Assembly (NCBI GenBank): GCA_022483465.1
Contig: JAKVNF010000003.1
Span: forward strand, 62,001-126,000
Source: Lachnospiraceae bacterium
GTDB taxonomy: Bacteria > Bacillota > Clostridia > Lachnospirales > Lachnospiraceae
DNA: 64,000 nucleotides
Reading direction: 5' to 3'
Shown: positions 1 through 64,000 of the stretch, piece after piece
How the letters are laid out: each line of letters opens with the position of its first letter
Numbering within the stretch: position 1 is the stretch's first letter
Program-made: the position numbers and the translations under genes
Notes under the pieces: model-generated
What the model saw: the letters and a program-made list of their open reading frames with translations, nothing else
Database searches by the model: none
What the model was told of the DNA's origin: nothing

Positions 1-294
1 GGCCGTGCGCCCTATCTCTACCGGGGGATCACGTTCTACCCGATCTCCGCGGACCGGGGAGCGGTGCTCAGGCACCCGGAGAAGGAGGGGGTCACCACCT
101 TTGTGGTGCACACCAACACCCTCTCCGAGGAGGGCTTTGCCTACTACAAAGAGGTGTTTGCCCGCCAAAACATGCTCCCTTACCGGGAGCTTCTGTACTA
201 CCAGGCAAAAAAGCAGGGGGCCTTCGGGCGCTTTCGGGAATACAGCATGGCCCTTGCCAAGCGGACCCTGATGGCCGCAAGAAACAGGAAGTGA
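1..294 (+). CDS. 3' end of an unidentified protein of the polysaccharide operon (partial)
   Basis: The reading frame is open from the first base of the window and stops at 292-294, so only the last 97 residues are present. The visible part is basic at its C-terminus (ALAKRTLMAARNRK) and has no motif I can assign. It lies 7 bases upstream of a glycosyltransferase gene on the same strand, so it is probably another member of the exopolysaccharide operon, perhaps a sugar-transferring enzyme. Function is not recognised. Confidence 0.6.
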   Translation, partial: GRAPYLYRGITFYPISADRGAVLRHPEKEGVTTFVVHTNTLSEEGFAYYKEVFARQNMLPYRELLYYQAKKQGAFGRFREYSMALAKRTLMAARNRK

Positions 295-301
295 AGCACA
301 G

Positions 302-1570
302 ATGGAAGAAAAAACCGTACGCGTCCTGCACGTCCTCGGCCGCCTGAACATGGGCGGCGCCGAGTCCCGCATCATGGACCTCTACCGGAATATCGACCGG
401 AGCAAAGTCCAGTTCGACTTTCTGGTCCACACAAAGGCAGAGGGTGGGGACGACTCCAGCGAGGCATTGCTCCAGCGCCGCGCCCCGGAGGACTACGACA
501 GCGAGGTCCGATCCCTCGGCGGCAGGATCTACTGCCTGCCCCGCTTCACCGGGACGAACCTTTTGGAATACAAGAAGGCCTGCCGGGCCTTTTTTGCAGC
601 CCACCACGACTTTGCCGCCGTGGAGGGCCACATGACCAGCATGGCGGGGGTCTACCTGCCGATCGCGAAGAAAGCCGGGGCTTTGGTGACCATCGCCCAC
701 GCAAGGAGCGCCGGCGTGGACCCGGGGATCCGGGGTCTTGCGACGAAGCTCTTTCGCAGGAACCTCGCCGCCCGGTGCGACGTCTGTTTTTCCTGCTCCG
801 GGGCCGCCTCCCTGGCGGTCTTCGGAAAAGAGGCTGTGGATGCGGGCCGGGTGATTCAGGTGCCCAACGCGATTGAGCTTTCCGACTTTGCCTTTGACCC
901 TGCGGCAAGAAAGAGGATCCGGGCGGAGTTTGGAATCCCCGAGCATGCGATCCTTCTTGGGCACGTCGGCCGGTTCGACGCGATGAAAAACCAGGCTTAC
1001 ATTGCCAAACTCTGCGCGCGGGTCCGGAGAGAGCACCCGGAGCGCCCCCTCTATGCCCTCTTTGCGGGGCAGGGACCGCTCCTGGAGGATGTCCGGGCGG
1101 CGTTTGCATCGGCCGGCATGGAGAAGACTGCCTTTTTCCCCGGCCGCTGCGACCGGGGAAGAACCAGGGACTTCTACCAGGCCTTTGACCTCTTTGTCTT
1201 TCCCTCCCTCTACGAGGGCCTTCCCGGCACGATGCTGGAGGCCCAGGCGGCGGGGCTTTGCTGCCTCATGTCTGACCAAATCACGGACGAGGTGCGCCTG
1301 ACACCCGGCGTACAGCGCCTCTCCCTGGAGGACGAGTCCGCCTGGACTGACGCCATCGGGAATCTTGTGATCCCGGATGACGCAGGGCGCAGTGCCCGCT
1401 CGAGGGAAAATCGCCTTGCCCTTGCAGGGGCCGGGTATGACGCGGCAGGCGCCGCGAAGACGCTGCAGGACTTCTACCTTGCCTGCGAAAGGAGCGATAT
1501 CGATGTGCGGAATCTGCGGCTTTCTTTCAAAGCAGCCGATGGAGCGGGAGGAGCTGGAGAGGCTCAATGA
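302..1570 (+). CDS. Glycosyltransferase family 4 (GT-B fold)
   Basis: A 422-residue protein with the layout of GT4 retaining glycosyltransferases such as EpsF-type enzymes. An N-terminal acceptor domain begins with a VLHVLGRLNMGGAES segment. The C-terminal nucleotide-sugar domain starts near GHVGRFDAMKNQ, and the EX7E-type motif is in YEGLPGTMLEAQAAG. It probably adds a sugar to the undecaprenyl-linked repeat unit on the inner face of the membrane. No signal peptide or membrane segment is seen. The 3' end overlaps asnB by 68 bases, unusually long for this operon. The last roughly 20 residues look unlike the family, so the tail may be a read-through extension. Confidence 0.88.
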   Translation: MEEKTVRVLHVLGRLNMGGAESRIMDLYRNIDRSKVQFDFLVHTKAEGGDDSSEALLQRRAPEDYDSEVRSLGGRIYCLPRFTGTNLLEYKKACRAFFAAHHDFAAVEGHMTSMAGVYLPIAKKAGALVTIAHARSAGVDPGIRGLATKLFRRNLAARCDVCFSCSGAASLAVFGKEAVDAGRVIQVPNAIELSDFAFDPAARKRIRAEFGIPEHAILLGHVGRFDAMKNQAYIAKLCARVRREHPERPLYALFAGQGPLLEDVRAAFASAGMEKTAFFPGRCDRGRTRDFYQAFDLFVFPSLYEGLPGTMLEAQAAGLCCLMSDQITDEVRLTPGVQRLSLEDESAWTDAIGNLVIPDDAGRSARSRENRLALAGAGYDAAGAAKTLQDFYLACERSDIDVRNLRLSFKAADGAGGAGEAQ

Positions 1571-3395
1571 CCTGATGACCTACCGCGGCCCCAACGACGC
1601 GGGGGCCAAGATCTGGGACGCGGGAGAGGGGTGGACCCTCGGCCTTGCCCAGAGACGCCTCGCGATCCTGGACCTCTCCCCCAGGGGCCATCAGCCGATG
1701 ACCGCGGCGGACGGCAGGGTGACCATTGTCTACAACGGGGAGATCTACAACTACCGGGAGCTTCGGAGTGAGCTCCCGGACTACCCCTTTCAGAGCACCT
1801 GCGACACCGAGGTGATCCTGGCCGCCTACGAGAAGTGGGGGATCGAGTGCATCTCCCGCTTCAACGGCATGTTTGCGTTTGCCCTCTACGACCGGGATCA
1901 GAAGACCCTGTACCTGGTCCGGGACCGGCTGGGGCAAAAGCCCCTCTACTACTGGAAACAGGACCAGGGCGGGATCCTCTTTGCCTCGGACCTGAAGGTC
2001 ATCCTGGAGGCGCCGGGCTTTCCGAGGCGCCTTCGAAGGGATGTGCTGGGGCGGTACCTCTGCCAGGGCTACCTGAACGCGCCGGACACGGTGCTGGAGG
2101 GGGTGTACAAGCTCTGCCCCGGCTCGGTTCTTGCGGTGCACGGCGGGGCGATGGAAACCACAAAGTACTGGGACGTGGCGGAGACCTATCGGCGCATGCA
2201 GGAGATGCCGGTCACGGACTACGAGGAGGCAAAGACGACGCTGAAGGGCCTGATGCAGCAGGCGGTGAAGCGCCGCCTGATCGCCGATGTGCCGCTTGGG
2301 TGCTTTCTCTCCGGCGGCTATGACTCCTCTCTGATCGCGGCGCTTGCCCAGGAGCAGCTGGGGGAGACGCCCCTGAAGACCTTCTCCGTGGGCTTTGCCG
2401 ATCCCGCCTACAACGAGGCGGGGTACGCAAGACAGGTGGCAGAGCACCTTGGCACCGACCACACAGAGGTGGTGATCTCGGAGAAGGACATGTTTGACCT
2501 GGTGGCCAGCATCCCCACCTACTTCGACGAGCCCTTCGCGGACTCCTCCCAGATCCCGACCATGCTGGTGTCGCAGATCGCAAAGAAGGACGTGACCGTG
2601 GCCCTCTCGGGGGATGCGGGGGATGAGCTCTTCTGCGGCTACAACGTCTACGACAAGATCGCCCAGGCGCAAAAGCTCGACAAGCTCGGCGCCGTGGCCC
2701 ACGTCATCGGCATGCTTCCCACCGGCATCGGCCGGCTCGAGGACCGATATCCCTTCCGGATCCGCACGATCGCAAAGAACCGGGATCCCCGGACCAAGAC
2801 CCAGTTCGGCGAGGGGAGCTACGGCGCGGCGGCAAGAGCGCTTGCCGGCTGGCGGGAGGGGGACCTCCCGGTCAGCTACCCGATAGAGCTTTCCTATCCC
2901 ACGGACAACTGGCAGGAGCGGAGAATGCTCCTGGACCTGGACACCTACCTGCCCGGGGACATCCTGAACAAGGTGGACCGGGCGTCGATGAAGTACTCCC
3001 TGGAGAACCGGTGCCCCCTGCTGGACGTGACGGTGGTGGAGTACGCCTTCCGGATCGACCATAAGTTCAAGTATCGGGACGGGGTGAAGAAGTACATCCT
3101 CCGGGACATCGCCTGGGAGTACCTGCCCCGGGAGCTGATGGACCGGCCGAAGAAGGGCTTTGCGGTGCCGCTGGACAAGTGGCTCCGGGGACCGCTGCAG
3201 GAGGAGCTCCTGTCCTATGCGGACAGGGACATGATCCGGCGGCAGGGCCTTTTTGACGCGGAGGCGGTATCCTCCCTGACGGCGCGGTTTCTTGCGGAGG
3301 GGGATGCCGGCCACGGGAGCGGGAGAAACTTCTCCAAGCTCCTCTGGTCCTACTTTGTGTTCCAGCAGTGGTACGCTGCCTGGATCGGAAACTGA
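1503..3395 (+). CDS. asnB: Asparagine synthetase, glutamine-hydrolysing
   Basis: A 630-residue class II amidotransferase/asparagine synthetase. The start is set at 1503 because mature AsnB-type enzymes need the nucleophilic Cys directly after Met, and the frame begins MCGICGF here. An in-frame upstream start at 1377 would bury this cysteine. The N-terminal glutaminase domain (about 1-200) has the RGPND and YNGEIYNY motifs. The synthetase domain has the pyrophosphate loop LSGGYDSS. In polysaccharide clusters such AsnB/WbpS-like enzymes often amidate sugars (uronamides) rather than make free asparagine. That role is inferred from the flanking glycosyltransferases. Confidence 0.93.
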   Translation: MCGICGFLSKQPMEREELERLNDLMTYRGPNDAGAKIWDAGEGWTLGLAQRRLAILDLSPRGHQPMTAADGRVTIVYNGEIYNYRELRSELPDYPFQSTCDTEVILAAYEKWGIECISRFNGMFAFALYDRDQKTLYLVRDRLGQKPLYYWKQDQGGILFASDLKVILEAPGFPRRLRRDVLGRYLCQGYLNAPDTVLEGVYKLCPGSVLAVHGGAMETTKYWDVAETYRRMQEMPVTDYEEAKTTLKGLMQQAVKRRLIADVPLGCFLSGGYDSSLIAALAQEQLGETPLKTFSVGFADPAYNEAGYARQVAEHLGTDHTEVVISEKDMFDLVASIPTYFDEPFADSSQIPTMLVSQIAKKDVTVALSGDAGDELFCGYNVYDKIAQAQKLDKLGAVAHVIGMLPTGIGRLEDRYPFRIRTIAKNRDPRTKTQFGEGSYGAAARALAGWREGDLPVSYPIELSYPTDNWQERRMLLDLDTYLPGDILNKVDRASMKYSLENRCPLLDVTVVEYAFRIDHKFKYRDGVKKYILRDIAWEYLPRELMDRPKKGFAVPLDKWLRGPLQEELLSYADRDMIRRQGLFDAEAVSSLTARFLAEGDAGHGSGRNFSKLLWSYFVFQQWYAAWIGN

Positions 3396-3406
3396 CGGGG
3401 GCAGGT

Positions 3407-4486
3407 ATGCAGCAGGAACCATCCAAGAAGCAGCCGGTCCTTGGCATCCGGCTCTTGCCGGGCATGGGCTTTGGAAACCGGCTCTTTGTCTACTTGAGCA
3501 CCCGGTGCCTTGCCGGGAGGAACGATATGGCGTTCTCGGTCCTGGACCGGGAACTTCTCGAAAAGAGCATCACCGTCGACGGGAAAAAGCTCTTTGATCT
3601 GGACTACGGGGAGGCGCTCTCCGAAAAAGATTTCCCGGTGCAGGTCGCGGAGAAGGACGAGCGGATCTACATCCCGGACTCGGAGCACGACCTCACGAGG
3701 GGCTGTTATGTTGCCGGGGCGGATGAGAAGCTCTTTGCGCTCCAAAAGGATCACCCCGGGGAGAACATTCTCCTATCCGGAAACCTCCAGGCGGGGGAGT
3801 ACTTTGCGGGGTACGAGGAAAAGCTCCGGAAGTGGCTTTCTGTCAACCCGGCGCTGGACCACCGGGAGTACATGGGCGAGAACGTCTGCATCCTGAACAT
3901 CCGCGGCGGCGAGTACGCCGGCGCCCCGGAGCTTTTTTTGGAGCGGCGCTACTGGCTCGATGCGATGCGCTACATGAAGACCCTGCGGCCGGACATGAAG
4001 TTCCTCGCGGTGACGGATGACCTCGCCGCGGCGGGGCGGGTCCTGCCCGAGGTGCGGGCGGTCCACGGGGACATCGCCCACGACTACACGATCCTCAAAA
4101 ATGCCCGCTTCCTGATCCTGTCGAACTCGAGCTTTGCCTGCTTCCCCGCCTTCACGGGGCACGCGGAGCAGATCGTGGCGCCCAAGTACTGGGCAAGGCA
4201 CAACACCTCCGACGGCTTCTGGAGCGGGGAGCAGAACCTCTATCCCGCCTTCACCTACCTGGATCGGGAGGGGAAGCTCTTTACCGAGGAGGAATGCCGG
4301 CGGGAGCTTCAGGCGTACCGGGCGCGGACGGACTTTTCGAAGCGAATCGGCAGGAAGCCGACAGAGGAAGAGCTCGCCGCCGGGCGATGGCAGGTGGCGG
4401 CCCTTTGCAAAAAGGATCTGCGCCAGCGGGCTGTGCTCTCCCTGGCGCGGCGGCTTCACCTGATCCGCCGGCGGGACAGCCTCTGA
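3407..4486 (+). CDS. Fucosyltransferase-like (GT11-related) protein
   Basis: A 359-residue protein that I start at the ATG at 3407, just after a G-rich ribosome site. A longer in-frame start at 3368 overlaps asnB and adds nothing conserved. It resembles divergent alpha-1,2-fucosyltransferases: an N-terminal PGMGFGNRLFVY segment parallels GGLGNQMFQ, LNIRGGEY parallels the HIRRGDY donor-binding motif, and ILSNSSFACF parallels NSSFSWW. These motifs are seen; the donor sugar is not known, because the second Arg of HxRRGDY is replaced. The C-terminus is highly basic. Likely a cytoplasmic enzyme decorating the repeat unit. Confidence 0.62.
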   Translation: MQQEPSKKQPVLGIRLLPGMGFGNRLFVYLSTRCLAGRNDMAFSVLDRELLEKSITVDGKKLFDLDYGEALSEKDFPVQVAEKDERIYIPDSEHDLTRGCYVAGADEKLFALQKDHPGENILLSGNLQAGEYFAGYEEKLRKWLSVNPALDHREYMGENVCILNIRGGEYAGAPELFLERRYWLDAMRYMKTLRPDMKFLAVTDDLAAAGRVLPEVRAVHGDIAHDYTILKNARFLILSNSSFACFPAFTGHAEQIVAPKYWARHNTSDGFWSGEQNLYPAFTYLDREGKLFTEEECRRELQAYRARTDFSKRIGRKPTEEELAAGRWQVAALCKKDLRQRAVLSLARRLHLIRRRDSL

Positions 4487-4507
4487 TGATGAGAGGAGAA
4501 AAACGAT

Positions 4508-5233
4508 ATGGCAGCCTATGATGCCGATCACCGGGTCCTTCTGCCCAACGTGACCCTGGCGGCCATGACCAGCGTGAACATCTCTGCCACGGTCAAGGCC
4601 ATGGAGTACAGCATGCGGGGCATCCAGTTCGGCGACGCGGTGCTGATTGCGGACCGAAAGCCCCTCGGCCTTCCAAAGACCATCCGCTATGACCACACGT
4701 CCCGGATGCGGGGGATCGATGACTTCAACTACAAGATGATCTACGAACTGGGGGACCACATCCGCACGGACTTTGTGCTCATCGTCCATGCGGATGGCTT
4801 TGTCGTGCACCCGGAGTGCTGGCGGGACGAGTTTCTGGACTACGACTACATCGGGGCCCCCTGGCCGCTTCCGCCCGCGGGCGATACCACCACCTACCGG
4901 GACCGGGACGGGAACATCTGCCGGGTGGGCAACAGCTGCGGAATCCGCAGCAAGCGGCTTCTGGACTTTCCCAAAAAGGCCGGGATCCCCTGGTTTGGGG
5001 ACTACGCCTATGGAAAGCTCTGGTACTACGAGGACGGCTTCCTCTGCTGCAAGATCCGGCACCTTCTGACAGAGCATGGCATGTCCGTTGCCCCGATCGA
5101 GGTCGCCCGCTACTACGCCCACGAGCGCATGCTCCCGGAGACCGAGGGGATCACCCCCTTCGCGTTCCACAAGTGGGAGGGCACCAACGCCGGCTATCCG
5201 AACTTCCTCCGGCGCAAAGGAGAGCGCACATGA
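4508..5233 (+). CDS. DUF5672-type putative glycosyltransferase
   Basis: A 241-residue protein matching the pattern of the DUF5672 family often found in capsule clusters: HADGFVVHPECWRDEF, then DYIGAPW, then VGNSCGIRSK, and a late EDGFLCCK segment. The arrangement resembles a short GT-A enzyme with an acidic donor or metal site (HADG, ED), but the reaction is not established for the family. A good ribosome site (GAGGAG) precedes the ATG. The stop overlaps the next start as ATGA, so the two are translationally coupled. Confidence 0.75.
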   Translation: MAAYDADHRVLLPNVTLAAMTSVNISATVKAMEYSMRGIQFGDAVLIADRKPLGLPKTIRYDHTSRMRGIDDFNYKMIYELGDHIRTDFVLIVHADGFVVHPECWRDEFLDYDYIGAPWPLPPAGDTTTYRDRDGNICRVGNSCGIRSKRLLDFPKKAGIPWFGDYAYGKLWYYEDGFLCCKIRHLLTEHGMSVAPIEVARYYAHERMLPETEGITPFAFHKWEGTNAGYPNFLRRKGERT

Positions 5234-6192
5234 TCTACGACTGCTTTCAGTTTTTCAATGAGCTGGACATCCTAAAGCTCCGCCTTCACGTCCTCTCGGA
5301 TGTGGTGGACAAGTTTGTGATCAGCGAGGCGACGGAGACCTTCTCGGGTCTTCCAAAGCCCCTGTACTATGAGGAGAACAAGGAGATGTTCCGGGAGTTC
5401 TCCGACAGGATCATCCACGTGGTGGTGACGGACACCCCCAAGGGCTACACCCATGACCGGGACACCTTCCAGAAAAACGCCGTGGGGCGGGGGCTTGTCG
5501 GGGCAAAGCCGGACGACATCATCCTCTTTTCCGACCTTGACGAGATCCCAAACCCCGACAAGATCAGGGAGATCCTGCCCAACTTTCAGGACGATAAGAT
5601 CTACCACTTTGCCCAGCGCATGTTTTACTGCTACCTGAACATGGAGGAGGTCTCGGGGAACCTTCTCTCCTACGGCGGGGAGTTTCCAGGCGTGTCAAAA
5701 AAGCAGTGGCTTGGCACCAGGATGTGCCGGTACGGCCTTCTGCAGGAGCGGGGCATGCAGCTCGGGGATCTGCGCTTTCCGGAGTGCAAAGAGATCGGCA
5801 TCCGGGTCGCGGACGGCGGCTGGCACTTCGGGTACATGGGCGGCCACGGCGAGAAGGACGTGAAGAAGCGGGTTGAGGAGAAGGTGGTCTCCGCGGCCCA
5901 CGAGGAGTACAACAACCGCCACACGCTCTCCCGGGTGGAGGACCAGATCCTGGACGGAAAGGACATCTTCGGCCGGGACGCAAAGTTCGTCCGGGTGCCC
6001 ATCGATGAGACCTATCCGAAATACCTGAGGGAGCACGAGAAGGAGTACGACTACCTGATCCTGAAGGAGGAGGCGCCGGCAAAGCGCGCCCTGCGGCACG
6101 CGAGGGAGCGGGCAGAGGATGCTCTCTTTCAGGCATCCCTCCCGGCAAGGCGCATGGCAAGGCGGATTGTAAAGCGGGACGGCTCGGAATGA
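5230..6192 (+). CDS. GT17-family glycosyltransferase
   Basis: A 320-residue protein starting at the ATG that overlaps the preceding stop (ATGA). Upstream in-frame codons are only the shadow of the DUF5672 gene. The opening MIYDCFQFFNELDILKLRL and the FSDLDEIP motif are typical of GT17, the family of beta-1,4-N-acetylglucosaminyltransferase-like enzymes (bisecting GlcNAc type in animals). WHFGYMGG lies near residue 200. The bacterial members' substrate is not established. Expected to be cytoplasmic; the C-terminus is basic and may touch the membrane. It overlaps the next gene by 4 bases. Confidence 0.82.
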   Translation: MIYDCFQFFNELDILKLRLHVLSDVVDKFVISEATETFSGLPKPLYYEENKEMFREFSDRIIHVVVTDTPKGYTHDRDTFQKNAVGRGLVGAKPDDIILFSDLDEIPNPDKIREILPNFQDDKIYHFAQRMFYCYLNMEEVSGNLLSYGGEFPGVSKKQWLGTRMCRYGLLQERGMQLGDLRFPECKEIGIRVADGGWHFGYMGGHGEKDVKKRVEEKVVSAAHEEYNNRHTLSRVEDQILDGKDIFGRDAKFVRVPIDETYPKYLREHEKEYDYLILKEEAPAKRALRHARERAEDALFQASLPARRMARRIVKRDGSE

Positions 6193-7124
6193 GCGGGGCA
6201 AAAAAGGTCTCGGTGTGCCTTCCCACCTACAACCACGAGGAGGAGGCGGCAAGGGCTCTGGAGAGCCTTGGAGCGCAGGACTTTCGGGACGCGGAGCTGA
6301 TCGTCTGCGACGACTCCGAGGGGGACGGGGTCAGGAAGCGGGTGGCTGCCTTTTCGGCAAAGAACCCGGACATCCCGGTGACCTACGCTGCGAACCGCCC
6401 GAAAAAGGGCCACATCTTCAACTGGAATGCGACGCTTGACCTTGCCTGTGGCACCTACGTGAAGATCCTCTTTTCCGATGACTTCTTTACGGACGGACAC
6501 GCCCTCGGGGCCTTTGTGGACCTTCTGGACAAGAACCCGCAGGCAGACCTTGCCTTTTCCGGCTCCCGGCAGGTGCGGCTGGAGGAGGCGGGGACCCTCG
6601 CCCACCTGGAGGAGGACGCCCCAAAGGAGCGGGCCGCCTCCGACGCCTTTCTCCAGAGCCTGCAGGCGGACTGGCGAAACCTCTTTCTCGGGAATGAGAT
6701 CGGCGCCCCCAGCGCCGTGATCTTCCGAAGGAGCACCGGCGCGCGCTTTGACGAGAAGAGCGGCTGGGCCAGCGACATGTACCTGTACGCGGATATATTA
6801 AAAAACAATCCCCGGTTTGCCTATACCAGGCAGCCCCTCATCTCGATCGGCATGCACCCGGGGCAGTACACCGAGAGCTTTGCGGAGAAGGACGAGCGGA
6901 TCTACGCGGACTACCGGTATTTCTACCAAAAATATAACCTTTCCGCCGCGCCGGCCTGCCGGGCCTACTTTCTGTCCCGGTTTCTGGTGAAGTACAAAAA
7001 GCCCTGGCAGGAGGCAAAGGACCTCGGGTACACGAGAGGGGAGTACCTGAGGGCCCTTGCCGGCGAGGGGCAGAGCACCCTGCGCTCCTTTCTGGGGGCG
7101 AGAATGAGGTTTTTGTCGAAATGA
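6189..7124 (+). CDS. Glycosyltransferase family 2 (GT-A fold)
   Basis: A 311-residue GT2 enzyme beginning VSVCLPTYNHEEEAARAL, with the nucleotide-binding LIVCDDSEGDG segment and the metal-binding acidic motif FSDDFF near residue 97. No membrane segment is seen. Coupled by ATGA overlaps to the GT17 gene upstream and the bifunctional gene downstream. Donor and acceptor cannot be read from the sequence. Confidence 0.87.
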   Translation: MSGAKKVSVCLPTYNHEEEAARALESLGAQDFRDAELIVCDDSEGDGVRKRVAAFSAKNPDIPVTYAANRPKKGHIFNWNATLDLACGTYVKILFSDDFFTDGHALGAFVDLLDKNPQADLAFSGSRQVRLEEAGTLAHLEEDAPKERAASDAFLQSLQADWRNLFLGNEIGAPSAVIFRRSTGARFDEKSGWASDMYLYADILKNNPRFAYTRQPLISIGMHPGQYTESFAEKDERIYADYRYFYQKYNLSAAPACRAYFLSRFLVKYKKPWQEAKDLGYTRGEYLRALAGEGQSTLRSFLGARMRFLSK

Positions 7125-9109
7125 TCGTACTGCAACTCTCCGGAGGACTGGGCAATCAGATGTTTCAGATCGCCATGGCATGGCGCCTTGCGGCGGAGGG
7201 AAAGCGCGTCGCGATCGACGACGCCACGGCCTACCGGGAGATGGGAGAGAAGGCAAGGCCCCTGCAGCTGGCGGACGCCTTCGGGATCACGTACGAGCGG
7301 GCGTCCCGGGAGGATATCTCGCGGCTTCGGGATGAGAGCCCAAAGCTGCAGGACAAGGTCCGAAGGCGCCTCTTTGGGAGAAAGCTCCGGGAGGTTCATG
7401 ACCGGGACTTTGTCTATGACGCCTCCCTCCTCTCTCTCGATGAGGTGTACCTTGCGGGGACCTTCCAGTGCCCCGCCTACTTCGCCCCGATCCGGGAGAA
7501 GGTCCGGAAGAATTTTGCCTTCACGAAGGCGGCAAGAAAGGCTCCCCCCGCCGTGCAGGCGATGGCAGAGCAGATCCGAAAGACGGGAAATTCCTGCAGC
7601 GTGCATCTTCGCTTTGGGGACTACCTGGAGAAGGCCGATGTCTACGGCGGGATCTGCACGAAGGCGTACTATGAGGCGGCCCTGCGGCGGGTGCTCGCTA
7701 AGCGGGGCAAGGCCACCTTCTTTGTCTTTTCCAACGACGAGGAGAAGGCCGCTTCCTGGATCCGGGAGGAGGAAAAGCAGTTTCAGAGTGCCGGCGCTTC
7801 CTTTGTCCCGGTCACCGGAAACGACGAGGCCCATGGGTACCTGGACCTCTGCCTGATGACCTTCACGAGAGACCACGTGATTGCCAACTCGAGCTTTTCC
7901 TGGTGGGGCGCGTATCTGGGGGAGAAGCCGGATGGCCTTGTGATCGCCCCCGCCCTCTGGATCCACGAGCCGGACGGCTCGGAGCTGCAGCGGCGGGACA
8001 TCTACACGAAGGGGATGATCCTCCTCACCCCCAGGGGGGAGGAGGCGGACGAGCTGATCGGGAGAGAGCCGGGGGAGTATCCCCTTGTCTCGGTCATCAC
8101 CGCCTGCTACAACATCGCCCCCTACGCCGCGCGCGCGATCCACTCCCTGACGGGGCAGACCCTGCGGAACCTGGAGATCCTCGCCGTGGACGACGGCTCC
8201 ACGGATGAAACCGGAAAGATTCTGGAAGCGCTCGCGAAGGAGGATCCGCGGATCAAAGTGATCCACAAGGAAAACGGCGGCCTCTCCGACTGCCGAAACG
8301 CGGGCCTTGCCGCGGCAAGGGGCCGCTACATCGGGTATCTCGACGGGGACGACTGGGCGGATCCCAGGATGTTTGAGACCCTCGTGCGGGGGTGCCTTCT
8401 TACCGGCGCCGGGATGGCGGCCCTTCGCTATCTCCCGGTGGAGGAGGGCGATAGGGCGGTCCGGGACCCGGACCTTCCCGTGTCGTCAATCCTCCGGGAG
8501 AGTACGCTCCTGGAGCCCGGGGCGGCAGCAGGGCTCTGGATTGACTCGAGCCTTCGGGGGCCCGAGGAGGAGCCCTATCTTGCCAACTCCGTCTGGAGCA
8601 AGCTCTTTCGGCGGGATGTGTGCGAGGGGATCTCCTTCGTGAAGGGAAAAAACTCCGAGGACATCCTCTATACTGCCAAGACCCTTCTTCGCACCGACGC
8701 CCTCCTCTACGTCCCACGGCCCCTCTACCACTACACGGTCAGCCGCGCGGGCAGCATCATGAGTGGCAAGACCGGCGAGCGGCGGGTGCGGGACGAGATC
8801 CCGTTCTGGCAGGAGCAGATCCGGCTCTTTGCGCAGGCGGGCCGACAGGACCTGGCGGACCGGGCGCGCTTTTCCCTGGAGCGGCGTCTCCTCTACTACA
8901 TCACGGACATGCAGGGGAGCGAGGCGGCGGCCCCCTACCGAAAGGAACTGGAAGAGCTCCTCTTGAAGGACCCCGAGGCGGACCGGCTCTGCAGGGATCC
9001 GAAGGCCGGGGCAAAAGGCGACCGGCTCCGGGTCTGTCTCTACCGAAAGAACCCCAGACTCTATTTTTGGATTGACCGCATGCGCACAAGGAGGAACGGC
9101 GGATCGTGA
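7121..9109 (+). CDS. Two-domain glycosyltransferase: GT11 (fucosyltransferase-like) fused to GT2
   Basis: A 662-residue fusion. Residues 1 to about 300 form a GT11 alpha-1,2-fucosyltransferase-like domain: QLSGGLGNQMFQ at the N-terminus, VHLRFGDYL (the HxRRGDY region) and NSSFSWWGAYL. Residues from about 320 form a GT2 domain: LVSVITACYN, VDDGSTDETG, ENGGLSDCRNAGL and YLDGDDW. There is no stop, frameshift or weak linker between them, so one polypeptide likely adds two successive sugars. It overlaps both neighbours by 4 bases. The donor of the first domain is inferred as GDP-fucose from the family, but no GDP-fucose synthesis genes are in the window. Confidence 0.86.
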   Translation: MIVLQLSGGLGNQMFQIAMAWRLAAEGKRVAIDDATAYREMGEKARPLQLADAFGITYERASREDISRLRDESPKLQDKVRRRLFGRKLREVHDRDFVYDASLLSLDEVYLAGTFQCPAYFAPIREKVRKNFAFTKAARKAPPAVQAMAEQIRKTGNSCSVHLRFGDYLEKADVYGGICTKAYYEAALRRVLAKRGKATFFVFSNDEEKAASWIREEEKQFQSAGASFVPVTGNDEAHGYLDLCLMTFTRDHVIANSSFSWWGAYLGEKPDGLVIAPALWIHEPDGSELQRRDIYTKGMILLTPRGEEADELIGREPGEYPLVSVITACYNIAPYAARAIHSLTGQTLRNLEILAVDDGSTDETGKILEALAKEDPRIKVIHKENGGLSDCRNAGLAAARGRYIGYLDGDDWADPRMFETLVRGCLLTGAGMAALRYLPVEEGDRAVRDPDLPVSSILRESTLLEPGAAAGLWIDSSLRGPEEEPYLANSVWSKLFRRDVCEGISFVKGKNSEDILYTAKTLLRTDALLYVPRPLYHYTVSRAGSIMSGKTGERRVRDEIPFWQEQIRLFAQAGRQDLADRARFSLERRLLYYITDMQGSEAAAPYRKELEELLLKDPEADRLCRDPKAGAKGDRLRVCLYRKNPRLYFWIDRMRTRRNGGS

Positions 9110-10269
9110 CCACCCTTAGCAAAATCAATGCGGGCTGCAATGCCCTGGCCGGGCGGATCGACCGGCGCTTTCACCGGCTCCTCACCGCCCTCTTCTATGC
9201 GGGGTTTCTCACGGAGCTTGTCATTGTCATCATCGACAAGAGCGCCCTGGTGAACCCCTATGAGGGGCAGCTCTACCGGCTCACCTTCCTGTGCTTTCTT
9301 TTCAAGCTCCTCTCGGAGCGCTTCACGCTCCGGGAGCGGGGGTACCTCTTATTCTTCCTGGTGCTCTCCTGCGTGTCGTACCTTGCCTCGGGCCGAAACG
9401 AGCTCCTTCGCTGTACGGTCTTTGCCGCCGCCATGGTGCGCATGGACGTAAAACAGCTCATGAAGTGCATGCTGGCGGTCACCGCGGCGGGGTGCCTTGT
9501 GCTCAACGTCCTCTCCCTGACAGGCGTCCTTGGCACGGTGTTTCTCACCGCCGACTACGGGAGCGGCGTGGAGACGAGGCTCTGCCTCGGCCTCGGGCAC
9601 CCCAACTCCCTCCACTGCATGGCGGCGGTGCTGGTCCTTTTGTTTCTCTACCTCTACCATGACCGCCTGCTACCATGGGCCTATGCGCTCCTTTTTGCGG
9701 GAAACGGGGTTTTGCTCTATTTTACAAGGAGCCAGATGGGCGCCCTGGCGATGGCAGGGGGGATCCTGCTGCAGGCCGCCATGGACCATTTGAAAAAGGA
9801 CGCCGCCAAGGACGCCCTCTGCCGGTGCATGGAGCTGCTCCTTGCCCTGGGCCTTGTCTTCTCCCTTCTCGCCGCGATCTTCAACCCGTCCTACCACCCC
9901 TGGATGCAGCGCCTGGACAGCCTGATGACCGGGCGGGTGGGGTCGCTGTGGGATACCACTTTTCACGAGGGGACCCTCTCCTCATGGCGCTGGTTTTCTG
10001 ACCGGAATTCTGACAGATTTTTTGACCTCGGCTGGGTGAGGCTGGTATACTGGTACGGTGTCATTCCGGCGGTTGTCATCCTTGACTTTCTCTTTCGCTG
10101 GCTCCGCTTTCTGCGAAGGAACAGGCAGACGGCCGCTTTTGTGATGCTCTCGGTGCTTTCCGTCTACACGGTGTTTGAAGCACACCTGGTGTCGGAATAT
10201 CTGGGAAGAAATGTGTTATTGCTGCTGGCGGCGCTGTATGTGCCGATGGCGGCAGGGGAGAGCAGATGA
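9106..10269 (+). CDS. Wzy-like O-antigen/exopolysaccharide polymerase
   Basis: A 387-residue, strongly hydrophobic protein with about ten predicted membrane segments and one larger extracellular loop, the profile of Wzy polymerases, which share little sequence. The GLGHPNSLHCMAAVL and LLYFTRSQMGALAM segments resemble the conserved loop regions of bacterial polysaccharide polymerases. It starts with GTG at 9106, overlapping the previous stop by 4 bases, and overlaps the next gene by ATGA. It would join repeat units on the outer face of the membrane after flipping. It is the only polymerase candidate in the cluster. Confidence 0.75.
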   Translation: MTTLSKINAGCNALAGRIDRRFHRLLTALFYAGFLTELVIVIIDKSALVNPYEGQLYRLTFLCFLFKLLSERFTLRERGYLLFFLVLSCVSYLASGRNELLRCTVFAAAMVRMDVKQLMKCMLAVTAAGCLVLNVLSLTGVLGTVFLTADYGSGVETRLCLGLGHPNSLHCMAAVLVLLFLYLYHDRLLPWAYALLFAGNGVLLYFTRSQMGALAMAGGILLQAAMDHLKKDAAKDALCRCMELLLALGLVFSLLAAIFNPSYHPWMQRLDSLMTGRVGSLWDTTFHEGTLSSWRWFSDRNSDRFFDLGWVRLVYWYGVIPAVVILDFLFRWLRFLRRNRQTAAFVMLSVLSVYTVFEAHLVSEYLGRNVLLLLAALYVPMAAGESR

Positions 10270-11651
10270 ACCAGAAAAACAAGATCCTCCAGACCTATGG
10301 GGTGTGGCTTCTGGACATGGCGTGCATCATCGTGTCCTACCTCATAGCAACCCAGCTGCGCTTTGCCCACAACCGGGACTACGGGGACAAGACCCTCCAC
10401 TACATGGTCATGGTGGTCATGCTCCTGTTCTGCACGATTTACAACTTCTTCATGGACTGGAACCGCAGCATCCTAAAGCGCGGCGCCTTCCGGGAGTTCA
10501 TTGAGACCGTCAAGTTCGATGCGGTGATGATCATCGTGTCCCTGGTCTTTGTGTTCTTCGCGCAGTGGTCCAACATCCTGTCCCGGCAGGTGATCCTGAA
10601 CTTTGCCTGGATCAACCTGGCGCTGATGAATCTGGCCCACGCGCTGTACAAGAAGATGGCGCGGCACATCTTCTCCGGGGAGAAGCAGCAGACCAAGGTC
10701 CTGGTGGTGTGCCGGAGTGAGGTGGAGGACGAGACGATCTCCCGCCTTCGCCAGGAGCTGGGGCTCTCCTACCAGGTGGTGGGCGGCGTCTCCGTCCACC
10801 AGGGTATGGGGGAGGAGGAGCTGCGCGGCATCACCGAGCAGCTGACCCAGATCGCCTTTGACGAGGTGTACTTCAACACCCCGGGCCTTTCCATGACCGA
10901 CGTGGCGCCTCTGATCCAGGGCTTCCAGGAGATGGGCGTCACCTGCCGCTACAACATCGTCCTGCCGGACGTGGGCGCGGCGACGACCGCCGTGGAGACC
11001 TTCGGCGGCAGCACCGTCATCACCTACTCCAAGAACATCGTGTCCTACAAGAAGCTCCTGATCAAGCGCTTCTGGGACATCATCGGCGGGATCGTGGGCC
11101 TTGTCCTCACCGGCATCATCACGATCTTCCTGGCGCCGGCGATCAAGCTGGACTCCAAGGGGCCGGTGTTCTTCTCCCAGGTGCGGGTCGGCAAGAACGG
11201 GCGGCGGTTTCGGATCTACAAGTTCCGGTCGATGTACACCGACGCGGAGGAGCGCCTCAAGGATCTGATGGGCCAGAACGAGGTCCAGGGCCTGATGTTC
11301 AAGATGGAGAACGACCCCCGGGTCACCAAGGTCGGCAAGTTCATCCGCAAGACCTCCCTCGACGAGTTCCCCCAGTTCTGGAACGTGCTGAAGGGCGACA
11401 TGAGCCTGGTGGGCACCCGCCCGCCGACTGAGAAGGAGTTCGAGCAGTACGACGAGCACTACCGCAGACGCCTGTCGATGACGCCGGGCCTCACCGGCAT
11501 GTGGCAGGTGTCCGGCCGCTCCAACATCGACGACTTCGACGAGGTCGTGAAGCTGGACCTGTACTACATCGACAACTGGTCTCTGACGCTGGACTTCAAG
11601 ATCCTGCTGCAGACTGTCGGCGTCGTGTTTGCCCACCGGGGCGCAAAGTAA
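10266..11651 (+). CDS. Undecaprenyl-phosphate sugar phosphotransferase (initiating transferase)
   Basis: A 461-residue polyprenyl glycosylphosphotransferase of the WbaP/WcaJ/CpsE type. The N-terminal half has four membrane segments and a cytoplasmic CoA-binding-like domain. One membrane segment near residue 270 precedes the catalytic domain, which shows KFRSMY, SLDEFPQFWNVLKGDMS and GTRPPTEKE. It transfers a sugar-1-phosphate to undecaprenyl phosphate, starting the repeat unit. Its codon use (leucine mostly CTG, lysine mostly AAG) differs visibly from the neighbouring transferases, which favour CTT/CTC. This suggests the surrounding genes are a more variable cassette. Confidence 0.93.
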   Translation: MNQKNKILQTYGVWLLDMACIIVSYLIATQLRFAHNRDYGDKTLHYMVMVVMLLFCTIYNFFMDWNRSILKRGAFREFIETVKFDAVMIIVSLVFVFFAQWSNILSRQVILNFAWINLALMNLAHALYKKMARHIFSGEKQQTKVLVVCRSEVEDETISRLRQELGLSYQVVGGVSVHQGMGEEELRGITEQLTQIAFDEVYFNTPGLSMTDVAPLIQGFQEMGVTCRYNIVLPDVGAATTAVETFGGSTVITYSKNIVSYKKLLIKRFWDIIGGIVGLVLTGIITIFLAPAIKLDSKGPVFFSQVRVGKNGRRFRIYKFRSMYTDAEERLKDLMGQNEVQGLMFKMENDPRVTKVGKFIRKTSLDEFPQFWNVLKGDMSLVGTRPPTEKEFEQYDEHYRRRLSMTPGLTGMWQVSGRSNIDDFDEVVKLDLYYIDNWSLTLDFKILLQTVGVVFAHRGAK

Positions 11652-11669
11652 GCCCCTCGGAGGTTTGCC

Positions 11670-12806
11670 ATGCGGCTTGTCATTGATGCATTCAAGTTGG
11701 TGAAGGGGGCCGGGAAGAGCATCGGCATCTACAACCTGACCCGCTCCCTCACCGAATATCTGTCGGCGGAGAACAAACGGCGCGGCTGCCCCCACGAGAT
11801 CATCGTCCTCGGCAATTCCTACAACCGCAGGGACATGAGCTGGGAGGGCTCCACCTTTGTGCCCATCGACAAAAATCCCCTGGACCGGGCGACCTTTACG
11901 TACTGGGAGCTCTTCGGGGTGAAAAAATATGCCAGGCAGTACCACGCGGACCGGATCCTGTTTCCGAGGGGATACCGGCCCTTTGTGTATTCCGGGAAGG
12001 ATGCGATCATCATCCACGACCTGATCCCCTTCTGGTACGACGAGCACGTGCCCGGATACCTGAACCGGGTGGAGAACGCCTACATCATGAACCGGCTGAA
12101 GGCCTCGATCCGCCACGCGGACAAGATCATCACGATCTCTGACTTCTCAAAGCAGGAGATCGAGGCGCTGGTGCCGGGGAGCGGGGCGAGGATCACGAGG
12201 ATCTGGAACGGCATCAACGACATGCCGCCCTTTGAGCGGGAGAAGACGCCCACAAGGCCCCCGTACCTTGCCGCGGTGACGACGAAGATGCCCCACAAGA
12301 ATGCCGCGGGGATTTTGAAGGCCTATGCGGCCTACGACGCGCTCTGCAGGGAGCGCGGGATCACCCCGCTGGAGCTCTGGATCATCGGCATCCCGGACAT
12401 TGCGGGGTTTGATGAGGGAGCGGATCTTTCCCCTGCGGCGAGAGCCCGCATCCACTGCCCCGGGTACCTGCCGGAGTACGCGGACCTCTGCCGGCTGACC
12501 GCCGGGGCGAGGGCATTTTTGTTCCTCTCCCTCGCGGAGGGCTTTGGGTTTCCGCCGCTCGAGGCGATGCAGCTCGGGACCCCGGTCATCTGCAGCAGCC
12601 GAACCTCCCTCCCGGAGGTCGTGGGCGATGCCGGGATCCTGGTGGACCCGGAGGATGTCAGGGCTGTGGCTGAGGCGATTCTCACCCTGCAGGGGGATGA
12701 TCAAAAGTGCAGGGACCTCGTGCAGCGCGGGTATGAAAACGTGAAGCGCTTTACCTGGGACTCGCGGACGAGAGCCTACTGGAAAGCCCTCTTTGGGGAG
12801 GACTGA
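11670..12806 (+). CDS. Glycosyltransferase family 4
   Basis: A 378-residue GT4 enzyme preceded by a CGGAGG ribosome site. The N-terminal domain contains HDLIPFWYDEH and the hinge ITISDFSKQEI. The C-terminal domain has LSLAEGFGFPPLEAMQLG (EX7E motif) followed by SLPEVVGDAGILVDP, a combination typical of WbaZ/WcaC-like mannosyl- or rhamnosyltransferases. Donor assignment is by family resemblance only. It follows the initiating transferase closely, so it may add an early sugar. Confidence 0.9.
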   Translation: MRLVIDAFKLVKGAGKSIGIYNLTRSLTEYLSAENKRRGCPHEIIVLGNSYNRRDMSWEGSTFVPIDKNPLDRATFTYWELFGVKKYARQYHADRILFPRGYRPFVYSGKDAIIIHDLIPFWYDEHVPGYLNRVENAYIMNRLKASIRHADKIITISDFSKQEIEALVPGSGARITRIWNGINDMPPFEREKTPTRPPYLAAVTTKMPHKNAAGILKAYAAYDALCRERGITPLELWIIGIPDIAGFDEGADLSPAARARIHCPGYLPEYADLCRLTAGARAFLFLSLAEGFGFPPLEAMQLGTPVICSSRTSLPEVVGDAGILVDPEDVRAVAEAILTLQGDDQKCRDLVQRGYENVKRFTWDSRTRAYWKALFGED

Positions 12807-12818
12807 CGAAGGAGACAG

Positions 12819-13973
12819 ATGGGGAGACTGGTGATCTTTGACACCTCCAACTATGAGGACTTTCCGATCGGCGGACAGCTGACGAGCGTGCGGGGCTTTC
12901 TTCGCTTTCTCGCAGTGGTCCATCCCGAGGCGGCAGGGAAGGTCCTCCTCGTCGGGGTGACGACCAAGCCGAATGCAGTGGGAGAGGAGGGAAGCGTTTC
13001 CCTGGAGGGCGTTTCCTTTCGGGTGCGCTATGTCTGCGCGGCGGAGACCGACCTTGCCCACACGCAGCACTCCCTGCGGGCCGCTTTTGCCAAGGGAATT
13101 TTAAAATACGGCGCCCGCCTTGCCCTCACCGGGCGGGATTTGCTCTACATTCAGACCCCGGAGGCCGCGGGGCCGGCAAAGCTCCTCGCCCCCCGGGCGA
13201 AGTTTGTCATCTTCTCCCATGGCTCTTATGCCAACATGGAGCGGGGCTTTCGGTTCTATCAAAAGAGCCTGGTCAAAAAGGCGTTCCTTTCCTACCTTCG
13301 CTGGGTGCTGCGCCGCGCATCGCGCATCTTTGTGCTGGATGAGCAAAGCCGGAGGGACTACCTTCCCTACAACCAAAACCTGACGCTGGTCAAAAACTCC
13401 ATCGTCCTGCCGGAAAACTATGAGGCCTTTTCGCCCATGTCCCATCCCTTCCGGGGGCGGCTCCTGTTTGTGGGGCGCCTCTCCAAGGACAAGGGGGTGG
13501 ACGGCATCTGCGAGGCCGCAGCACTCCTTGCGGAGGAGGGGGTCACCCTGACCGTCGTCGGCGATGGCGAGGAGGGAGAGCATCTTCGCCGGTACGCGGG
13601 AGAGGGCATCCTTTTTGTCGGCGCCGTGGCGCCCTCCCAAGTGGCAGGGTACATGGAGCAGGCGGACATCCTCGTCATGAACTCCGCCTTTGAGGGGGTC
13701 CCGATGACGATCCTCGAGGCCCTCTCCCATGGCCTTCCCGTCATCTCCACGGATGTGGGCGGCATCGGTGCGACCGTTTCCTTTGGGCAGGACGCGGAGA
13801 AGACCGACGGAACGCCCGCTTCCATTGCGGCGGCGGTCCGAAAGATCCGGGCAGATTACGCCGCCTACGCGGCGGCGGCCCATGCCCATGCGAGGGACTA
13901 CGACTACCGGGCTGCCAACGTGCCCGTGTGGGAGGGCCTTCGGACGTTTTGGAAGGATGGAAGGAAGGATTGA
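12819..13973 (+). CDS. Glycosyltransferase family 4
   Basis: A 384-residue GT4 enzyme; GAAGGAGA sits just upstream of the ATG. The nucleotide-sugar domain opens with LLFVGRLSKDKGVDGI, and the EX7E motif is in FEGVPMTILEALSHGLP, followed by STDVGGI. The N-terminus (LVIFDTSNYEDFPIGGQL) is characteristic of EpsF/CapM-like transferases. Cytoplasmic, probably membrane-associated. The specific sugar is unknown. Confidence 0.9.
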   Translation: MGRLVIFDTSNYEDFPIGGQLTSVRGFLRFLAVVHPEAAGKVLLVGVTTKPNAVGEEGSVSLEGVSFRVRYVCAAETDLAHTQHSLRAAFAKGILKYGARLALTGRDLLYIQTPEAAGPAKLLAPRAKFVIFSHGSYANMERGFRFYQKSLVKKAFLSYLRWVLRRASRIFVLDEQSRRDYLPYNQNLTLVKNSIVLPENYEAFSPMSHPFRGRLLFVGRLSKDKGVDGICEAAALLAEEGVTLTVVGDGEEGEHLRRYAGEGILFVGAVAPSQVAGYMEQADILVMNSAFEGVPMTILEALSHGLPVISTDVGGIGATVSFGQDAEKTDGTPASIAAAVRKIRADYAAYAAAAHAHARDYDYRAANVPVWEGLRTFWKDGRKD

Positions 13974-13979
13974 AAACGT

Positions 13980-15005
13980 ATGAAAGATCTCGTGAGTGTG
14001 ATCGTTCCGGTATACAATGCGGGAACCTATCTGGCCCCCTGTCTCGCGTCCATTGAAAATCAGACATATCCCGACCTGGAGATTCTGCTTGTGGACGACG
14101 GCTCCACAGATGGAAGCGGCGGTCTGTGTGACAAAGAGGCAGCGCGGGATGAGAGAATCCGTGTGATCCACAAGGAGAACGGAGGCCTCGTCTCCGCCTG
14201 GAAGGCGGGGGCGTCTGCGGCAAAGGGAGCCTATTTTGCCTTTGTGGACAGCGATGACTGGCTCGATGCGGACTATATCGGGCGGCTTGCGGAAAAAGCA
14301 TCCGGCAGCGGTGCCGAGGTGATCTGCGGCGGCTTTACGATCGAGCGGGGCAAGGGGACAAGACCCGAGCGGGTCACCAGCAAGGCCCTTGCCGGCGTCT
14401 ATGAGGGGGAGAAGCTCGCGGGCTTGAAGCCGGAGCTGATCGGACATGAGACGAGGCGGGTCATCCTCTCCCGCTGCATGAAGCTGACTGCCCGGGATCT
14501 TTTTCTCTCCAACATGTCCTACGCCAGGGAGGACATCCGGATGGGAGAGGACGTCACGGTGATGCTCCCCTGCCTTCTCTCCTGTGAGAGGCTCGTCCTT
14601 CTGCCGGACTCCTATGGCTATCACTACCGGACCGTGGAGGGATCGATGGTGCACCACTACAATCCGGGGCTCTATGACAACGTGAAGCGCCTTTGGAAAA
14701 TTCTGGAGGAGATCGAGGCGGACTATCAGGTCCCGGACGGGACACGCCGGGCAGAGCGGGAGTTTTATTACCTGATGCTTTTGGAGCTGAAAAACCAGCT
14801 GCGCCGGGTGGGAAAGGATGCCGATGAGAAGCGGCTGATCCGGGAGACCATTGTCTCCGAGATCCGGGAGACGGACCTTGCCAGGATCCAGCGGGAGAAC
14901 CCGGAAAAGCCGAGGGAGAACGCCAACAAGCTCCTTGCGATGATGATCCGGTGCCCGAACAAGTCGGCGGTCGAGGCGATCCAGCGGGTGTTTCAGTCCC
15001 GGTGA
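13980..15005 (+). CDS. Glycosyltransferase family 2
   Basis: A 341-residue GT2 enzyme with LVSVIVPVYNAGTYL at the N-terminus, LLVDDGSTDGSG, HKENGGLVSAWKAG and the DXD-like motif FVDSDDW. GGAAGGA lies upstream of the ATG. The C-terminal third is highly charged and helical, as in GT2 enzymes of capsule clusters. Donor unknown. Confidence 0.9.
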   Translation: MKDLVSVIVPVYNAGTYLAPCLASIENQTYPDLEILLVDDGSTDGSGGLCDKEAARDERIRVIHKENGGLVSAWKAGASAAKGAYFAFVDSDDWLDADYIGRLAEKASGSGAEVICGGFTIERGKGTRPERVTSKALAGVYEGEKLAGLKPELIGHETRRVILSRCMKLTARDLFLSNMSYAREDIRMGEDVTVMLPCLLSCERLVLLPDSYGYHYRTVEGSMVHHYNPGLYDNVKRLWKILEEIEADYQVPDGTRRAEREFYYLMLLELKNQLRRVGKDADEKRLIRETIVSEIRETDLARIQRENPEKPRENANKLLAMMIRCPNKSAVEAIQRVFQSR

Positions 15006-15036
15006 GGCGCCGCATTTCGGAAAGTATGGTGAAATC

Positions 15037-16008
15037 ATGTCTCAAAATCTTGTTTCCGTGATCCTTCCCGCCTACAATGCAGAGCGTTCCCTGGAGCGGG
15101 CGGTGGCAAGCGTTCTCGCCCAGACCTGGCAGAACTTCGAGCTGATCGTGGTCAATGACGGCTCCGCGGACGGAACCCTGGCTCTCGCAGAGCGCCTTGC
15201 CCGCAGGGATTCCCGGATCCGGGTGATTGACATGAAAAACGGCGGCGTCTCCCGGGCAAGAAACGCGGGACTCCTTGCGGCATCCGGGGAGGAGATCACC
15301 TTCCTCGACGCAGACGATGCGATGGCGCCGGAGATGATGGAAGCCCTGGAGCAGGTCCTTGCGGAGACCGGCGCGGATGTGGCGGGCTGCGGCTTTGCCG
15401 ATGCGGCGCACCAGGGGCAGGGGAGCGGCAAAACCCAGGTCCTCACCGGGGAGGAGATCATCAGGAAGGGGATCCTTCACAGCGACACCCGGGTCTGGAG
15501 CAAGCTCTTTCGAAAAAAGGCCATCGGCAGCGCGCAGTTTCCGGGAGACCTCACCATCGGGGAGGACATGCTCTTTCTCCTGGAGGTCCTTCAGGAGAAC
15601 ACGCGGTACGCCGCCCTGGACCGGGCCCTCTACGTGTACGAGGAAAATCCCGCCGGGGCGATGGCGCGGCCCTTTGTGCCCACCTATTTTGACCAGATCA
15701 CCTGCTGGGACCGGGCCGAGGAGGTCATCCGGTCCCGGTTTCCAAAGACCCTTGAGGACTCCGGGGCAGCGGCGCGCCTTTCGTCCATCCAGGCGGTCTC
15801 TGCGATGCTGACGGCGGCGAAGCTTGCCAGGCTCCCCCGGGCAAAGCGAAAGGGCTATGCCGAGCGAATCCGGTGGATGCAGCGCTATGTCCGGGCGCGG
15901 TGGAAAGACCCCGCCGCCCGGGATGAGCTCCCCCCGGGGTATCCCTTCAAGATCCGATTGTTTTTGCTGGCACCGGAATGCTACTTTCTCCTGATGTCGA
16001 AGCGATGA
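15037..16008 (+). CDS. Glycosyltransferase family 2
   Basis: A 323-residue GT2 enzyme: LVSVILPAYNAERSL, VVNDGSADGTL, NGGVSRARNAGL and FLDADDAM. WSKLFRKKAI and TIGEDMLFLLEVL match the acceptor region of many capsule GT2s. The upstream ribosome site is weak, and the 31-base gap from the preceding stop makes coupling unlikely. The basic hydrophobic C-terminus may associate with the membrane. Confidence 0.88.
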   Translation: MSQNLVSVILPAYNAERSLERAVASVLAQTWQNFELIVVNDGSADGTLALAERLARRDSRIRVIDMKNGGVSRARNAGLLAASGEEITFLDADDAMAPEMMEALEQVLAETGADVAGCGFADAAHQGQGSGKTQVLTGEEIIRKGILHSDTRVWSKLFRKKAIGSAQFPGDLTIGEDMLFLLEVLQENTRYAALDRALYVYEENPAGAMARPFVPTYFDQITCWDRAEEVIRSRFPKTLEDSGAAARLSSIQAVSAMLTAAKLARLPRAKRKGYAERIRWMQRYVRARWKDPAARDELPPGYPFKIRLFLLAPECYFLLMSKR

Positions 16009-16034
16009 GAAAAAGCTGATTTTATTATTCTGTT

Positions 16035-17240
16035 ATGGAACATTCTGAGAACAAACTTGCTCTGTACATGCACGCGGGGAGCGGAAACCACGGGTGCGAG
16101 GCCATCGTGGTCAGCCTGGTCCGGTCCCTTCCCGGGGGGCAGATCACGCTGATGTCGAACTGCGCCAGGGAGGATAGGACGTATCTTCCGGAGGCAGTGC
16201 AGCGCCAGCTCTCGATCTTTGAGGAGCAGCACATCGGGGACCACTTCGTCACCCATGCGCTCTACTACGCAAGGCGGAAGCTGACCGGGGACGCGGAGTC
16301 TTTCCTGCGCTATCGGTACCGCGCCCTGACGGGGCGCGGAAAGCCGGATCTTGCGGTCTCCATCGGGGGCGACAACTACTGCTATCCCTCCATGGTGCCG
16401 GACCTCATCCAGGCGAACGCGATGTTTCACCACCAGGGGACGAAGACCATGCTCCTTGGCTGTTCCATCGAGCCGGAGCTCTTACAGGGGGAGGGCAGCA
16501 AAGCGCTCTTAGAGGACCTTGCCCGGTACGACCGGATCCTTGCCAGGGAGAGCATCACCTACACCGCCCTCAAAAACGCGGGGATCCCGAAGGAGAAGCT
16601 CCGGCTCGTGCCGGATCCCGCCTTCCTTCTGCCAAAGGACGAGAGCGCCCTCCCCGCGGGCTTTCGCTCCGGCGATACCGTGGGCATCAATGTCAGCCCC
16701 ATGGCCCAGGCCTACGCAAAGGACGGGGACGCGGTCCTTGCGGCCTTTGCGGACCTCGTGCAGCACATCCTGGACACCACCAAGATGGATGTCGCCCTGA
16801 TCCCCCACGTCACCTGGGCAAGGAGCGACGATCGGGTGCCCCTTTCGGATCTGTACGGACGCTTTTCGGGGAATGAGCGGGTGCGCCTGATTCCGGATCT
16901 TCCCGCGGAGCAGCTCAAGGGCATTATCGCCAACTGCCGCTATTTTGTCGGGGCAAGGACCCACGCGACGATCGCGGCCTACTCCTCCCTGGTCCCGACC
17001 CTGGTCATCGGCTACTCGGTGAAGGCCCGGGGCATCGCCGAGGACCTCTTCGGCAGGTCCTTCCGCTACGTCCTCCCGGTGCAGGATCTTTCGCAGAGCC
17101 GGCAGCTTGTGGACGCCTATGACTGGCTCTCTGCCAACGAGGACGAGATCCGCTACGACCTCGCGGGGGCGATCCCCCTGTTCAAGGCGCGGGCCGAGCA
17201 GAACGGGGAGGAGATCCGAACCCTCCTGAATGGTTCATAA
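16035..17240 (+). CDS. Polysaccharide pyruvyltransferase family protein
   Basis: A 401-residue protein matching the polysaccharide pyruvyl transferase family (CsaB/WcaK-like): an N-terminal YMHAGSGNHGCEAIV segment, SIGGDNYCY, LLGCSIEPELL and the C-terminal VGARTHATIAAYS motif. Family members transfer pyruvate from phosphoenolpyruvate to a sugar as a ketal, giving acidic surface polymers. Many capsule-cluster members are uncharacterised, so the reaction is inferred. No clear ribosome site precedes 16035. The start is chosen because the first conserved block follows directly. Confidence 0.87.
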   Translation: MEHSENKLALYMHAGSGNHGCEAIVVSLVRSLPGGQITLMSNCAREDRTYLPEAVQRQLSIFEEQHIGDHFVTHALYYARRKLTGDAESFLRYRYRALTGRGKPDLAVSIGGDNYCYPSMVPDLIQANAMFHHQGTKTMLLGCSIEPELLQGEGSKALLEDLARYDRILARESITYTALKNAGIPKEKLRLVPDPAFLLPKDESALPAGFRSGDTVGINVSPMAQAYAKDGDAVLAAFADLVQHILDTTKMDVALIPHVTWARSDDRVPLSDLYGRFSGNERVRLIPDLPAEQLKGIIANCRYFVGARTHATIAAYSSLVPTLVIGYSVKARGIAEDLFGRSFRYVLPVQDLSQSRQLVDAYDWLSANEDEIRYDLAGAIPLFKARAEQNGEEIRTLLNGS

Positions 17241-17262
17241 GACGTAAAGAAAGGCAAAACGC

Positions 17263-18801
17263 TTGGGCAGAGTCAGATTCGCGGAAAAGAACATCCTCTT
17301 TGGCTACCTGGGACAGGCCGCCACGATGCTGATGTCCTTTGTGCTGCGCACGATTTTCATCCAAAACCTCTCGGAACAGCTCCTGGGCATCAACTCCACC
17401 TACTCCAACGTGCTCTCCATCCTCTCGATGGCGGAGCTGGGCATCGGCACCGCGCTGAACTTTGCGCTCTACAAGCCGGTGGCGGAGGAGGACCGGGAGA
17501 AGATCAAGTCCTACATGCAGATGTACCGCAAGGCCTACACGGCGATCGCCCTGGTGGTCGCCTGCATCGGCCTGGTGCTGGTGCCCTTTCTGCCGCGGCT
17601 CGTCAAGAACCCCGGGGTCTCCGACACCCAGCTGACGCTCTACTACCTGATCTTTCTGTTCAACACGGTCAGCACCTACTTCGTCAGCTACAAGTACAGC
17701 CTCTGCAACGCCGAGCAGAAGAACTACATCCAGACCAACATCAACACCGTGACCAAGCTGATCACCACCGGCCTCCAGATCCTGGTGGTGGTCGTCACGA
17801 AGAACTTCCTCTTTTACCTTCTGACCGACATGTTTGTCCAGCTGGCCCAGAAGATCTTCGTCTCCTGGTACCTGGACCGGCTCTACCCCTACCTGCGGGA
17901 GAAGAACGTGACCCCGCTGACGAAGGAGGAGCACGCCGAGGTCTGGTCCAAGACCAGGGCCCTCGTCCTCCACAAGGTGGGCGACGTCGCCCGGCTCCAG
18001 ACCGACTCCCTGATCATCTCCTCGTTCATCCAGGTGTCGGTGGCCGGCATGGTGGACAACTACACGATGGTCATCAACGCGGTGACGAACTTCGTGAACA
18101 TCATCTTCAACTCGGTGATCTCGGGCTTTGGGAACCTCATCGCCACGGAGACCCGCCAGCGCCAGTACGAGCTCTTTAAGGTCTACCGGTTCTTCGCCTC
18201 CTGGATCTACGGCTTTGCGGTGACGGGCTTCTTTGCCCTGCTGACGCCCCTCATCCAGATCTGGCTCGGGAATGACTGGGTGCTGCCGGAGGCGGCGGTG
18301 GCCCTGATCCTCATCGATCTCTACTTCAAGGGGGAGCGGACCGTGCTGTCCAACTACAAGACCGCGGCCGGCGTCTTTGAGCAGGACAAGTGGCTTGCCC
18401 TGATCCAGGGCGGCGTGAACCTCGTCCTCTCGATCTGGCTCGTGCAGAAGATCGGCCTTGCCGGCATCTACGTGGGCACCGTGGTCTCGGGCCTGATCGC
18501 CAACGTGACCAAGCCCATCATCATCTATCGGGACTGCTTTGACCGGTCTCCCCTTGACTACTTCGGGGACTCCGCGAAGTACACGGCGGTCACCGCCGCC
18601 TGCATCCTGGCCTGCCGGTTCCTGGCCATGCGGATGCTGGGGACGCTGACCATTCCCCGGTTTTTGGTGATGGTTGTCATCGCAACGCTCCTCTACAACG
18701 GCGTGTTCCTGCTCTTCTTTGGAAGAGGCCAGGAGACCAGGTATCTCTTCGGCATCGCCAGGAGGAGGCTCTCGCGGAGGAAAAACCGCCATGACGAGTA
18801 A
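17263..18801 (+). CDS. Wzx-like oligosaccharide flippase (MOP superfamily)
   Basis: A 512-residue membrane protein with about 12-14 hydrophobic segments, starting with TTG at 17263 after an AAAGAAAGG stretch. The N-terminal RFAEKNILFGYLGQ and the LLGINSTYSNVLSILSMAE block are typical of Firmicute polysaccharide flippases. It should move the lipid-linked repeat unit outward for polymerisation. Codon use is like the initiating transferase (CTG-rich) rather than its immediate neighbours. It overlaps the next gene by 11 bases. Confidence 0.92.
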   Translation: MGRVRFAEKNILFGYLGQAATMLMSFVLRTIFIQNLSEQLLGINSTYSNVLSILSMAELGIGTALNFALYKPVAEEDREKIKSYMQMYRKAYTAIALVVACIGLVLVPFLPRLVKNPGVSDTQLTLYYLIFLFNTVSTYFVSYKYSLCNAEQKNYIQTNINTVTKLITTGLQILVVVVTKNFLFYLLTDMFVQLAQKIFVSWYLDRLYPYLREKNVTPLTKEEHAEVWSKTRALVLHKVGDVARLQTDSLIISSFIQVSVAGMVDNYTMVINAVTNFVNIIFNSVISGFGNLIATETRQRQYELFKVYRFFASWIYGFAVTGFFALLTPLIQIWLGNDWVLPEAAVALILIDLYFKGERTVLSNYKTAAGVFEQDKWLALIQGGVNLVLSIWLVQKIGLAGIYVGTVVSGLIANVTKPIIIYRDCFDRSPLDYFGDSAKYTAVTAACILACRFLAMRMLGTLTIPRFLVMVVIATLLYNGVFLLFFGRGQETRYLFGIARRRLSRRKNRHDE

Positions 18802-19801
18802 GAAGGCTGTGGAACAGGCCACCATCCGGGAACTTGCCCGGATGGCGGGGGGAAAACGAACGGCAAAGGAGGGGCTTAGGGCGCTGGGAAAGCGGATCCT
18901 TCGGGGCGAGCACGTGCAGAAGGACCCGCTCTTTTGGCCGGCGGGGCTTCTTCTGCTTGGCCTTTGCGAGTGCGCCCTTGCTGGGGAGGAGGAAGCGGAA
19001 GATGCAGCGACAGCCTACCTGGAGAAGGCCCTGCAAAGGAATCCCGTCATCGCCCACACGGACGATGCGGTCGCGGCCTACGCGGCCCTTCGCCTCTACG
19101 AAAAGAGCGGGAACCCGAAACTGTTGTCTATCGCAGATGCCTGCGCGGCCTTTTTAAAGGGCGCAAGGCGCGACGGGAAGGGCTCCATCGTCTACAACGC
19201 GGCGCGGCAGAACCAGTACATCTTTGCGGACGGCGCGGGGGAGACGTCCCTGTTTCTTGCCCGCTACGGGGCCGTCCGGGAGGATGAGAAGGCGGGGGAG
19301 CTTGCCCTCCTGCAGCTTACCAACTGGTTTACCCTGGGGCAGGATGCCCGCACGGGTCTTCCCTACCACGGATACGACGCGGCCACGGGCCTGTGCCAGG
19401 GGATCGTCGGCTGGGGGCGGGCTGTCGGATGGCTCCTTTTGGGTGCCGCGGAGGTCCTTGCCCTGGACGGCGCGGGGCAGCTCTCCTTCCCGATCCGCAA
19501 GCTCTTTGCGGACGCTTTTGTCTATGAGCGGGAGGACGGCCTCTATGGCTGGACCCTGCCGGGAACCAGGGGACCTGCGGACACCTCCGCCTCCGGGATG
19601 ATCCTCTGGGCGAGAAAGCGCGCGGGTCTTGCGGAGGATGCGACAAAGAGCGAGGAGGCTCTCCTTGCTGCGGCCAGCGGGGACGGAACCGTCCTGCAGT
19701 GCTCCGCGGAGTGCATTGACTTTGGACAGTACGTGCAGCAGTACGGCGCCTACCCCTGGGGGCAGGGCGCCGTCTGCGCGGCACTTTGGGAATCATCATG
19801 A
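18791..19801 (+). CDS. GH88/GH105-like unsaturated uronyl hydrolase
   Basis: A 336-residue protein with the (alpha/alpha)6-barrel signature of GH88/GH105 hydrolases: HTDDAVAAYAAL, then YIFADGAGETSLFLARYG (aligned with the catalytic-Asp region, WADDLFM.PFLARYG in known members), GLPYHGYDAATG, GWGRAVGWLLLG, DTSASGMILWA and a final YPWGQGAVCAAL. Known members cleave unsaturated uronic acid residues left by polysaccharide lyases. There is no signal peptide, so it acts inside the cell. Start chosen at the ATG overlapping the flippase stop; the in-frame start at 18674 lies deep inside the flippase. Residue substitutions in the Asp motif leave activity uncertain. Confidence 0.78.
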   Translation: MTSKKAVEQATIRELARMAGGKRTAKEGLRALGKRILRGEHVQKDPLFWPAGLLLLGLCECALAGEEEAEDAATAYLEKALQRNPVIAHTDDAVAAYAALRLYEKSGNPKLLSIADACAAFLKGARRDGKGSIVYNAARQNQYIFADGAGETSLFLARYGAVREDEKAGELALLQLTNWFTLGQDARTGLPYHGYDAATGLCQGIVGWGRAVGWLLLGAAEVLALDGAGQLSFPIRKLFADAFVYEREDGLYGWTLPGTRGPADTSASGMILWARKRAGLAEDATKSEEALLAAASGDGTVLQCSAECIDFGQYVQQYGAYPWGQGAVCAALWESS

Positions 19802-21633
19802 TGAAGGATGTAATCAGGCGGCTCGGAACGATCATGACCAGGAGGCAGAAGCACAAGCTGGTGCTGCTCGCCTTCATGATGCTGGTGGGCGCGGCCCTCG
19901 AGACCGTGGGCACCTCCCTGATCCTGCCCCTTGTGGAAGTCGCCATGGACCCGGACGAGGTCCTGGAGAACAGGATCCTCTTTCGCATTTACACGGCCCT
20001 CGGCATGGAGAGCCCAAGGCACTTCATCATGGTGCTCTGCTTTCTCCTGTGCGGGGTGTACATTGCAAAGAACCTCTACCTGTACGTGATGTACAACACC
20101 CAGTACCGCTTCGTCTACGACGGCCAGTACGACACCTCCCGGCGGATCTTTGCAGACTACATCGGAAGGCCCTATGAGTACTATCTCAACGCCAGCACCG
20201 GCAAGGTGATGCGCAACATCCAGGGGGATGTCAGCGGGACCTACAGCCTGCTGCTCGCGCTCCTTCGCCTTGCGACGGAGTCGGTGATCTCGCTCTTTCT
20301 CTTTGTCCTTTCCTTTGTGACAAACCCCTGGATGACCGGCATCATGGCGCTCTTTATCGGCGGGGTGCTCCTCCTAAACCGAAAGCTCTTTGGACCGGTC
20401 CTGCACCACTATGGCCTGGAGGTGCAGCAGAACAACGCCCAGACCACCAAGTGGCTTTTGCAGGCGCTGACCGGCATCAAGGACACGAAGGTCCTCCACA
20501 AGGAGCGGTACTTCTCGAAGCAGTACGAGCACCATTCGGGCGTGCTCAATGCGATCCAGATCCGGCAGGCGACCCTCTCCAACATCCCCTCCCTCTCGAT
20601 TGAGACGGTGATGATGGTTGGCATCCTCGCTGCCGTGGGCGTCCTGATCCGGCAGGGCACCGGGGTCTCTTCCATGATCGGCCAGGTGGCGGTCCTTTGC
20701 ATGGTGGGCATCCGGATCCTGCCCTCCGCAAACCGGATCGCCAACGCCTTCAACGACATCTCCTACTACGAGCCGTCCCTTGCCGCCGTGGAGCAGGTCC
20801 TTGCCAAGACGGAGGCAGAAAAGGAGCGGCCAAAGGCAGACACTTCAAAGGAGGTGACCCGGGTCCCCTTCCAGAGGCAGATCCGCTTTGAGCACCTTTC
20901 CTACCGCTATCCCGGTACCGACACCGACATCCTGGCGGATGCGGACCTTATGATCCCCAAGGGGGCTTCTGTGGGCCTCATCGGTCCCTCCGGGGCCGGC
21001 AAGTCCACCACGGTGGACGTCCTCCTTGGCCTTCTCGTCCCCCGGGCGGGGAAGGTCACCGTGGACGGCGCCGACATCAGGGACAACCTCCCTGGCTGGT
21101 ACGACCGCATCGGCTACGTCCCCCAGATGATCTACATGCTCGACGACACGATCCGGGCCAACGTCGCCTACGGCATCGCGCCGGAGAAGATCGACGACGA
21201 GAAGGTCTGGCGGGCCCTCGCCCAGGCAAGGATCGACGGCTTTGTGCGGGATCTGCCGCATGGCCTCGACACCGGCATCGGCGAGCGGGGCGTTCGGATC
21301 TCCGGCGGCCAGCGGCAGCGCCTTGGCATCGCCCGGGCCCTGTACCACAACCCGGACGTTTTGATCTTCGATGAGGCGACCAGCGCTCTGGACTCCCACA
21401 CCGAGAACGGCATCATGGAGGCCATCGACGACTTCAAGGGCAGGAAGACGATCGTCATCGTCGCCCACCGGCTGACCACGATCCGCAGCTGCGACGCGGT
21501 CTACCGCGTGGAGGGCGGGGGCTTCCACCCCGTCTCGAGTAAAGAGCTTGCCGTCCTTCTGGAAAAGGCCACCGCGGAGGAGGAGAAGGAGAGACAGGCA
21601 AAGAAGGCAAAGGAGGAGGGGACAACGGCATGA
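19798..21633 (+). CDS. ABC exporter, fused membrane and ATPase domains (PglK/MsbA-like)
   Basis: A 611-residue half-transporter. About six membrane segments lie in residues 1-330, followed by an ATPase domain with Walker A GPSGAGKSTT, signature ISGGQRQRLGIARAL, Walker B VLIFDEATSALD and the H-loop IVAHRL. I start at the ATG overlapping the previous stop (ATGA) rather than a TTG 12 bases upstream. The sequence is closest in style to PglK-type flippases of lipid-linked oligosaccharides. A dimer would translocate a glycolipid using ATP. Its presence beside a Wzx-type flippase is unusual. Confidence 0.9.
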   Translation: MMKDVIRRLGTIMTRRQKHKLVLLAFMMLVGAALETVGTSLILPLVEVAMDPDEVLENRILFRIYTALGMESPRHFIMVLCFLLCGVYIAKNLYLYVMYNTQYRFVYDGQYDTSRRIFADYIGRPYEYYLNASTGKVMRNIQGDVSGTYSLLLALLRLATESVISLFLFVLSFVTNPWMTGIMALFIGGVLLLNRKLFGPVLHHYGLEVQQNNAQTTKWLLQALTGIKDTKVLHKERYFSKQYEHHSGVLNAIQIRQATLSNIPSLSIETVMMVGILAAVGVLIRQGTGVSSMIGQVAVLCMVGIRILPSANRIANAFNDISYYEPSLAAVEQVLAKTEAEKERPKADTSKEVTRVPFQRQIRFEHLSYRYPGTDTDILADADLMIPKGASVGLIGPSGAGKSTTVDVLLGLLVPRAGKVTVDGADIRDNLPGWYDRIGYVPQMIYMLDDTIRANVAYGIAPEKIDDEKVWRALAQARIDGFVRDLPHGLDTGIGERGVRISGGQRQRLGIARALYHNPDVLIFDEATSALDSHTENGIMEAIDDFKGRKTIVIVAHRLTTIRSCDAVYRVEGGGFHPVSSKELAVLLEKATAEEEKERQAKKAKEEGTTA

Positions 21634-22559
21634 TCATTGTGAGAGTCTGCGGGGGGCTCGGAAACCAGATGCAGCAGTATGCGCTGTACCAGAAGCTCCT
21701 GACTTTGGGGAAGGAGGCAAAGCTCGACGTCTCCTGGTTTTCGGACGAGGAGGCGATGGCACACGTCCTCGCACCGCGTGCGCTCGAGCTCACCCGCTTT
21801 GTGGATCTTCCGATGCAGGTGGCAGACGAAAAGGAGATCCGAAAGGTCCGGGGGAGCGCAGGGGCCCTTGGCTCCCTCCAGAGAAAGCTCCACATCTCGA
21901 AGGTCTTTTCGGAGAGCCGGATGTACCACCCGGAGATCTTCTCCATGGAGAGCGGGTATCTCGAGGGGTACTTTGCCTGCAACAAGTACTACGCGGACAT
22001 CCTGCCAAAGCTCCGGGCGCTCTTTCGCTTCCCGGAGATCTCAGACCCCGCCCTGCGGGAACAAAATGAGGTGCTCCTTGCCAGGATGAAGAGCGGGCAG
22101 GAGTTTCCTGTTGCCCTCCACATCCGGCGGGGGGACTACCTCGACAGGGAGAACGCGGCGATCCTCACCGGGATCTGCACGAAGGCCTACTACGAGAGTG
22201 CCTGCGCCTACATGGAAGAGCAGGCGGGGGATGCCCTTCCCCTTCACTTCTACGTCTTCTCGGACGACCCGGACTTTGCGAAAAGCTGCCGCTTCGGCAC
22301 GAAAGGAGTGGAGAACACCGTGGTGGACATCAACCACGGGGAGAACGCGATGCAGGACATCCGCCTGATGGCGGCCTGCCGGGGCATCATCACCGCCAAC
22401 TCCACCTTTTCCTTCTGGGGAGCAAGGCTGAACCCGGACCCCGACGCCGTGAAGGTGCGGCCCTTCCGCCACCGGAACAACCAGATCCCGGACCCGGTCA
22501 GGATGCACGACTACTGGCAGGGGTATGCGCTCATAGACAGGGACGGGAAGTTGCGGTAA
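21630..22559 (+). CDS. Alpha-1,2-fucosyltransferase (GT11)
   Basis: A 309-residue enzyme with full GT11 motifs: [15 protein letters not shown] at the N-terminus, [10 protein letters not shown] (intact HxRRGDY) and [14 protein letters not shown]. By family it transfers L-fucose from GDP-fucose in alpha-1,2 linkage to galactose; some members use other acceptors. It overlaps the ABC gene by ATGA and is the last gene of the polysaccharide operon. It is the most canonical of three GT11-type domains in the cluster. Confidence 0.92.
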
Positions 22560-22599
22560 AATCAGACATTGTAAGACAAAACAAGCAAAGGACCAAATC

Positions 22600-23739
22600 A
22601 TGAGCAGAATTATTCTTACCGGCGACCGGCCCACCGGGCGCCTTCACATCGGACACTATGTCGGCTCCCTCCGCAGGAGGGTGCAGCTGCAGAACGAGGG
22701 GAAGTTCGACGAGATCCACATCATGATCGCCGACGCCCAGGCCCTCACCGACAACTGGGACAACCCGGAGAAGGTCCGCCAGAACATCTTCAACGTGGCG
22801 CTGGACTATCTCTCCTGCGGCATCGACCCCGACAAGACCAACATCCTGATCCAGTCCATGATCCCGGAGCTGACCGAGCTCACCTTCTACTATGCGAACC
22901 TCGTCACCGTGGCGCGCCTCGAGCGCAATCCCACGGTGAAGTCGGAGCTCGGCATGCGGGGCTTTGGCGAGAGCATCCCGGTGGGCTTTTTCACCTACCC
23001 GATCTCCCAGGCGGCGGACATCACCGCGTTCCTCGCGGACACGGTTCCCGCGGGGGAGGACCAGGAGCCGATGATCGAGCAGACCCGTGAGATCGTCCGC
23101 AAGTTCAACCAGATCTACGGGGAGACCCTGGTGGAGCCCAAGATCCTGCTCCCGGAGAACGCCGCCTCCCAGCGGCTTCCCGGCACCGACGGCAAGGAGA
23201 AGATGTCCAAGTCCCTGGGCAACTGCATCTACCTCTCCGATGAGCCGGACGAGATCAAGAAGAAGGTCATGAGCATGTACACGGATCCGGGGCACCTGCA
23301 TGTCGAGGACCCGGGCAAGGTGGAGGGCAACACCGTGTTCACCTACCTGGATGCCTTTGCGACGAAGGAGCACTTCGAGGAGTTCCTGCCCGAGTACCAG
23401 AACCTGGATGAGCTCAAGGAGCACTACAGAAGGGGCGGCCTTGGCGACGTCAAGATCAAGAAGTTCCTGAACAACGTCCTGCAGACCACCCTGGAGCCGA
23501 TCCGCAGCAAGCGCCACGAGTACGAGAAGGATCTCGCCTACGTGGAGGACGTCCTGAAGAAGGGCTCCGAGCAGGCCGAGGAGAAGGCCGCAAAGACCCT
23601 GGCTGCGGTGAAGGCGTCGATGAAGATCAACTACTTTGACGACAGGGAACTGCTCTTGCAGCAGCAGAAGACCTTTGACGATGCCGCGAAGGAGCGGGAG
23701 GCAAAGGAGCTGCAGAGACAGCGGCAGAAGCGCCGCTGA
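22600..23739 (+). CDS. trpS: Tryptophan--tRNA ligase
   Basis: A 379-residue class I aminoacyl-tRNA synthetase. [14 protein letters not shown] at the N-terminus carries the HIGH motif (residues 16-19), and KMSKS occupies residues 201-205. Charges tRNA-Trp in the cytoplasm. An AAAGGA ribosome site precedes the ATG. Only 40 bases separate it from the polysaccharide operon, too short for a tryptophan T-box leader, and no T-box sequence is present. The C-terminal 40 residues are very charged and helical, an extension common in clostridial forms. Confidence 0.96.
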
Positions 23740-23771
23740 GGGGAAGGCATGCAGCAAGGAGGGAGCTGGAT

Positions 23772-24998
23772 ATGACCTACGAAGAGGCGAAGCAGAAACT
23801 GGCGGCAGCAGGACAGGAGCATGCCCTGCAGTACTGGGGAGAACTGAAGGAAGAGGAGCGGCAGGCGCTCCTTGCCCAGATCGATGCCCTGGATTTTTCG
23901 ATGATCCACTACGTGAAGGATCGGAATGAACTCCAAAAGCGCGGGAAGATCACGCCCCTCGGCGCCATGGAGCTCCCCGAGATCGAGGCAAACCGGGAGC
24001 GCTACAAGGAGAAGGGCCTTGCCGCCATCCGCGCGGGCAAGGTCGCCGCGGTGCTCCTTGCGGGCGGCATGGGCACGCGCCTTGGCTCCGACAACCCCAA
24101 GTGCATGTATGACATCGGCCTCACCCACCCGGTCTTCATCATGCAGCGCCTGATCGAGAACGCGATGGACGTGGTGCGGGAGGCGGGCTGCTTCTTCCCG
24201 TTCTACATCATGACCTCCGACAAGAACCACGACGCCACGGTGCGCTTTCTGAAGGAGCACGACTTCTTCGGCTATGACCCGGCAAAGGTCCACTTCTTCC
24301 AGCAGGACATGGCCCCGGCCGTCGACTACGACGGCAAGGTCTACATGGAGGAGAAGTACCGCATCGCCTCCTCCCCCAACGGCAACGGCGGCTGGTTTGT
24401 CTCGATGGCAAAGGCTGGCCTCGTGAAACAGCTCCGGGAAGAGGGCGTGGAGTGGCTCAACTGCTTTGCCGTCGACAACGTGCTCCAGCGCATCGCGGAC
24501 CCCGTCTTCGTGGGCGCGGTGCTGGACCGGCAGGCGGCCTCCGGCGCCAAGGTGGTGCGCAAGGTGACCCCCGAGGAGAAGGTGGGCGCCATGTGCCTCG
24601 AGGACGGAAAGCCCTCCATCGTCGAGTACTACGACATGACCCCGGAGCTCCTCTGTGCCAAGGACGCAAAGGGCGATCCCGCCTACAACTTCGGCGTGAT
24701 CCTGAACTACCTCTTCCGTGAGGCGGATCTGGAAAAGATCATGAACGAGAAGCTGATGCTCCACATCGTGGAGAAGAAGATCCCGTACCTTGCGGCCGAC
24801 GGCACCCATGTCAAGCCGGAGAAGCCCAACGGGTACAAGTTCGAGCAGCTGATCCTGGACATGGTCCACGAGATGGACTCCTGCCTGCCCTTCGAGGTGG
24901 ACAGGGAGCGGGAGTTTGCGCCCATCAAGAATCGGACCGGCGTCGACTCGGTGGAGTCCGCCCGGGCCCTCTGCCAGAAGAACGGCATCTTGCTCTGA
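23772..24998 (+). CDS. UTP--sugar-1-phosphate uridylyltransferase (UDPGP/UAP1 type)
   Basis: A 408-residue eukaryote-type UDP-sugar pyrophosphorylase. The nucleotide-binding loop is LLAGGMGTRLG, followed by NPKCMYDIGL, then IMTSDKNH, FFQQDM and the late GYKFEQLILD segment, matching UDP-N-acetylglucosamine pyrophosphorylases. It would make UDP-GlcNAc, UDP-GalNAc or a related UDP-sugar from UTP. It lies between the exopolysaccharide operon and galE, so precursor supply is the likely role. Exact sugar specificity cannot be read from sequence. Confidence 0.9.
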   Translation: MTYEEAKQKLAAAGQEHALQYWGELKEEERQALLAQIDALDFSMIHYVKDRNELQKRGKITPLGAMELPEIEANRERYKEKGLAAIRAGKVAAVLLAGGMGTRLGSDNPKCMYDIGLTHPVFIMQRLIENAMDVVREAGCFFPFYIMTSDKNHDATVRFLKEHDFFGYDPAKVHFFQQDMAPAVDYDGKVYMEEKYRIASSPNGNGGWFVSMAKAGLVKQLREEGVEWLNCFAVDNVLQRIADPVFVGAVLDRQAASGAKVVRKVTPEEKVGAMCLEDGKPSIVEYYDMTPELLCAKDAKGDPAYNFGVILNYLFREADLEKIMNEKLMLHIVEKKIPYLAADGTHVKPEKPNGYKFEQLILDMVHEMDSCLPFEVDREREFAPIKNRTGVDSVESARALCQKNGILL

Positions 24999-25104
24999 CG
25001 ATGCGACAAAGTTCCATCCTTTTGGGACAATCGTGGATGGAGAAAACCATCCCCATCTGGCAGAATAGGAGCGTAGGAAGCGACAAGTTTCGAAGGAGGA
25101 AGGC

Positions 25105-26121
25105 ATGAAGATACTGGTAACCGGAGGCGCAGGATTTATCGGAAGCCACACCGTGGTGGAGCTGCAGAACGCAGGCCATGAGCCGGTCGTTCTGGACAAC
25201 CTCTACAACGCGAGCGAGAAGGTCATCGGCCGGATCGAGGCCATCACCGGCAAGAAGGTCCCCTTCTACAAGGTCGACATCCGCGACCGGGAGGGCTTAA
25301 ACCGGGTATTTGACGAGGTGAAGCCCGAGGCGGTCATCCACTTCGCCGGGCTCAAGGCCGTCGGCGAGTCCGTGAAGAAGCCCTGGGAGTACTATGACAA
25401 CAACATCACCGGCACCCTGACGCTGGTCGACGTCATGCGCAAGCACGGCTGCAAGAACATCATCTTCAGTTCCTCCGCCACCGTGTACGGCGATCCCGCC
25501 TTTGTGCCGATCACCGAGGAGTGCCCGAAGGGCAGCTGCACCAACCCCTACGGCTGGACCAAGTCCATGCTGGAGCAGATCCTGACGGACATCCAGCACG
25601 CGGATCCGGAGTGGAACGTGATTCTGCTTCGCTACTTCAACCCGATCGGCGCCCACAAGTCCGGCACCATGGGTGAGAACCCCAACGGCATCCCGAACAA
25701 CCTGATGCCCTACATCACCCAGGTGGCAGTCGGCAAGCTGAAGATGCTCCACGTCTTCGGCAACGACTACGACACCCCGGACGGAACCGGCGTGCGCGAC
25801 TACATCCACGTGGTGGACCTGGCAAAGGGCCATGTCTGCGCACTCAAGAAGCTCGCTCCCGGCTCCGGCCTGTCCATCTACAACCTGGGCACCGGCCACG
25901 GCTACAGCGTGCTGGATATTGTGAAGAACTTTGAGGCGGCCACCGGGATCAAGATCCCCTATGTCATCGATCCCAGACGCCCCGGGGACATTGCGACCTG
26001 CTACTGCTCCGCCGAGAAGGCAAAGAAGGAGCTGGGCTGGGAGGCACAGTACGGCATCCGCGAGATGTGCGAGGACTCCTGGAGATGGCAGAAGCAGAAC
26101 CCGAACGGCTATGACGGGTGA
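25105..26121 (+). CDS. galE: UDP-glucose 4-epimerase
   Basis: A 338-residue short-chain dehydrogenase/reductase. The Rossmann loop is [26 protein letters not shown] carries the catalytic Ser/Thr, and YGWTKSMLE holds the YxxxK pair. [12 protein letters not shown] and the [12 protein letters not shown] block are typical of GalE. It interconverts UDP-glucose and UDP-galactose (possibly UDP-GlcNAc/GalNAc). A strong AAGGAGGAAGGC site precedes the ATG. The 106-base gap upstream contains an imperfect hairpin but no clear terminator. Confidence 0.97.
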
Positions 26122-26144
26122 GACCGCGCCCTGCAGGGAGGACC

Positions 26145-26423
26145 ATGTTTCGACTGCGCGCAAGAGTGTGTAAGAACAACCACTGCCTGAGAGAGACCGT
26201 GGTGGAGGAGGGTTCTGGCGACACCAGGACCCACAAGGTGCTCCACGCCCTGAACCAGGCGGTGATGGAACTGGATCTGGCAGAGCCCATCTGGCTCGAG
26301 AAGAACATCCGCGACTTTCAGCGCCGCGCGAGGTGCCGGTTTGACAGGGACTCCTTTGTGGAGGAGGTCGACTTCGACTACCTCGAGATTGCCGTCCTGG
26401 AAGAGGACGGGGACTTCGTCTGA
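26145..26423 (+). CDS. Small conserved-looking protein of unknown function
   Basis: A 92-residue protein starting at the ATG preceded by AGGGAGG, 23 bases after galE. It is highly charged, has no membrane segment, and contains CKNNHC near the N-terminus, an arginine-rich centre (RDFQRRARCRFDRD) and an acidic C-terminus (EEVDFDYLEIAVLEEDGDFV). It overlaps the next gene by one base (TGATG). I do not recognise the family. The operon position suggests co-translation with the transglutaminase-like gene. Confidence 0.7.
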   Translation: MFRLRARVCKNNHCLRETVVEEGSGDTRTHKVLHALNQAVMELDLAEPIWLEKNIRDFQRRARCRFDRDSFVEEVDFDYLEIAVLEEDGDFV

Positions 26424-27640
26424 TGGGAAATGCAAATCGACAAAAGCGAACAGGCTCCGGCTTGGCCCGGGGCCTGTTTGTCGTTGCACTGCTTCTTCTG
26501 CTGGCGCTTGCCATCCTTCCCTGGGAGAATGGGAAGGCGCCGGAGCCCGCGCCCCTCTGGGAGGAGATCCCGGGGACGTCGGAGACGGAGGCAGCAGAAG
26601 CGGATCATACACAGGGAACCACCGCCTCCGAGGAGACCGGGGCCGAAGAGGAGAGCACACCCCTCTACTGCAGGGGGCTTCTCTCCGACGCGGACCGGGC
26701 CCTCTACGATGAGATCCTCTCGGGCATCACCTCCCGGCAGGAGACGACCCTCTCCACCCTGGACAAGGACGCCCTCTCCCGGGTCTACGAGTCGGTCCTT
26801 GCCGACCACCCAGAGATCTTCTACGTCAACGGCTATGCGTACACGACCTACACGAGCTTTGGCAAGGCAAGAGCCCTCACCTTCTTGGCAAAGTACACGA
26901 AGACCGAGGAGGAGCAGGCCAAGGAGGCGTCCGAAATCGACGCCGCCGTGGAGGAATTCCTGGCGAATGTCCCCCGGGACGGGGATGACTACGACGCCCT
27001 CCTCGCGGCCTACACGCGCCTTATTGAGACCACGCAGTACGACACCGCGGCGGTCGAGGAGGGCCAGAACATCACCTCGGTCTTTTTGGACCACCGGAGC
27101 GTCTGCAACGGCTACGCTAAGGCTCTGCAGCTTTTATGTCAAAAGCTCGGCATGGAGACAGCCCTGGTGACCGGCACGGCGGACGGCGGTTCCCACGCCT
27201 GGGACCTGGTCCGGGCCGACGGGGACTGGTACTACGTGGACCCCACCTGGGGCGATGCCCTGGAGGAGGATGGGTCCGGGACCGGCCGCATCAACTACGA
27301 CTACCTGTGCGTCACGGGGGCGGACCTTGCCCTGACCCATGAGGACGGGGTGTCCTTTGCCCTGCCGGACTGCACGGCGACAAAGGACAACTACTACGTC
27401 CGGGAGGGGGCATACTTCACCTCCTTAAACACGGACCAGCTCTTAAACCTCGTCTCGAAGGCCCTTTCCTCCGGGGCGGACGCGGTGCGCCTTCGCTGCG
27501 CGGACGACGCGGTATTTGCAAAGATGAAGGGGGACCTTGTGGACAACAGCGGGATCTATCAGTACCTGCCGGATGTCACCTCCCTCTCCTACACGGTGGA
27601 CGAGACCATGCATACCCTGTGCTTTTTCCTTCCACAATAA
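26423..27640 (+). CDS. Membrane-anchored transglutaminase-like protein
   Basis: A 405-residue protein with an uncleaved-looking N-terminal membrane anchor (residues 16-33) and an acidic Ala/Glu-rich linker. A transglutaminase-like domain shows an intact triad: Cys228 in SVCNGYAKAL, His258 in SHAWDLV and Asp273 in YYVDPTWGD. Family members act as cysteine proteases or amide-bond enzymes outside the cell, often on the wall. The substrate is unknown. It ends just upstream of two hairpins facing hflX. Confidence 0.88.
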   Translation: MGNANRQKRTGSGLARGLFVVALLLLLALAILPWENGKAPEPAPLWEEIPGTSETEAAEADHTQGTTASEETGAEEESTPLYCRGLLSDADRALYDEILSGITSRQETTLSTLDKDALSRVYESVLADHPEIFYVNGYAYTTYTSFGKARALTFLAKYTKTEEEQAKEASEIDAAVEEFLANVPRDGDDYDALLAAYTRLIETTQYDTAAVEEGQNITSVFLDHRSVCNGYAKALQLLCQKLGMETALVTGTADGGSHAWDLVRADGDWYYVDPTWGDALEEDGSGTGRINYDYLCVTGADLALTHEDGVSFALPDCTATKDNYYVREGAYFTSLNTDQLLNLVSKALSSGADAVRLRCADDAVFAKMKGDLVDNSGIYQYLPDVTSLSYTVDETMHTLCFFLPQ

Positions 27641-27645
27641 AAAAT

Positions 27646-27720
27646 CTCCCAGCCAAAAAGCTGGGAGTGAAACGTCCCCCAAGGCGCTTTCTGCCGCCTG
27701 GAGGGACATTTTTTTAACCT
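27646..27720. terminator. Two hairpins between convergent genes
   Basis: An 8-bp perfect stem (27646-27653 with 27660-27667) is followed by a second, longer imperfect stem (about 27674-27710) that runs into a T-tract on the plus strand. They separate the transglutaminase-like gene from hflX, which ends at 27714 on the other strand. The second hairpin overlaps the end of hflX. Confidence 0.75.
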
Positions 27721-29099
27721 TTTTCTTTTTCAGCGGGTTCCTCTGCCTCGTCCGGCAGGGTGGTGACGCCCTCCTCCAGGGAGAGGACCTCCGCCTCGCG
27801 CCTTGGCAGGGTGAGAAAGAGCTCTGCCCCCTCCTCCCGGTATACCGGCACCGCCTCGGGGTGGCGGGCCGAGAGGTCTGCGAGGAGCTTCCCCCGGCTG
27901 TAGGGGACAAGATATCGCCTGGGGATGCGCTGCCCGGCAAGGATCGTGTCGATCTCGCACAGGAGCGCCTCGAGCCCCTCGCCGGACTTGGCACTCAAAT
28001 AGACCCGGTCCCCGACGGTGCGCCCAAGGGGCGCCTCCTCGAGAAGGTCCGCCTTGTTGCAGACCGAGAGCACCGGGATGTCCCCGGCCCCGATCTCCTG
28101 GAGGGTCGTTCGGGTCACCTCCTCCTGCCGCTCCTTGGAGGGATCCGAGCAGTCCTCCACCGCGAGGAGGAGGTCAGCGTACTTTGCCTCCTCCAGGGTG
28201 GAGCGGAAGGCCTGGACCAGGGTGTGGGGCAGGTCCGAGAGAAAGCCCACGGTGTCGGAGAGGAGAAAGGGCGTGTGCCCCGGGATCTCGATCCGGCGCA
28301 CCTGGGTGTCCAGGGTCGCAAAGAGCATGTCCTGCTCGAAGACCTGCTTCTCCTGCCGCCCCGCCTGCTGGGAGCGGGCAAGGAGCACGTTCATCAGCGT
28401 GGACTTCCCGGCGTTGGTGTACCCAACAAGGGACACCCGGGGAAGCCCCGACCGAAGCCGCATCGCCCGCTGGGTGCTCCGCTCCTTGTCGATGTCCTTG
28501 AGCTGCCTTCTGATCTCGGAGAGCTCTCGCTCGATGTGCCGGCGGTCCAGCTCAAGCTGTTCCTCGCCGGCGCCCTTGTTGGAGAGGCGCCCGGAGCCGC
28601 CGCCCTGGCGGGAGAGGTTTTTGCGCATGCCGGCAAGCCGGGGCAGGAGGTACGAGAGCCTTGCGGAGGCGACCTGGAGCCTTGCCTCCCTGGTCCTTGC
28701 CCGCTCCGAGAAGATCTGCAGGATGATGCCGGTGCGGTCGAGCACCTCGGTGTCCAGGGCGTCCTCGAGGTGGCGCACCTGCATCGGGGTCAGGGGGTCG
28801 TTGAAGATCACAAGGTCCGCCTTGCACTCCTCCACAAGGAGGAGGAGCTCCTTTACCTTGCCGCTCCCGATCAGGGTCTTCTGGGTGATGTTGTCCGTAT
28901 CCTGCAGGAGGGTCGCGGCGGGGACGAGCCCCAGAGCCTTTGCAAGGGCGGAGAGCTCCCGGAGGGAGGCCTCCGTCTCGGACCGCTTTTGCCCAAAGGT
29001 CACCCCGACCAGTACCGCCCTCTTTGGCTGACTGCCGGTTTCCTTTTCCGCGGGCGCCAAATCGCCCATACCCCATCTTGTGCTGGTATCTCCTGTCAA
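27714..29099 (-). CDS. hflX: GTPase HflX
   Basis: A 461-residue HflX GTPase. The N-terminal domain carries the GSGKVKELLLLVEE and VIFNDPLTPMQVRHLED blocks. A basic helical linker with SRQGGGSGRLSNKGAGE follows, and the G domain starts at VSLVGYTNAGKSTLMNVLL (P-loop) with DTVGFLSDLPH (G3) and NKADLL (G4). It binds 50S/70S ribosomes and helps recycle stalled or hibernating ribosomes. The start is TTG at 29099, supported by AGGAGG six bases upstream on the minus strand; an ATG ten codons later has a poorer site. Confidence 0.95.
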   Translation of the reverse strand: MTGDTSTRWGMGDLAPAEKETGSQPKRAVLVGVTFGQKRSETEASLRELSALAKALGLVPAATLLQDTDNITQKTLIGSGKVKELLLLVEECKADLVIFNDPLTPMQVRHLEDALDTEVLDRTGIILQIFSERARTREARLQVASARLSYLLPRLAGMRKNLSRQGGGSGRLSNKGAGEEQLELDRRHIERELSEIRRQLKDIDKERSTQRAMRLRSGLPRVSLVGYTNAGKSTLMNVLLARSQQAGRQEKQVFEQDMLFATLDTQVRRIEIPGHTPFLLSDTVGFLSDLPHTLVQAFRSTLEEAKYADLLLAVEDCSDPSKERQEEVTRTTLQEIGAGDIPVLSVCNKADLLEEAPLGRTVGDRVYLSAKSGEGLEALLCEIDTILAGQRIPRRYLVPYSRGKLLADLSARHPEAVPVYREEGAELFLTLPRREAEVLSLEEGVTTLPDEAEEPAEKEKG

Positions 29100-29310
29100 G
29101 TGCTGCCTCCTGTTTCCATTGGATTTTGACTGGGATAAGAATACCGCGAATGGAAAGAAAAAGACACAGATTCCTCAATCGCGCTTCACATTTTTATCAC
29201 AGTTCAAGTCTATACTCGGGATTGTAAGGATGAAAGAGCGGGGCGGGATCCGATCCGGACAAACGGCCCCGGAACGATACAGTATAAGGGGACGAAAGGC
29301 AGGCAATATC

Positions 29311-30909
29311 ATGGACGAAAACAGAACGGATGAATATCAAAATACGTCGGGCACCGGAAACGGCACCTATCAGTACAGCCAGGGCAGCACGAACCAGGGC
29401 GGGGACGGCTATCAGAGTTCCTACTCCAGCGGCTACCAGAGCAACGGGAGCGGTTCTGCCTCCGGAAACGGCGGCAGCCATCACAACAACAAGAAGCACG
29501 GCGGTGGCGGCAAGGTAGCCTTTGCCATCGCCCTGGCAGCGGTCTTCGGCGTCTGCGCCGGAGCAGGCGCCTACGGCATCTCCCGGGTGTCGGGCGCAAG
29601 CACTTCCTCCGTCGCGGAGGCCTCTACGGATGCCTCCACCGAGGGCGCAACGCTCTCGATCGCTGAGAACGACAACAGCAGCAGCACCGATGCCTCCACC
29701 GAGGCAGCTTCTTCCGACGCCTCCACCGAGAGCGCTTCGGAGGACAGCTCCACATCGGCCAGCACTTCCCTGGGACTGCAGACCTCAAATGCTGAGGCCC
29801 AGGAGGACACGGTGACCAAGATCGTCGAGGAGGATATGCCTTCCATCGTGGCGGTCTACAACAACTTCACCTCTACGAGCCAGGACTTCTTCGGACAGAC
29901 CTACAGCCAGGAGCAGACGGCAACGGGCTCCGGCATCATCATCGGGGAGACCGATGACGAGCTTTTGATCGTCACCAACAACCACGTGGTGGCAGATGAG
30001 GATTCCCTGCAGGTGCAGTTCGTGGATGAGTCCACGGCAGACGCCAACATCAAGGGCACGGATTCCGACATGGATCTGGCGGTCATCGCCGTCAAGCTCT
30101 CCGATCTGTCGGATGACACCAAGAACGCGATCTCGATCGCAACGCTGGGCAACTCCGACAACCTGAAGGTCGGCCAGTCCGTCATCGCCATCGGCAACGC
30201 CCTCGGCTACGGCCAGTCCGTGACCACCGGTGTGGTCTCCGCTTTGAACCGTGAGATTGCGGATTCCGAGAACGGCACCACCAACAAGTTCATCCAGACC
30301 GATGCGGCCATCAACCCCGGCAACTCCGGCGGCGCTCTGATCGATCTGAACGGCAATGTCATCGGCATCAACTCCAGTAAGATCGGTGCCACCACGGTCG
30401 AGGGTATGTGCTACGCCATCCCGATCTCCGATGCGATCCCGGTCATTGAGACACTGATGAACCAGTCCACGAAGACCAAGGTCTCCGATGAAGACAAAGG
30501 ATACCTGGGCATCCAGGGTGTCTCCGTCACGAGCCAGGTCGCTTCCGCTTACAACATGCCCGAGGGCGTGTATGTTGCCTCCGTCATGGACGGCACCGGC
30601 GCTGCCGATGCAGGTCTGCAGAAGGGCGATATCATCACGAAGATCAACGGCTCCTCTGTCAGCGACATGGAGGATCTGCAGGACCAGCTGCGCTACTATG
30701 CAGCGGGCACGGAAGTCACGCTGACGATTGAGCGCAACAACAGCGACGGCCAGTACGAGGAGAAGGAGCTCAAGGTGACCTTGAGCGACAGCTCTGCGGT
30801 CTCCACCGACGAGAGCTCCAGCAGCTCGGGCAGCTCTGAGAGCTCCAGCAGCTCCCAGGGCAGCAGCCAGGGCCAGTACTACTACAGCTTTCCCTGGAAC
30901 CAGTGGTAA
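29311..30909 (+). CDS. htrA: HtrA/DegP-type membrane-anchored serine protease with PDZ domain
   Basis: A 532-residue protease. The cytoplasmic N-terminus is rich in Gly, Ser, Asn, Gln and Tyr; one membrane segment spans about 68-90; a Ser/Thr/Ala/Asp/Glu-rich extracellular linker (about 93-160) contains several DAST repeats. The trypsin-like domain has His225 (NNHVV), Asp255 (SDMDLAVI) and Ser339 (NPGNSGGAL), and a PDZ domain (about 395-495) and Ser-rich tail follow. It degrades or refolds misfolded exported proteins. Start chosen at 29311 (GGGGACGAAAGGCAGG upstream); earlier in-frame starts give an unlikely basic extension. Confidence 0.93.
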   Translation: MDENRTDEYQNTSGTGNGTYQYSQGSTNQGGDGYQSSYSSGYQSNGSGSASGNGGSHHNNKKHGGGGKVAFAIALAAVFGVCAGAGAYGISRVSGASTSSVAEASTDASTEGATLSIAENDNSSSTDASTEAASSDASTESASEDSSTSASTSLGLQTSNAEAQEDTVTKIVEEDMPSIVAVYNNFTSTSQDFFGQTYSQEQTATGSGIIIGETDDELLIVTNNHVVADEDSLQVQFVDESTADANIKGTDSDMDLAVIAVKLSDLSDDTKNAISIATLGNSDNLKVGQSVIAIGNALGYGQSVTTGVVSALNREIADSENGTTNKFIQTDAAINPGNSGGALIDLNGNVIGINSSKIGATTVEGMCYAIPISDAIPVIETLMNQSTKTKVSDEDKGYLGIQGVSVTSQVASAYNMPEGVYVASVMDGTGAADAGLQKGDIITKINGSSVSDMEDLQDQLRYYAAGTEVTLTIERNNSDGQYEEKELKVTLSDSSAVSTDESSSSSGSSESSSSSQGSSQGQYYYSFPWNQW

Positions 30910-30951
30910 GGCAAAAGAGTCAGATTGATACTGACATCAGCAAGTAACCCC

Positions 30952-30993
30952 AGGAGGACGCATCCGGAAACCGGATGCGCCCTCCTTTATTTC
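30952..30993 (+). terminator. Rho-independent terminator after htrA
   Basis: A near-perfect stem of about 16 bp with an AAA loop (arms 30952-30967 and 30971-30986), followed by a T-rich run. Confidence 0.88.
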
Positions 30994-31042
30994 TCTACCG
31001 AAAACGGGAGAAAAGCACGCAAAAAGAACACACAAAAGGGCA

Positions 31043-31088
31043 CAAAAATGACACTTCTGAAGGGAAAACCTTCCGGAGTGTCATTTTA
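31043..31088. terminator. Long A/T-flanked hairpin, probably bidirectional terminator
   Basis: Arms of about 19 bases (from 31045 and ending 31087) pair with two mismatches around a GAAAA loop, with AAAA on one side and TTTT on the other. It lies in the gap between htrA and the HEPN/MNT pair. Confidence 0.6.
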
Positions 31089-31129
31089 CGTGCAGCAGGA
31101 GGACAGAGGCAGCAGAGGGGGAAAGTAAG

Positions 31130-31158
31130 TTGGTTTTGGCCCTCGTTGGATGTAAAAT
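31130..31158 (+). promoter_or_regulatory. Predicted sigma-A promoter for the HEPN/MNT pair
   Basis: TTGGTT (31130-31135) and TAAAAT (31153-31158) are separated by 17 bases and lie about 55 bases upstream of the first gene. Confidence 0.45.
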
Positions 31159-31211
31159 AAACACAAAGAAGAGGAAATTTCTGTGTGAGAGCGCAGCGGG
31201 GAAAAGAGCAG

Positions 31212-31640
31212 ATGGAGCAGAAAAGATACCGGAACCGATTTCAGAGTTTTGAGAAAAGCCTGGCCTCCCTGGAGGAAGCAAGGACACGGGATCTGACGGA
31301 CACTTTTGTGATCAGCGGAACAGTTCAGAAGTTTTGCCTGACCTTTGACATTTCCTGGAAGGTCATGAAGGACATCGTCGTTGGGTATCATAAAATTGAG
31401 AGCTTTGCCAGCGGATCACCTCGGGAGACCCTGCGGATCTCTGCACAGCTTGGACTGATCTCGGGAGACATCTGGATCAGGATGCTGCTGGAGCGAAATG
31501 AACTGACACATGACTATGATGGGAGTCTGGAGAAGGAAGCAGCAAAGAGAATCGTCGATTGGTATCTTCCGGTTTTCGAAAAATTCCGGGATACTGCTGC
31601 TGTTTACCTTGACAAGATGGATCAGGATGTACTCCTATGA
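31212..31640 (+). CDS. HEPN-type nucleotidyltransferase-substrate-binding protein (HI0074-like), putative toxin
   Basis: A 142-residue helical protein of the HI0074 family, part of the HEPN superfamily. The FDISWKVMKDIV block and RNELTHDYD near residue 98 fit; the latter contains the RX4H motif of HEPN ribonucleases, so the active site looks intact. It pairs with the overlapping MNT-fold gene (4-base overlap), as in MntA/HepT and HI0073/HI0074 modules, where the transferase neutralises the HEPN protein by modifying it. An in-frame GTG at 31185 with GAGGA nine bases upstream is an alternative start. Confidence 0.85.
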   Translation: MEQKRYRNRFQSFEKSLASLEEARTRDLTDTFVISGTVQKFCLTFDISWKVMKDIVVGYHKIESFASGSPRETLRISAQLGLISGDIWIRMLLERNELTHDYDGSLEKEAAKRIVDWYLPVFEKFRDTAAVYLDKMDQDVLL

Positions 31641-32014
31641 AATCTGAGAATCTGCAAAAGGAACTCGGTTCCTGGGACATGAGCCTGGAAGAAATCCTGC
31701 ACCGCGTGCAGAAAATCTGCAGAGCGCATGGTGTGGATCGCGTTTTCCTTTTTGGCTCTTATGCGGCAGGAACGGCGCGGCCAACCAGCGACATCGATAT
31801 TGTCATCAAGGGAGGGAGAGATCTCGACCGTTTGCGGGAGGAGATCGCAGAAATCCCAACGCTGAAGACGATTGATCTCTTCGTATACGATACCATTCAA
31901 AACCCATATTTGCGAGACGACATCGATCGATATGCTGTTGAACTACCAATGGAAACAAAAGAGCACCCGGAGGGGACACAGGATGCCAGGACACCCCAGG
32001 GAGAGAAAAAATAG
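31637..32014 (+). CDS. MNT-type minimal nucleotidyltransferase, putative antitoxin
   Basis: A 125-residue minimal nucleotidyltransferase with the signature FLFGSYAAGTARPTSDIDIV (GSX10DXD) and a third acidic residue in IDLFVYD. Partners of HEPN toxins in this arrangement adenylylate the toxin. The ATG overlaps the preceding stop by 4 bases, so production is coupled. The last about 20 residues (KEHPEGTQDARTPQGEKK) look unstructured and unlike the family, so the tail may be recent read-through. Confidence 0.85.
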   Translation: MKSENLQKELGSWDMSLEEILHRVQKICRAHGVDRVFLFGSYAAGTARPTSDIDIVIKGGRDLDRLREEIAEIPTLKTIDLFVYDTIQNPYLRDDIDRYAVELPMETKEHPEGTQDARTPQGEKK

Positions 32015-32036
32015 GAGTAAAGGAAATTCATGGTCG

Positions 32037-32096
32037 AAAATGGGAAGGATCGCAGCCGGCCTCCTATGGGAATCGGCAGCGATTCTTCCCATTTTT
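32037..32096 (+). terminator. Long inverted repeat after the toxin-antitoxin pair
   Basis: Arms 32037-32059 and 32075-32096 are complementary over about 20 of 23 positions, starting AAAATGGGAA and ending TTCCCATTTT. It probably terminates the HEPN/MNT transcript. The next 90 bases hold nothing further that I recognise. Confidence 0.6.
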
Positions 32097-32184
32097 GCTG
32101 GAATATTCACAGGTTTTCGGATATCCAAAAAAGCTTCTGCATGACTGGCAGGCAGGAGGCTGCGGCACCGATTTGCACCATGGA

Positions 32185-32215
32185 AAAAGCCGGACCCAAG
32201 AGGGCCCGGCTGATT
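32185..32215 (-). terminator. Rho-independent terminator after purC
   Basis: Read on the minus strand, a 10-bp GC-rich stem with one mismatch and a short loop is followed by TTTTT. It lies 30 bases beyond the purC stop. Confidence 0.8.
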
Positions 32216-32243
32216 TTTGGAAATGGTGGAAAATGGGCAAGCG

Positions 32244-33119
32244 TTACTCGTCCAGTGCCTTTCCGGTGAGCAGCTGGTAGGCTTCCTTGTACTTGGCGAT
32301 CGTCTTGTCGATGACGTCGGCAGGCAGGTTGTAATCGGAGTCCGGATGTGCCTTCAGCCAGTCGCGGACAAACTGCTTGTCGAAGGAAGGCTGGCCATGG
32401 CCGGGCTCGTATCCCTCCAGCGGCCAGAACCGGGAGGAATCGGGGGTCAGCATCTCGTCTCCGAGGACGACCTCGCCCTTTTCATTCAGACCGAACTCAA
32501 ACTTGGTGTCGGCGATGATGATGCCGCGGGAGAGCGCGTAGTCCGCGCACTTCTTGTAGAGGGCGATGGTGGCATTGCGGATCGCGGTGGCGTACTCCTC
32601 GCCGTGTCCCGGGAACTTCTTCTCCAGCACCTCGATGGAGCGCTCGAAGGAGATGTTCTCATCGTGGTCGCCGATCTCCGCCTTGGTGGAAGGAGTGTAG
32701 ATGGGCTCGGGGAGTTTGTCGCACTCGCGAAGGCCTTCCGGGAGCTTGATGCCGCAGACCGTGCCGTTCTTCTGGTAGGATGCCCAGCCGGAACCGGTGA
32801 TGTAGCCGCGGACGATGCACTCGATGGGGAGCATGGTCAGCTTTTTGCAGAGCATGCTGCGGCCGGCAAATGCGGGGGTCTGGAAGAAGGCCGGCATGTC
32901 CGCCGTGTCGGTGGACAGCATGTGGTTCGGGATGATGTCCTTCGTGTAGTCAAACCAGAAGCGGCTCATCTGCGTCAGAACTTTGCCCTTGGACTGCACC
33001 TTGTTCTTCAGGATCACATCGAATGCGGAGATGCGGTCAGTGGCGACCATAATCAGCGCGTCGCCGATGTCGTAGATCTCGCGTACCTTACCTTCTTTTA
33101 CGGGCCTGAATTCTTCCAT
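32244..33119 (-). CDS. purC: Phosphoribosylaminoimidazole-succinocarboxamide synthase
   Basis: A 291-residue SAICAR synthetase of the longer type. It has VKEGKVREIYDIGD at the N-terminus, TDRISAFDVIL, ECIVRGYITGSGW, IADTKFEFGL and DEMLTPDSSRFWP. It condenses CAIR with aspartate in purine synthesis, using ATP. A strong AAGGAGGAGAC site lies immediately upstream on the minus strand. It is transcribed divergently from the EF-G-like gene, with about 128 bases between the starts; no purine riboswitch is visible there. Confidence 0.97.
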   Translation of the reverse strand: MEEFRPVKEGKVREIYDIGDALIMVATDRISAFDVILKNKVQSKGKVLTQMSRFWFDYTKDIIPNHMLSTDTADMPAFFQTPAFAGRSMLCKKLTMLPIECIVRGYITGSGWASYQKNGTVCGIKLPEGLRECDKLPEPIYTPSTKAEIGDHDENISFERSIEVLEKKFPGHGEEYATAIRNATIALYKKCADYALSRGIIIADTKFEFGLNEKGEVVLGDEMLTPDSSRFWPLEGYEPGHGQPSFDKQFVRDWLKAHPDSDYNLPADVIDKTIAKYKEAYQLLTGKALDE

Positions 33120-33247
33120 GTCTCCTCCTTATGAGCACAATCGAGAAACAAAGATGGTGGATATGCTATGATAACAGAAGCGCAGGCGGGGGGCTTCCCC
33201 GGGCGCTCCAACGCTTGTGATTATACTCACCGGAAAAGGAAAAAACA

Positions 33248-36052
33248 ATGCAAACACCAACCACAATCGGAATCCTGGCACACGTGGACGCCGGTAAGAC
33301 CACCCTCTCGGAGCGCATCCTGTTTGAGACCGGGGCAATCCGCAAAATCGGCCGGGTGGACCACGGGGACGCCTTCCTCGACACGGACGCCATGGAGCGA
33401 CAGCGGGGCATCACGATCTTCTCGAAGCTCGCCCGCTTTTCCCTGGAGGAGCGCCCCTTCATTCTGCTGGACACCCCGGGCCATGCGGACTTCTCCCCGG
33501 AGACCGAGCGGGCGCTGCGGGTGCTGGATCTCGCCGTTTTGGTGCTCTCTGCTGCGGATGTGAACGAGCACGGCATCACGGACCCCCAGGCCGCCGTCCT
33601 CTGGCGGCTTCTAGCCCACTACCACGTCCCGACCTTTGTCTTTGTCAACAAGATGGACCAGCTTGCCACCGGCGACCAGGAGGCGGATGCGGCGAAAAAG
33701 CGCGAGGTCTTTGCCGGCATCCAAAAGGATCTGGGGGAGGGTCTTGTGGACTTCTCCGAAGGCCAGCTCTCCTCTGAAAACGAGGAGCAGGTCGCAGTCC
33801 TCGAGGAGGCGCTCACCGAGCGCCTCCTTGCCGGCGGGCAAGTCACAGGGGAGGATGTACAAAGACTTGTCGAAAAGCGCCTCCTCTTTCCCACGTACTT
33901 TGGTGCGGCCCTGCCGGGGGAGGGCGTCTCAGACCTTCTTGCCGGAATCCTTCGCTACACGGCGCCCCGGACCTATCCCGAGGCGTTCGGCGCCCGGGTC
34001 TACAAGGTGACCCGGGAGGGGACCGGCCCGTCTGCTTCGCGCCTTGTCTGGATGAAGCTCACAGGGGGCGTTCTGCGCGTGCGGGATGCCCTGGAGGAGC
34101 GGGACGAGGCAGAGGCAAATGCCGACAGCGAGGATGAGGAGAAGGCGGTGACTAGGGAGAAGATCTCCGGAATCCGCCTCTACTCCGGCGAGAAGTACAC
34201 CAATGTCACCGAGGCCGCTGCCGGGGAGATCGTCTGCGTGACCGGTCTCTCCAAGGCCCGGGCCGGGGACGGCCTTGGCTTCGAGCAGAGTGCCGGCGAG
34301 GAGCTTCTCTCCCCGATCGAGACCCGGGCGGTGACCGCACAGCCCGGCGTGGATGCGTTCACCCTTCTCTCAGCCCTGCGGGGCCTCGAGGAGGAGGAGC
34401 CGATGCTTCGGGCAACCCGGGATGAGAAGACCGGCGAGATCTTCGTGCAGATCATGGGACAGATCCAGACCCAGATCCTGCAGCACCTTCTGGAGGACCG
34501 CTACGGGATCCGGGCTTCCTTCGGCCCCGGCCGCATCGTCTACAAGGAGACGATCCGCCGCCCGGTGGAGGGCGTGGGGCACTTCGAGCCCCTGCGCCAC
34601 TACGCCGAGGTCCACGTGGTGCTCTCCCCGGGGGAGCCGGGGAGCGGCATCGTCATCGAGAACCGCTGTCTTCCCAATCTCCTCGACCGAAACTGGCAGA
34701 ACGAGATCCTGGAGAGCCTTGCGAGAAAGACCCACAAGGGTGTGCTGACGGGATCGGACCTCACCGATGTGAAGATCACGCTCCTCGGCGGAAAGGCGAG
34801 CAAAAAGCACACCGAGGGCGGGGACTTTCGAAAGGCCGCCATCCGGGCGGTGCGCCAGGGCCTGATGTCGGCGGAGAACATCCTCCTGGAGCCGGTGCTG
34901 CACGTCACCCTGGAGCTCCCCAGGGAGAACCTCGGCCGCGCCATGACGGACCTTGCCGGGATGCACGCAAAGCTCGCCCCGGCCACGTTTTCCGGGGATA
35001 CCGCCATCCTGGAGGGCCGGGTTCCGGCCTCCTGTCTCGGGAGCTATGCCACCGAGGTCTCCGGCTACACCGGGGGCCGGGGGACGCTTGCCATGTCCCT
35101 AGCGGGGTACGAGCCCTGTCACAACAGCCGGCAGGTGCTGGATGAGATCGGATACGACCCGGAGGAGGACCGCTTCAATCCGTCCTCCTCGGTGTTCTGC
35201 TCCCACGGCGCGGGAACCCTGATCCCCTGGTACGCGGTGCGGCGCCACATGCAGGTGGACACCGGCTGGCGGCCGCCGAAGGAGGATCCGGACGCGAAGT
35301 ACCTGACGGACGACTACTACACGTTCTCGGCGGGCGAGGAGGAACAGGCGGAGGTCCTGGACGACGGCGGCGCGGCACCCGATGAGGCGGATCACGCCGC
35401 GGTCCGGAGCCGGAAGGGGCAGGACTTTGCCTCCCGGGAGGCGGCCCATGCGGCGACGGAGCAGGAGCTTATTTCCATCTTTGAGCGGACCTACGGGAAG
35501 ATCCCGGAGCGGCTCCGGCACCCGGACAACGAGCGGCTCGATCAGCTGGAGGAGCGGCCCCGGGAGAAGGGCACCGGGGATCCCAAGTACGAGGCCAGAA
35601 AGAGCGGGAAGGCGCAGCCCCTCGTCCAGTACCTCCTGGTGGATGGCTACAACATCATCTACGCCTGGAACGAGCTCCGGGATCTGGCGCTGACCGATAT
35701 CAAGGCGGCCCGGGACCGGCTCATCGACATCCTGATCGACTACGCCGGGGGTTCCGGGTACGAGGTGATCCTCGTCTTCGACGCCTACCGGGTGCCGGGG
35801 AACGGGGGCAGCATCACCCGGGTGGGCGGCATCGACATCGTCTACACGAAGGAGGCGGAGACCGCGGATCTCTACATCGAGAAGACCGCCCACTCCCTCT
35901 CCCAGAAGCACCGGGTCTATGTCGCGACCTCCGATGCCATCGAGCAGGTGATCATCTACGGGAGCGGCGCTTACCGGCTCTCCGCCCGGGGCCTGCTCGA
36001 GCAGATCCTGGCTGCCAAGGAGCTGCAGCGGTCCCAGTATCACACTGACTGA
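33248..36052 (+). CDS. EF-G/TetM-like translational GTPase fused to a YacP/Rae1-type NYN ribonuclease domain
   Basis: A 934-residue fusion. Residues 1 to about 650 are a translational GTPase of the TetM/EF-G type: G1 AHVDAGKTTL, G2 QRGIT, G3 DTPGH, G4 NKMD, then domains II-V including SYATEVSGYTGGRGTL. A charged linker (about 680-790) leads to an NYN domain: LLVDGYNIIYAWNEL, LVFDAYRV, YTKEAETADLYIEK, VATSDAIEQVII. In B. subtilis the homologous stand-alone protein (YacP/Rae1) cleaves mRNA in the ribosomal A site. Tetracycline protection is possible but unproven. Divergent from purC. No frameshift separates the domains. Confidence 0.92.
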   Translation: MQTPTTIGILAHVDAGKTTLSERILFETGAIRKIGRVDHGDAFLDTDAMERQRGITIFSKLARFSLEERPFILLDTPGHADFSPETERALRVLDLAVLVLSAADVNEHGITDPQAAVLWRLLAHYHVPTFVFVNKMDQLATGDQEADAAKKREVFAGIQKDLGEGLVDFSEGQLSSENEEQVAVLEEALTERLLAGGQVTGEDVQRLVEKRLLFPTYFGAALPGEGVSDLLAGILRYTAPRTYPEAFGARVYKVTREGTGPSASRLVWMKLTGGVLRVRDALEERDEAEANADSEDEEKAVTREKISGIRLYSGEKYTNVTEAAAGEIVCVTGLSKARAGDGLGFEQSAGEELLSPIETRAVTAQPGVDAFTLLSALRGLEEEEPMLRATRDEKTGEIFVQIMGQIQTQILQHLLEDRYGIRASFGPGRIVYKETIRRPVEGVGHFEPLRHYAEVHVVLSPGEPGSGIVIENRCLPNLLDRNWQNEILESLARKTHKGVLTGSDLTDVKITLLGGKASKKHTEGGDFRKAAIRAVRQGLMSAENILLEPVLHVTLELPRENLGRAMTDLAGMHAKLAPATFSGDTAILEGRVPASCLGSYATEVSGYTGGRGTLAMSLAGYEPCHNSRQVLDEIGYDPEEDRFNPSSSVFCSHGAGTLIPWYAVRRHMQVDTGWRPPKEDPDAKYLTDDYYTFSAGEEEQAEVLDDGGAAPDEADHAAVRSRKGQDFASREAAHAATEQELISIFERTYGKIPERLRHPDNERLDQLEERPREKGTGDPKYEARKSGKAQPLVQYLLVDGYNIIYAWNELRDLALTDIKAARDRLIDILIDYAGGSGYEVILVFDAYRVPGNGGSITRVGGIDIVYTKEAETADLYIEKTAHSLSQKHRVYVATSDAIEQVIIYGSGAYRLSARGLLEQILAAKELQRSQYHTD

Positions 36053-36212
36053 GGCGGTCACCAAAGGTCGGAAACAGCAGAAAAGATCTCATCCTTTTGG
36101 CTGTCGGGAGGCGGCAGGGTGCCGGGAAAACCCAAACCTGCCGGGAGCGGCTTTCGGGAACCTTCACAGTGCGATGTGGGGATTCCGATATCTTTTGGTG
36201 CGCTTTGACGGC

Positions 36213-36255
36213 TGTGGACAACTCTGTGGACAGACTGTGGATGGATTGTGGAAAA
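36213..36255 (+). promoter_or_regulatory. Four TGTGGA repeats at 11-12 base spacing
   Basis: TGTGGA begins at 36213, 36225, 36236 and 36247, one helical turn apart and all in the same orientation, ending 14 bases before a strong -35 box. The first (TGTGGACAA) differs by one base from the reverse of a DnaA box. The array looks like a multi-site operator for the promoter just downstream. The rest of the gap 36053-36212 shows only GC-rich imperfect inverted repeats. Confidence 0.45.
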
Positions 36256-36269
36256 CCTGCGCGCCGCTA

Positions 36270-36298
36270 TTGACACGGTCCCGGGCATTTCTTACAAT
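36270..36298 (+). promoter_or_regulatory. Strong predicted sigma-A promoter
   Basis: A perfect TTGACA (36270-36275) and TACAAT (36293-36298) are separated by 17 bases. It should drive the small Cys-rich gene (36371 onward) and, originally, rlmD. Confidence 0.75.
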
Positions 36299-36370
36299 TT
36301 TTCTAAACATGAAAGATCCGCGGGAGGCGGACCGGAAGGTCTGCCCCTCCCGCTGTGCACGGGAGTTCAC

Positions 36371-37013
36371 ATGGTCACTGTTTCCTACGACGAGAATGCT
36401 GAATACGAGACCCAGTCGTTACCGCGCTGCCGGTTCTACGACCGGGAGACTGACCTGTGCCGGGTCTACTCCGCGAGAGCTCTGCAGACCCTGCAGTCGG
36501 GACTGATCAAGTGCGGGATTTCCTACTGTCGGAAATTTACAATAGACCGGTAATTACCGAACAAGCGGTAAAGCGTTTTTTCGATGAAAGCCTTGTGTTT
36601 ACTGGGTTGTGATCGATATAAACACACTGTTTATTGCGTTACCGGTCGGCAATGTTCTAAATAGTGAATTTTATCTTGAACAACTGCCGTGGTTACAGGC
36701 TTTCTCATGTGGTGCAACACGTCGTATTGCCGGTTTAAGCAAAATTTCCGACTGTGTGAAGCAGGAGCAGAACGAGCTCCTGCACCGCTTCCTGCACGGG
36801 AACTGCTTCGCGCGGTGCATCGTGCGGGTGCATGAGGACGACATCGAGACCGCCATCGAGATCTGCGACGGCCTGGAGGACGTGGAACTGCTCTGCGCGC
36901 TGCCCAAGCGCGACTACTGCCCGAAAGAGGTGGCAGGCGGCAGGAGAGAACAGAGGACGAGAGATGGAGAAGAAGAGAAGGGCTTCGGAGGGATCTCCCT
37001 CGGCAAAGCCTGA
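36371..37013 (+). pseudogene. Small Cys-rich protein gene interrupted by a MITE-like element
   Basis: The 5' part encodes 53 residues (LPRCRFYDRETDLCRV... to GISYC), preceded by GGGAG and a strong promoter. At 36529 the frame runs into a 221-bp element and stops at 36553. Deleting the element and one copy of its ACTGT duplication joins codon 53 exactly in frame to VKQEQNELLHRFLHGN and a Cys-rich, acidic 3' part, restoring a 138-residue protein ending at 37013. The restored protein has several spaced cysteines and may bind metal; the family is not recognised. A GTG inside the element (36609) opens a chimeric reading frame into the 3' half. Confidence 0.8.
36530..36750 (+). mobile_element. MITE-like element, copy 1 (221 bp)
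   Basis: Ends carry inverted repeats: CGGAAATTT at the left and its complement at the right, with about 19 of the outer 25 bases matching. The element is flanked by a 5-bp direct duplication, ACTGT (36525-36529 and 36751-36755). An identical inverted copy lies at 53685-53905. It contains no transposase gene. An internal 12-bp palindrome sits near 36548-36559. Confidence 0.9.
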
Positions 37014-38313
37014 GAGAACAACAGGAAGAACGAACCGGAGAGCCGCAGAGGAATCTGCGGCTTCCTTTGCGTATCGCAGCGGCGGAAAGCCGAAAAAGCA
37101 GGGAGCGGCAAGAGCGGCCGCGCCTGCGGGAAAATCCAGACAGGAGGCGCCGAAGGCGCCCGTCAAAAAGTCCAGATGTCCCTATTCCGGAAAGTGCGGC
37201 GGCTGCACGATGATCGACGTGCCCTACGACGACCAGATCCGGGAGAAGCAGGCCCTCGTGCAGGAGCTGATCGGGGACTACGGCCCGGTGGAGCCCTTCA
37301 TCCGGATGAAGAACCCGGGGCGCTACCGCAACAAGGTCACCAGCATCTGCGGCATCGACTCCCACAAGAAGCCGATCTGCGGCGTCTACCGGGAGCGCTC
37401 CCATGAGATCGTCCCGGTGAGGACCTGCCTGATCCAGGATCGGCGGGCGGACGGCATTGTTCAGTCCGTGTTCTCGCTCCTTCCCTCCTTCAAGATGAAG
37501 GTCTACGACGAGCGGACGGGATACGGCAGTGTCAAGGCGATCCAGGTGCGCTGCGCCCGGGCGACGGGCCAGATCATGGTGACGATTGTGACGGCCAGCG
37601 CGGTCTTCCCCTCGAGGAAGAACTTCGTGGAGGCGCTCCTGCAGAAGGAGCCGGAGATCACGACCATCGTCCAGAACATCAACGACCGGGACACCACGAT
37701 GGTGCTGGGCACAAGGGAGAAGGTGCTGTACGGGAAGGGCTACATCGAGGATGTGCTTCTTGGCAAGACCTTCCGCCTCTCCTCCCGCTCCTTCTACCAG
37801 GTGAACTCGATCCAGACCGAGAAGCTCTACAACATCGCCATCGACATGGCGGGCCTTTCCGGAAAGGAGCGGGTGCTCGATGCCTACTGCGGCATCGGCA
37901 CGATCGGCATCTGCGCCTCGGACAAAGCGAAGGAAGTGATCGGCGTCGAGCTGAACGAGGATGCGGCAGCCGATGCGGAGGAGAACGCAAAGCTCAACCA
38001 CGCGGACAACGTGACCGTCTATGCGGACGACGCAGGGCGGTTTATGACCGAGATGGCGGAGAAGAAGGAGCCGGTGGATGTCCTGTTCATGGATCCGCCC
38101 CGGGCAGGTGCCTCCTTTGACTTTCTGCAGGCGATCCTGATCCTGGCGCCGAAGAAGATCGTCTACGTCTCCTGCAACCCGGAGACGCTGGCGGACAATC
38201 TCTCCTACTTAACCGACGGCGGCTACACGATGAAGAAGGCAGTGCCGGTGGACATGTTCCCCTACACAGAGTCGATGGAAACCGCCGTGCTTCTTGTCCG
38301 CACCGGTGCTTAA
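36964..38313 (+). CDS. rlmD: 23S rRNA (uracil-C5)-methyltransferase, RlmD family
   Basis: A 449-residue protein with a basic, Ala-rich unstructured N-terminal extension (about 1-75) instead of a clear TRAM domain. An iron-sulfur cysteine set (CPYSGKCGGC) follows, and the methyltransferase core shows FYQVNSIQTEKLY, DAYCGIGTIGI (SAM loop), MDPPRAG and the nucleophile region YVSCNPETL. It methylates uridine in 23S rRNA, by family. The start at 36964 overlaps the 3' end of the restored Cys-rich gene, so the two were probably co-transcribed. The element insertion may have reduced this expression. Confidence 0.9.
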   Translation: MEKKRRASEGSPSAKPERTTGRTNRRAAEESAASFAYRSGGKPKKQGAARAAAPAGKSRQEAPKAPVKKSRCPYSGKCGGCTMIDVPYDDQIREKQALVQELIGDYGPVEPFIRMKNPGRYRNKVTSICGIDSHKKPICGVYRERSHEIVPVRTCLIQDRRADGIVQSVFSLLPSFKMKVYDERTGYGSVKAIQVRCARATGQIMVTIVTASAVFPSRKNFVEALLQKEPEITTIVQNINDRDTTMVLGTREKVLYGKGYIEDVLLGKTFRLSSRSFYQVNSIQTEKLYNIAIDMAGLSGKERVLDAYCGIGTIGICASDKAKEVIGVELNEDAAADAEENAKLNHADNVTVYADDAGRFMTEMAEKKEPVDVLFMDPPRAGASFDFLQAILILAPKKIVYVSCNPETLADNLSYLTDGGYTMKKAVPVDMFPYTESMETAVLLVRTGA

Positions 38314-38435
38314 GAGAAGGCGCGGAAAACGGGAAAGCGGAAGACGTACGTCAAATCGACATGCAGCTGGAGATGCCATCAAACTGCAGCAGGGTTTTCC
38401 CGCGGTAGGAAGGCAGTGGGCGGTGATGCAGGAAG

Positions 38436-39370
38436 CTCTATCCGGAGCTGGCAAAGGCCGCCATCAAGGAGCACATCGCGGACCCTCTGGGCATCACCGT
38501 CATGGAGGCAGCCTACACCATCTGGGCAACGGTCAATGTCAACGTGATTGCCGCCATCAAGGACATCACGATCTGGCAGGGGATTGCCCCCCGCTCCTAC
38601 GCGATGGTGGCAGGTGACGGTGCCTGCGGTCTGCACGCCATCGCCCTTGCCGAGGGCCTGGAGATGGACAAGCTCCTGATCCCCCGGACTGCGGGGGCCG
38701 CAGCGCCGTCGGCGGCATCCTCTCCGACATCGTCTCGGAGTACAACGGAAGCCTTTACACGAGAACCAACGATTTCAACTTCGACGCGGTCAACCATCTG
38801 CTGGACGGGCTGAAGGAGAAGGCAATGCAGTTCTTCCAGAGAAACAAGATCTCGAAGGATCGGCAGAAGATTGAGGTCTACATGGAGGCCCACTATCCGT
38901 TCCAGGTGTATGAGCTTGCCATCGACATCGCCAGGTATCTGAACGAGGATCTGGAGGTCACCCCGGAGAGCATCCCCGGCATGGAGGAGGCCTTCCACGA
39001 GGAGCACGAGCGGACCTTCTCGATCAAGGACAACACCTACCTCGAGTGCATCACCTGGCGTGTCAAGGCGATCGGAAAGCACGAGCGGGAGGACTTCCTG
39101 CCGGCAAAGGACACCAAGCCCGTCGATCTTGCCTACGAGCCTGCCAAGAACACCGGCACCAGAAGGGCCTTCTTTATGGAGTTCGATGACATCAAGATCA
39201 CGCCGGTCTTCCACGGCACAAGCCTGAGCTGCGGAGACACGGTGCACGGGCCGGCCGTCATCGAGGAGCCGACGACCACCATCGTCATCCAGCTCGGCTA
39301 CCGGGCGAGAATCACCCGGTACAACAGCTACTGCATCGAAAAGGAAAACCGCGCCAAGGCAAAAGCATAA
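38436..39370 (+). pseudogene. Decayed hydantoinase/oxoprolinase (HyuA/acetone carboxylase-type) gene, 3' part
   Basis: The visible sequence matches the C-terminal part of HyuA-family ATP-dependent amidohydrolases/carboxylases: GITVMEAAYTIWATVNVN, MVAGDGACGLHA (the GGG...P-type ATP site) and LIPRTAG, then after a frame change near 38695 SAVGGILSDIVSEYNG. The last part (38825-39370) is open and ends with DTVHGPAVIEEPTTTIVI. The N-terminal half is absent and at least one frameshift is present, so the gene is inactive. The 100 bases before 38436 look like scrambled remains of the same gene. Confidence 0.8.
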
Positions 39371-39386
39371 ACGATCTTCGTAAAAG

Positions 39387-39426
39387 GAGAACCCGGAGCT
39401 GTCAAAAGACAGCCCCGGGCTCTTTT
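39387..39426 (+). terminator. Rho-independent terminator
   Basis: A stem of about 15 bp with one or two mismatches around an AAAA loop is followed by CTCTTTT, just after the decayed gene. Between here and 39692 there is only one further hairpin (about 39614-39646) ending in a T-rich run, and no gene that I can support. Confidence 0.8.
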
Positions 39427-39691
39427 GACGTCAAAATCCGAAGGAACGGCAAAAATGCGGGGGAAAGAGGTTGTGAAAGGGAGGGGACAATTTTATTATG
39501 ATAAGTAGGATAAATGATGCGCACTGTATTGCGGCAGGCGGCGTGATTCGTTGCGGGCGGCCGGATCATCCGATGCAGACAGCCTGGCGCAGTGCAGGCA
39601 GGAAGGAAACGGCTTCTGAAACCATTTCATCTGGTTCAGAGGCTGCTTTTCTTCTGACGGAATAAGAAATTCAAAACAGGGAGGGAGAAAG

Positions 39692-41071
39692 ATGCGGGCA
39701 GACACCAAGACGAGAACCAGAGATATGACAGAGGGACCGATCGTGAAGGAACTCGTCCTGTTCTCCCTGCCGCTGCTTCTCGGAAATGTGTTTCAGCAGC
39801 TGTACAACACCGTGGACAGCGTGGTGGTGGGAAACTTTGTCAGCGCCGATGCGCTGGCGGCGGTCACCATGACGAGTTCTGCAGTCAACACGCTGGTGGG
39901 TCTGTTTGTCGGCATGTCCACCGGCGCGAGTGTGGTCATCTCTCAGAAGTTTGGCGCCAAAGACCGGGCGGGCCTTCGGAAGGCGGTGCATACCTCCCTG
40001 ATGGCGACCCTGTTCCTCGGCCTGTTCATGATGGCAGCAGGGTATGCGGCGACACCGCTCCTTCTTCGGATCATGCAGTGCCCGGACACCATCGAGCCCC
40101 TTGCCACCTCCTACCTGCGGATCTACTTCCTGGGCATTCTCGGCCTCATGTTTTACAACATGGCCTCCGCCATCCTGCGGGCGGTCGGGGACTCACGGCG
40201 GCCGCTCTACTTCCTGATCCTGACGAGTCTTTTGAACGTGGTCCTGGACCTTCTGTTTGTCGTGGGCTTTCAGATGGGGGTCGCGGGCGCAGCGGTCGCC
40301 ACCATCCTCTCCCAGTTTGTCTCGGCCTTTCTCGGCCTCTTTGTGCTGGCAAAGAGCAGGGAGGACTACAGCGTCCGGCTGGAGGAGCTCCGGATTGACC
40401 CCGGCACCTTGGGGAACATCATTCGGATCGGCCTCCCTGCAGGACTGCAGATGGCGGTGATCTCCTTCTCCAACGTCTTCGTCCAGGGCTACATCAACAG
40501 CTTCGGAAATGCCTCCGCCGCGGGCTGGGGCATCTACAGCCGGGTCGATGCCTTTGTCATGCTCCCGCTGCAGAGCATTGCGCTGGCGGTCACGACCTTT
40601 GTCGGACAGAACGCGGGCGCCGGCCGGGCGGACCGGATCAGGCAGTCCATCTGGCGCTCCATCCTGCTCTCCATGGTGCTCACCTACGCGATCTGCATCG
40701 CGGAGTTTGCCCTGGCGCCGATGGTGACCGGCATGTTCAACCGGGACCCGGAGGTCATCCGATACGGGACGCTCTTCATCCGGGTCAACTGCCTCTTTGA
40801 CGGCCTCTGCGCCTCCAACCAGGTCCACGCCTGTGCCCTGCGGGGCATCGGCGATGCGGCGGCGCCCATGGTGATCATGATCTTCTCCTTCGTCGTGTTC
40901 CGGCAGATCTATCTGTTCGCGGTCTCCCACACCGTGAACCTGATCCAGCTGATCTCCTTCGGCTATCCCGCGGGCTGGCTCGTCTGCACGCTGATCATGG
41001 CGATCTATTTCCGAAAGAGCGGCTGGGAGAAAAAGATCCCCCAGAGAGCACCGGAGGGTGCAAAGCGCTGA
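39692..41071 (+). CDS. MATE-family multidrug/cation efflux transporter
   Basis: A 459-residue membrane protein with twelve predicted segments in two homologous halves. It starts after AGGGAGGGAG. N-terminal PIVKELVLFSLPLLLGNVFQ, LYNTVDSVVVGNFV, GMSTGASVVISQ and FGNASAAGWGIYSRVD are typical of the clostridial MATE subfamily. It would export drugs or other cations using a sodium or proton gradient. The substrate is not predictable. It appears to be a single-gene unit. Confidence 0.94.
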   Translation: MRADTKTRTRDMTEGPIVKELVLFSLPLLLGNVFQQLYNTVDSVVVGNFVSADALAAVTMTSSAVNTLVGLFVGMSTGASVVISQKFGAKDRAGLRKAVHTSLMATLFLGLFMMAAGYAATPLLLRIMQCPDTIEPLATSYLRIYFLGILGLMFYNMASAILRAVGDSRRPLYFLILTSLLNVVLDLLFVVGFQMGVAGAAVATILSQFVSAFLGLFVLAKSREDYSVRLEELRIDPGTLGNIIRIGLPAGLQMAVISFSNVFVQGYINSFGNASAAGWGIYSRVDAFVMLPLQSIALAVTTFVGQNAGAGRADRIRQSIWRSILLSMVLTYAICIAEFALAPMVTGMFNRDPEVIRYGTLFIRVNCLFDGLCASNQVHACALRGIGDAAAPMVIMIFSFVVFRQIYLFAVSHTVNLIQLISFGYPAGWLVCTLIMAIYFRKSGWEKKIPQRAPEGAKR

Positions 41072-41231
41072 GAGGAAAGCAGACGGTACGAAAAACAGAA
41101 CAAAGCAGGAACTGGAGGCACACCGTTTTTCAAAGGCTGCGGTGCGGCCTCCATTTTGATTGCCTGCCATAACCCCGCTCTGGGAAACCCGGGTTGTGGA
41201 AAAAGCACCGTTGAGGTAGAATAATGTCAAC

Positions 41232-41290
41232 TTTAAAACTGTCATATATAAAACTGACTAATATAAAACCGACAAAATAGTGTCGGAGGA
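41232..41290 (+). promoter_or_regulatory. Three 12-bp repeats at 15-bp period plus hairpin over the ribosome site
   Basis: TTTAAAACTGTC (41232), TATAAAACTGAC (41247) and TATAAAACCGAC (41262) recur every 15 bases directly upstream of the ATPase gene. The last unit ends in CCGAC, which can pair with GTCGG (41282-41286) overlapping the GGAGGA ribosome site. This arrangement suggests autoregulation of the gene at 41297. Confidence 0.5.
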
Positions 41291-41296
41291 CGAATC

Positions 41297-42694
41297 ATGT
41301 TTGTAGGAAGAAGGCAGGAACTTGTCAGTCTGAACAGGAGATATGAGAGTGGGACCTTTGAGTTTCCCGTTATCTACGGAAGAAGGCGGATCGGCAAGAC
41401 CGCGCTCATTCGGGAATTTATAAGGGGGAAGCGCTCGGCATATTTTATGTGCACGCAAGAGGATGCGGGCAGACAACTGGAGGAATGCTCTGAAGTGGTT
41501 CTTTCAGGGACCGGCGCCGCGTCACTTACCGGGATGACATTTGCCTCATGGGAAAAGCTATTTGACTATCTTGCTGAAGTGGCAAAAGACGAGAGGTTTG
41601 TCTTTGCCATCGATGAATATCCATACCTGGCGGAACGGCTGCCTGAGATCTCCTCTCTCATTCAGAAATATGTTGACACAAGGTGGAGACAGACGCAGCT
41701 CTTTCTGATACTTTGCGGTTCTTCCATGCATTTTATGGAGCGTCAGGTGCTTGGATATGAGAGTCCCCTTTATGGAAGACGTACCGGTCAGTACAAGCTG
41801 GAACCGCTCCCGTATTTCGAGAGCCTGCTGTTTTTTGACAAATGGGGCGCAGAAGAAAAAATGCTTGCCTATGGCATTTGCGGAGGTATTCCGCAGTACC
41901 TGCAGCTTTTCCAAAAATACAGCTGTCTGAAAGATGCGGTAATCGGGGAATTTATGTCCTTCGACGGGCATTTGCTGGAGGAACCGCAGAACCTGCTGAA
42001 ACAGGAACTGCGGGAGCCGGCTGTCTATTACGACATTCTTTCCGCAATCGCCAATGGAGCAGGGCGACAGAACGAGATCGCAGATCGTGTTGGCAAGGAA
42101 CGGAATCTGCTGAGCGGATATCTTGCCAATCTGTGCGCATTGAACATTGTTACCAAGGTTCATCCCGTAGGAGAGGCATCGCGAAGCAAAGTGCGGTATC
42201 AGCTCTGTGATAATCTCTATCGCTTTTACTTTCGTTTTATCCCCGGATCACTCTCCCTGATCGGGCTTGGGATGGGAGAGCGGGCTTATGATTCCCTGAT
42301 TGCGCCATTCCTCTCGGAGTATTTCGGACATATCTTTGAGGACGTATGCCTTTCCTACGTTCAGGAGCTTGTGAGAAGGGGAGCAATTCCGGAACTGTAC
42401 CGTGAATTCGGCAGATGGTGGGGAACTGATCGGTCCAGGAAGGAACAGACGGATATTGATGTGGTCTGCATGAGCGATTCGGATCTTCTCGTCGGAGAAT
42501 GTAAATGGAAGACAGACCCGATTACGCTTGATGTATATGAAGAACTCCGGCATCGCGGGAGCCTGATTTCCGGGGAAAGAAATGTCAGGTATGCGCTGTT
42601 TTCCAGATCGGGATTTACCGACACCGTAAGGGAAAAGGCAAAGGACTGTCTGCTGGTCGATCTGGAGGCAATGGAACAGATGCCAGAGACCTGA
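41297..42694 (+). CDS. ATPase with archaeal-type P-loop domain and DUF234
   Basis: A 465-residue protein. The N-terminal AAA-type ATPase domain has Walker A YGRRRIGKTALI, Walker B-like FVFAIDEYPYL and sensor LILCGSSMHFM. A winged-helix segment (about 250-320) follows, then a C-terminal DUF234 nuclease-like domain with DRSRKEQTDIDVVC and LLVGECKWK, a D...ExK arrangement resembling PD-(D/E)XK nucleases. Such proteins are widespread in gut anaerobes, with a suspected mobile-element or defence role that is not proven. Lower GC than its neighbours suggests horizontal transfer. It is followed by its own terminator. Confidence 0.88.
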   Translation: MFVGRRQELVSLNRRYESGTFEFPVIYGRRRIGKTALIREFIRGKRSAYFMCTQEDAGRQLEECSEVVLSGTGAASLTGMTFASWEKLFDYLAEVAKDERFVFAIDEYPYLAERLPEISSLIQKYVDTRWRQTQLFLILCGSSMHFMERQVLGYESPLYGRRTGQYKLEPLPYFESLLFFDKWGAEEKMLAYGICGGIPQYLQLFQKYSCLKDAVIGEFMSFDGHLLEEPQNLLKQELREPAVYYDILSAIANGAGRQNEIADRVGKERNLLSGYLANLCALNIVTKVHPVGEASRSKVRYQLCDNLYRFYFRFIPGSLSLIGLGMGERAYDSLIAPFLSEYFGHIFEDVCLSYVQELVRRGAIPELYREFGRWWGTDRSRKEQTDIDVVCMSDSDLLVGECKWKTDPITLDVYEELRHRGSLISGERNVRYALFSRSGFTDTVREKAKDCLLVDLEAMEQMPET

Positions 42695-42695
42695 A

Positions 42696-42745
42696 AAGAG
42701 CCCGGATCGACAGGCAACTGCGATGATGCCGATCCGGGCTCTTGC
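42696..42745 (+). terminator. Terminator after the DUF234 ATPase
   Basis: A 14-bp perfect stem (about 42697-42710 with 42729-42742) surrounds a loop of about 18 bases, with a weak T content after it. It lies between convergent genes and could serve both. Confidence 0.7.
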
Positions 42746-42790
42746 CTTCGTCAGTGAAAAAAGAACGGACAAGGTGCAAGGGCGTCTGTG

Positions 42791-43594
42791 TCAGGAGGCT
42801 TCCTCCCCGGTGGTGGGGATGATTGGCGTGAACGCCTCCAGCGCTGCATTCCCCTCCCCGTAGTCGTAGAGGGTCAGGTGGCAGGCGGGCTGTCCCAGGT
42901 TGTAATACTCAAAGCACTCGCGCAGGTACCCCTGGCTGTCGTAGAAGTAGTACTCGGCCCGGAGCGAGGCACCGGTTACGAGGGTGACCTGGGAGAGGGC
43001 ACCGCGGGCATCGTAGACTGCGTACCCGATGGTGCCGGTGTCGGTTTGCTGCCAGCCGGTGATCCGCCCGTCCTCGTCGTACGCTGCCGCAATCAGCGCA
43101 CTCCCCGTGATCCTTCCCTCGCTGTCCCGGGGAAGGGAGATGGTCTGCCCGTTCCGCACAAGGGAGGAGATATTTCCCGCCTCGTCAAAGGTATAATGCT
43201 CGGTCTTTTCGTGCGTGCCCTCCTCGGCACACTGGATGGTGACCTGCACCACCTGCCCCGTCTCGTTTGTCACGTAGGCCCGGGACGAGCTGTTCTCGAA
43301 GTCCGTCTCCCCGGACGCGGCATACGCCGTCTGGGTGAGGAGCCAGCCGGGCTCCCGGGAGAAGAGCAGGGTATCATTGCTGGAGAGGAAGGGGAGGGAG
43401 GCGTCGTACACCAGAAGGTCGGTGAGGCGCCAGCCGTCCCCGGCATCGGCGGATGCTTCATACCGTGCGGCAGAAGTCACCCGCAGATCATCCCTGCCAA
43501 AGAGGGGAGAGGCTGCTGCCTGTGCCGAAAGGCCCACAAGGCCTGCAAGCAGACAGGAAAGCGCCGGCATCAGAAGAAGTCGCTGTGTTTTCAT
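42791..43594 (-). CDS. Secreted protein with YD-like repeats, unknown function
   Basis: A 267-residue exported protein. The start (43594) is supported by GAAAGGAAT upstream on the minus strand; a longer start at 43651 would place residues ahead of the signal peptide. Residues 1-27 form a signal peptide (KTQRLLLMPALSCLLAGLVG, cut after AQA). The rest contains repeated short units such as YTFDEAGNISS, AYDEDGRITGW and YDARGALSQV, resembling RHS/YD carbohydrate-binding repeats and predicting a beta-rich surface or secreted protein. No catalytic motif was seen. Confidence 0.8.
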   Translation of the reverse strand: MKTQRLLLMPALSCLLAGLVGLSAQAAASPLFGRDDLRVTSAARYEASADAGDGWRLTDLLVYDASLPFLSSNDTLLFSREPGWLLTQTAYAASGETDFENSSSRAYVTNETGQVVQVTIQCAEEGTHEKTEHYTFDEAGNISSLVRNGQTISLPRDSEGRITGSALIAAAYDEDGRITGWQQTDTGTIGYAVYDARGALSQVTLVTGASLRAEYYFYDSQGYLRECFEYYNLGQPACHLTLYDYGEGNAALEAFTPIIPTTGEEAS

Positions 43595-43782
43595 ACCGCT
43601 AATTCCTTTCTGTAGAGTGGTCCGCCCCGCGGGCGGCTGGATGTGTGGCAAATATATTATAAGAAAAATTCGGAAAGATGTACAGAAATACAGATATCAA
43701 GCGAATGATATCTGTCATAAACGCAGTAAAACTTGGAATGATCAGAATCAAATGTTCGCGGCGGAAGCCGAAACGGTGCAGA

Positions 43783-43815
43783 ATGTAAACATTGTCACCG
43801 ACGTAAAGTTGACAA
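43783..43815 (+). promoter_or_regulatory. BirA-type operator upstream of bioY
   Basis: The half-sites ATGTAAAC (43783-43790) and GTTGACAA (43808-43815) form an inverted repeat with a 17-base spacer, close to the BirA operator TTGTAAAC...GTTTACAA. It lies 83 bases before the bioY start, so biotin repression is likely. Elsewhere in 43600-43880 nothing else is recognised. Confidence 0.6.
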
Positions 43816-43897
43816 CATAAACCACCCGTGCTAAGGTATCTCTGTTTCCACCGGAAAAACCGGGGAAGAAAAAACCGTATCAATGGGGAGGAAACCC

Positions 43898-44470
43898 GTG
43901 AAAACTTCAACCCGGAATCTTGTGATGTGCGCTCTGTGCGCGGCAGTGATCTGTGTCCTGTCGCCGCTGTCTCTGCCGATCGGCCCGGTGCCGATCTCCC
44001 TTGCTACCTTCGCCGTGATGCTCTCGGCAGCACTGCTGGGTGCGAAGTGGGGCACCATTGCCACCGCCATCTACATCCTGCTGGGCGCGGTGGGCGTTCC
44101 GGTCTTTGCCGGCTGGTCCGCAGGAATCGGCTGCATTGCCGGACAGACGGGCGGATACATCATCGGCTACCTGCCGCTTGCCTTTCTCACAGGTCTTTTC
44201 ACGGATAAGCTGGTGCGCCGCACCGCCGGAAAGGCAAAGTACGCCTTCCTGATGATCGGCATGGTCCTCGGGACGGTTGCCCTGTACCTGATCGGCACCG
44301 CCTGGTTCGTTGCGATCTCGGGTGCTGCCCTGGCGGATGCGATGGGCTGGTGCGTACTTCCGTTCATCCCGGGCGACATCGTCAAGATGATCATCGTCGC
44401 CATTGTGGCGCCGAAGGTCAGTGAGGCCCTGCAGCACGCGGGCGTCCGCGTCGGTGAGGAGGCTGCATGA
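43898..44470 (+). CDS. bioY: Biotin transporter substrate-specific component BioY
   Basis: A 190-residue membrane protein with six hydrophobic segments. PIGPVPISLATFAVMLSAAL, LLGAVGVPVFAG and GQTGGYIIGY are BioY signatures. It is the S-component of an ECF transporter for biotin. The GTG at 43898 is preferred because GGGGAGGA lies at the right distance upstream; the in-frame ATG at 43883 would put the start inside that site. A BirA-type operator lies upstream. It overlaps the DUF1284 gene by ATGA. Confidence 0.94.
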   Translation: MKTSTRNLVMCALCAAVICVLSPLSLPIGPVPISLATFAVMLSAALLGAKWGTIATAIYILLGAVGVPVFAGWSAGIGCIAGQTGGYIIGYLPLAFLTGLFTDKLVRRTAGKAKYAFLMIGMVLGTVALYLIGTAWFVAISGAALADAMGWCVLPFIPGDIVKMIIVAIVAPKVSEALQHAGVRVGEEAA

Positions 44471-44865
44471 GCGAAGAGACGCTGTTTCTTCGCCCGCACC
44501 ACGGCCTGTGCATCCTGAACTTCCGGGGACATGGCTACAGCGATGCCTTTTCCGTCCACATGGCGGAGACGGTGCAGAAACTCCGGGATAACCCGAAGAC
44601 GAAGATTGTCCTGACGACAAGCTGCGACGAGCTCTGCTCGGCCTGTCCCCACCGGGAGGGTGATCACTGCACCTCGAAGAAGCCGCCCCTCTTTGATGGG
44701 AACGTGCTGCGGGAGACTGGGTTTTCGGCGGGGCAGGAGCTCACCTGGGAGGCATTCTCCCAAAAGACCGATCCCTTAAGCCGCCACGCGCTGAAGAAGA
44801 CCTGTCCCGGCTGTGAATGGCTCTCCCTCTGCCAGGAGATCGCAAAAGAGAGGGAAACAATATAG
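44467..44865 (+). CDS. DUF1284 domain protein
   Basis: A 132-residue cytoplasmic protein matching DUF1284: RPHHGLCILNFRGHGYSDAF at the N-terminus and paired cysteines CDELCSACPHREGDHC, then CPGCEWLSLC at the C-terminus. The cysteines may bind a metal or iron-sulfur cluster; no activity has been established for the family. Translation is coupled to bioY by a 4-base overlap, so it probably shares biotin control. Confidence 0.85.
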   Translation: MSEETLFLRPHHGLCILNFRGHGYSDAFSVHMAETVQKLRDNPKTKIVLTTSCDELCSACPHREGDHCTSKKPPLFDGNVLRETGFSAGQELTWEAFSQKTDPLSRHALKKTCPGCEWLSLCQEIAKERETI

Positions 44866-44886
44866 TGCACCACGGGGAGTGTGTGT

Positions 44887-44931
44887 CAGAAAAAGGACAG
44901 AGGGCGCGCATAGCGCCTCTGTCCTTTGTTG
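44887..44931 (+). terminator. Terminator after the bioY operon
   Basis: A 12-bp stem (AAAGGACAGAGG with its complement ending at 44928) with a short loop is followed by a T-rich run. Confidence 0.82.
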
Positions 44932-44952
44932 TACCCGGATTGAAGACGAGAA

Positions 44953-44996
44953 AATGATAACAACCGCAGCGCTGTGCGCTGCGGTTGTTATCGTTT
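44953..44996 (-). terminator. Perfect 16-bp hairpin after the choloylglycine hydrolase gene
   Basis: GATAACAACCGCAGCG and its exact complement enclose a 5-base loop. On the minus strand it is followed by ATTTTC. It ends 16 bases beyond the hydrolase stop. Confidence 0.75.
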
Positions 44997-45011
44997 GGAA
45001 CGCGGATTTTC

Positions 45012-45989
45012 TCAGTTGATCTGTTTGATCTGCTGTTTGGTGACCAGGGGATAGGAGGCAAGCTCCCTGCCGTCCAGGTTCTCGTGGTACATGTCGACCG
45101 CCGAGATCTGGCTGTTGTCATAGGTGCGGTAGTAGTAGATGCCGCGGTCCATGTTGCAGCAGGAGGAGTAGATCGTGATCTCATACTTGCCGCCGCCGAG
45201 GTCGCAGCAGCCCCGCTGCTGCTCCACGGAGCCCAGGATGTGGAAGAACTGGCTCACCGAGGAGTCCTCATCGTCGGGGGAGCAGGAGTTGAGCTTCGTG
45301 AAGGCGACCTTCACAAAGCGGGAGCCGGAGGAGAGATCGCCCGGCAGGCCGATGCCGCCCATGCCGCGGCTGTAGGGATCCAGGTCAATGCCCTTTGCAA
45401 AGGTGTTCTCCGAGGGGCCTGCGGACACGCCCCGATAGTCGTTGAGGCGGAAGAGCTGCTTGTCAAAGGTCGGGTTGTTGGTCATGACGCCCACCGGGTT
45501 CTCATAGATGTGGATGCCGTCCCGGACAGATTCCACGACGATCGATCCCGTCTGGTCGCCGATCATCCAGTGAAGCGGGGTGATCGGAAGCTCCTTGCTG
45601 AAGGGGATGTTGACGAGGCGAATCCGGTCCAGCAGCACCCGCGCCTGCTTGAGGTCCCTGCACTGGGCGAGAATCCAGGCGATGAACTCAAAGGGGGAGA
45701 TGTTGTCCTTCCCGTCCTCGACGGGCTCCGGGAAGTACCCGTTGCCCGGAAAGTTGAGTCCTGCCATGGAGAGGCCGTACTCATTGGTGGCGTCATAGTA
45801 GAGCGGGAAACCGCCGCAGACAAAAGCCATGCCGATCATGGCATAGTGGCTGGTCAGGGTGTCCTTGGTCCGGAAGGGAATCGGGAAGTTCCGTGGAGTC
45901 ACGGTCACTGACTCCTGATAGGAAAACTCCAGGTCCAGGTTGCGGCCGAAGTAGTGATCTTTGGTCTGGTACATTGCGCAGGTACACAT
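45012..45989 (-). CDS. Choloylglycine hydrolase family protein (bile salt hydrolase/penicillin V acylase type)
   Basis: A 325-residue Ntn-hydrolase. The start is fixed at 45989 because the catalytic Cys must follow the initiator Met (MCTCAMY). Arg16 and Asp19 in FGRNLDLEF, the NEYGLSMAGLNFPGNG block and MTNNPTFDKQL fit the active-site set of bile salt hydrolases. It would cleave the amide bond of conjugated bile acids, or a related N-acyl bond. No signal peptide, so cytoplasmic. Divergent from the symporter at 46323; the 333-base gap has no recognised operator. Confidence 0.9.
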   Translation of the reverse strand: MCTCAMYQTKDHYFGRNLDLEFSYQESVTVTPRNFPIPFRTKDTLTSHYAMIGMAFVCGGFPLYYDATNEYGLSMAGLNFPGNGYFPEPVEDGKDNISPFEFIAWILAQCRDLKQARVLLDRIRLVNIPFSKELPITPLHWMIGDQTGSIVVESVRDGIHIYENPVGVMTNNPTFDKQLFRLNDYRGVSAGPSENTFAKGIDLDPYSRGMGGIGLPGDLSSGSRFVKVAFTKLNSCSPDDEDSSVSQFFHILGSVEQQRGCCDLGGGKYEITIYSSCCNMDRGIYYYRTYDNSQISAVDMYHENLDGRELASYPLVTKQQIKQIN

Positions 45990-46322
45990 GGTCTGCTTCC
46001 TCCTATTTGTTGGGTTGAAATCCGTTTCGGTGAGAATTTCCAACAACTCCAGAATAGCACAATCTTGCCCAAAAGAGACCGATAAAAACCTGCGAAACCG
46101 TATAAAACGTGGAAATTCTCCGGGAATCACAGCAAAAGTGTGGACAAAGACCGAATTCCGTTGCAAAATTCTGCTGATTTCCGGTTTCACATCTGCAGAT
46201 CCACCCTTTCGCATCCCCTGAGCATTCCCCAGGCAGTAGAATCCGCATCTGCACAGCGGCCGCCCGAAGTGACGGTCTGTTTTTTATGGCACGGATGCAG
46301 CACGGCACCCGGGGAGGCAAAC

Positions 46323-47855
46323 ATGTCGGTTTCCATTCTACAGATCGCAGGCATTGCGATCACCCTCGCCCTCATCATCGGCGTCAGTCTCTACTCCGGG
46401 AAAAAGGTCTCCGGAGGCGCTGACTTTGCAACCGGAGGCGGCGGGGGCGGAAGCCTCCTGGTGTGCGGCGGCATCATGGGTGCCCTGGTCTCCTCGCAGG
46501 CGACCATCGGCACGGCACAGCTGGCCTTCACCTACGGTCTCTCCGCCTGGTGGTTTACTTTGGGTTCCGGCATCGGATGCCTGCTTCTTGCCCTTTTCTT
46601 CGCAGATCCCATCCGCAAGAGCGGCTGCACCACTGAGTTTGAGATCATCCGCCGGGAGTACGGAAAGCAGGTGGAGACGATCGGCTCGGGCCTCTGCTCC
46701 ATCGGCATCTTCATCAGCGTCCTCGCACAGGTGGTCGCCGGCGCAGGCCTCGTGAGCGTTCTGTTCCCCAGCATCGGCACTGCGGCCGCGGTGGCCATCA
46801 TGGCCGTCCTGATGACGGTCTATGTGCTCTTTGGCGGTGCCATCGGCGCCGGCATGGGCGGCGTTCTGAAGCTGATCCTTCTCTACATCGCCTCGATCGC
46901 GGGCCTCGTCACCGTGCTGCACATGACTGGCGGTCTGTCCGGTCTTGGTACCTCCCTCCAGAGCGTTCTGGTCGGCACAGACCTTGGCAATGTCCAGTCC
47001 GCAGTCTCCCTCTCCAACATCAATACGCCGGCTGACCTCGCCTCCCGCTTTTACAGCCTGACTGCAAGAGGACCGCTGAAGGACATCGGCTCCGGCCTCT
47101 CCCTTCTTCTCGGTGTGCTCTCGACCCAGACCTATGCCCAGGCCATTCTGACCGGCAAGACCAATCGGGAGGCCAAGAAGGGCGCCATGCTCTCTGCCTG
47201 CCTGATTCCCCCCCTTGGCATCGCCGGCATCGGCATCGGCCTGTTCATGCGGACCAGATATGTGACTGCCGCGGAGGCAACTGCCCTGGCAGCAGCCGGC
47301 AAGTCCATCCCGGCAGGGATGGGCACCATTGCCTCCACGATTCAGGTCTTCCCGATGTTCGTCGTCAACCACATGCCCCAGTTCTTCGGCGGCATCATCC
47401 TGGGAACGCTCCTTGTGACCATCATCGGCGGCGGTGCGGGACTCTCCCTCGGCGTTGCGACGATCGCCGTGCGGGATATCTACACCTCCATCAGCCCGAA
47501 GTTCCAGAATCCCAGGGTTGCCCTCAACGCAAACCGTCTGACGATCATCGGCGTCCTTGCCCTGGCGGCCCTTCTTGGCATGGCTGTGCCGGGTGCCACG
47601 ATCAACGACTTCGGCTTCCTGTCCATGGGACTGCGCGGAAGCGTGGTGTTCCTGCCTCTCGTGTGCGCCCTGTTCCTTCCCGGAAAGATCGACCGGCGTG
47701 CGGCCCTTGCCTCCACGGTATTGGGCCCGGTGGCAGTGCTTGCCGGCAATGCGGTGGGTCTTCCCTTTGATCCCCTGTTCCTTGGCATCACGGTCTGCTT
47801 TGTGATCCACGCCCTGGGTTACCGCAGAAAGGGCGTTGCCGTCACGACGGACTGA
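46323..47855 (+). CDS. Sodium:solute symporter family transporter
   Basis: A 510-residue membrane protein with about 13 hydrophobic segments and SSF signatures: GVSLYSGKKVSGGADFATGG, GALVSSQATIGTAQLAFTYG, TEFEIIRREYGKQVE and GAGLSLGVATIAVRDIY. GGGGAGG five bases before the ATG fixes the start; codons further upstream are a chance open frame. It imports an unknown organic solute with sodium. Being divergent from the choloylglycine hydrolase it may be co-regulated, though bile acid importers are usually of other families. Confidence 0.9.
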   Translation: MSVSILQIAGIAITLALIIGVSLYSGKKVSGGADFATGGGGGGSLLVCGGIMGALVSSQATIGTAQLAFTYGLSAWWFTLGSGIGCLLLALFFADPIRKSGCTTEFEIIRREYGKQVETIGSGLCSIGIFISVLAQVVAGAGLVSVLFPSIGTAAAVAIMAVLMTVYVLFGGAIGAGMGGVLKLILLYIASIAGLVTVLHMTGGLSGLGTSLQSVLVGTDLGNVQSAVSLSNINTPADLASRFYSLTARGPLKDIGSGLSLLLGVLSTQTYAQAILTGKTNREAKKGAMLSACLIPPLGIAGIGIGLFMRTRYVTAAEATALAAAGKSIPAGMGTIASTIQVFPMFVVNHMPQFFGGIILGTLLVTIIGGGAGLSLGVATIAVRDIYTSISPKFQNPRVALNANRLTIIGVLALAALLGMAVPGATINDFGFLSMGLRGSVVFLPLVCALFLPGKIDRRAALASTVLGPVAVLAGNAVGLPFDPLFLGITVCFVIHALGYRRKGVAVTTD

Positions 47856-47906
47856 TCCCGTGACAGGTTTATAAGGAACGGGCCCAAAATAAATGGAGCA
47901 AATTCA

Positions 47907-49331
47907 TCACACAGCTAGAACAGGCTTTCGAAAGTTTTTCCATGCTTGTTCTGGTTTGTGCGGGCGTATTGTGTAGTTCCATTTTCTGAGTGCTGAGTCC
48001 TTTTCCCCTTCGTTGTAATACTCTATGTTGATATCTTCGCGTAGTTCAATGGTATCGATTATTCCGTATGGGATCAGACCTTTCTCCAACATCTGCTTCT
48101 TCTCGGATGCGGAAAGGTAGATGTGTGATGATGACTCCGCCTGTACCAAAAGCCCGGTCCGGGTGCTTGCGTGCCGTGTGTATTCCATTGCATGCTCCAG
48201 TGTCTGAAGCGGCTTGGCGGCACAGGTTCTTGTTACCTGTGACCACAGCCTTCTTTCGATCGGGTTGTACTTTGATGTTCCCGGCGGATAGTGACAGACA
48301 CTGATCTTCAGCCCTGTTGCATCTCCGATCTGATGAACCGCCTCTTTCCACAGGTATCCTCTGGCTTTGTTGCTTCCGCCTCCGTCAGCAAGGATCAGCA
48401 GACGCTTTGAATTCGGATATGCCGCTTTCCCCTGTACCTCCCACCATCGGATGATGGCTTCTGCAACGAATTCCGACGTATCCCTGCTTACTCCGAAGAG
48501 CACAAAGCCGACATTCCTCCTGACATCGTAAACGCCATACGGCGATACGATTGCCAGATTCTTCATCAGTTCAGGTGGAATCAGGCTGCTTCCTTCCGGA
48601 TAGATATCTCCAAACGTGCAGGCAAAATCGTGATCCCATACCTTTCTGGGATCGTGTTTTTTCCTCAACTCACGTCCGGAATGATAATAGTTGCCCAACT
48701 GCATCTTTGCCTTGGTGTCAATCGAGATAATCGGATCTCCGCTGGCCTCAAATGACGCTCTTTCCTCCGCAATCCTGCAGAACTGAGCATCTCTTTCAGG
48801 ATGTGCTTTGCCAACCTGATCGTACTTCTGGTTCTTTTGAAAGGAATAGCCAAGCTTTTTGATGACCCGCTTTATTGTTGCATGGCCATAGCAGCACCCC
48901 GTCCTCGCAAGTACTTCATCACGTACTTTCTGAACGGTGACATTGATCCATTTGGCGTTTGACATCGGATCCCCGTATGAGCAGTCGTCTACGATATCAT
49001 CGATAATCCCAATGATGTCGGCTGCTGCGTCAAGGTCTATACCAGTGAACCCTTTCTTCGCCATTTCCATGCGGTGTTTCTTCTCGATAGGCCACCGACC
49101 GCCGCCATGCTTCCTGTTATGGTCGCCTTTATTGAAAATCTGACCCTCAAGGACTTCCTGCATTCCACGGCCGATCCTGTTCCTGCTGACATGGCAGTAA
49201 CGGCTGAGGGCAGAAATAGCACCACGCCCTTTTTCCAGCGCTCTGCGCCCGAGATAAAGACGTACCGCTTTCTCGGGCAGTCCAAGCAGTGTGTCTGCAA
49301 TATTTTTCAGTTCCAGTAGTGTGAACCCCAA
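47907..49331 (-). CDS. ISAzo13-family transposase
   Basis: A DDE transposase of the ISAzo13 type, about 474 residues from a proposed TTG start. GRGAISALSRYCHVSRNRIG is the helix-turn-helix region. The catalytic core shows IISIDTKAKMQLGN (first Asp), LLILADGGGSNKARGY (second Asp) and HYPPGTSKYNPIERRLWSQV (Glu region). An ATG-type start at 49379 exists but lies inside the neighbouring IS1634, so it is an artefact of nesting. The element's own ends were not resolved. Codon use is lower in GC than the chromosome. Confidence 0.88.
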   Translation of the reverse strand: MGFTLLELKNIADTLLGLPEKAVRLYLGRRALEKGRGAISALSRYCHVSRNRIGRGMQEVLEGQIFNKGDHNRKHGGGRWPIEKKHRMEMAKKGFTGIDLDAAADIIGIIDDIVDDCSYGDPMSNAKWINVTVQKVRDEVLARTGCCYGHATIKRVIKKLGYSFQKNQKYDQVGKAHPERDAQFCRIAEERASFEASGDPIISIDTKAKMQLGNYYHSGRELRKKHDPRKVWDHDFACTFGDIYPEGSSLIPPELMKNLAIVSPYGVYDVRRNVGFVLFGVSRDTSEFVAEAIIRWWEVQGKAAYPNSKRLLILADGGGSNKARGYLWKEAVHQIGDATGLKISVCHYPPGTSKYNPIERRLWSQVTRTCAAKPLQTLEHAMEYTRHASTRTGLLVQAESSSHIYLSASEKKQMLEKGLIPYGIIDTIELREDINIEYYNEGEKDSALRKWNYTIRPHKPEQAWKNFRKPVLAV

Positions 49332-49348
49332 AATCGCAAAGTTTTTTA

Positions 49349-51560
49349 CTAGCGGGAGTTTCGATTTAGGACAAAGCAAAACCCTTGCGAAGCCAGATGT
49401 TTAGCGGCTTCGCAAGGGTTCACTTTTGTATCGCCCAATTACTATTCTGTAGTTAATTCTTTCTTAGTTTTCTTTTTTTATCCCTTTTTACATTATCTGG
49501 CGAAGGTATCTTCTCGACGATATTCCACATGCTCTGCAGACTTGGCGTTAGTTCCTCGAGTGCCCTGACTGCCTTCTTCTGACCCGGCATCAGAATCCAT
49601 CCGTCGTGGATTTTGCACAACTCGTCCAGCATTGCCGCCTTTGTATAGGTAAGACCTTCATCTGCCATCCGTCTTCGAAGTACCTCTGCGATCGTGATCG
49701 CGAGGAAGCAGAGAAAGACGTGTACCCGGATCTTGTCGTCTGTCCAGTGATACTGCGGGCGTACGGCAAAGTGGTCCACTTTCTTGCTCGTCTTGAAGAG
49801 ATCCTCAATGCACTCCTGTGAAGCATACGAAGAGAGGACCTCCTCCGTCGACCAGTCCGTTCTGTCGGTGCAGGTCAGCTTCTTGCCGTAGTACTTTCTC
49901 TTATAGACTGCCAGTTTCGCTTCATCGAGCTGGAAGCTCACATCGTATCCGCTCTCCATGTTTCCGGAAGGGATGATGGTGATGAACTGCTCCAGCGTGC
50001 GCAGCCCCGTGAAACAGCTGCGGGTAAGCTTCAGAAACTCACTGGCTTCGTCCCATACCGGGACCTCCTTTGGCTTCTTCTTTCGTCCCTTCTTCGCCTG
50101 ATCTTTCTGCTCCTTCAGCAGCTCCTCGTTTTCCTTCGTGACCTCGCTGATCTGCTTTTCTACCTCGGTTTTGCGCTTCCTCATGGAAGAGTAGATGCGG
50201 GATCTGGGATTCTGGCAGCGAGACCTGAACTCCTCAAACTTTGCCTTGAACTTCTCGATGTCCCGGCCCATCTGCGCTTCCTGGCCGATGTACAGATCCT
50301 CGCTGTACGTCAGAATGCCCGTTCCGGTGATTCCGGAAAATGTGAGCCCGTCGATGCGGTATGCACGTCTTGTGTGGCCGTTTGCAAGCTTCACTTCCTG
50401 GTACTGATCCACGTCGATGTCATACAGCTCTTTATGGGAGTCGAGTGAGTGGGCGCAGATGAAGTGTACCCGGAGGGACTTGAAGTTCTCCTCCGAATTG
50501 CTGCCGCCATCGAAAGAAACCGTGACTTCGTCCAGAGATTTCCCGATTGTATCCGGGAGATCCTTCTGTACCTTCTCCATGAATGCACCGAACTCTGCCT
50601 TGTCATTCCTGCTTCCCTCATACATCTCCCAGAGGACAGGAACCTGCAGCAGATGACTGGTGATCATCGCAAGACTGAACTGCCGCAGATCAGTCCGCTT
50701 CTGCTTGTTGTGCCCCCGCTGGCACACCACGCAGCGGCCGTTCCGGGTGTCGATGTAGGTGAAGTAATTCGTGTAGTCGAGGTGCAGGTCGTTCAACTCA
50801 TCGGGGTACATCTCGAGCAGTCTTTTGGTGAGCAGCTGCTGTGCTTTGTGGACTTCCTCCTCGGAGATCCCGTCCATCGCTTCCCAGAATGCCTGGGAAG
50901 ACAGGGCTTCCGGTGCGAAGCCGAGATGATACGGGAGACTTGTTGTCTGCGCCCAGGCGGAAAACGCTTTCTTGCTGGCAGGATCGATTGCTCTGTGAAT
51001 AGCAGCAAGCAGGAGCACTCTGCTGCGGGACATCCCTTGGATTGTCTTGGATGAAAACGCCTCGTCCAGGATCTTCTCGACTCCAATGTACTGAGCCATG
51101 CGGAACATCGCCATCGGTCCGCCATGCGAATAGCACTTGAACCTCACCCCGCCAGTTTCATGTTCCGCCTGTTTTCCAGATGCGTTTCCCTTTGGGTCAC
51201 CTGTCCGGAGGTAATACTCGTTCAGCACACGATCGAAGAGTTTGTCAACAGGGCCGATGTATTCCAGGACGACCTCTTTGGGGTACTTGCTCCCTGGAGC
51301 CCGTCTACTGGTGACGATGTAGTAGTAATCATGTCCCTTTTTGGTTTTCTTTCTGATTGACGCCATGTATCGCCCTACCTATATATCCCTTAAATGCTTG
51401 ATTATTATATCAATATGTGTTCGATAAGTCAATGAAATAGGACATAAATCAATAGTCTACACATAGAAGTAATAGGGCGATACATTTAGGCCAACAAAAA
51501 AGCATGGAAACACGGTCAAAACTCCGCGTTTTCATGCTGAAATGTCGAAACTCCCGCTAG
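49349..51560. mobile_element. IS1634-family insertion sequence with CTAG target duplication
   Basis: Inverted ends CGGGAGTTTCGA (49353-49364) and the complement (51545-51556) are bounded by CTAG at both outer sides, read as a 4-bp duplication (49349-49352, 51557-51560). The single transposase gene fills the interior on the minus strand. A strong hairpin lies at about 49384-49421 after the gene. The insertion sits just upstream of the ISAzo13 transposase. Confidence 0.85.
49453..51366 (-). CDS. IS1634-family transposase
   Basis: A 637-residue DDE transposase. It has YYYIVTSRRAPGSKYPKEV at the N-terminus, HLDYTNYFTYID (first acidic region), VTVSFDGGSNSEENF and a long coiled-coil insertion (about 370-420, Glu/Lys-rich). 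The C-terminal DGIS-type strand YASQECIEDLFKTSKKVDH contains the catalytic Glu. Full length with no frameshift, so likely active. Confidence 0.92.
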   Translation of the reverse strand: MASIRKKTKKGHDYYYIVTSRRAPGSKYPKEVVLEYIGPVDKLFDRVLNEYYLRTGDPKGNASGKQAEHETGGVRFKCYSHGGPMAMFRMAQYIGVEKILDEAFSSKTIQGMSRSRVLLLAAIHRAIDPASKKAFSAWAQTTSLPYHLGFAPEALSSQAFWEAMDGISEEEVHKAQQLLTKRLLEMYPDELNDLHLDYTNYFTYIDTRNGRCVVCQRGHNKQKRTDLRQFSLAMITSHLLQVPVLWEMYEGSRNDKAEFGAFMEKVQKDLPDTIGKSLDEVTVSFDGGSNSEENFKSLRVHFICAHSLDSHKELYDIDVDQYQEVKLANGHTRRAYRIDGLTFSGITGTGILTYSEDLYIGQEAQMGRDIEKFKAKFEEFRSRCQNPRSRIYSSMRKRKTEVEKQISEVTKENEELLKEQKDQAKKGRKKKPKEVPVWDEASEFLKLTRSCFTGLRTLEQFITIIPSGNMESGYDVSFQLDEAKLAVYKRKYYGKKLTCTDRTDWSTEEVLSSYASQECIEDLFKTSKKVDHFAVRPQYHWTDDKIRVHVFLCFLAITIAEVLRRRMADEGLTYTKAAMLDELCKIHDGWILMPGQKKAVRALEELTPSLQSMWNIVEKIPSPDNVKRDKKRKLRKN

Positions 51561-51688
51561 GCGTCCCGGGATGACTCCATTAAAATGTCAATAGACGTTG
51601 GAAATAGGGCATAAAACGACATTGTAACCTCTGTAAAATGCTAGTATAATAACTGATAGATATTTTACTAGCAATTTAGAGGGCGGCC

Positions 51689-53410
51689 ATGTACAGCAAT
51701 ACAGATGTACTCGTTAAAACTCCGAAATCAAGCGACAAGGGAACTATCCATATCCTCACCACGGGTTATGTCTTGCTCGCCACAGAGTATCATTGGGACT
51801 CTGAGAAGCGGCGTCCTGTCGACAAACGGATCTCAATCGGAAAAATTGTCGATGGCGATCGCTCTCATATGCATCCAAACAAGAACTATGAGCAGTTCTT
51901 CGGTCCCATCGATGCTGAGGTGAACCGACTGAAGGACACCTTCGGCACAAAGGCCCGTAAAGCTGCCGGCAAAACGGATTCGAAGCTCTCCTTTGGACCG
52001 TACCTGGTTCTAAAGGCGGCCGCAGAGCAATCCGGATGCTATACCGCTCTGACACGGGTCTACCCTGAATATGAGCGGAAAATCATTGCATTGGCCGTCT
52101 ACTCCATTGTTGCGGAAAGTTCAACTGCCCAGCTGTTTCCCGGTTGGTGTTTTGATCACTACTGCGGTCTGGATCGTGTCATCGACGACAGTGAAGTCAG
52201 CGGCCTATACCGTCTGATCGGGTCAGATGAGGGAAATATCAATGTGTTCTTCCGGATTTTCCGGGAAGAATACGAGAAACGATTTCCCCGAAAGGACAGC
52301 AATCGGGTCATTGCCTTTGACTCCACCAATCAAAACACCCAGTCCGAGAATGAAGATCTTGCAGAGTTCGGAAAATCCAAGACCGATTTTGGCCTGAAGA
52401 TCATTAACACGGCTATGTTTGTGGATGAAGAGACCGGCATTCCTATGTGGTATGAGCACTACGACGGTTCTCTCCTGGATAAGGTGCAGACGTCCTTCTC
52501 ATTGAAAAAGATCGTGGATGCAGGATATCAAAAGCTGTTCGCAATGTTCGATCGAGGATACTTTTCAGAGGACATCATCAAAGCCCTCCGGAAAGTAAAG
52601 GATCTGGAATATGGTGTCCTCTGTCCAGACAATGTCAACTGGGTAGATGCGCTCATCAAAGATCATGGAGCGGAGATCCGCGGAAAGCAGAAATACCTGA
52701 CGACGGAGCCCAACGTATTTGGAAAGCGGTACCCGGTAACAGTGGCTGGAAAGGCTTGCTTTGCCTACCTCTTCTTTGATCACTCCCGGGAATTTGATGA
52801 GGAACAGTCCATAAGGAGCACTATTTCCTATTACTTCAATGAGGCATCCAAGAGAAAACGCTACACGGAAAAGATGGCGCAGGACTACGCTCCAAAAGGG
52901 ATCATTGTCGTTAAAAAGGCCGATCCAGAAACAGGGAAGAACTTCACCATCCTGGAGGACACTGAAATGATCCAGACGATGGTCGATCGTGCCGGATTCT
53001 TTGTTCTCGTCAGTGATACTGAAATGACGGCATCCGAGGCAATCCGGATTATCCGGCGACGTGATGTTGTGGAGCACGTCTTCGAATCCATCAAGCGGCA
53101 CTTTGATCTGTCGGTCACATACACCCACTCCATCGAGACATATCGGGGGAAGATGTTCACGGCCTTTATCGCAAGCATTCTCTTTGCCACGCTGACATGG
53201 GATTTGAGGGAAGTGCTTCACGATAAGACCAGTGCAACCATCGCCTTCGAGATGATGGAGCTAAACAAGTATAAGGTGGAACTGCAGTCTGATGGCAGTT
53301 GGTATCCGTCCTATGCGATGAGCAGGATTCAGAAGGAACTGGTCTCCAAGGTTGGCCTCACAGAGGACGAGGCAATCAACCAGGCAACTGAGATCAAGCT
53401 GCTAGTATAA
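51689..53410 (+). CDS. IS4-superfamily transposase (DDE, IS1634-like)
   Basis: A 573-residue transposase. N-terminal YVLLATEYHWDSEKRRPVDK resembles the wing of IS1634-like enzymes. Catalytic regions are VIAFDSTNQNTQSENED (first Asp), KLFAMFDRGYFSEDII (second Asp) and RRRDVVEHVFESIKRHFDL (Glu). Intact, with AGAGGGCGG upstream of the ATG. The 3' end (53401-53436) resembles, in inverted orientation, the sequence at 49318-49353, so the element borders are entangled with the IS1634/ISAzo13 pair. Confidence 0.88.
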   Translation: MYSNTDVLVKTPKSSDKGTIHILTTGYVLLATEYHWDSEKRRPVDKRISIGKIVDGDRSHMHPNKNYEQFFGPIDAEVNRLKDTFGTKARKAAGKTDSKLSFGPYLVLKAAAEQSGCYTALTRVYPEYERKIIALAVYSIVAESSTAQLFPGWCFDHYCGLDRVIDDSEVSGLYRLIGSDEGNINVFFRIFREEYEKRFPRKDSNRVIAFDSTNQNTQSENEDLAEFGKSKTDFGLKIINTAMFVDEETGIPMWYEHYDGSLLDKVQTSFSLKKIVDAGYQKLFAMFDRGYFSEDIIKALRKVKDLEYGVLCPDNVNWVDALIKDHGAEIRGKQKYLTTEPNVFGKRYPVTVAGKACFAYLFFDHSREFDEEQSIRSTISYYFNEASKRKRYTEKMAQDYAPKGIIVVKKADPETGKNFTILEDTEMIQTMVDRAGFFVLVSDTEMTASEAIRIIRRRDVVEHVFESIKRHFDLSVTYTHSIETYRGKMFTAFIASILFATLTWDLREVLHDKTSATIAFEMMELNKYKVELQSDGSWYPSYAMSRIQKELVSKVGLTEDEAINQATEIKLLV

Positions 53411-53684
53411 AAACTTGCGATTTAGGGGTGAACAGCTTTTTTCGCATGGCAGTCTGGTGTTGCCAGGTGGAAAGATGCTGTTGGACTGTAGGTTTTATGA
53501 GGAAGTTGACTGGGCCTTGTTCAGGATCTCAGCGCTGCGGGATACCGCTGTTTTCATTCTCTCGAGCTGCTTCTTGAGCGAGTCCACTTCCTGATTCAGT
53601 TCCCGGATTTTTGCAGTGAGTTCGCCTATCTCAGCCCGCTGATTATTGATCGTCTCCTCACAGCTGTCGGTATTCTGCTTTTGA

Positions 53685-53905
53685 CGGAAATTTTGCTTAA
53701 ACCGGCAATACGACGTGTTGCACCACATGAGAAAGCCTGTAACCACGGCAGTTGTTCAAGATAAAATTCACTATTTAGAACATTGCCGACCGGTAACGCA
53801 ATAAACAGTGTGTTTATATCGATCACAACCCAGTAAACACAAGGCTTTCATCGAAAAAACGCTTTACCGCTTGTTCGGTAATTACCGGTCTATTGTAAAT
53901 TTCCG
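53685..53905 (-). mobile_element. MITE-like element, copy 2 (221 bp)
   Basis: An exact reverse complement of 36530-36750 over all 221 bases. On the left it is flanked by TTTGA (53680-53684). On the right the matching TTTGA appears only after removal of the adjacent 308-bp element (TT at 53906-53907 joined to TGA at 54224-54226), showing that this copy inserted first. Confidence 0.9.
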
Positions 53906-53907
53906 TT

Positions 53908-54215
53908 GGCGTTAGTTAAGAAACGGGTTGATAAGCGATCGCCTAGCATGAGACCACTAATACCTCACTTTGAGCTCGAGCTGGGTACACTCCTATCCGT
54001 GCTGTGTTGCATCATGTAACAAAGCATCACCTAGATTGCCTAAACACATACACTCACTTGCCGAGTATGTGACTATAAATAACAAGATAGGCATTATGCG
54101 GAGAAGAAAAGAGCTCCAAATGGGGATTCTATATCTTCATCGGACATTATCGCGTCGAGAGTTCACCATGGAGGTTGTGGTATGGAACCCATCAACCCGG
54201 TTCTTTACTAACGCC
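53908..54215. mobile_element. Second MITE-like element (308 bp) with 8-bp target duplication
   Basis: The ends are inverted repeats, GGCGTTAGTTAAGAAACGGG on the left and its near-complement on the right, matching at 24 of 28 positions. It is flanked by TTTCCGTT on both sides (53900-53907 and 54216-54223). The left duplication covers the last bases of the 221-bp element, so this insertion came later. No transposase gene inside; the interior has no gene that I can support. Confidence 0.85.
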
Positions 54216-54675
54216 TTTCCGTTTGAAGCAGCTCCGATTCACGAGTTACGGATTTCACTTTACGGCCGGGTTTATGTGAGCTTGGTACGAATTCTTTAGT
54301 GACCGGATCTTCATATCCGATATAAGTTCGCTTGGGCCGGGACTGCTTGGTAACGGGATCGTAGTAAGACTTGCTCTCATAAATGCTTACCCAGCCGGTC
54401 TTCTTATTCGTGTAACGAACGATTGACATAGGAACTCCTGACTGCACCTGCAACACCATTACAGTCATTATAATACATACCATGATATCTGCCCATATCG
54501 AAATGGTATTTATAATGGTATTTAATAAGGTGCTCATACTTAAGAGTCTCCGCCTCAAGGGAAAGAGCTCTTTTGGACTTTCTATATCATCGCCGATGAG
54601 CAAAAATCAATCAACTCGTAGGTTAAAAGAACAGTAGTTTGCATTAAGTCTTACACAAGAAACAACTCCAATCAG

Positions 54676-55376
54676 AACCACCAGCTTTGCTGGTGGTCTG
54701 TGTTCGCCCCTCCGGGGCTTACCGGTGCGTTTCCGCCTAAAGGCGGTCTAGCAAACCGTTCTTACATTACTGGTGGCCGCCTAAAGGCGGCTCCCTTTTT
54801 GACTACTTTTCGGGATCTCCTTCCAGTCGATCCCTTTCGTACTGTTCTGCAATATACTTCTTGATTGTCTCTTCATTGACATTTCCCACCGTTTCGCAAT
54901 AGTAGCCTCTTGCCCAGAAATGTCTGTCGTATCTTTGGCGATATTCTGGATGCTTGTCGAAGATCATGAGAGAACTTTTTCCTTTGATGCGGCCAACTAC
55001 CTTTGCCACACTCATTTTCGGTGGGATCGACACATACATATGTACATGATCAGGCAAGGTGGCCGCTTTGATAATCGTGACTCCTTCCATCTTGCAGACC
55101 TTCCCTATAATTTCGCCTATTTCCTTCCGCAGCTCCCCGAACATTACTTTTCGTCTATACTTCGGAATGAACACTATATGATATGTGCAGTTATATCGAC
55201 TGTGTGCTAAACTCAAATCGTCCATGGGCGCCTCCGCTGTCTTGAAGTGGTTTGCTAGACCTACTTCATTGTACAGCGGAGGCTGTTTTTTGTTACTCCG
55301 CTTGCCGCCACGGGCTTCTGTCACTCCCCCAGCTCCGCTGGGGGATTAAGATCTGTTTCATTTATTTTGGGGCCAG
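54676..55376. mobile_element. IS200/IS605-type element (approximate ends)
   Basis: A TnpA gene lies between subterminal hairpins: an 8-bp stem at 54678-54696 and an 8-bp stem at 55326-55344. IS200 elements carry such hairpins and make no target duplication. The right border is placed near 55376, where flavin-reductase homology resumes. The left border is only approximate. Confidence 0.7.
54803..55225 (-). CDS. tnpA: IS200/IS605 family transposase TnpA
   Basis: A 140-residue Y1 transposase. Start chosen at MDDLSLAHSRYNCTYHIVFI, the usual N-terminus; an in-frame start at 55324 would extend through the element end. It shows PKYRRKV, the HUH pair in LPDHVHMYVSIPPK, SSLMIFDKHP and the tyrosine region YYCETVGNVNEETIKKYI. 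It cuts and joins single-stranded DNA at the hairpin ends. Intact. Confidence 0.94.
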   Translation of the reverse strand: MDDLSLAHSRYNCTYHIVFIPKYRRKVMFGELRKEIGEIIGKVCKMEGVTIIKAATLPDHVHMYVSIPPKMSVAKVVGRIKGKSSLMIFDKHPEYRQRYDRHFWARGYYCETVGNVNEETIKKYIAEQYERDRLEGDPEK

Positions 55377-56369
55377 TCCTTAGGAATTTCCTTTGGAAAG
55401 AAAAATGCAAACACCGACATCCTGGTGAAGGAGGCGCTGTACGGGGCAAGAGCAGCTGCCCCTGATGCCGCCATTTCTTTTATCAACACCGTTGAGCTGA
55501 ACATCGGCCGCTGCCGCGGATGCGGAGCCTGCTCCACCATGCTGGAGCGGGGAAAGGACAACGACTGTGTCTACCGAGATGATTTTCAGATGCTGGAGGA
55601 GAAGGTCCGGGAGGCAGACTGTATTGTGCTGGGAGCGCCAGTCTATGTGCTGCAGCCGGTCGGGCAGTTCAAAGATTTTGTGGACCGGTTCTCCTGCCGC
55701 CACGATTACTCCGCCATCACCTGAGTGCTCGACAAGAGAAGAAGCGGAGAGCTTCCGGGAAAGGCAGAGGATTATCCGATGGAGCGGCTCAAGAAGAGAA
55801 CCGTATCCTACATCTCTGTCGGCGGAGCAACCACGGAGAACTGGACCAGCATGGGGACAGCTTCCCTTGCTCTTTTCGGATTTCCACCCATGATGAGGGT
55901 CATGGGCAACTACAACGCCAACGCAATGGGGACTACCGGCAATCCGTACCTGGATGACAGGCTGATCGCAGACATGCACGAGATGGGAAAGCGCACCGTC
56001 GAGGGATATCTGGATGAGACCGTGCGGTTTTTCCAGCCGGAGGGAAAACCGGAGGGGGTCTGCCCAGTATGTCACCAGAGGCTGGTGACCATCCTGCCCG
56101 GTACCACGAAGGTGGAGTGTCCGGTCTGTGGGATCGAGGGTGATCTTGCGATTGAAAACGGCGCGGTGAAGATTGTGTACCCGAAGGCGCAGCAAGAGCG
56201 TGCCAGGGGAACCTTCCGGGGACTCCGGGAGCACACGACGGAAATCCAGAGCTTCGGCGCAATCTGCGGGCCGAAGATCATGGCCAACCGGGAGAAACTG
56301 GATCGACTCATGCAGGAGAGAATCCGGAATTTTGACACCAGCATAGAGGACAAAACGGACGAGGCGTGA
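55377..56369 (+). pseudogene. NADPH-dependent FMN reductase (flavodoxin family), truncated and interrupted
   Basis: Homology starts abruptly at LGISFGKKNANTDILVKEAL with no start codon; the first few residues (normally M-K-I) are replaced by IS200-side sequence. RCRGCGACSTM and GAPVYVLQPVGQFKDFVDRF are typical of the iron-sulfur-type flavodoxin family. The frame is cut by an in-frame TGA at 55722-55724, then continues in the same frame with SVGGATTENWTSMGTASLAL and a C-terminal pair of CPVC motifs (VCPVCHQ and ECPVCG). Two independent lesions make it inactive. Confidence 0.85.
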
Positions 56370-56402
56370 GAAGATTCTGGCCATGCCGCTTGCTGACAGC
56401 AG

Positions 56403-56441
56403 GGAGTTCCCTTCCAAATGAGAAGGGAACTCCTTTTTTTT
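56403..56441 (+). terminator. Rho-independent terminator
   Basis: A 12-bp perfect stem (56403-56414 with 56422-56433) and short loop are followed by eight T residues. It terminates the flavin-reductase transcript. Confidence 0.92.
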
Positions 56442-56504
56442 CGTGCCCCTTGCCGGGTGTGCTACACTGCAGGAAGACAAAGACAGTTGCAAAAGGAGAG
56501 CGGA

Positions 56505-59021
56505 ATGGAACATCGAACCGAAAAAGACAGAGCCATCCACATGCAGCCCAGGGCGATCGAGGTCCGGGGCGCACGGGTCCACAACTTAAAGAACATCAAC
56601 GTTGACATCCCCCTGCATCAGATCACGGCGATCGCCGGGGTCTCCGGATCCGGCAAGTCCTCCCTGGCCCTGGGAGTCCTCTACGCGGAAGGGTCCCGGC
56701 GCTACCTGGAAGCTCTCTCCACCTATACAAGGCGGCGGATGACCCAGGCGGAGAAGGCGCAGGTGGACGAGGTCCGATATGTGCCGGCGGCGCTTGCCCT
56801 GCACCAGCGCCCCGGCGTGCCCGGGGTGCGCAGCACCTTCGGCACATCCACCGAACTCCTCAACAGCCTGCGGCTGATGTTCTCCCGTCTTGCAAGCCAC
56901 CGCTGCCCCAACGGCCACTACGTCCCGCCCACGATGAATGTGGCGGCGATGAAGGAACTTGTCTGTCCGGTCTGCGGCGCCCACTTCTTTGGCCCCGGTG
57001 CGGAGGACCTTGCGTTCAACTCCCGGGGTGCCTGCAAGACCTGCCAGGGAACCGGCGTGGTGCGCACCGTGGATGAGTCGACCCTGGTGCCGGATGAGAG
57101 CCTCTCCATCGACGAGGGGGCAGTCCTCCCCTGGCAGACCCTCATGTGGTCCCTGATGAAGGACATCGTGCGAAAGCTCGGCGTGCGGACCGATGTTCCC
57201 TTCAAGGACCTGACCCCGAAGGAACGGGACATCGTCTTTCACGGCCCGGCGGTCAAGACGAACATCGTCTACCAGAACCACACGACCGGTGCGGCGGGGG
57301 ACATGGACTTTACCTATTTCAATGCCACCTACACGGTGGAAAACGCCCTGTCCCATGTGAAGGACGAGAAGGGCATGAAGCGGGTGGAGCGGTTTTTGAA
57401 GACCGACATCTGCCCGGACTGCCACGGGACAAGGCTCTCGGAGGAGGCGAGGGCACCGCGCCTTCGGGGCATCTCCCTGGCTGATGCCTGCAAGATGACA
57501 CTGACGGAACTCGTCTCCTGGGTGAGAGGGGTTCCAGCCTCCCTCCCGGAGTACATGCGCCCGATGGCAGAGAGCATCTGCACCGCCTTTCAGGACACCG
57601 CTGCAAGGCTCCTCGATCTTGGTCTTGGCTACCTGTCCCTGGACCGGGCCGCCTCCACGCTGTCCAATGGGGAACGGCAGAGAATGCAGCTTGCCAGGGC
57701 GGTGCGGAACCGCACCACCGGCGTCCTCTATGTCCTGGATGAGCCCTCCATCGGCCTCCATCCCGCCAACCTGGAGGGCCTCTCCGGGGTGATGGACGAC
57801 CTCATCGCCGACGGCAATACGGTGGTCTTGGTGGATCACGACACCAACATCTTAAAGAAAGCGGACTGGATGGTGGAGATGGGTCCTGCCGCCGGCAAGG
57901 AGGGCGGGCAGGTCATCGCGGAGGGAATTGTGGAGGAGATCGAAAAGAACCCGCGCTCCGTCATCGGTCCCTTTCTGGCGGGAAATACCGGGGAGTCGGT
58001 CCGGACAAGGTGCAGCAGGGAAGCGCTCTTTGAAAAGGGGGAGATCCGGCTGCAGACCCAGGCGATTCACACCGTGCAGCCCCTCACCGCGGTTTTTCCC
58101 AAGGGGCGGCTCTGCGTCGTGACCGGCGTGTCGGGGTCCGGAAAGACCACCCTTGTTCTGGAGAGCCTGATCCCCGCCCTGCAGGGCAGCATCAATGGGA
58201 CGGCGCTTCCCGCCCACGTGGTATCGGTCGATGCGCCCGGGATCACAAGGGCCCAGCTCATTGACTCCACCCCGATCGGCATCAACGTGCGCTCCACGGT
58301 GGCAACCTATGCCAATGTCCACGACGAGCTGCGGAAGGTCTTTGCCAAAACCGAGGAGGCAAAGCGGGCCGGGGTGAAGGCCGGTGCCTTCTCCTACAAC
58401 ACGGGGAGCCTTCGCTGCCCCACCTGCGACGGAACGGGGACCATCAGTCTGGACGTGCAGTTCCTGCCGGACGTGGAGATTCCCTGCCCTGACTGCGGGG
58501 GCACCCGGTATGGAAAGCAGGCGGGTGAGATCCACTGGACCAATCCCAACGGGCAGTCCTATACGCTGCCCCAGCTAATGGCGGCCACCGTGGATGAGGC
58601 GCTGGAGGCCTGCCAGAGTCTGCCTGTGGTGCGAAAGCGTCTCCAGGTGCTGCATGACCTGGGCCTTGGCTACCTGACGCTGGGAGAGGAGACGCCGGGA
58701 CTCTCCGGCGGAGAGGCGCAGCGGCTCAAGCTCGCCTCCGAGATGGGCCGTCCCCAGGAGGGCTCTGTGTTTGTCTTCGATGAGCCGACAATCGGCCTGC
58801 ATCCCCGGGACGTGAGGACGCTCCTTGCCGTGTTCCAGACCCTCCTCGACCAGGGTGCCACCGTCATCGTGATTGAGCACGACCTGGATGTCATCCACAG
58901 TGCGGACTATCTCCTGGACATGGGACCGGGAGGCGGCAAAGAGGGCGGAAGGATCGTTGCGGCAGGGACACTTGAGGAGGTAAAGACATGCAGAGAGAGC
59001 ATTACAGCAAGATTTCTGTGA
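56505..59021 (+). CDS. UvrA-like ABC ATPase (UvrA2-type paralog)
   Basis: An 838-residue twin ABC ATPase, about 100 residues shorter than housekeeping UvrA. Start at 56505 after AAAAGGAGAG. First Walker A GVSGSGKSSLALG with signature LSNGERQRMQLARAV; second Walker A GVSGSGKTTLVLE with signature LSGGEAQRLKLASEMG. Zinc motifs are CPVCGAHFFGP...CKTCQGTG and CPTCDGTG...CPDCGGTR. The reduced length fits paralogs lacking the UvrB-binding region, some linked to DNA-damage or drug tolerance. Function beyond DNA binding is inferred. Confidence 0.9.
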   Translation: MEHRTEKDRAIHMQPRAIEVRGARVHNLKNINVDIPLHQITAIAGVSGSGKSSLALGVLYAEGSRRYLEALSTYTRRRMTQAEKAQVDEVRYVPAALALHQRPGVPGVRSTFGTSTELLNSLRLMFSRLASHRCPNGHYVPPTMNVAAMKELVCPVCGAHFFGPGAEDLAFNSRGACKTCQGTGVVRTVDESTLVPDESLSIDEGAVLPWQTLMWSLMKDIVRKLGVRTDVPFKDLTPKERDIVFHGPAVKTNIVYQNHTTGAAGDMDFTYFNATYTVENALSHVKDEKGMKRVERFLKTDICPDCHGTRLSEEARAPRLRGISLADACKMTLTELVSWVRGVPASLPEYMRPMAESICTAFQDTAARLLDLGLGYLSLDRAASTLSNGERQRMQLARAVRNRTTGVLYVLDEPSIGLHPANLEGLSGVMDDLIADGNTVVLVDHDTNILKKADWMVEMGPAAGKEGGQVIAEGIVEEIEKNPRSVIGPFLAGNTGESVRTRCSREALFEKGEIRLQTQAIHTVQPLTAVFPKGRLCVVTGVSGSGKTTLVLESLIPALQGSINGTALPAHVVSVDAPGITRAQLIDSTPIGINVRSTVATYANVHDELRKVFAKTEEAKRAGVKAGAFSYNTGSLRCPTCDGTGTISLDVQFLPDVEIPCPDCGGTRYGKQAGEIHWTNPNGQSYTLPQLMAATVDEALEACQSLPVVRKRLQVLHDLGLGYLTLGEETPGLSGGEAQRLKLASEMGRPQEGSVFVFDEPTIGLHPRDVRTLLAVFQTLLDQGATVIVIEHDLDVIHSADYLLDMGPGGGKEGGRIVAAGTLEEVKTCRESITARFL

Positions 59022-59341
59022 AGAGGACAAGAGGGCAATCCATAAGGAGGCAGAGGATAAGGCGAGAGGACGTCGCAACGGAGATGATGCCGACAATGGA
59101 AGAGGAGTGGGCGTCCGCCCTGCTGGATCAGACGGTACTGGATGAGTATCCGCTGGCAGCAAAGGAGTACGCACTGCTTGCGGCACTGGAACAGAAGATG
59201 ATGGATCCGAAAGCCCCTGCAGATCCCGCTTCCTGGGAGGAGATGCTGGCAGAACGGGACAAACTCGAGGACGCGTTCTGGGCTGTCATGAAGAGAGAAT
59301 ACGGTGTGGAACGACCTGCGGTCAGAAAGCGCAGATTATAG
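58988..59341 (+). CDS. Small protein of unknown function, coupled to the UvrA-like gene
   Basis: A 117-residue protein with GAGGAGG at a good distance before the ATG, overlapping the UvrA-like gene by 34 bases. The N-terminus is Arg/Lys-rich (KRTRGQSIRRQRIRRED), the middle acidic and helical, and the C-terminus basic again (RPAVRKRRL). No family is recognised. The basic ends could contact nucleic acid, which is speculation. Confidence 0.6.
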   Translation: MQREHYSKISVKRTRGQSIRRQRIRREDVATEMMPTMEEEWASALLDQTVLDEYPLAAKEYALLAALEQKMMDPKAPADPASWEEMLAERDKLEDAFWAVMKREYGVERPAVRKRRL

Positions 59342-59458
59342 CCAATCTGGAATCGCGTGAACCTGCCATGCGTATGGTGATTTTGGTACCGTGCGTTTTC
59401 ATCGAAACTTTGAACCACCTACCTGCAGTACGCAGAGCAGGGAGATGCTACATGTGAC

Positions 59459-59545
59459 TATAAAAACGAAGAATTCGTTGTAATGGAGAACAGAAAGTGC
59501 TATAGTCCTTAACAAGGACAATAAAAACGAAATTTACGTTTTTAT
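59459..59545 (+). promoter_or_regulatory. Promoter with two operator-like palindromes for the AAA/TOPRIM operon
   Basis: TTGTAA (59478-59483) and TATAGT (59501-59506) have a 17-base spacer. A palindrome with arms AACGAA/TTCGTT overlaps the -35 box, and a second with arms TAAAAACG/CGTTTTTA lies in the leader, just before the GGAGGG ribosome site. Both begin with ATAAAAACGAA, suggesting one repressor binding twice. A small TCCTT/AAGGA hairpin lies between. The stretch 59342-59458 holds nothing else that I recognise. Confidence 0.6.
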
Positions 59546-59559
59546 CGGAGGGAACGCCG

Positions 59560-60714
59560 ATGAGAATACTGAGGATTCAGGCAGAGGGGCTGCCACTATA
59601 CAAAAAACCATTTGATATATCTTTTTACGCAGTGCAGAGAGTCCAGAACTGCCATCTGCAGTCTGTCCATAACCTATTTGGAAACATTTATATCAACACG
59701 GTAGAGGCTTTGGCGGGAATCAATGCTTCTGGAAAAACAACGGCTCTGGAGACCATATCTTTCACGAGCATGCTGCTCAGCGCTGCCCCGCTTTCCTCGA
59801 ATTTCGTTCCGAAGATTTTGGCTGAGAATGTCCAGACGGTATTTGACATTGATTTCTTTGCAGATGGAAAGATCTACCATTTGATGAGCGAGATGATTCG
59901 TACAAGGAGACCAGATGGCGGCAGCGGGATACGGATCTTGTCCGAGAAGTTGTGGAGAAAAAATGCTACCAGTAAGACAAACAAGACAAATCTGCTTGAT
60001 TTCAGCGGCATAGATCCAGTGCGAAACCGGAATCATGCTGACGAGTATCTGCCTGATGATGTCAGCATCATGATTGCGGAGAACAAACAGAGACAGGATA
60101 CGACTTCGTTTGTAGATCTTGCTCTGTTTACAGATTTTAATTTGTACTTGCCGGATGGTGGAATCGTTCCAACAGAGATCATATCCCTTCTTGATCCCTC
60201 GATTGAATACATTACGGTTGAGAGCATTGAGAAAAAGAAGATCACCAGGCTGAAATTCTATGGACAAAAGGAGCTTGTTCTGTCGAACCCGGCAGAGCTG
60301 TATAACTATCTGTCTTCTGGTACGGTGAAGGGGGTGACGGTCTTCACTGCCGCTGCCAAGGTACTTAAACAAGGCGGATACCTGATCGTTGATGAAATCG
60401 AAAATCATTTCAACAGGGAGCTGGTAGTATCCCTGCTCAGGTTGTTTATGGATCAAAAGACCAATCCAAAAGGTGCTGTGATCATTTTTTCAACGCATTA
60501 TCCGGAGCTCCTAGATGAAATCGATCGAAACGATGCTGTGTTTATCACAAGAAATTGTCAGGGGTTAACCATAGACAACATGAATACCCTGCTAAAACGA
60601 AATGATATCCGGAAAAGCGAGGTTTTTCAGAGCAATTACCTCGGCGGTACAGCACCTAAGTATGAGGCTTTGTTAGCGTTGCAGAAGAGTATCATGGAGA
60701 GCTTGGAGGAATAA
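59560..60714 (+). CDS. AAA (OLD/AAA15-like) ATPase of a candidate defence pair
   Basis: A 384-residue SMC/OLD-like ATPase. Walker A is GINASGKTT (residues 53-61), Walker B is YLIVDEIENHF with Asp278-Glu279, and a switch-type histidine occurs in IFSTHYPELL near 314. The C-terminal YLGGTAPKYEALLAL is typical of AAA15/AAA_21 ATPases. It has no nuclease domain of its own; the adjacent gene starts one base after its stop, implying a complex. Paired ATPase plus TOPRIM proteins occur in AbiL, PARIS and similar phage-defence systems. GC is lower than its neighbours, as for transferred genes. Confidence 0.85.
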   Translation: MRILRIQAEGLPLYKKPFDISFYAVQRVQNCHLQSVHNLFGNIYINTVEALAGINASGKTTALETISFTSMLLSAAPLSSNFVPKILAENVQTVFDIDFFADGKIYHLMSEMIRTRRPDGGSGIRILSEKLWRKNATSKTNKTNLLDFSGIDPVRNRNHADEYLPDDVSIMIAENKQRQDTTSFVDLALFTDFNLYLPDGGIVPTEIISLLDPSIEYITVESIEKKKITRLKFYGQKELVLSNPAELYNYLSSGTVKGVTVFTAAAKVLKQGGYLIVDEIENHFNRELVVSLLRLFMDQKTNPKGAVIIFSTHYPELLDEIDRNDAVFITRNCQGLTIDNMNTLLKRNDIRKSEVFQSNYLGGTAPKYEALLALQKSIMESLEE

Positions 60715-61251
60715 ATGGGAGTAATCATTCCGGACTCCAGCCTCATCGCATGCATTTGTGAGGGCGGGGCAGAAACCGCCATAATGGATATTCTACTTGA
60801 TAATAATCTTCTAATTTTTAAGAGAGAGCAACTAATAACAGAAAATATCATTCCGAGGACTTTTGCAAGGGACTTTGAAAAAAGATATTTGAGAGTGGAA
60901 TATGGAAAGAAAATCATCATTCTCAGGATAATAGACTCGAGAAGCGAAGAGTTTAGACTGAGCAGAGCATATAAATGCCAGGTAGAGGTTATCGATGTGA
61001 TAACGGCACCGGAAATTGAAATGCTTGTAATTATCAAAGAAAACAAATACGTTGAATACTTCTGCTCTAGAGTTAGCAAGCCAAGCGATTTTTGCAAACA
61101 AAATCTCAAAATCAGCAACGTGAAAAAACCTGATTTTATTAGAGATTACTTTAGTGATCCGGAATCACTGATCAGCAGTATTAATGAATATCACAGAATA
61201 CATCGACAGAGAAATAATGAAGCTTCCTTGTATGATTTGATCAAACATTAG
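60715..61251 (+). CDS. TOPRIM-like (RloB/AbiLii-like) putative nuclease
   Basis: A 178-residue protein starting directly after the ATPase stop, with GGAGGA as its ribosome site. Acidic motifs in order: CEGGAETAIMDILLDNN (first Glu), RIIDSRSEEF (Asp) and TAPEIEMLVII (late Glu), which parallel the E...D...E layout of RloB/AbiLii TOPRIM-like proteins. The fold and nuclease role are inferred from these and from the partner ATPase, not proven. Low GC; followed by a terminator at 61289, so the two genes form a complete operon. Confidence 0.65.
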   Translation: MGVIIPDSSLIACICEGGAETAIMDILLDNNLLIFKREQLITENIIPRTFARDFEKRYLRVEYGKKIIILRIIDSRSEEFRLSRAYKCQVEVIDVITAPEIEMLVIIKENKYVEYFCSRVSKPSDFCKQNLKISNVKKPDFIRDYFSDPESLISSINEYHRIHRQRNNEASLYDLIKH

Positions 61252-61288
61252 TCAACTTGTTGATGATATCATTTGTCTCCATCCATAG

Positions 61289-61316
61289 AACCCTGTCCAT
61301 GTGGGCAGGGTTTTGG
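61289..61316 (+). terminator. Terminator of the AAA/TOPRIM operon
   Basis: A stem (AACCCTG with CAGGGTT, extended by CCA/TGG) is followed by TTTGGTTT, 37 bases after the stop codon. The rest of the gap to 61437 contains no gene. Confidence 0.75.
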
Positions 61317-61436
61317 TTTGCGTGCTTGTTTCTGACATTTTGCAGGATAAGACTTTCCATCAGGCTGTCACCTTTTCTGCTGCATGCAGCCAATCCTGGT
61401 ATAATTCCACTATCAACCATCACAGGGGAGGTTCGG

Positions 61437-63383
61437 ATGGAGGAGAAACGTCTGATTCCCGGCATCTACGAGGAGATCGTTGACCGGGGGCTGGAGCACA
61501 CCATACAGAATGACGCCGGGCAGGACTGTGATTGTGGCAAGCTCGAAAAGGCACTGGCCCCGAAGGCGCTCTCCCAGTATGTCGCGGGGATCCTGGAGCA
61601 GAAGCTCTCCGAGATCGCGGATACTGACGGAAAAGAAGCGGGAAAGGAGCAGCTGCGCCTGGTCAATCAGGTCATCGAGGCCATGGGAGAGGAACAGGAG
61701 CATGCCATCCCGGAGCAGGAGCAGGCTAAGCAGCTTTTGTCTGTCGAGGACCGGGTCAACACCGGGAAAGAGGTGGCAAAGACGCGCAAGCCGCCCGTAA
61801 GGCCGGGGACTTCGATCGCCGCGAGCTCCCTCTTCACCGGGGCAGCCCACGAGCCGCCGATGTATCTGGAGCTCTCGCGCGAGGCGGCCTCCGCAGACCG
61901 AATCGACATGCTGGTCTCCTTTGTGAAGTGGAGCGGCCTGCGGCTTCTCTATGAGCCCCTGCGGGCGTTCACAGAGCGGGGAAAGCAGCTCCGGGTCATC
62001 ACCACCTCCTACATGGGCGCCACGGACTGCAAGGCGGTGGAGGAACTGGCAAAGCTTCCCAACACGCAGATCCGCATCTCCTATGACACCGACCGCACGA
62101 GGCTCCACGCCAAGGCCTACGTGTTCCACCGGGATAACGGCTTCTCGACGGCCTACGTGGGGTCTTCCAACCTCTCGAATCCCGCCCTGACCAGCGGCCT
62201 CGAGTGGAACATCAAGCTGACGCGGCAGGATCAGAAGGAAACGATGACCAAGATCGAGAGCTCGTTCCTCACCTACTGGAACCAGAGTGAGTTCCAGCCC
62301 TACACGGGGAGCGAGGCGGATCGGGAGAAGCTGCGCCGCGCGATCCTCTCCCAGAGAAAGACCGGGGAGAAGACCACCCATCTCTACCTTGCCGATGTGG
62401 AGCCCTATGCCTACCAGCAGGAGATCCTGGACCGGCTCGAGGCAGAGCGGAACCTGAGGCATCATTACCGGAACCTGGTGGTCGCTGCCACCGGCACCGG
62501 CAAGACCGTGATCGCTGCCCTCGACTATCGGAACTTCGCGCAGAAGACGGGGAAGGACTACCCGACCCTTCTCTTTGTCGCCCACCGGGAGGAGATCCTG
62601 GAGCAGAGCATCGAGTGCTTCCGGGAGGTGCTGAAGAATCCGGACTTTGGAGACCTGTTTGTGGGCTCCTACCGCCCGGAGGGAATCCGGCAGCTCTTTC
62701 TCTCGATCCAGACCTTTCGATCACAGAACTTCACGCAGCTGGTGACGCCGGATTTCTACGACTACATCATCGTGGATGAATTCCACCACGCGGCGGCGGA
62801 TTCCTATCAGAAGCTCCTTGACTACTTCAAGCCGAAGATCTTTCTCGGCCTGACCGCCACCCCGGAGCGCATGGATGGAAAGAGTATCCTCCCCTTCTTC
62901 GACGGCAGGATTGCGGCGGAGCTGCGCCTGCCGGAGGCGATCGACAGAAAGATGCTCTGCCCGTTCCAGTACTTCGGCCTGGCGGATGACACGGACCTTC
63001 GGCAGGTGCGCTGGACCAGGGGCGGGTACGACCAGGCGGAGCTCTCAAAGCTCTACACCTTTGCCGCCGGCGTGGCGCAAAAGCGCGTGGAGCGGATCCT
63101 CTGGGAGCTGAACCGGATTGTGACCGATCTGGACGACGTGAAGGGACTTGGCTTTTGCGTCTCCAAGGAGCACGCTGCCTTCATGAGCCGGCAGTTCAAC
63201 GAGCACGGCATTCCCTCCCTGTGCCTTATCAGCGAGAGCGACCAGAAGGTGAGAGATGCCGCAAAGGAGGAACTCGTCGGCGGAAAGATCCACTTCATCT
63301 TCGTGGTGGACCTCTACAACGAAATCGGGACTACAAAAGTGATACAAACACATTTACGAAATTTCAAAAGAAATGCCGCATAA
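61437..63383 (+). pseudogene. Truncated PLD-domain DEAD/DEAH helicase (DUF3427-type)
   Basis: A 648-residue product; full-length relatives have about 1000 residues. Start at 61437 (GGGGAGG upstream). The N-terminal phospholipase-D-like domain shows TRLHAKAYVFHRD (HxK) and VGSSNLSNPALTSG; the SF2 helicase has ATGTGKTVIAA (motif I), IIVDEFHHAAADS (II) and FLGLTATPERMDG (III). Homology ends abruptly after HFIFVVDLYNE near 63330, where GVDIP and the rest of the helicase C domain and DUF3427 should follow. A foreign 16-residue tail replaces them, so the gene is probably inactive. Confidence 0.85.
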
Positions 63384-63386
63384 CAA

Positions 63387-63432
63387 GGCTTTTCCGGGGT
63401 TTGGGTGCCACCGGACAAGCCCTCTTTTTTTC
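63387..63432 (+). terminator. Rho-independent terminator just after the truncation point
   Basis: An 11-bp stem with one mismatch (63387-63397 with 63411-63421) is followed by CTCTTTTTTT. Confidence 0.85.
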
Positions 63433-63532
63433 TGTGAACGCTGATGGGAATTGGATTTAGCTTTTATCTAAAAAACGGTTCGTACCCTCCTAACGAACTG
63501 AACAGGATAAACGAAAATAATATATTCAGCAG

Positions 63533-63561
63533 TTGACAGTCAATTCAGCCTACTCTATCAT
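63533..63561 (+). promoter_or_regulatory. Strong predicted sigma-A promoter
   Basis: A perfect TTGACA (63533-63538) and TATCAT (63556-63561) have a 17-base spacer. Predicted start of transcription is near 63568. Confidence 0.75.
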
Positions 63562-63567
63562 GAAAGT

Positions 63568-63711
63568 GTGATCCGGACAAAGGATCAGATCTTTTTCTAT
63601 GCCGACGTCCTGTCGGCAATATGCTCGCACGGGCATGTCATTCCTCATTCGAGGAGAAATCACCATTCTTGTTAATCTCTCTTATTTCATTTCTGAAGGA
63701 GGCACATCATC
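63568..63711 (+). promoter_or_regulatory. Hairpin-rich 5' leader of the last gene
   Basis: The predicted leader of about 144 bases can form four consecutive small hairpins: GATCC/GGATC near 63570-63586, GCCGAC/GTCGGC near 63601-63617, ATGC/GGCAT near 63621-63636, and CCTC/GAGG near 63644-63655. An AAGGAGG site follows at 63696. No known riboswitch class is recognised. Confidence 0.5.
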
Positions 63712-64000
63712 TTGAAATTCACTGAAAACATTTCTATAGACCGCGATTACTTTGAAGTTTTGGATATTCTGCCAGATCAGGTTGTGATCAAATCAAAATG
63801 CACGGGGCATACATGGCAGCTCGTTTTCAGGGGAGACCGTTACATAGATATTTACCACAAGCATAAAGACAGGGACAGCTTCCATTGGCACCAGAGCGTA
63901 TTAACATTTCCGGATGCGGTAGATGAGATCAAAGGACACGATGAATTCCAACTTAATGGGCGCAGGCCTACGTATCTGGTGTATGCTAGAGATGGTATTT
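63712..64000 (+). CDS. Unidentified protein, 5' part (runs off the window)
   Basis: The frame starts at TTG 63712, nine bases after a perfect AAGGAGG, and stays open to the window end (96 codons visible). The product begins LKFTENISIDRDYFEVLDIL and contains WQLVFRGDRYIDIYHKHKDR. It looks like a compact soluble protein with many charged and aromatic residues and no membrane segment. I do not recognise the family. Low GC suggests an accessory gene. Confidence 0.65.
   Translation, partial: MKFTENISIDRDYFEVLDILPDQVVIKSKCTGHTWQLVFRGDRYIDIYHKHKDRDSFHWHQSVLTFPDAVDEIKGHDEFQLNGRRPTYLVYARDGI

Follow-up and report, generated by a model that had tools for sequence, protein, structure and literature searches.

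MITEs are short non-coding transposons that depend on a transposase encoded elsewhere for their movement, and the target duplication made by elements of the IS1634 type is 5-6 bp in length. Two described MITE families are closest to the elements reported here. In the available part of PMC3852290, an IS1595-linked MITE, that of ISHwa6 in Haloquadratum walsbyi, is given as 165 bp with 25-bp ends, 8-bp duplications and 7 copies, and an IS1634-linked MITE, that of ISMba11 in Methanosarcina barkeri, as 247 bp with 20-bp ends, 6-bp duplications and 23 copies. The same text includes nested prokaryotic elements, known as 'Russian dolls' (PMC3852290). Target duplications of 8 bp, or of 7-9 bp, are stated for the IS1595 family in the available text of two sources (PMC8101967, PMC12561309), and one of 6 bp for ISPfe2 in that of a third (PMC3281130). 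Bacterial families exceeding 100 copies are also described in the part available of PMC10969869, with >120 copies for Correia elements and as many as 711 for ERIC.

The stretch of DNA analysed here, referred to as the window, is 64,000 bp long and corresponds to bases 62001-126000 of contig C3 in a 4.30 Mb genome of four contigs. It includes a small ORF on the minus strand (53495-54429, with the ATG at 54429 and the stop at 53495) that is 130 codons long when uninterrupted, and that is broken by two MITEs, both on the plus strand. One is a 221-bp MITE with IS1634-type ends, located at 53685-53905. A second window copy of this MITE, on the minus strand at 36530-36750 and with a 5-bp duplication of its own, is identical to 53685-53905 at 221/221 positions when reverse-complemented and compared within the window. 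The other, at 53908-54215, is a 308-bp MITE with IS1595-type ends, one of ~115 family members in the genome, and its inverted ends match at 23 of 25 bases, or at 24 of 28 over a longer stretch. The whole is very probably an insertion sequence containing two adjacent MITEs, which inserted in succession.

The order of the insertions can be read from the duplications. The 221-bp element is flanked by the 5-bp duplication TTTGA, the left copy of which lies at 53680-53684 and the right copy, displaced by the 308-bp element, at 54222-54226. The 308-bp element is flanked by the 8-bp duplication TTTCCGTT, at 53900-53907 on the left and 54216-54223 on the right, and this sequence is composed of TTTCCG, the last six bases of the 221-bp element, followed by TT, the start of its TTTGA. 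As the TTTCCGTT duplication straddles the junction between the 221-bp end and TTTGA, the 308-bp element arrived after the 221-bp element, and the order gene, 221-bp element, 308-bp element is forced. The two elements adjoin, being separated by two bases, which could be taken to favour arrival of the 308-bp element before the 221-bp element, or joint insertion of both as a single unit. Either course has next to no likelihood, as both copies of the 308-bp duplication hold six bases of the 221-bp end, which were already present at landing, the other six copies of the 221-bp element have no 308-bp element attached, and 308-bp copies elsewhere have duplications of their own. In a preliminary description of this DNA, the borders and duplications of both elements had been given correctly to the base; the 24/28 match of the 308-bp ends and the order of events proposed there are likewise upheld, as are the borders when judged by other genomic copies of both families.

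The 221-bp element is present in the genome in seven copies, all of them identical, and a scan of the own genome with its end pattern gave 7+7 matches (control 0+0). Duplications of 5 bp flank five of the seven copies (ACAGT, ATAGT, GATGG, ATAGA and TCAGT) and one of 6 bp (AACAAA) flanks a sixth, the seventh being the nested copy. The end scans also led to four 2070-bp elements with related ends, the transposase of which (616 residues) scores 107.6 bits against the NCBIfam IS1634 model (cut-off 100). Three of these four copies have 5-bp duplications, and copy L207 has none. When the MITE ends were set against those of the 2070-bp element in four comparisons, 17-19 of 25 bases were identical, and none of 20,000 shuffles did so well in any of the four. 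As judged by end similarity and duplication length, the 221-bp element is a MITE whose source is likely the resident 2070-bp IS1634-family element. A transposase 99% identical to that of the 2070-bp element is encoded in a genome labelled Eubacterium sp., which suggests recent transfer or close kinship, and one that is 91% identical over the first 106 residues is encoded in an uncultured Lachnospiraceae genome. The ends of the 2070-bp element are also present in the Eubacterium sp.-labelled genome (locus L244, JAJGAH010000361.1). In a congener (G050), a 214-bp element with related ends was seen; of two copies examined, one has a 5-bp duplication.

The 308-bp family is far more numerous. An internal 32-mer, allowing up to 3 mismatches, gave 57+58 matches in the genome (115 in total; reversed control 0+0), 69 of which are exact, and at least 31 of the one-mismatch matches listed have one common base change. 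The end pattern gave 170+167 matches in the own genome (reversed-pattern control 0+0), a count that includes the ends of related IS1595 elements. Duplications were surveyed in 70 copies with distinct flanks, drawn from 213 fetched own-genome loci in a family of ~115 members, and were 8 bp long in 61 copies, 9 bp in seven and absent from two; 51 of the 70 copies are identical to the window copy. All 61 of the 8-bp duplications and all seven of the 9-bp ones have A or T at the two outermost positions of either side. The corresponding pattern, WWNNNNWW, fits 3.8% of window positions, and TTTCCGTT (TT-TCCG-TT) obeys it. A control comparing empty and filled sites was provided by another element, three copies of which are without the 308-bp MITE and have ATCGTTTA once, while six copies with the MITE have ATCGTTTA on both sides. 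The family comprises two subfamilies, and at L074 a copy of the commoner subfamily is inserted within a copy of the other. Neither the 308-bp family nor the 221-bp element was found in 30 relatives (18 congeners), many of which are incomplete drafts, and this absence is counted as support for a recent origin of both.

Tandem runs of the 308-bp element were also observed, with four units at L073 (G000:C1:1013500-1017500) and two at L248 (G000:C2:927500-930900). The units are parted by an identical 8 bp that also flanks each run. Along the four-unit run, two versions one base apart take turns, as if the duplication had received a second insertion to form a pair, which had then doubled.

A length of 308 bp is too short to encode a transposase, and mobilisation in trans is predicted. 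The genome includes resident IS1595-type elements of 1187-1214 bp that have ends in common with the MITE. Over its first 28 bp the MITE has 96% identity with the end of one of these (IS B) and 82-90% with the ends of another (IS A), and over 25 bases the best agreement between MITE and IS1595 ends is 24/25. Two resident transposases score 116.6 and 110.6 bits against the NCBIfam IS1595 model (NF033547; cut-off 75), and 45.6 and 46.4 against Pfam PF12762 (cut-off 27). Among six resident IS1595 copies looked at, four have duplications of 8-9 bp and two have none; three of the four duplications fit the A/T rule and TCAGGAAA does not. The ends and the duplication length point to the 308-bp element being a MITE with a likely resident source in the IS1595 family.

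The earlier proposal that two different transposases acted at this site is well supported, because the ends of the MITEs differ, their duplication lengths do not overlap (5-6 versus 8-9 bp) and the related resident families are different. A single transposase could be envisaged for both if the difference in duplication length were noise, given that the duplications of IS1634-type elements vary here between 4, 5 and 6 bp. This is highly improbable, since the lengths are 5-6 bp in all six measurable copies of the 221-bp element and 8-9 bp in all 68 measurable copies of the 308-bp element, a comparison of the 221-bp element with the 308-bp and IS1595 elements revealed no match at the ends, and the resident IS family with related ends is not the same for the two MITEs. 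The action of two transposases is thus strongly supported by these sequence comparisons. In the proposed course of events, the 221-bp MITE would first have been put into the small ORF, with duplication of TTTGA, by a transposase of the IS1634 type, for which the 2070-bp element or a close relative is the most likely supplier. The 308-bp MITE would have come later, brought by an IS1595-type transposase to the point where the 221-bp element meets the right-hand TTTGA, with duplication of TTTCCGTT.

When 308+8 and then 221+5 bases are removed on paper, one TTTGA is left and 130 residues can be read without a stop on the minus strand; the 542 bases removed in total are not divisible by 3. The preliminary description had both elements excising in frame. 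The frame is indeed opened by their removal on paper, and no evidence of actual excision was seen. When the joined 130-residue sequence was used as a query, matches were found in 19 of the 62 genomes of the genus, the own genome included. BLASTP comparisons with the joined frame gave alignments that cross the join for 27 of 28 related ORFs. Among these 27, L175 is an unrelated protein that matches through its coiled coil only, and the exception (L158) is the closest homologue (69%), the alignment of which ends at residue 62. The join falls in a variable linker between the conserved N-terminal part and a coiled coil, and the homologues therefore confirm that both halves belong together, and not the exact residue of the join. 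The claim that removing both elements restores a 130-residue gene is consistent with the open frame and with the 27 ORFs that cross the join, and a check for homologues naturally lacking the joined part did not refute it. A direct empty-site copy of the locus is not present in the genome, where the small ORF has no second copy (next best ≤47%).

The nature of the broken gene was also considered. Its 71-residue start has 28 other matches in the own genome, at 42-47% identity. A structure model of a homologue has a small beta domain and a coiled coil, and the sequences tried did not pass the cut-off of any curated family. The next downstream ORF was classed at 19 related loci (16 in congeners and three in the own genome) and is transposase-like at every one, the best model being IS66 at 14, IS701 at three and IS4 at two; three of the 19 exceed the curated cut-off (both IS4 and one IS66), and most of the ORFs are truncated where the locus ends. 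In the window, the next gene downstream on the same strand is that of an ISAzo13-family transposase. Its main part is at 47907-49326 (minus strand), within an ORF (47907-49379) that runs into an inserted IS, and its putative start, severed by an IS1634 insertion, is at 53428-53447 (minus strand), with 47 bp between it and the small ORF's stop. The transposase scores 349.1-349.2 bits against the NCBIfam ISAzo13 model (NF033519; cut-off 200), and adding the putative start leaves the score flat (349.2 versus 349.1 bits).

Given the transposases downstream at the 19 loci and the ISAzo13 transposase 47 bp away, the small ORF is taken to lead an ISAzo13-family insertion sequence as its first gene, which is its most likely identity on grounds of adjacency, strand and paralogy. 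If it were instead an ordinary host gene lying outside any mobile element, the failure to find a convincing inverted pair of ISAzo13 ends between the two outer sides of the locus would be accounted for, and the start codon assigned to the transposase is itself a predicted one. The transposase-like neighbour at 19/19 classed loci, and the ISAzo13-family transposase on the same strand here, make a host gene unlikely. The preliminary description missed that the broken gene probably belongs to an insertion sequence and not to the host.

A second nest lies in the ISAzo13 transposase gene. The outer IS1634-family element (49327-53427, plus strand), the span of which was set by comparison with other copies, encodes a 573-aa transposase (51689-53410) and has a 6-bp duplication, GTGAAC. 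In its left end sits an inner IS1634-family element (49353-51556, minus strand) that encodes a 637-aa transposase (49453-51366) and has a 4-bp duplication, CTAG, which is shorter than usual. The transposases of the inner and outer elements score 235.9 and 169.1 bits (cut-off 100). The right side of the ISAzo13 host element is overlain by an IS200-type element that ends near 54667. Elsewhere in the genome, a copy of the 308-bp MITE was seen inside another copy of the outer element's gene (L027) and, as judged from flanking bases, in another copy of the IS200-type gene at the side of the nest (L035).

The small ORF was also found in an element with an IS66-like transposase (91.8 bits at L080, below the cut-off of 180). 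At six loci of this element (L081-L086) the 308-bp MITE lies just past the start of the small ORF with the same duplication at each; MITE-free counterparts are present at L078-L080. The identical duplication at the six loci indicates that the element kept multiplying after the MITE had inserted. At L081, the MITE's own frame continues in frame into the small ORF, giving an open frame of 204 residues. Tentatively, the small ORF may encode an exchangeable helper of transposition that has been taken on, each time as the leading gene, by the unrelated transposase families IS66, IS4, IS701-like and ISAzo13 in the genus, a reading that is somewhat doubtful at present. If it is true, the MITEs that interrupt the ORF, here and independently in the IS66-like element, would show if transposition requires the helper. 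Continued spread of the IS66-like element with the MITE in its helper gene (six loci) may be due to a new in-frame start supplied by the MITE.

Each part of this locus is already known in kind, as IS1595- and IS1634-linked MITEs have been published, and it is a clear new example that leaves the understanding of how MITEs work unchanged. It is an unusually clean case, in which single bases reveal the order of insertion and the genome at large allows it to be checked. Two MITE families are also connected with the transposases that probably move them. For an IS1595-type MITE the target rule is strict, with A/T at two outer bases per side, and a previously undescribed small ORF common to several insertion-sequence families has come to light.

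Like the ISHwa6-linked MITE in the available description, the 308-bp element has 25-bp ends resembling those of a resident IS1595 element, 8-bp duplications and no transposase gene. It differs from that MITE in length (308 versus 165 bp), in number (~115 members versus 7) and in host, and in having two subfamilies and tandem runs. The 221-bp element is similar to the ISMba11-linked MITE, as far as the text available describes it, in length, in ends of ~20-25 bp, in duplications of 5-6 bp and in its IS1634-type partner. Unlike that MITE, it is present in seven identical copies rather than 23, occurs in a different host and has ends that are only 17-19/25 like those of the resident partner. The putative host element resembles ISAzo13-family insertion sequences in its transposase (349 bits) and departs from them in the small ORF in front. 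Finally, as in the 'Russian dolls' of the available account, elements lie within elements and can be separated by their ends and duplications, whereas here two independent, readable nests are found in what is probably one host element.
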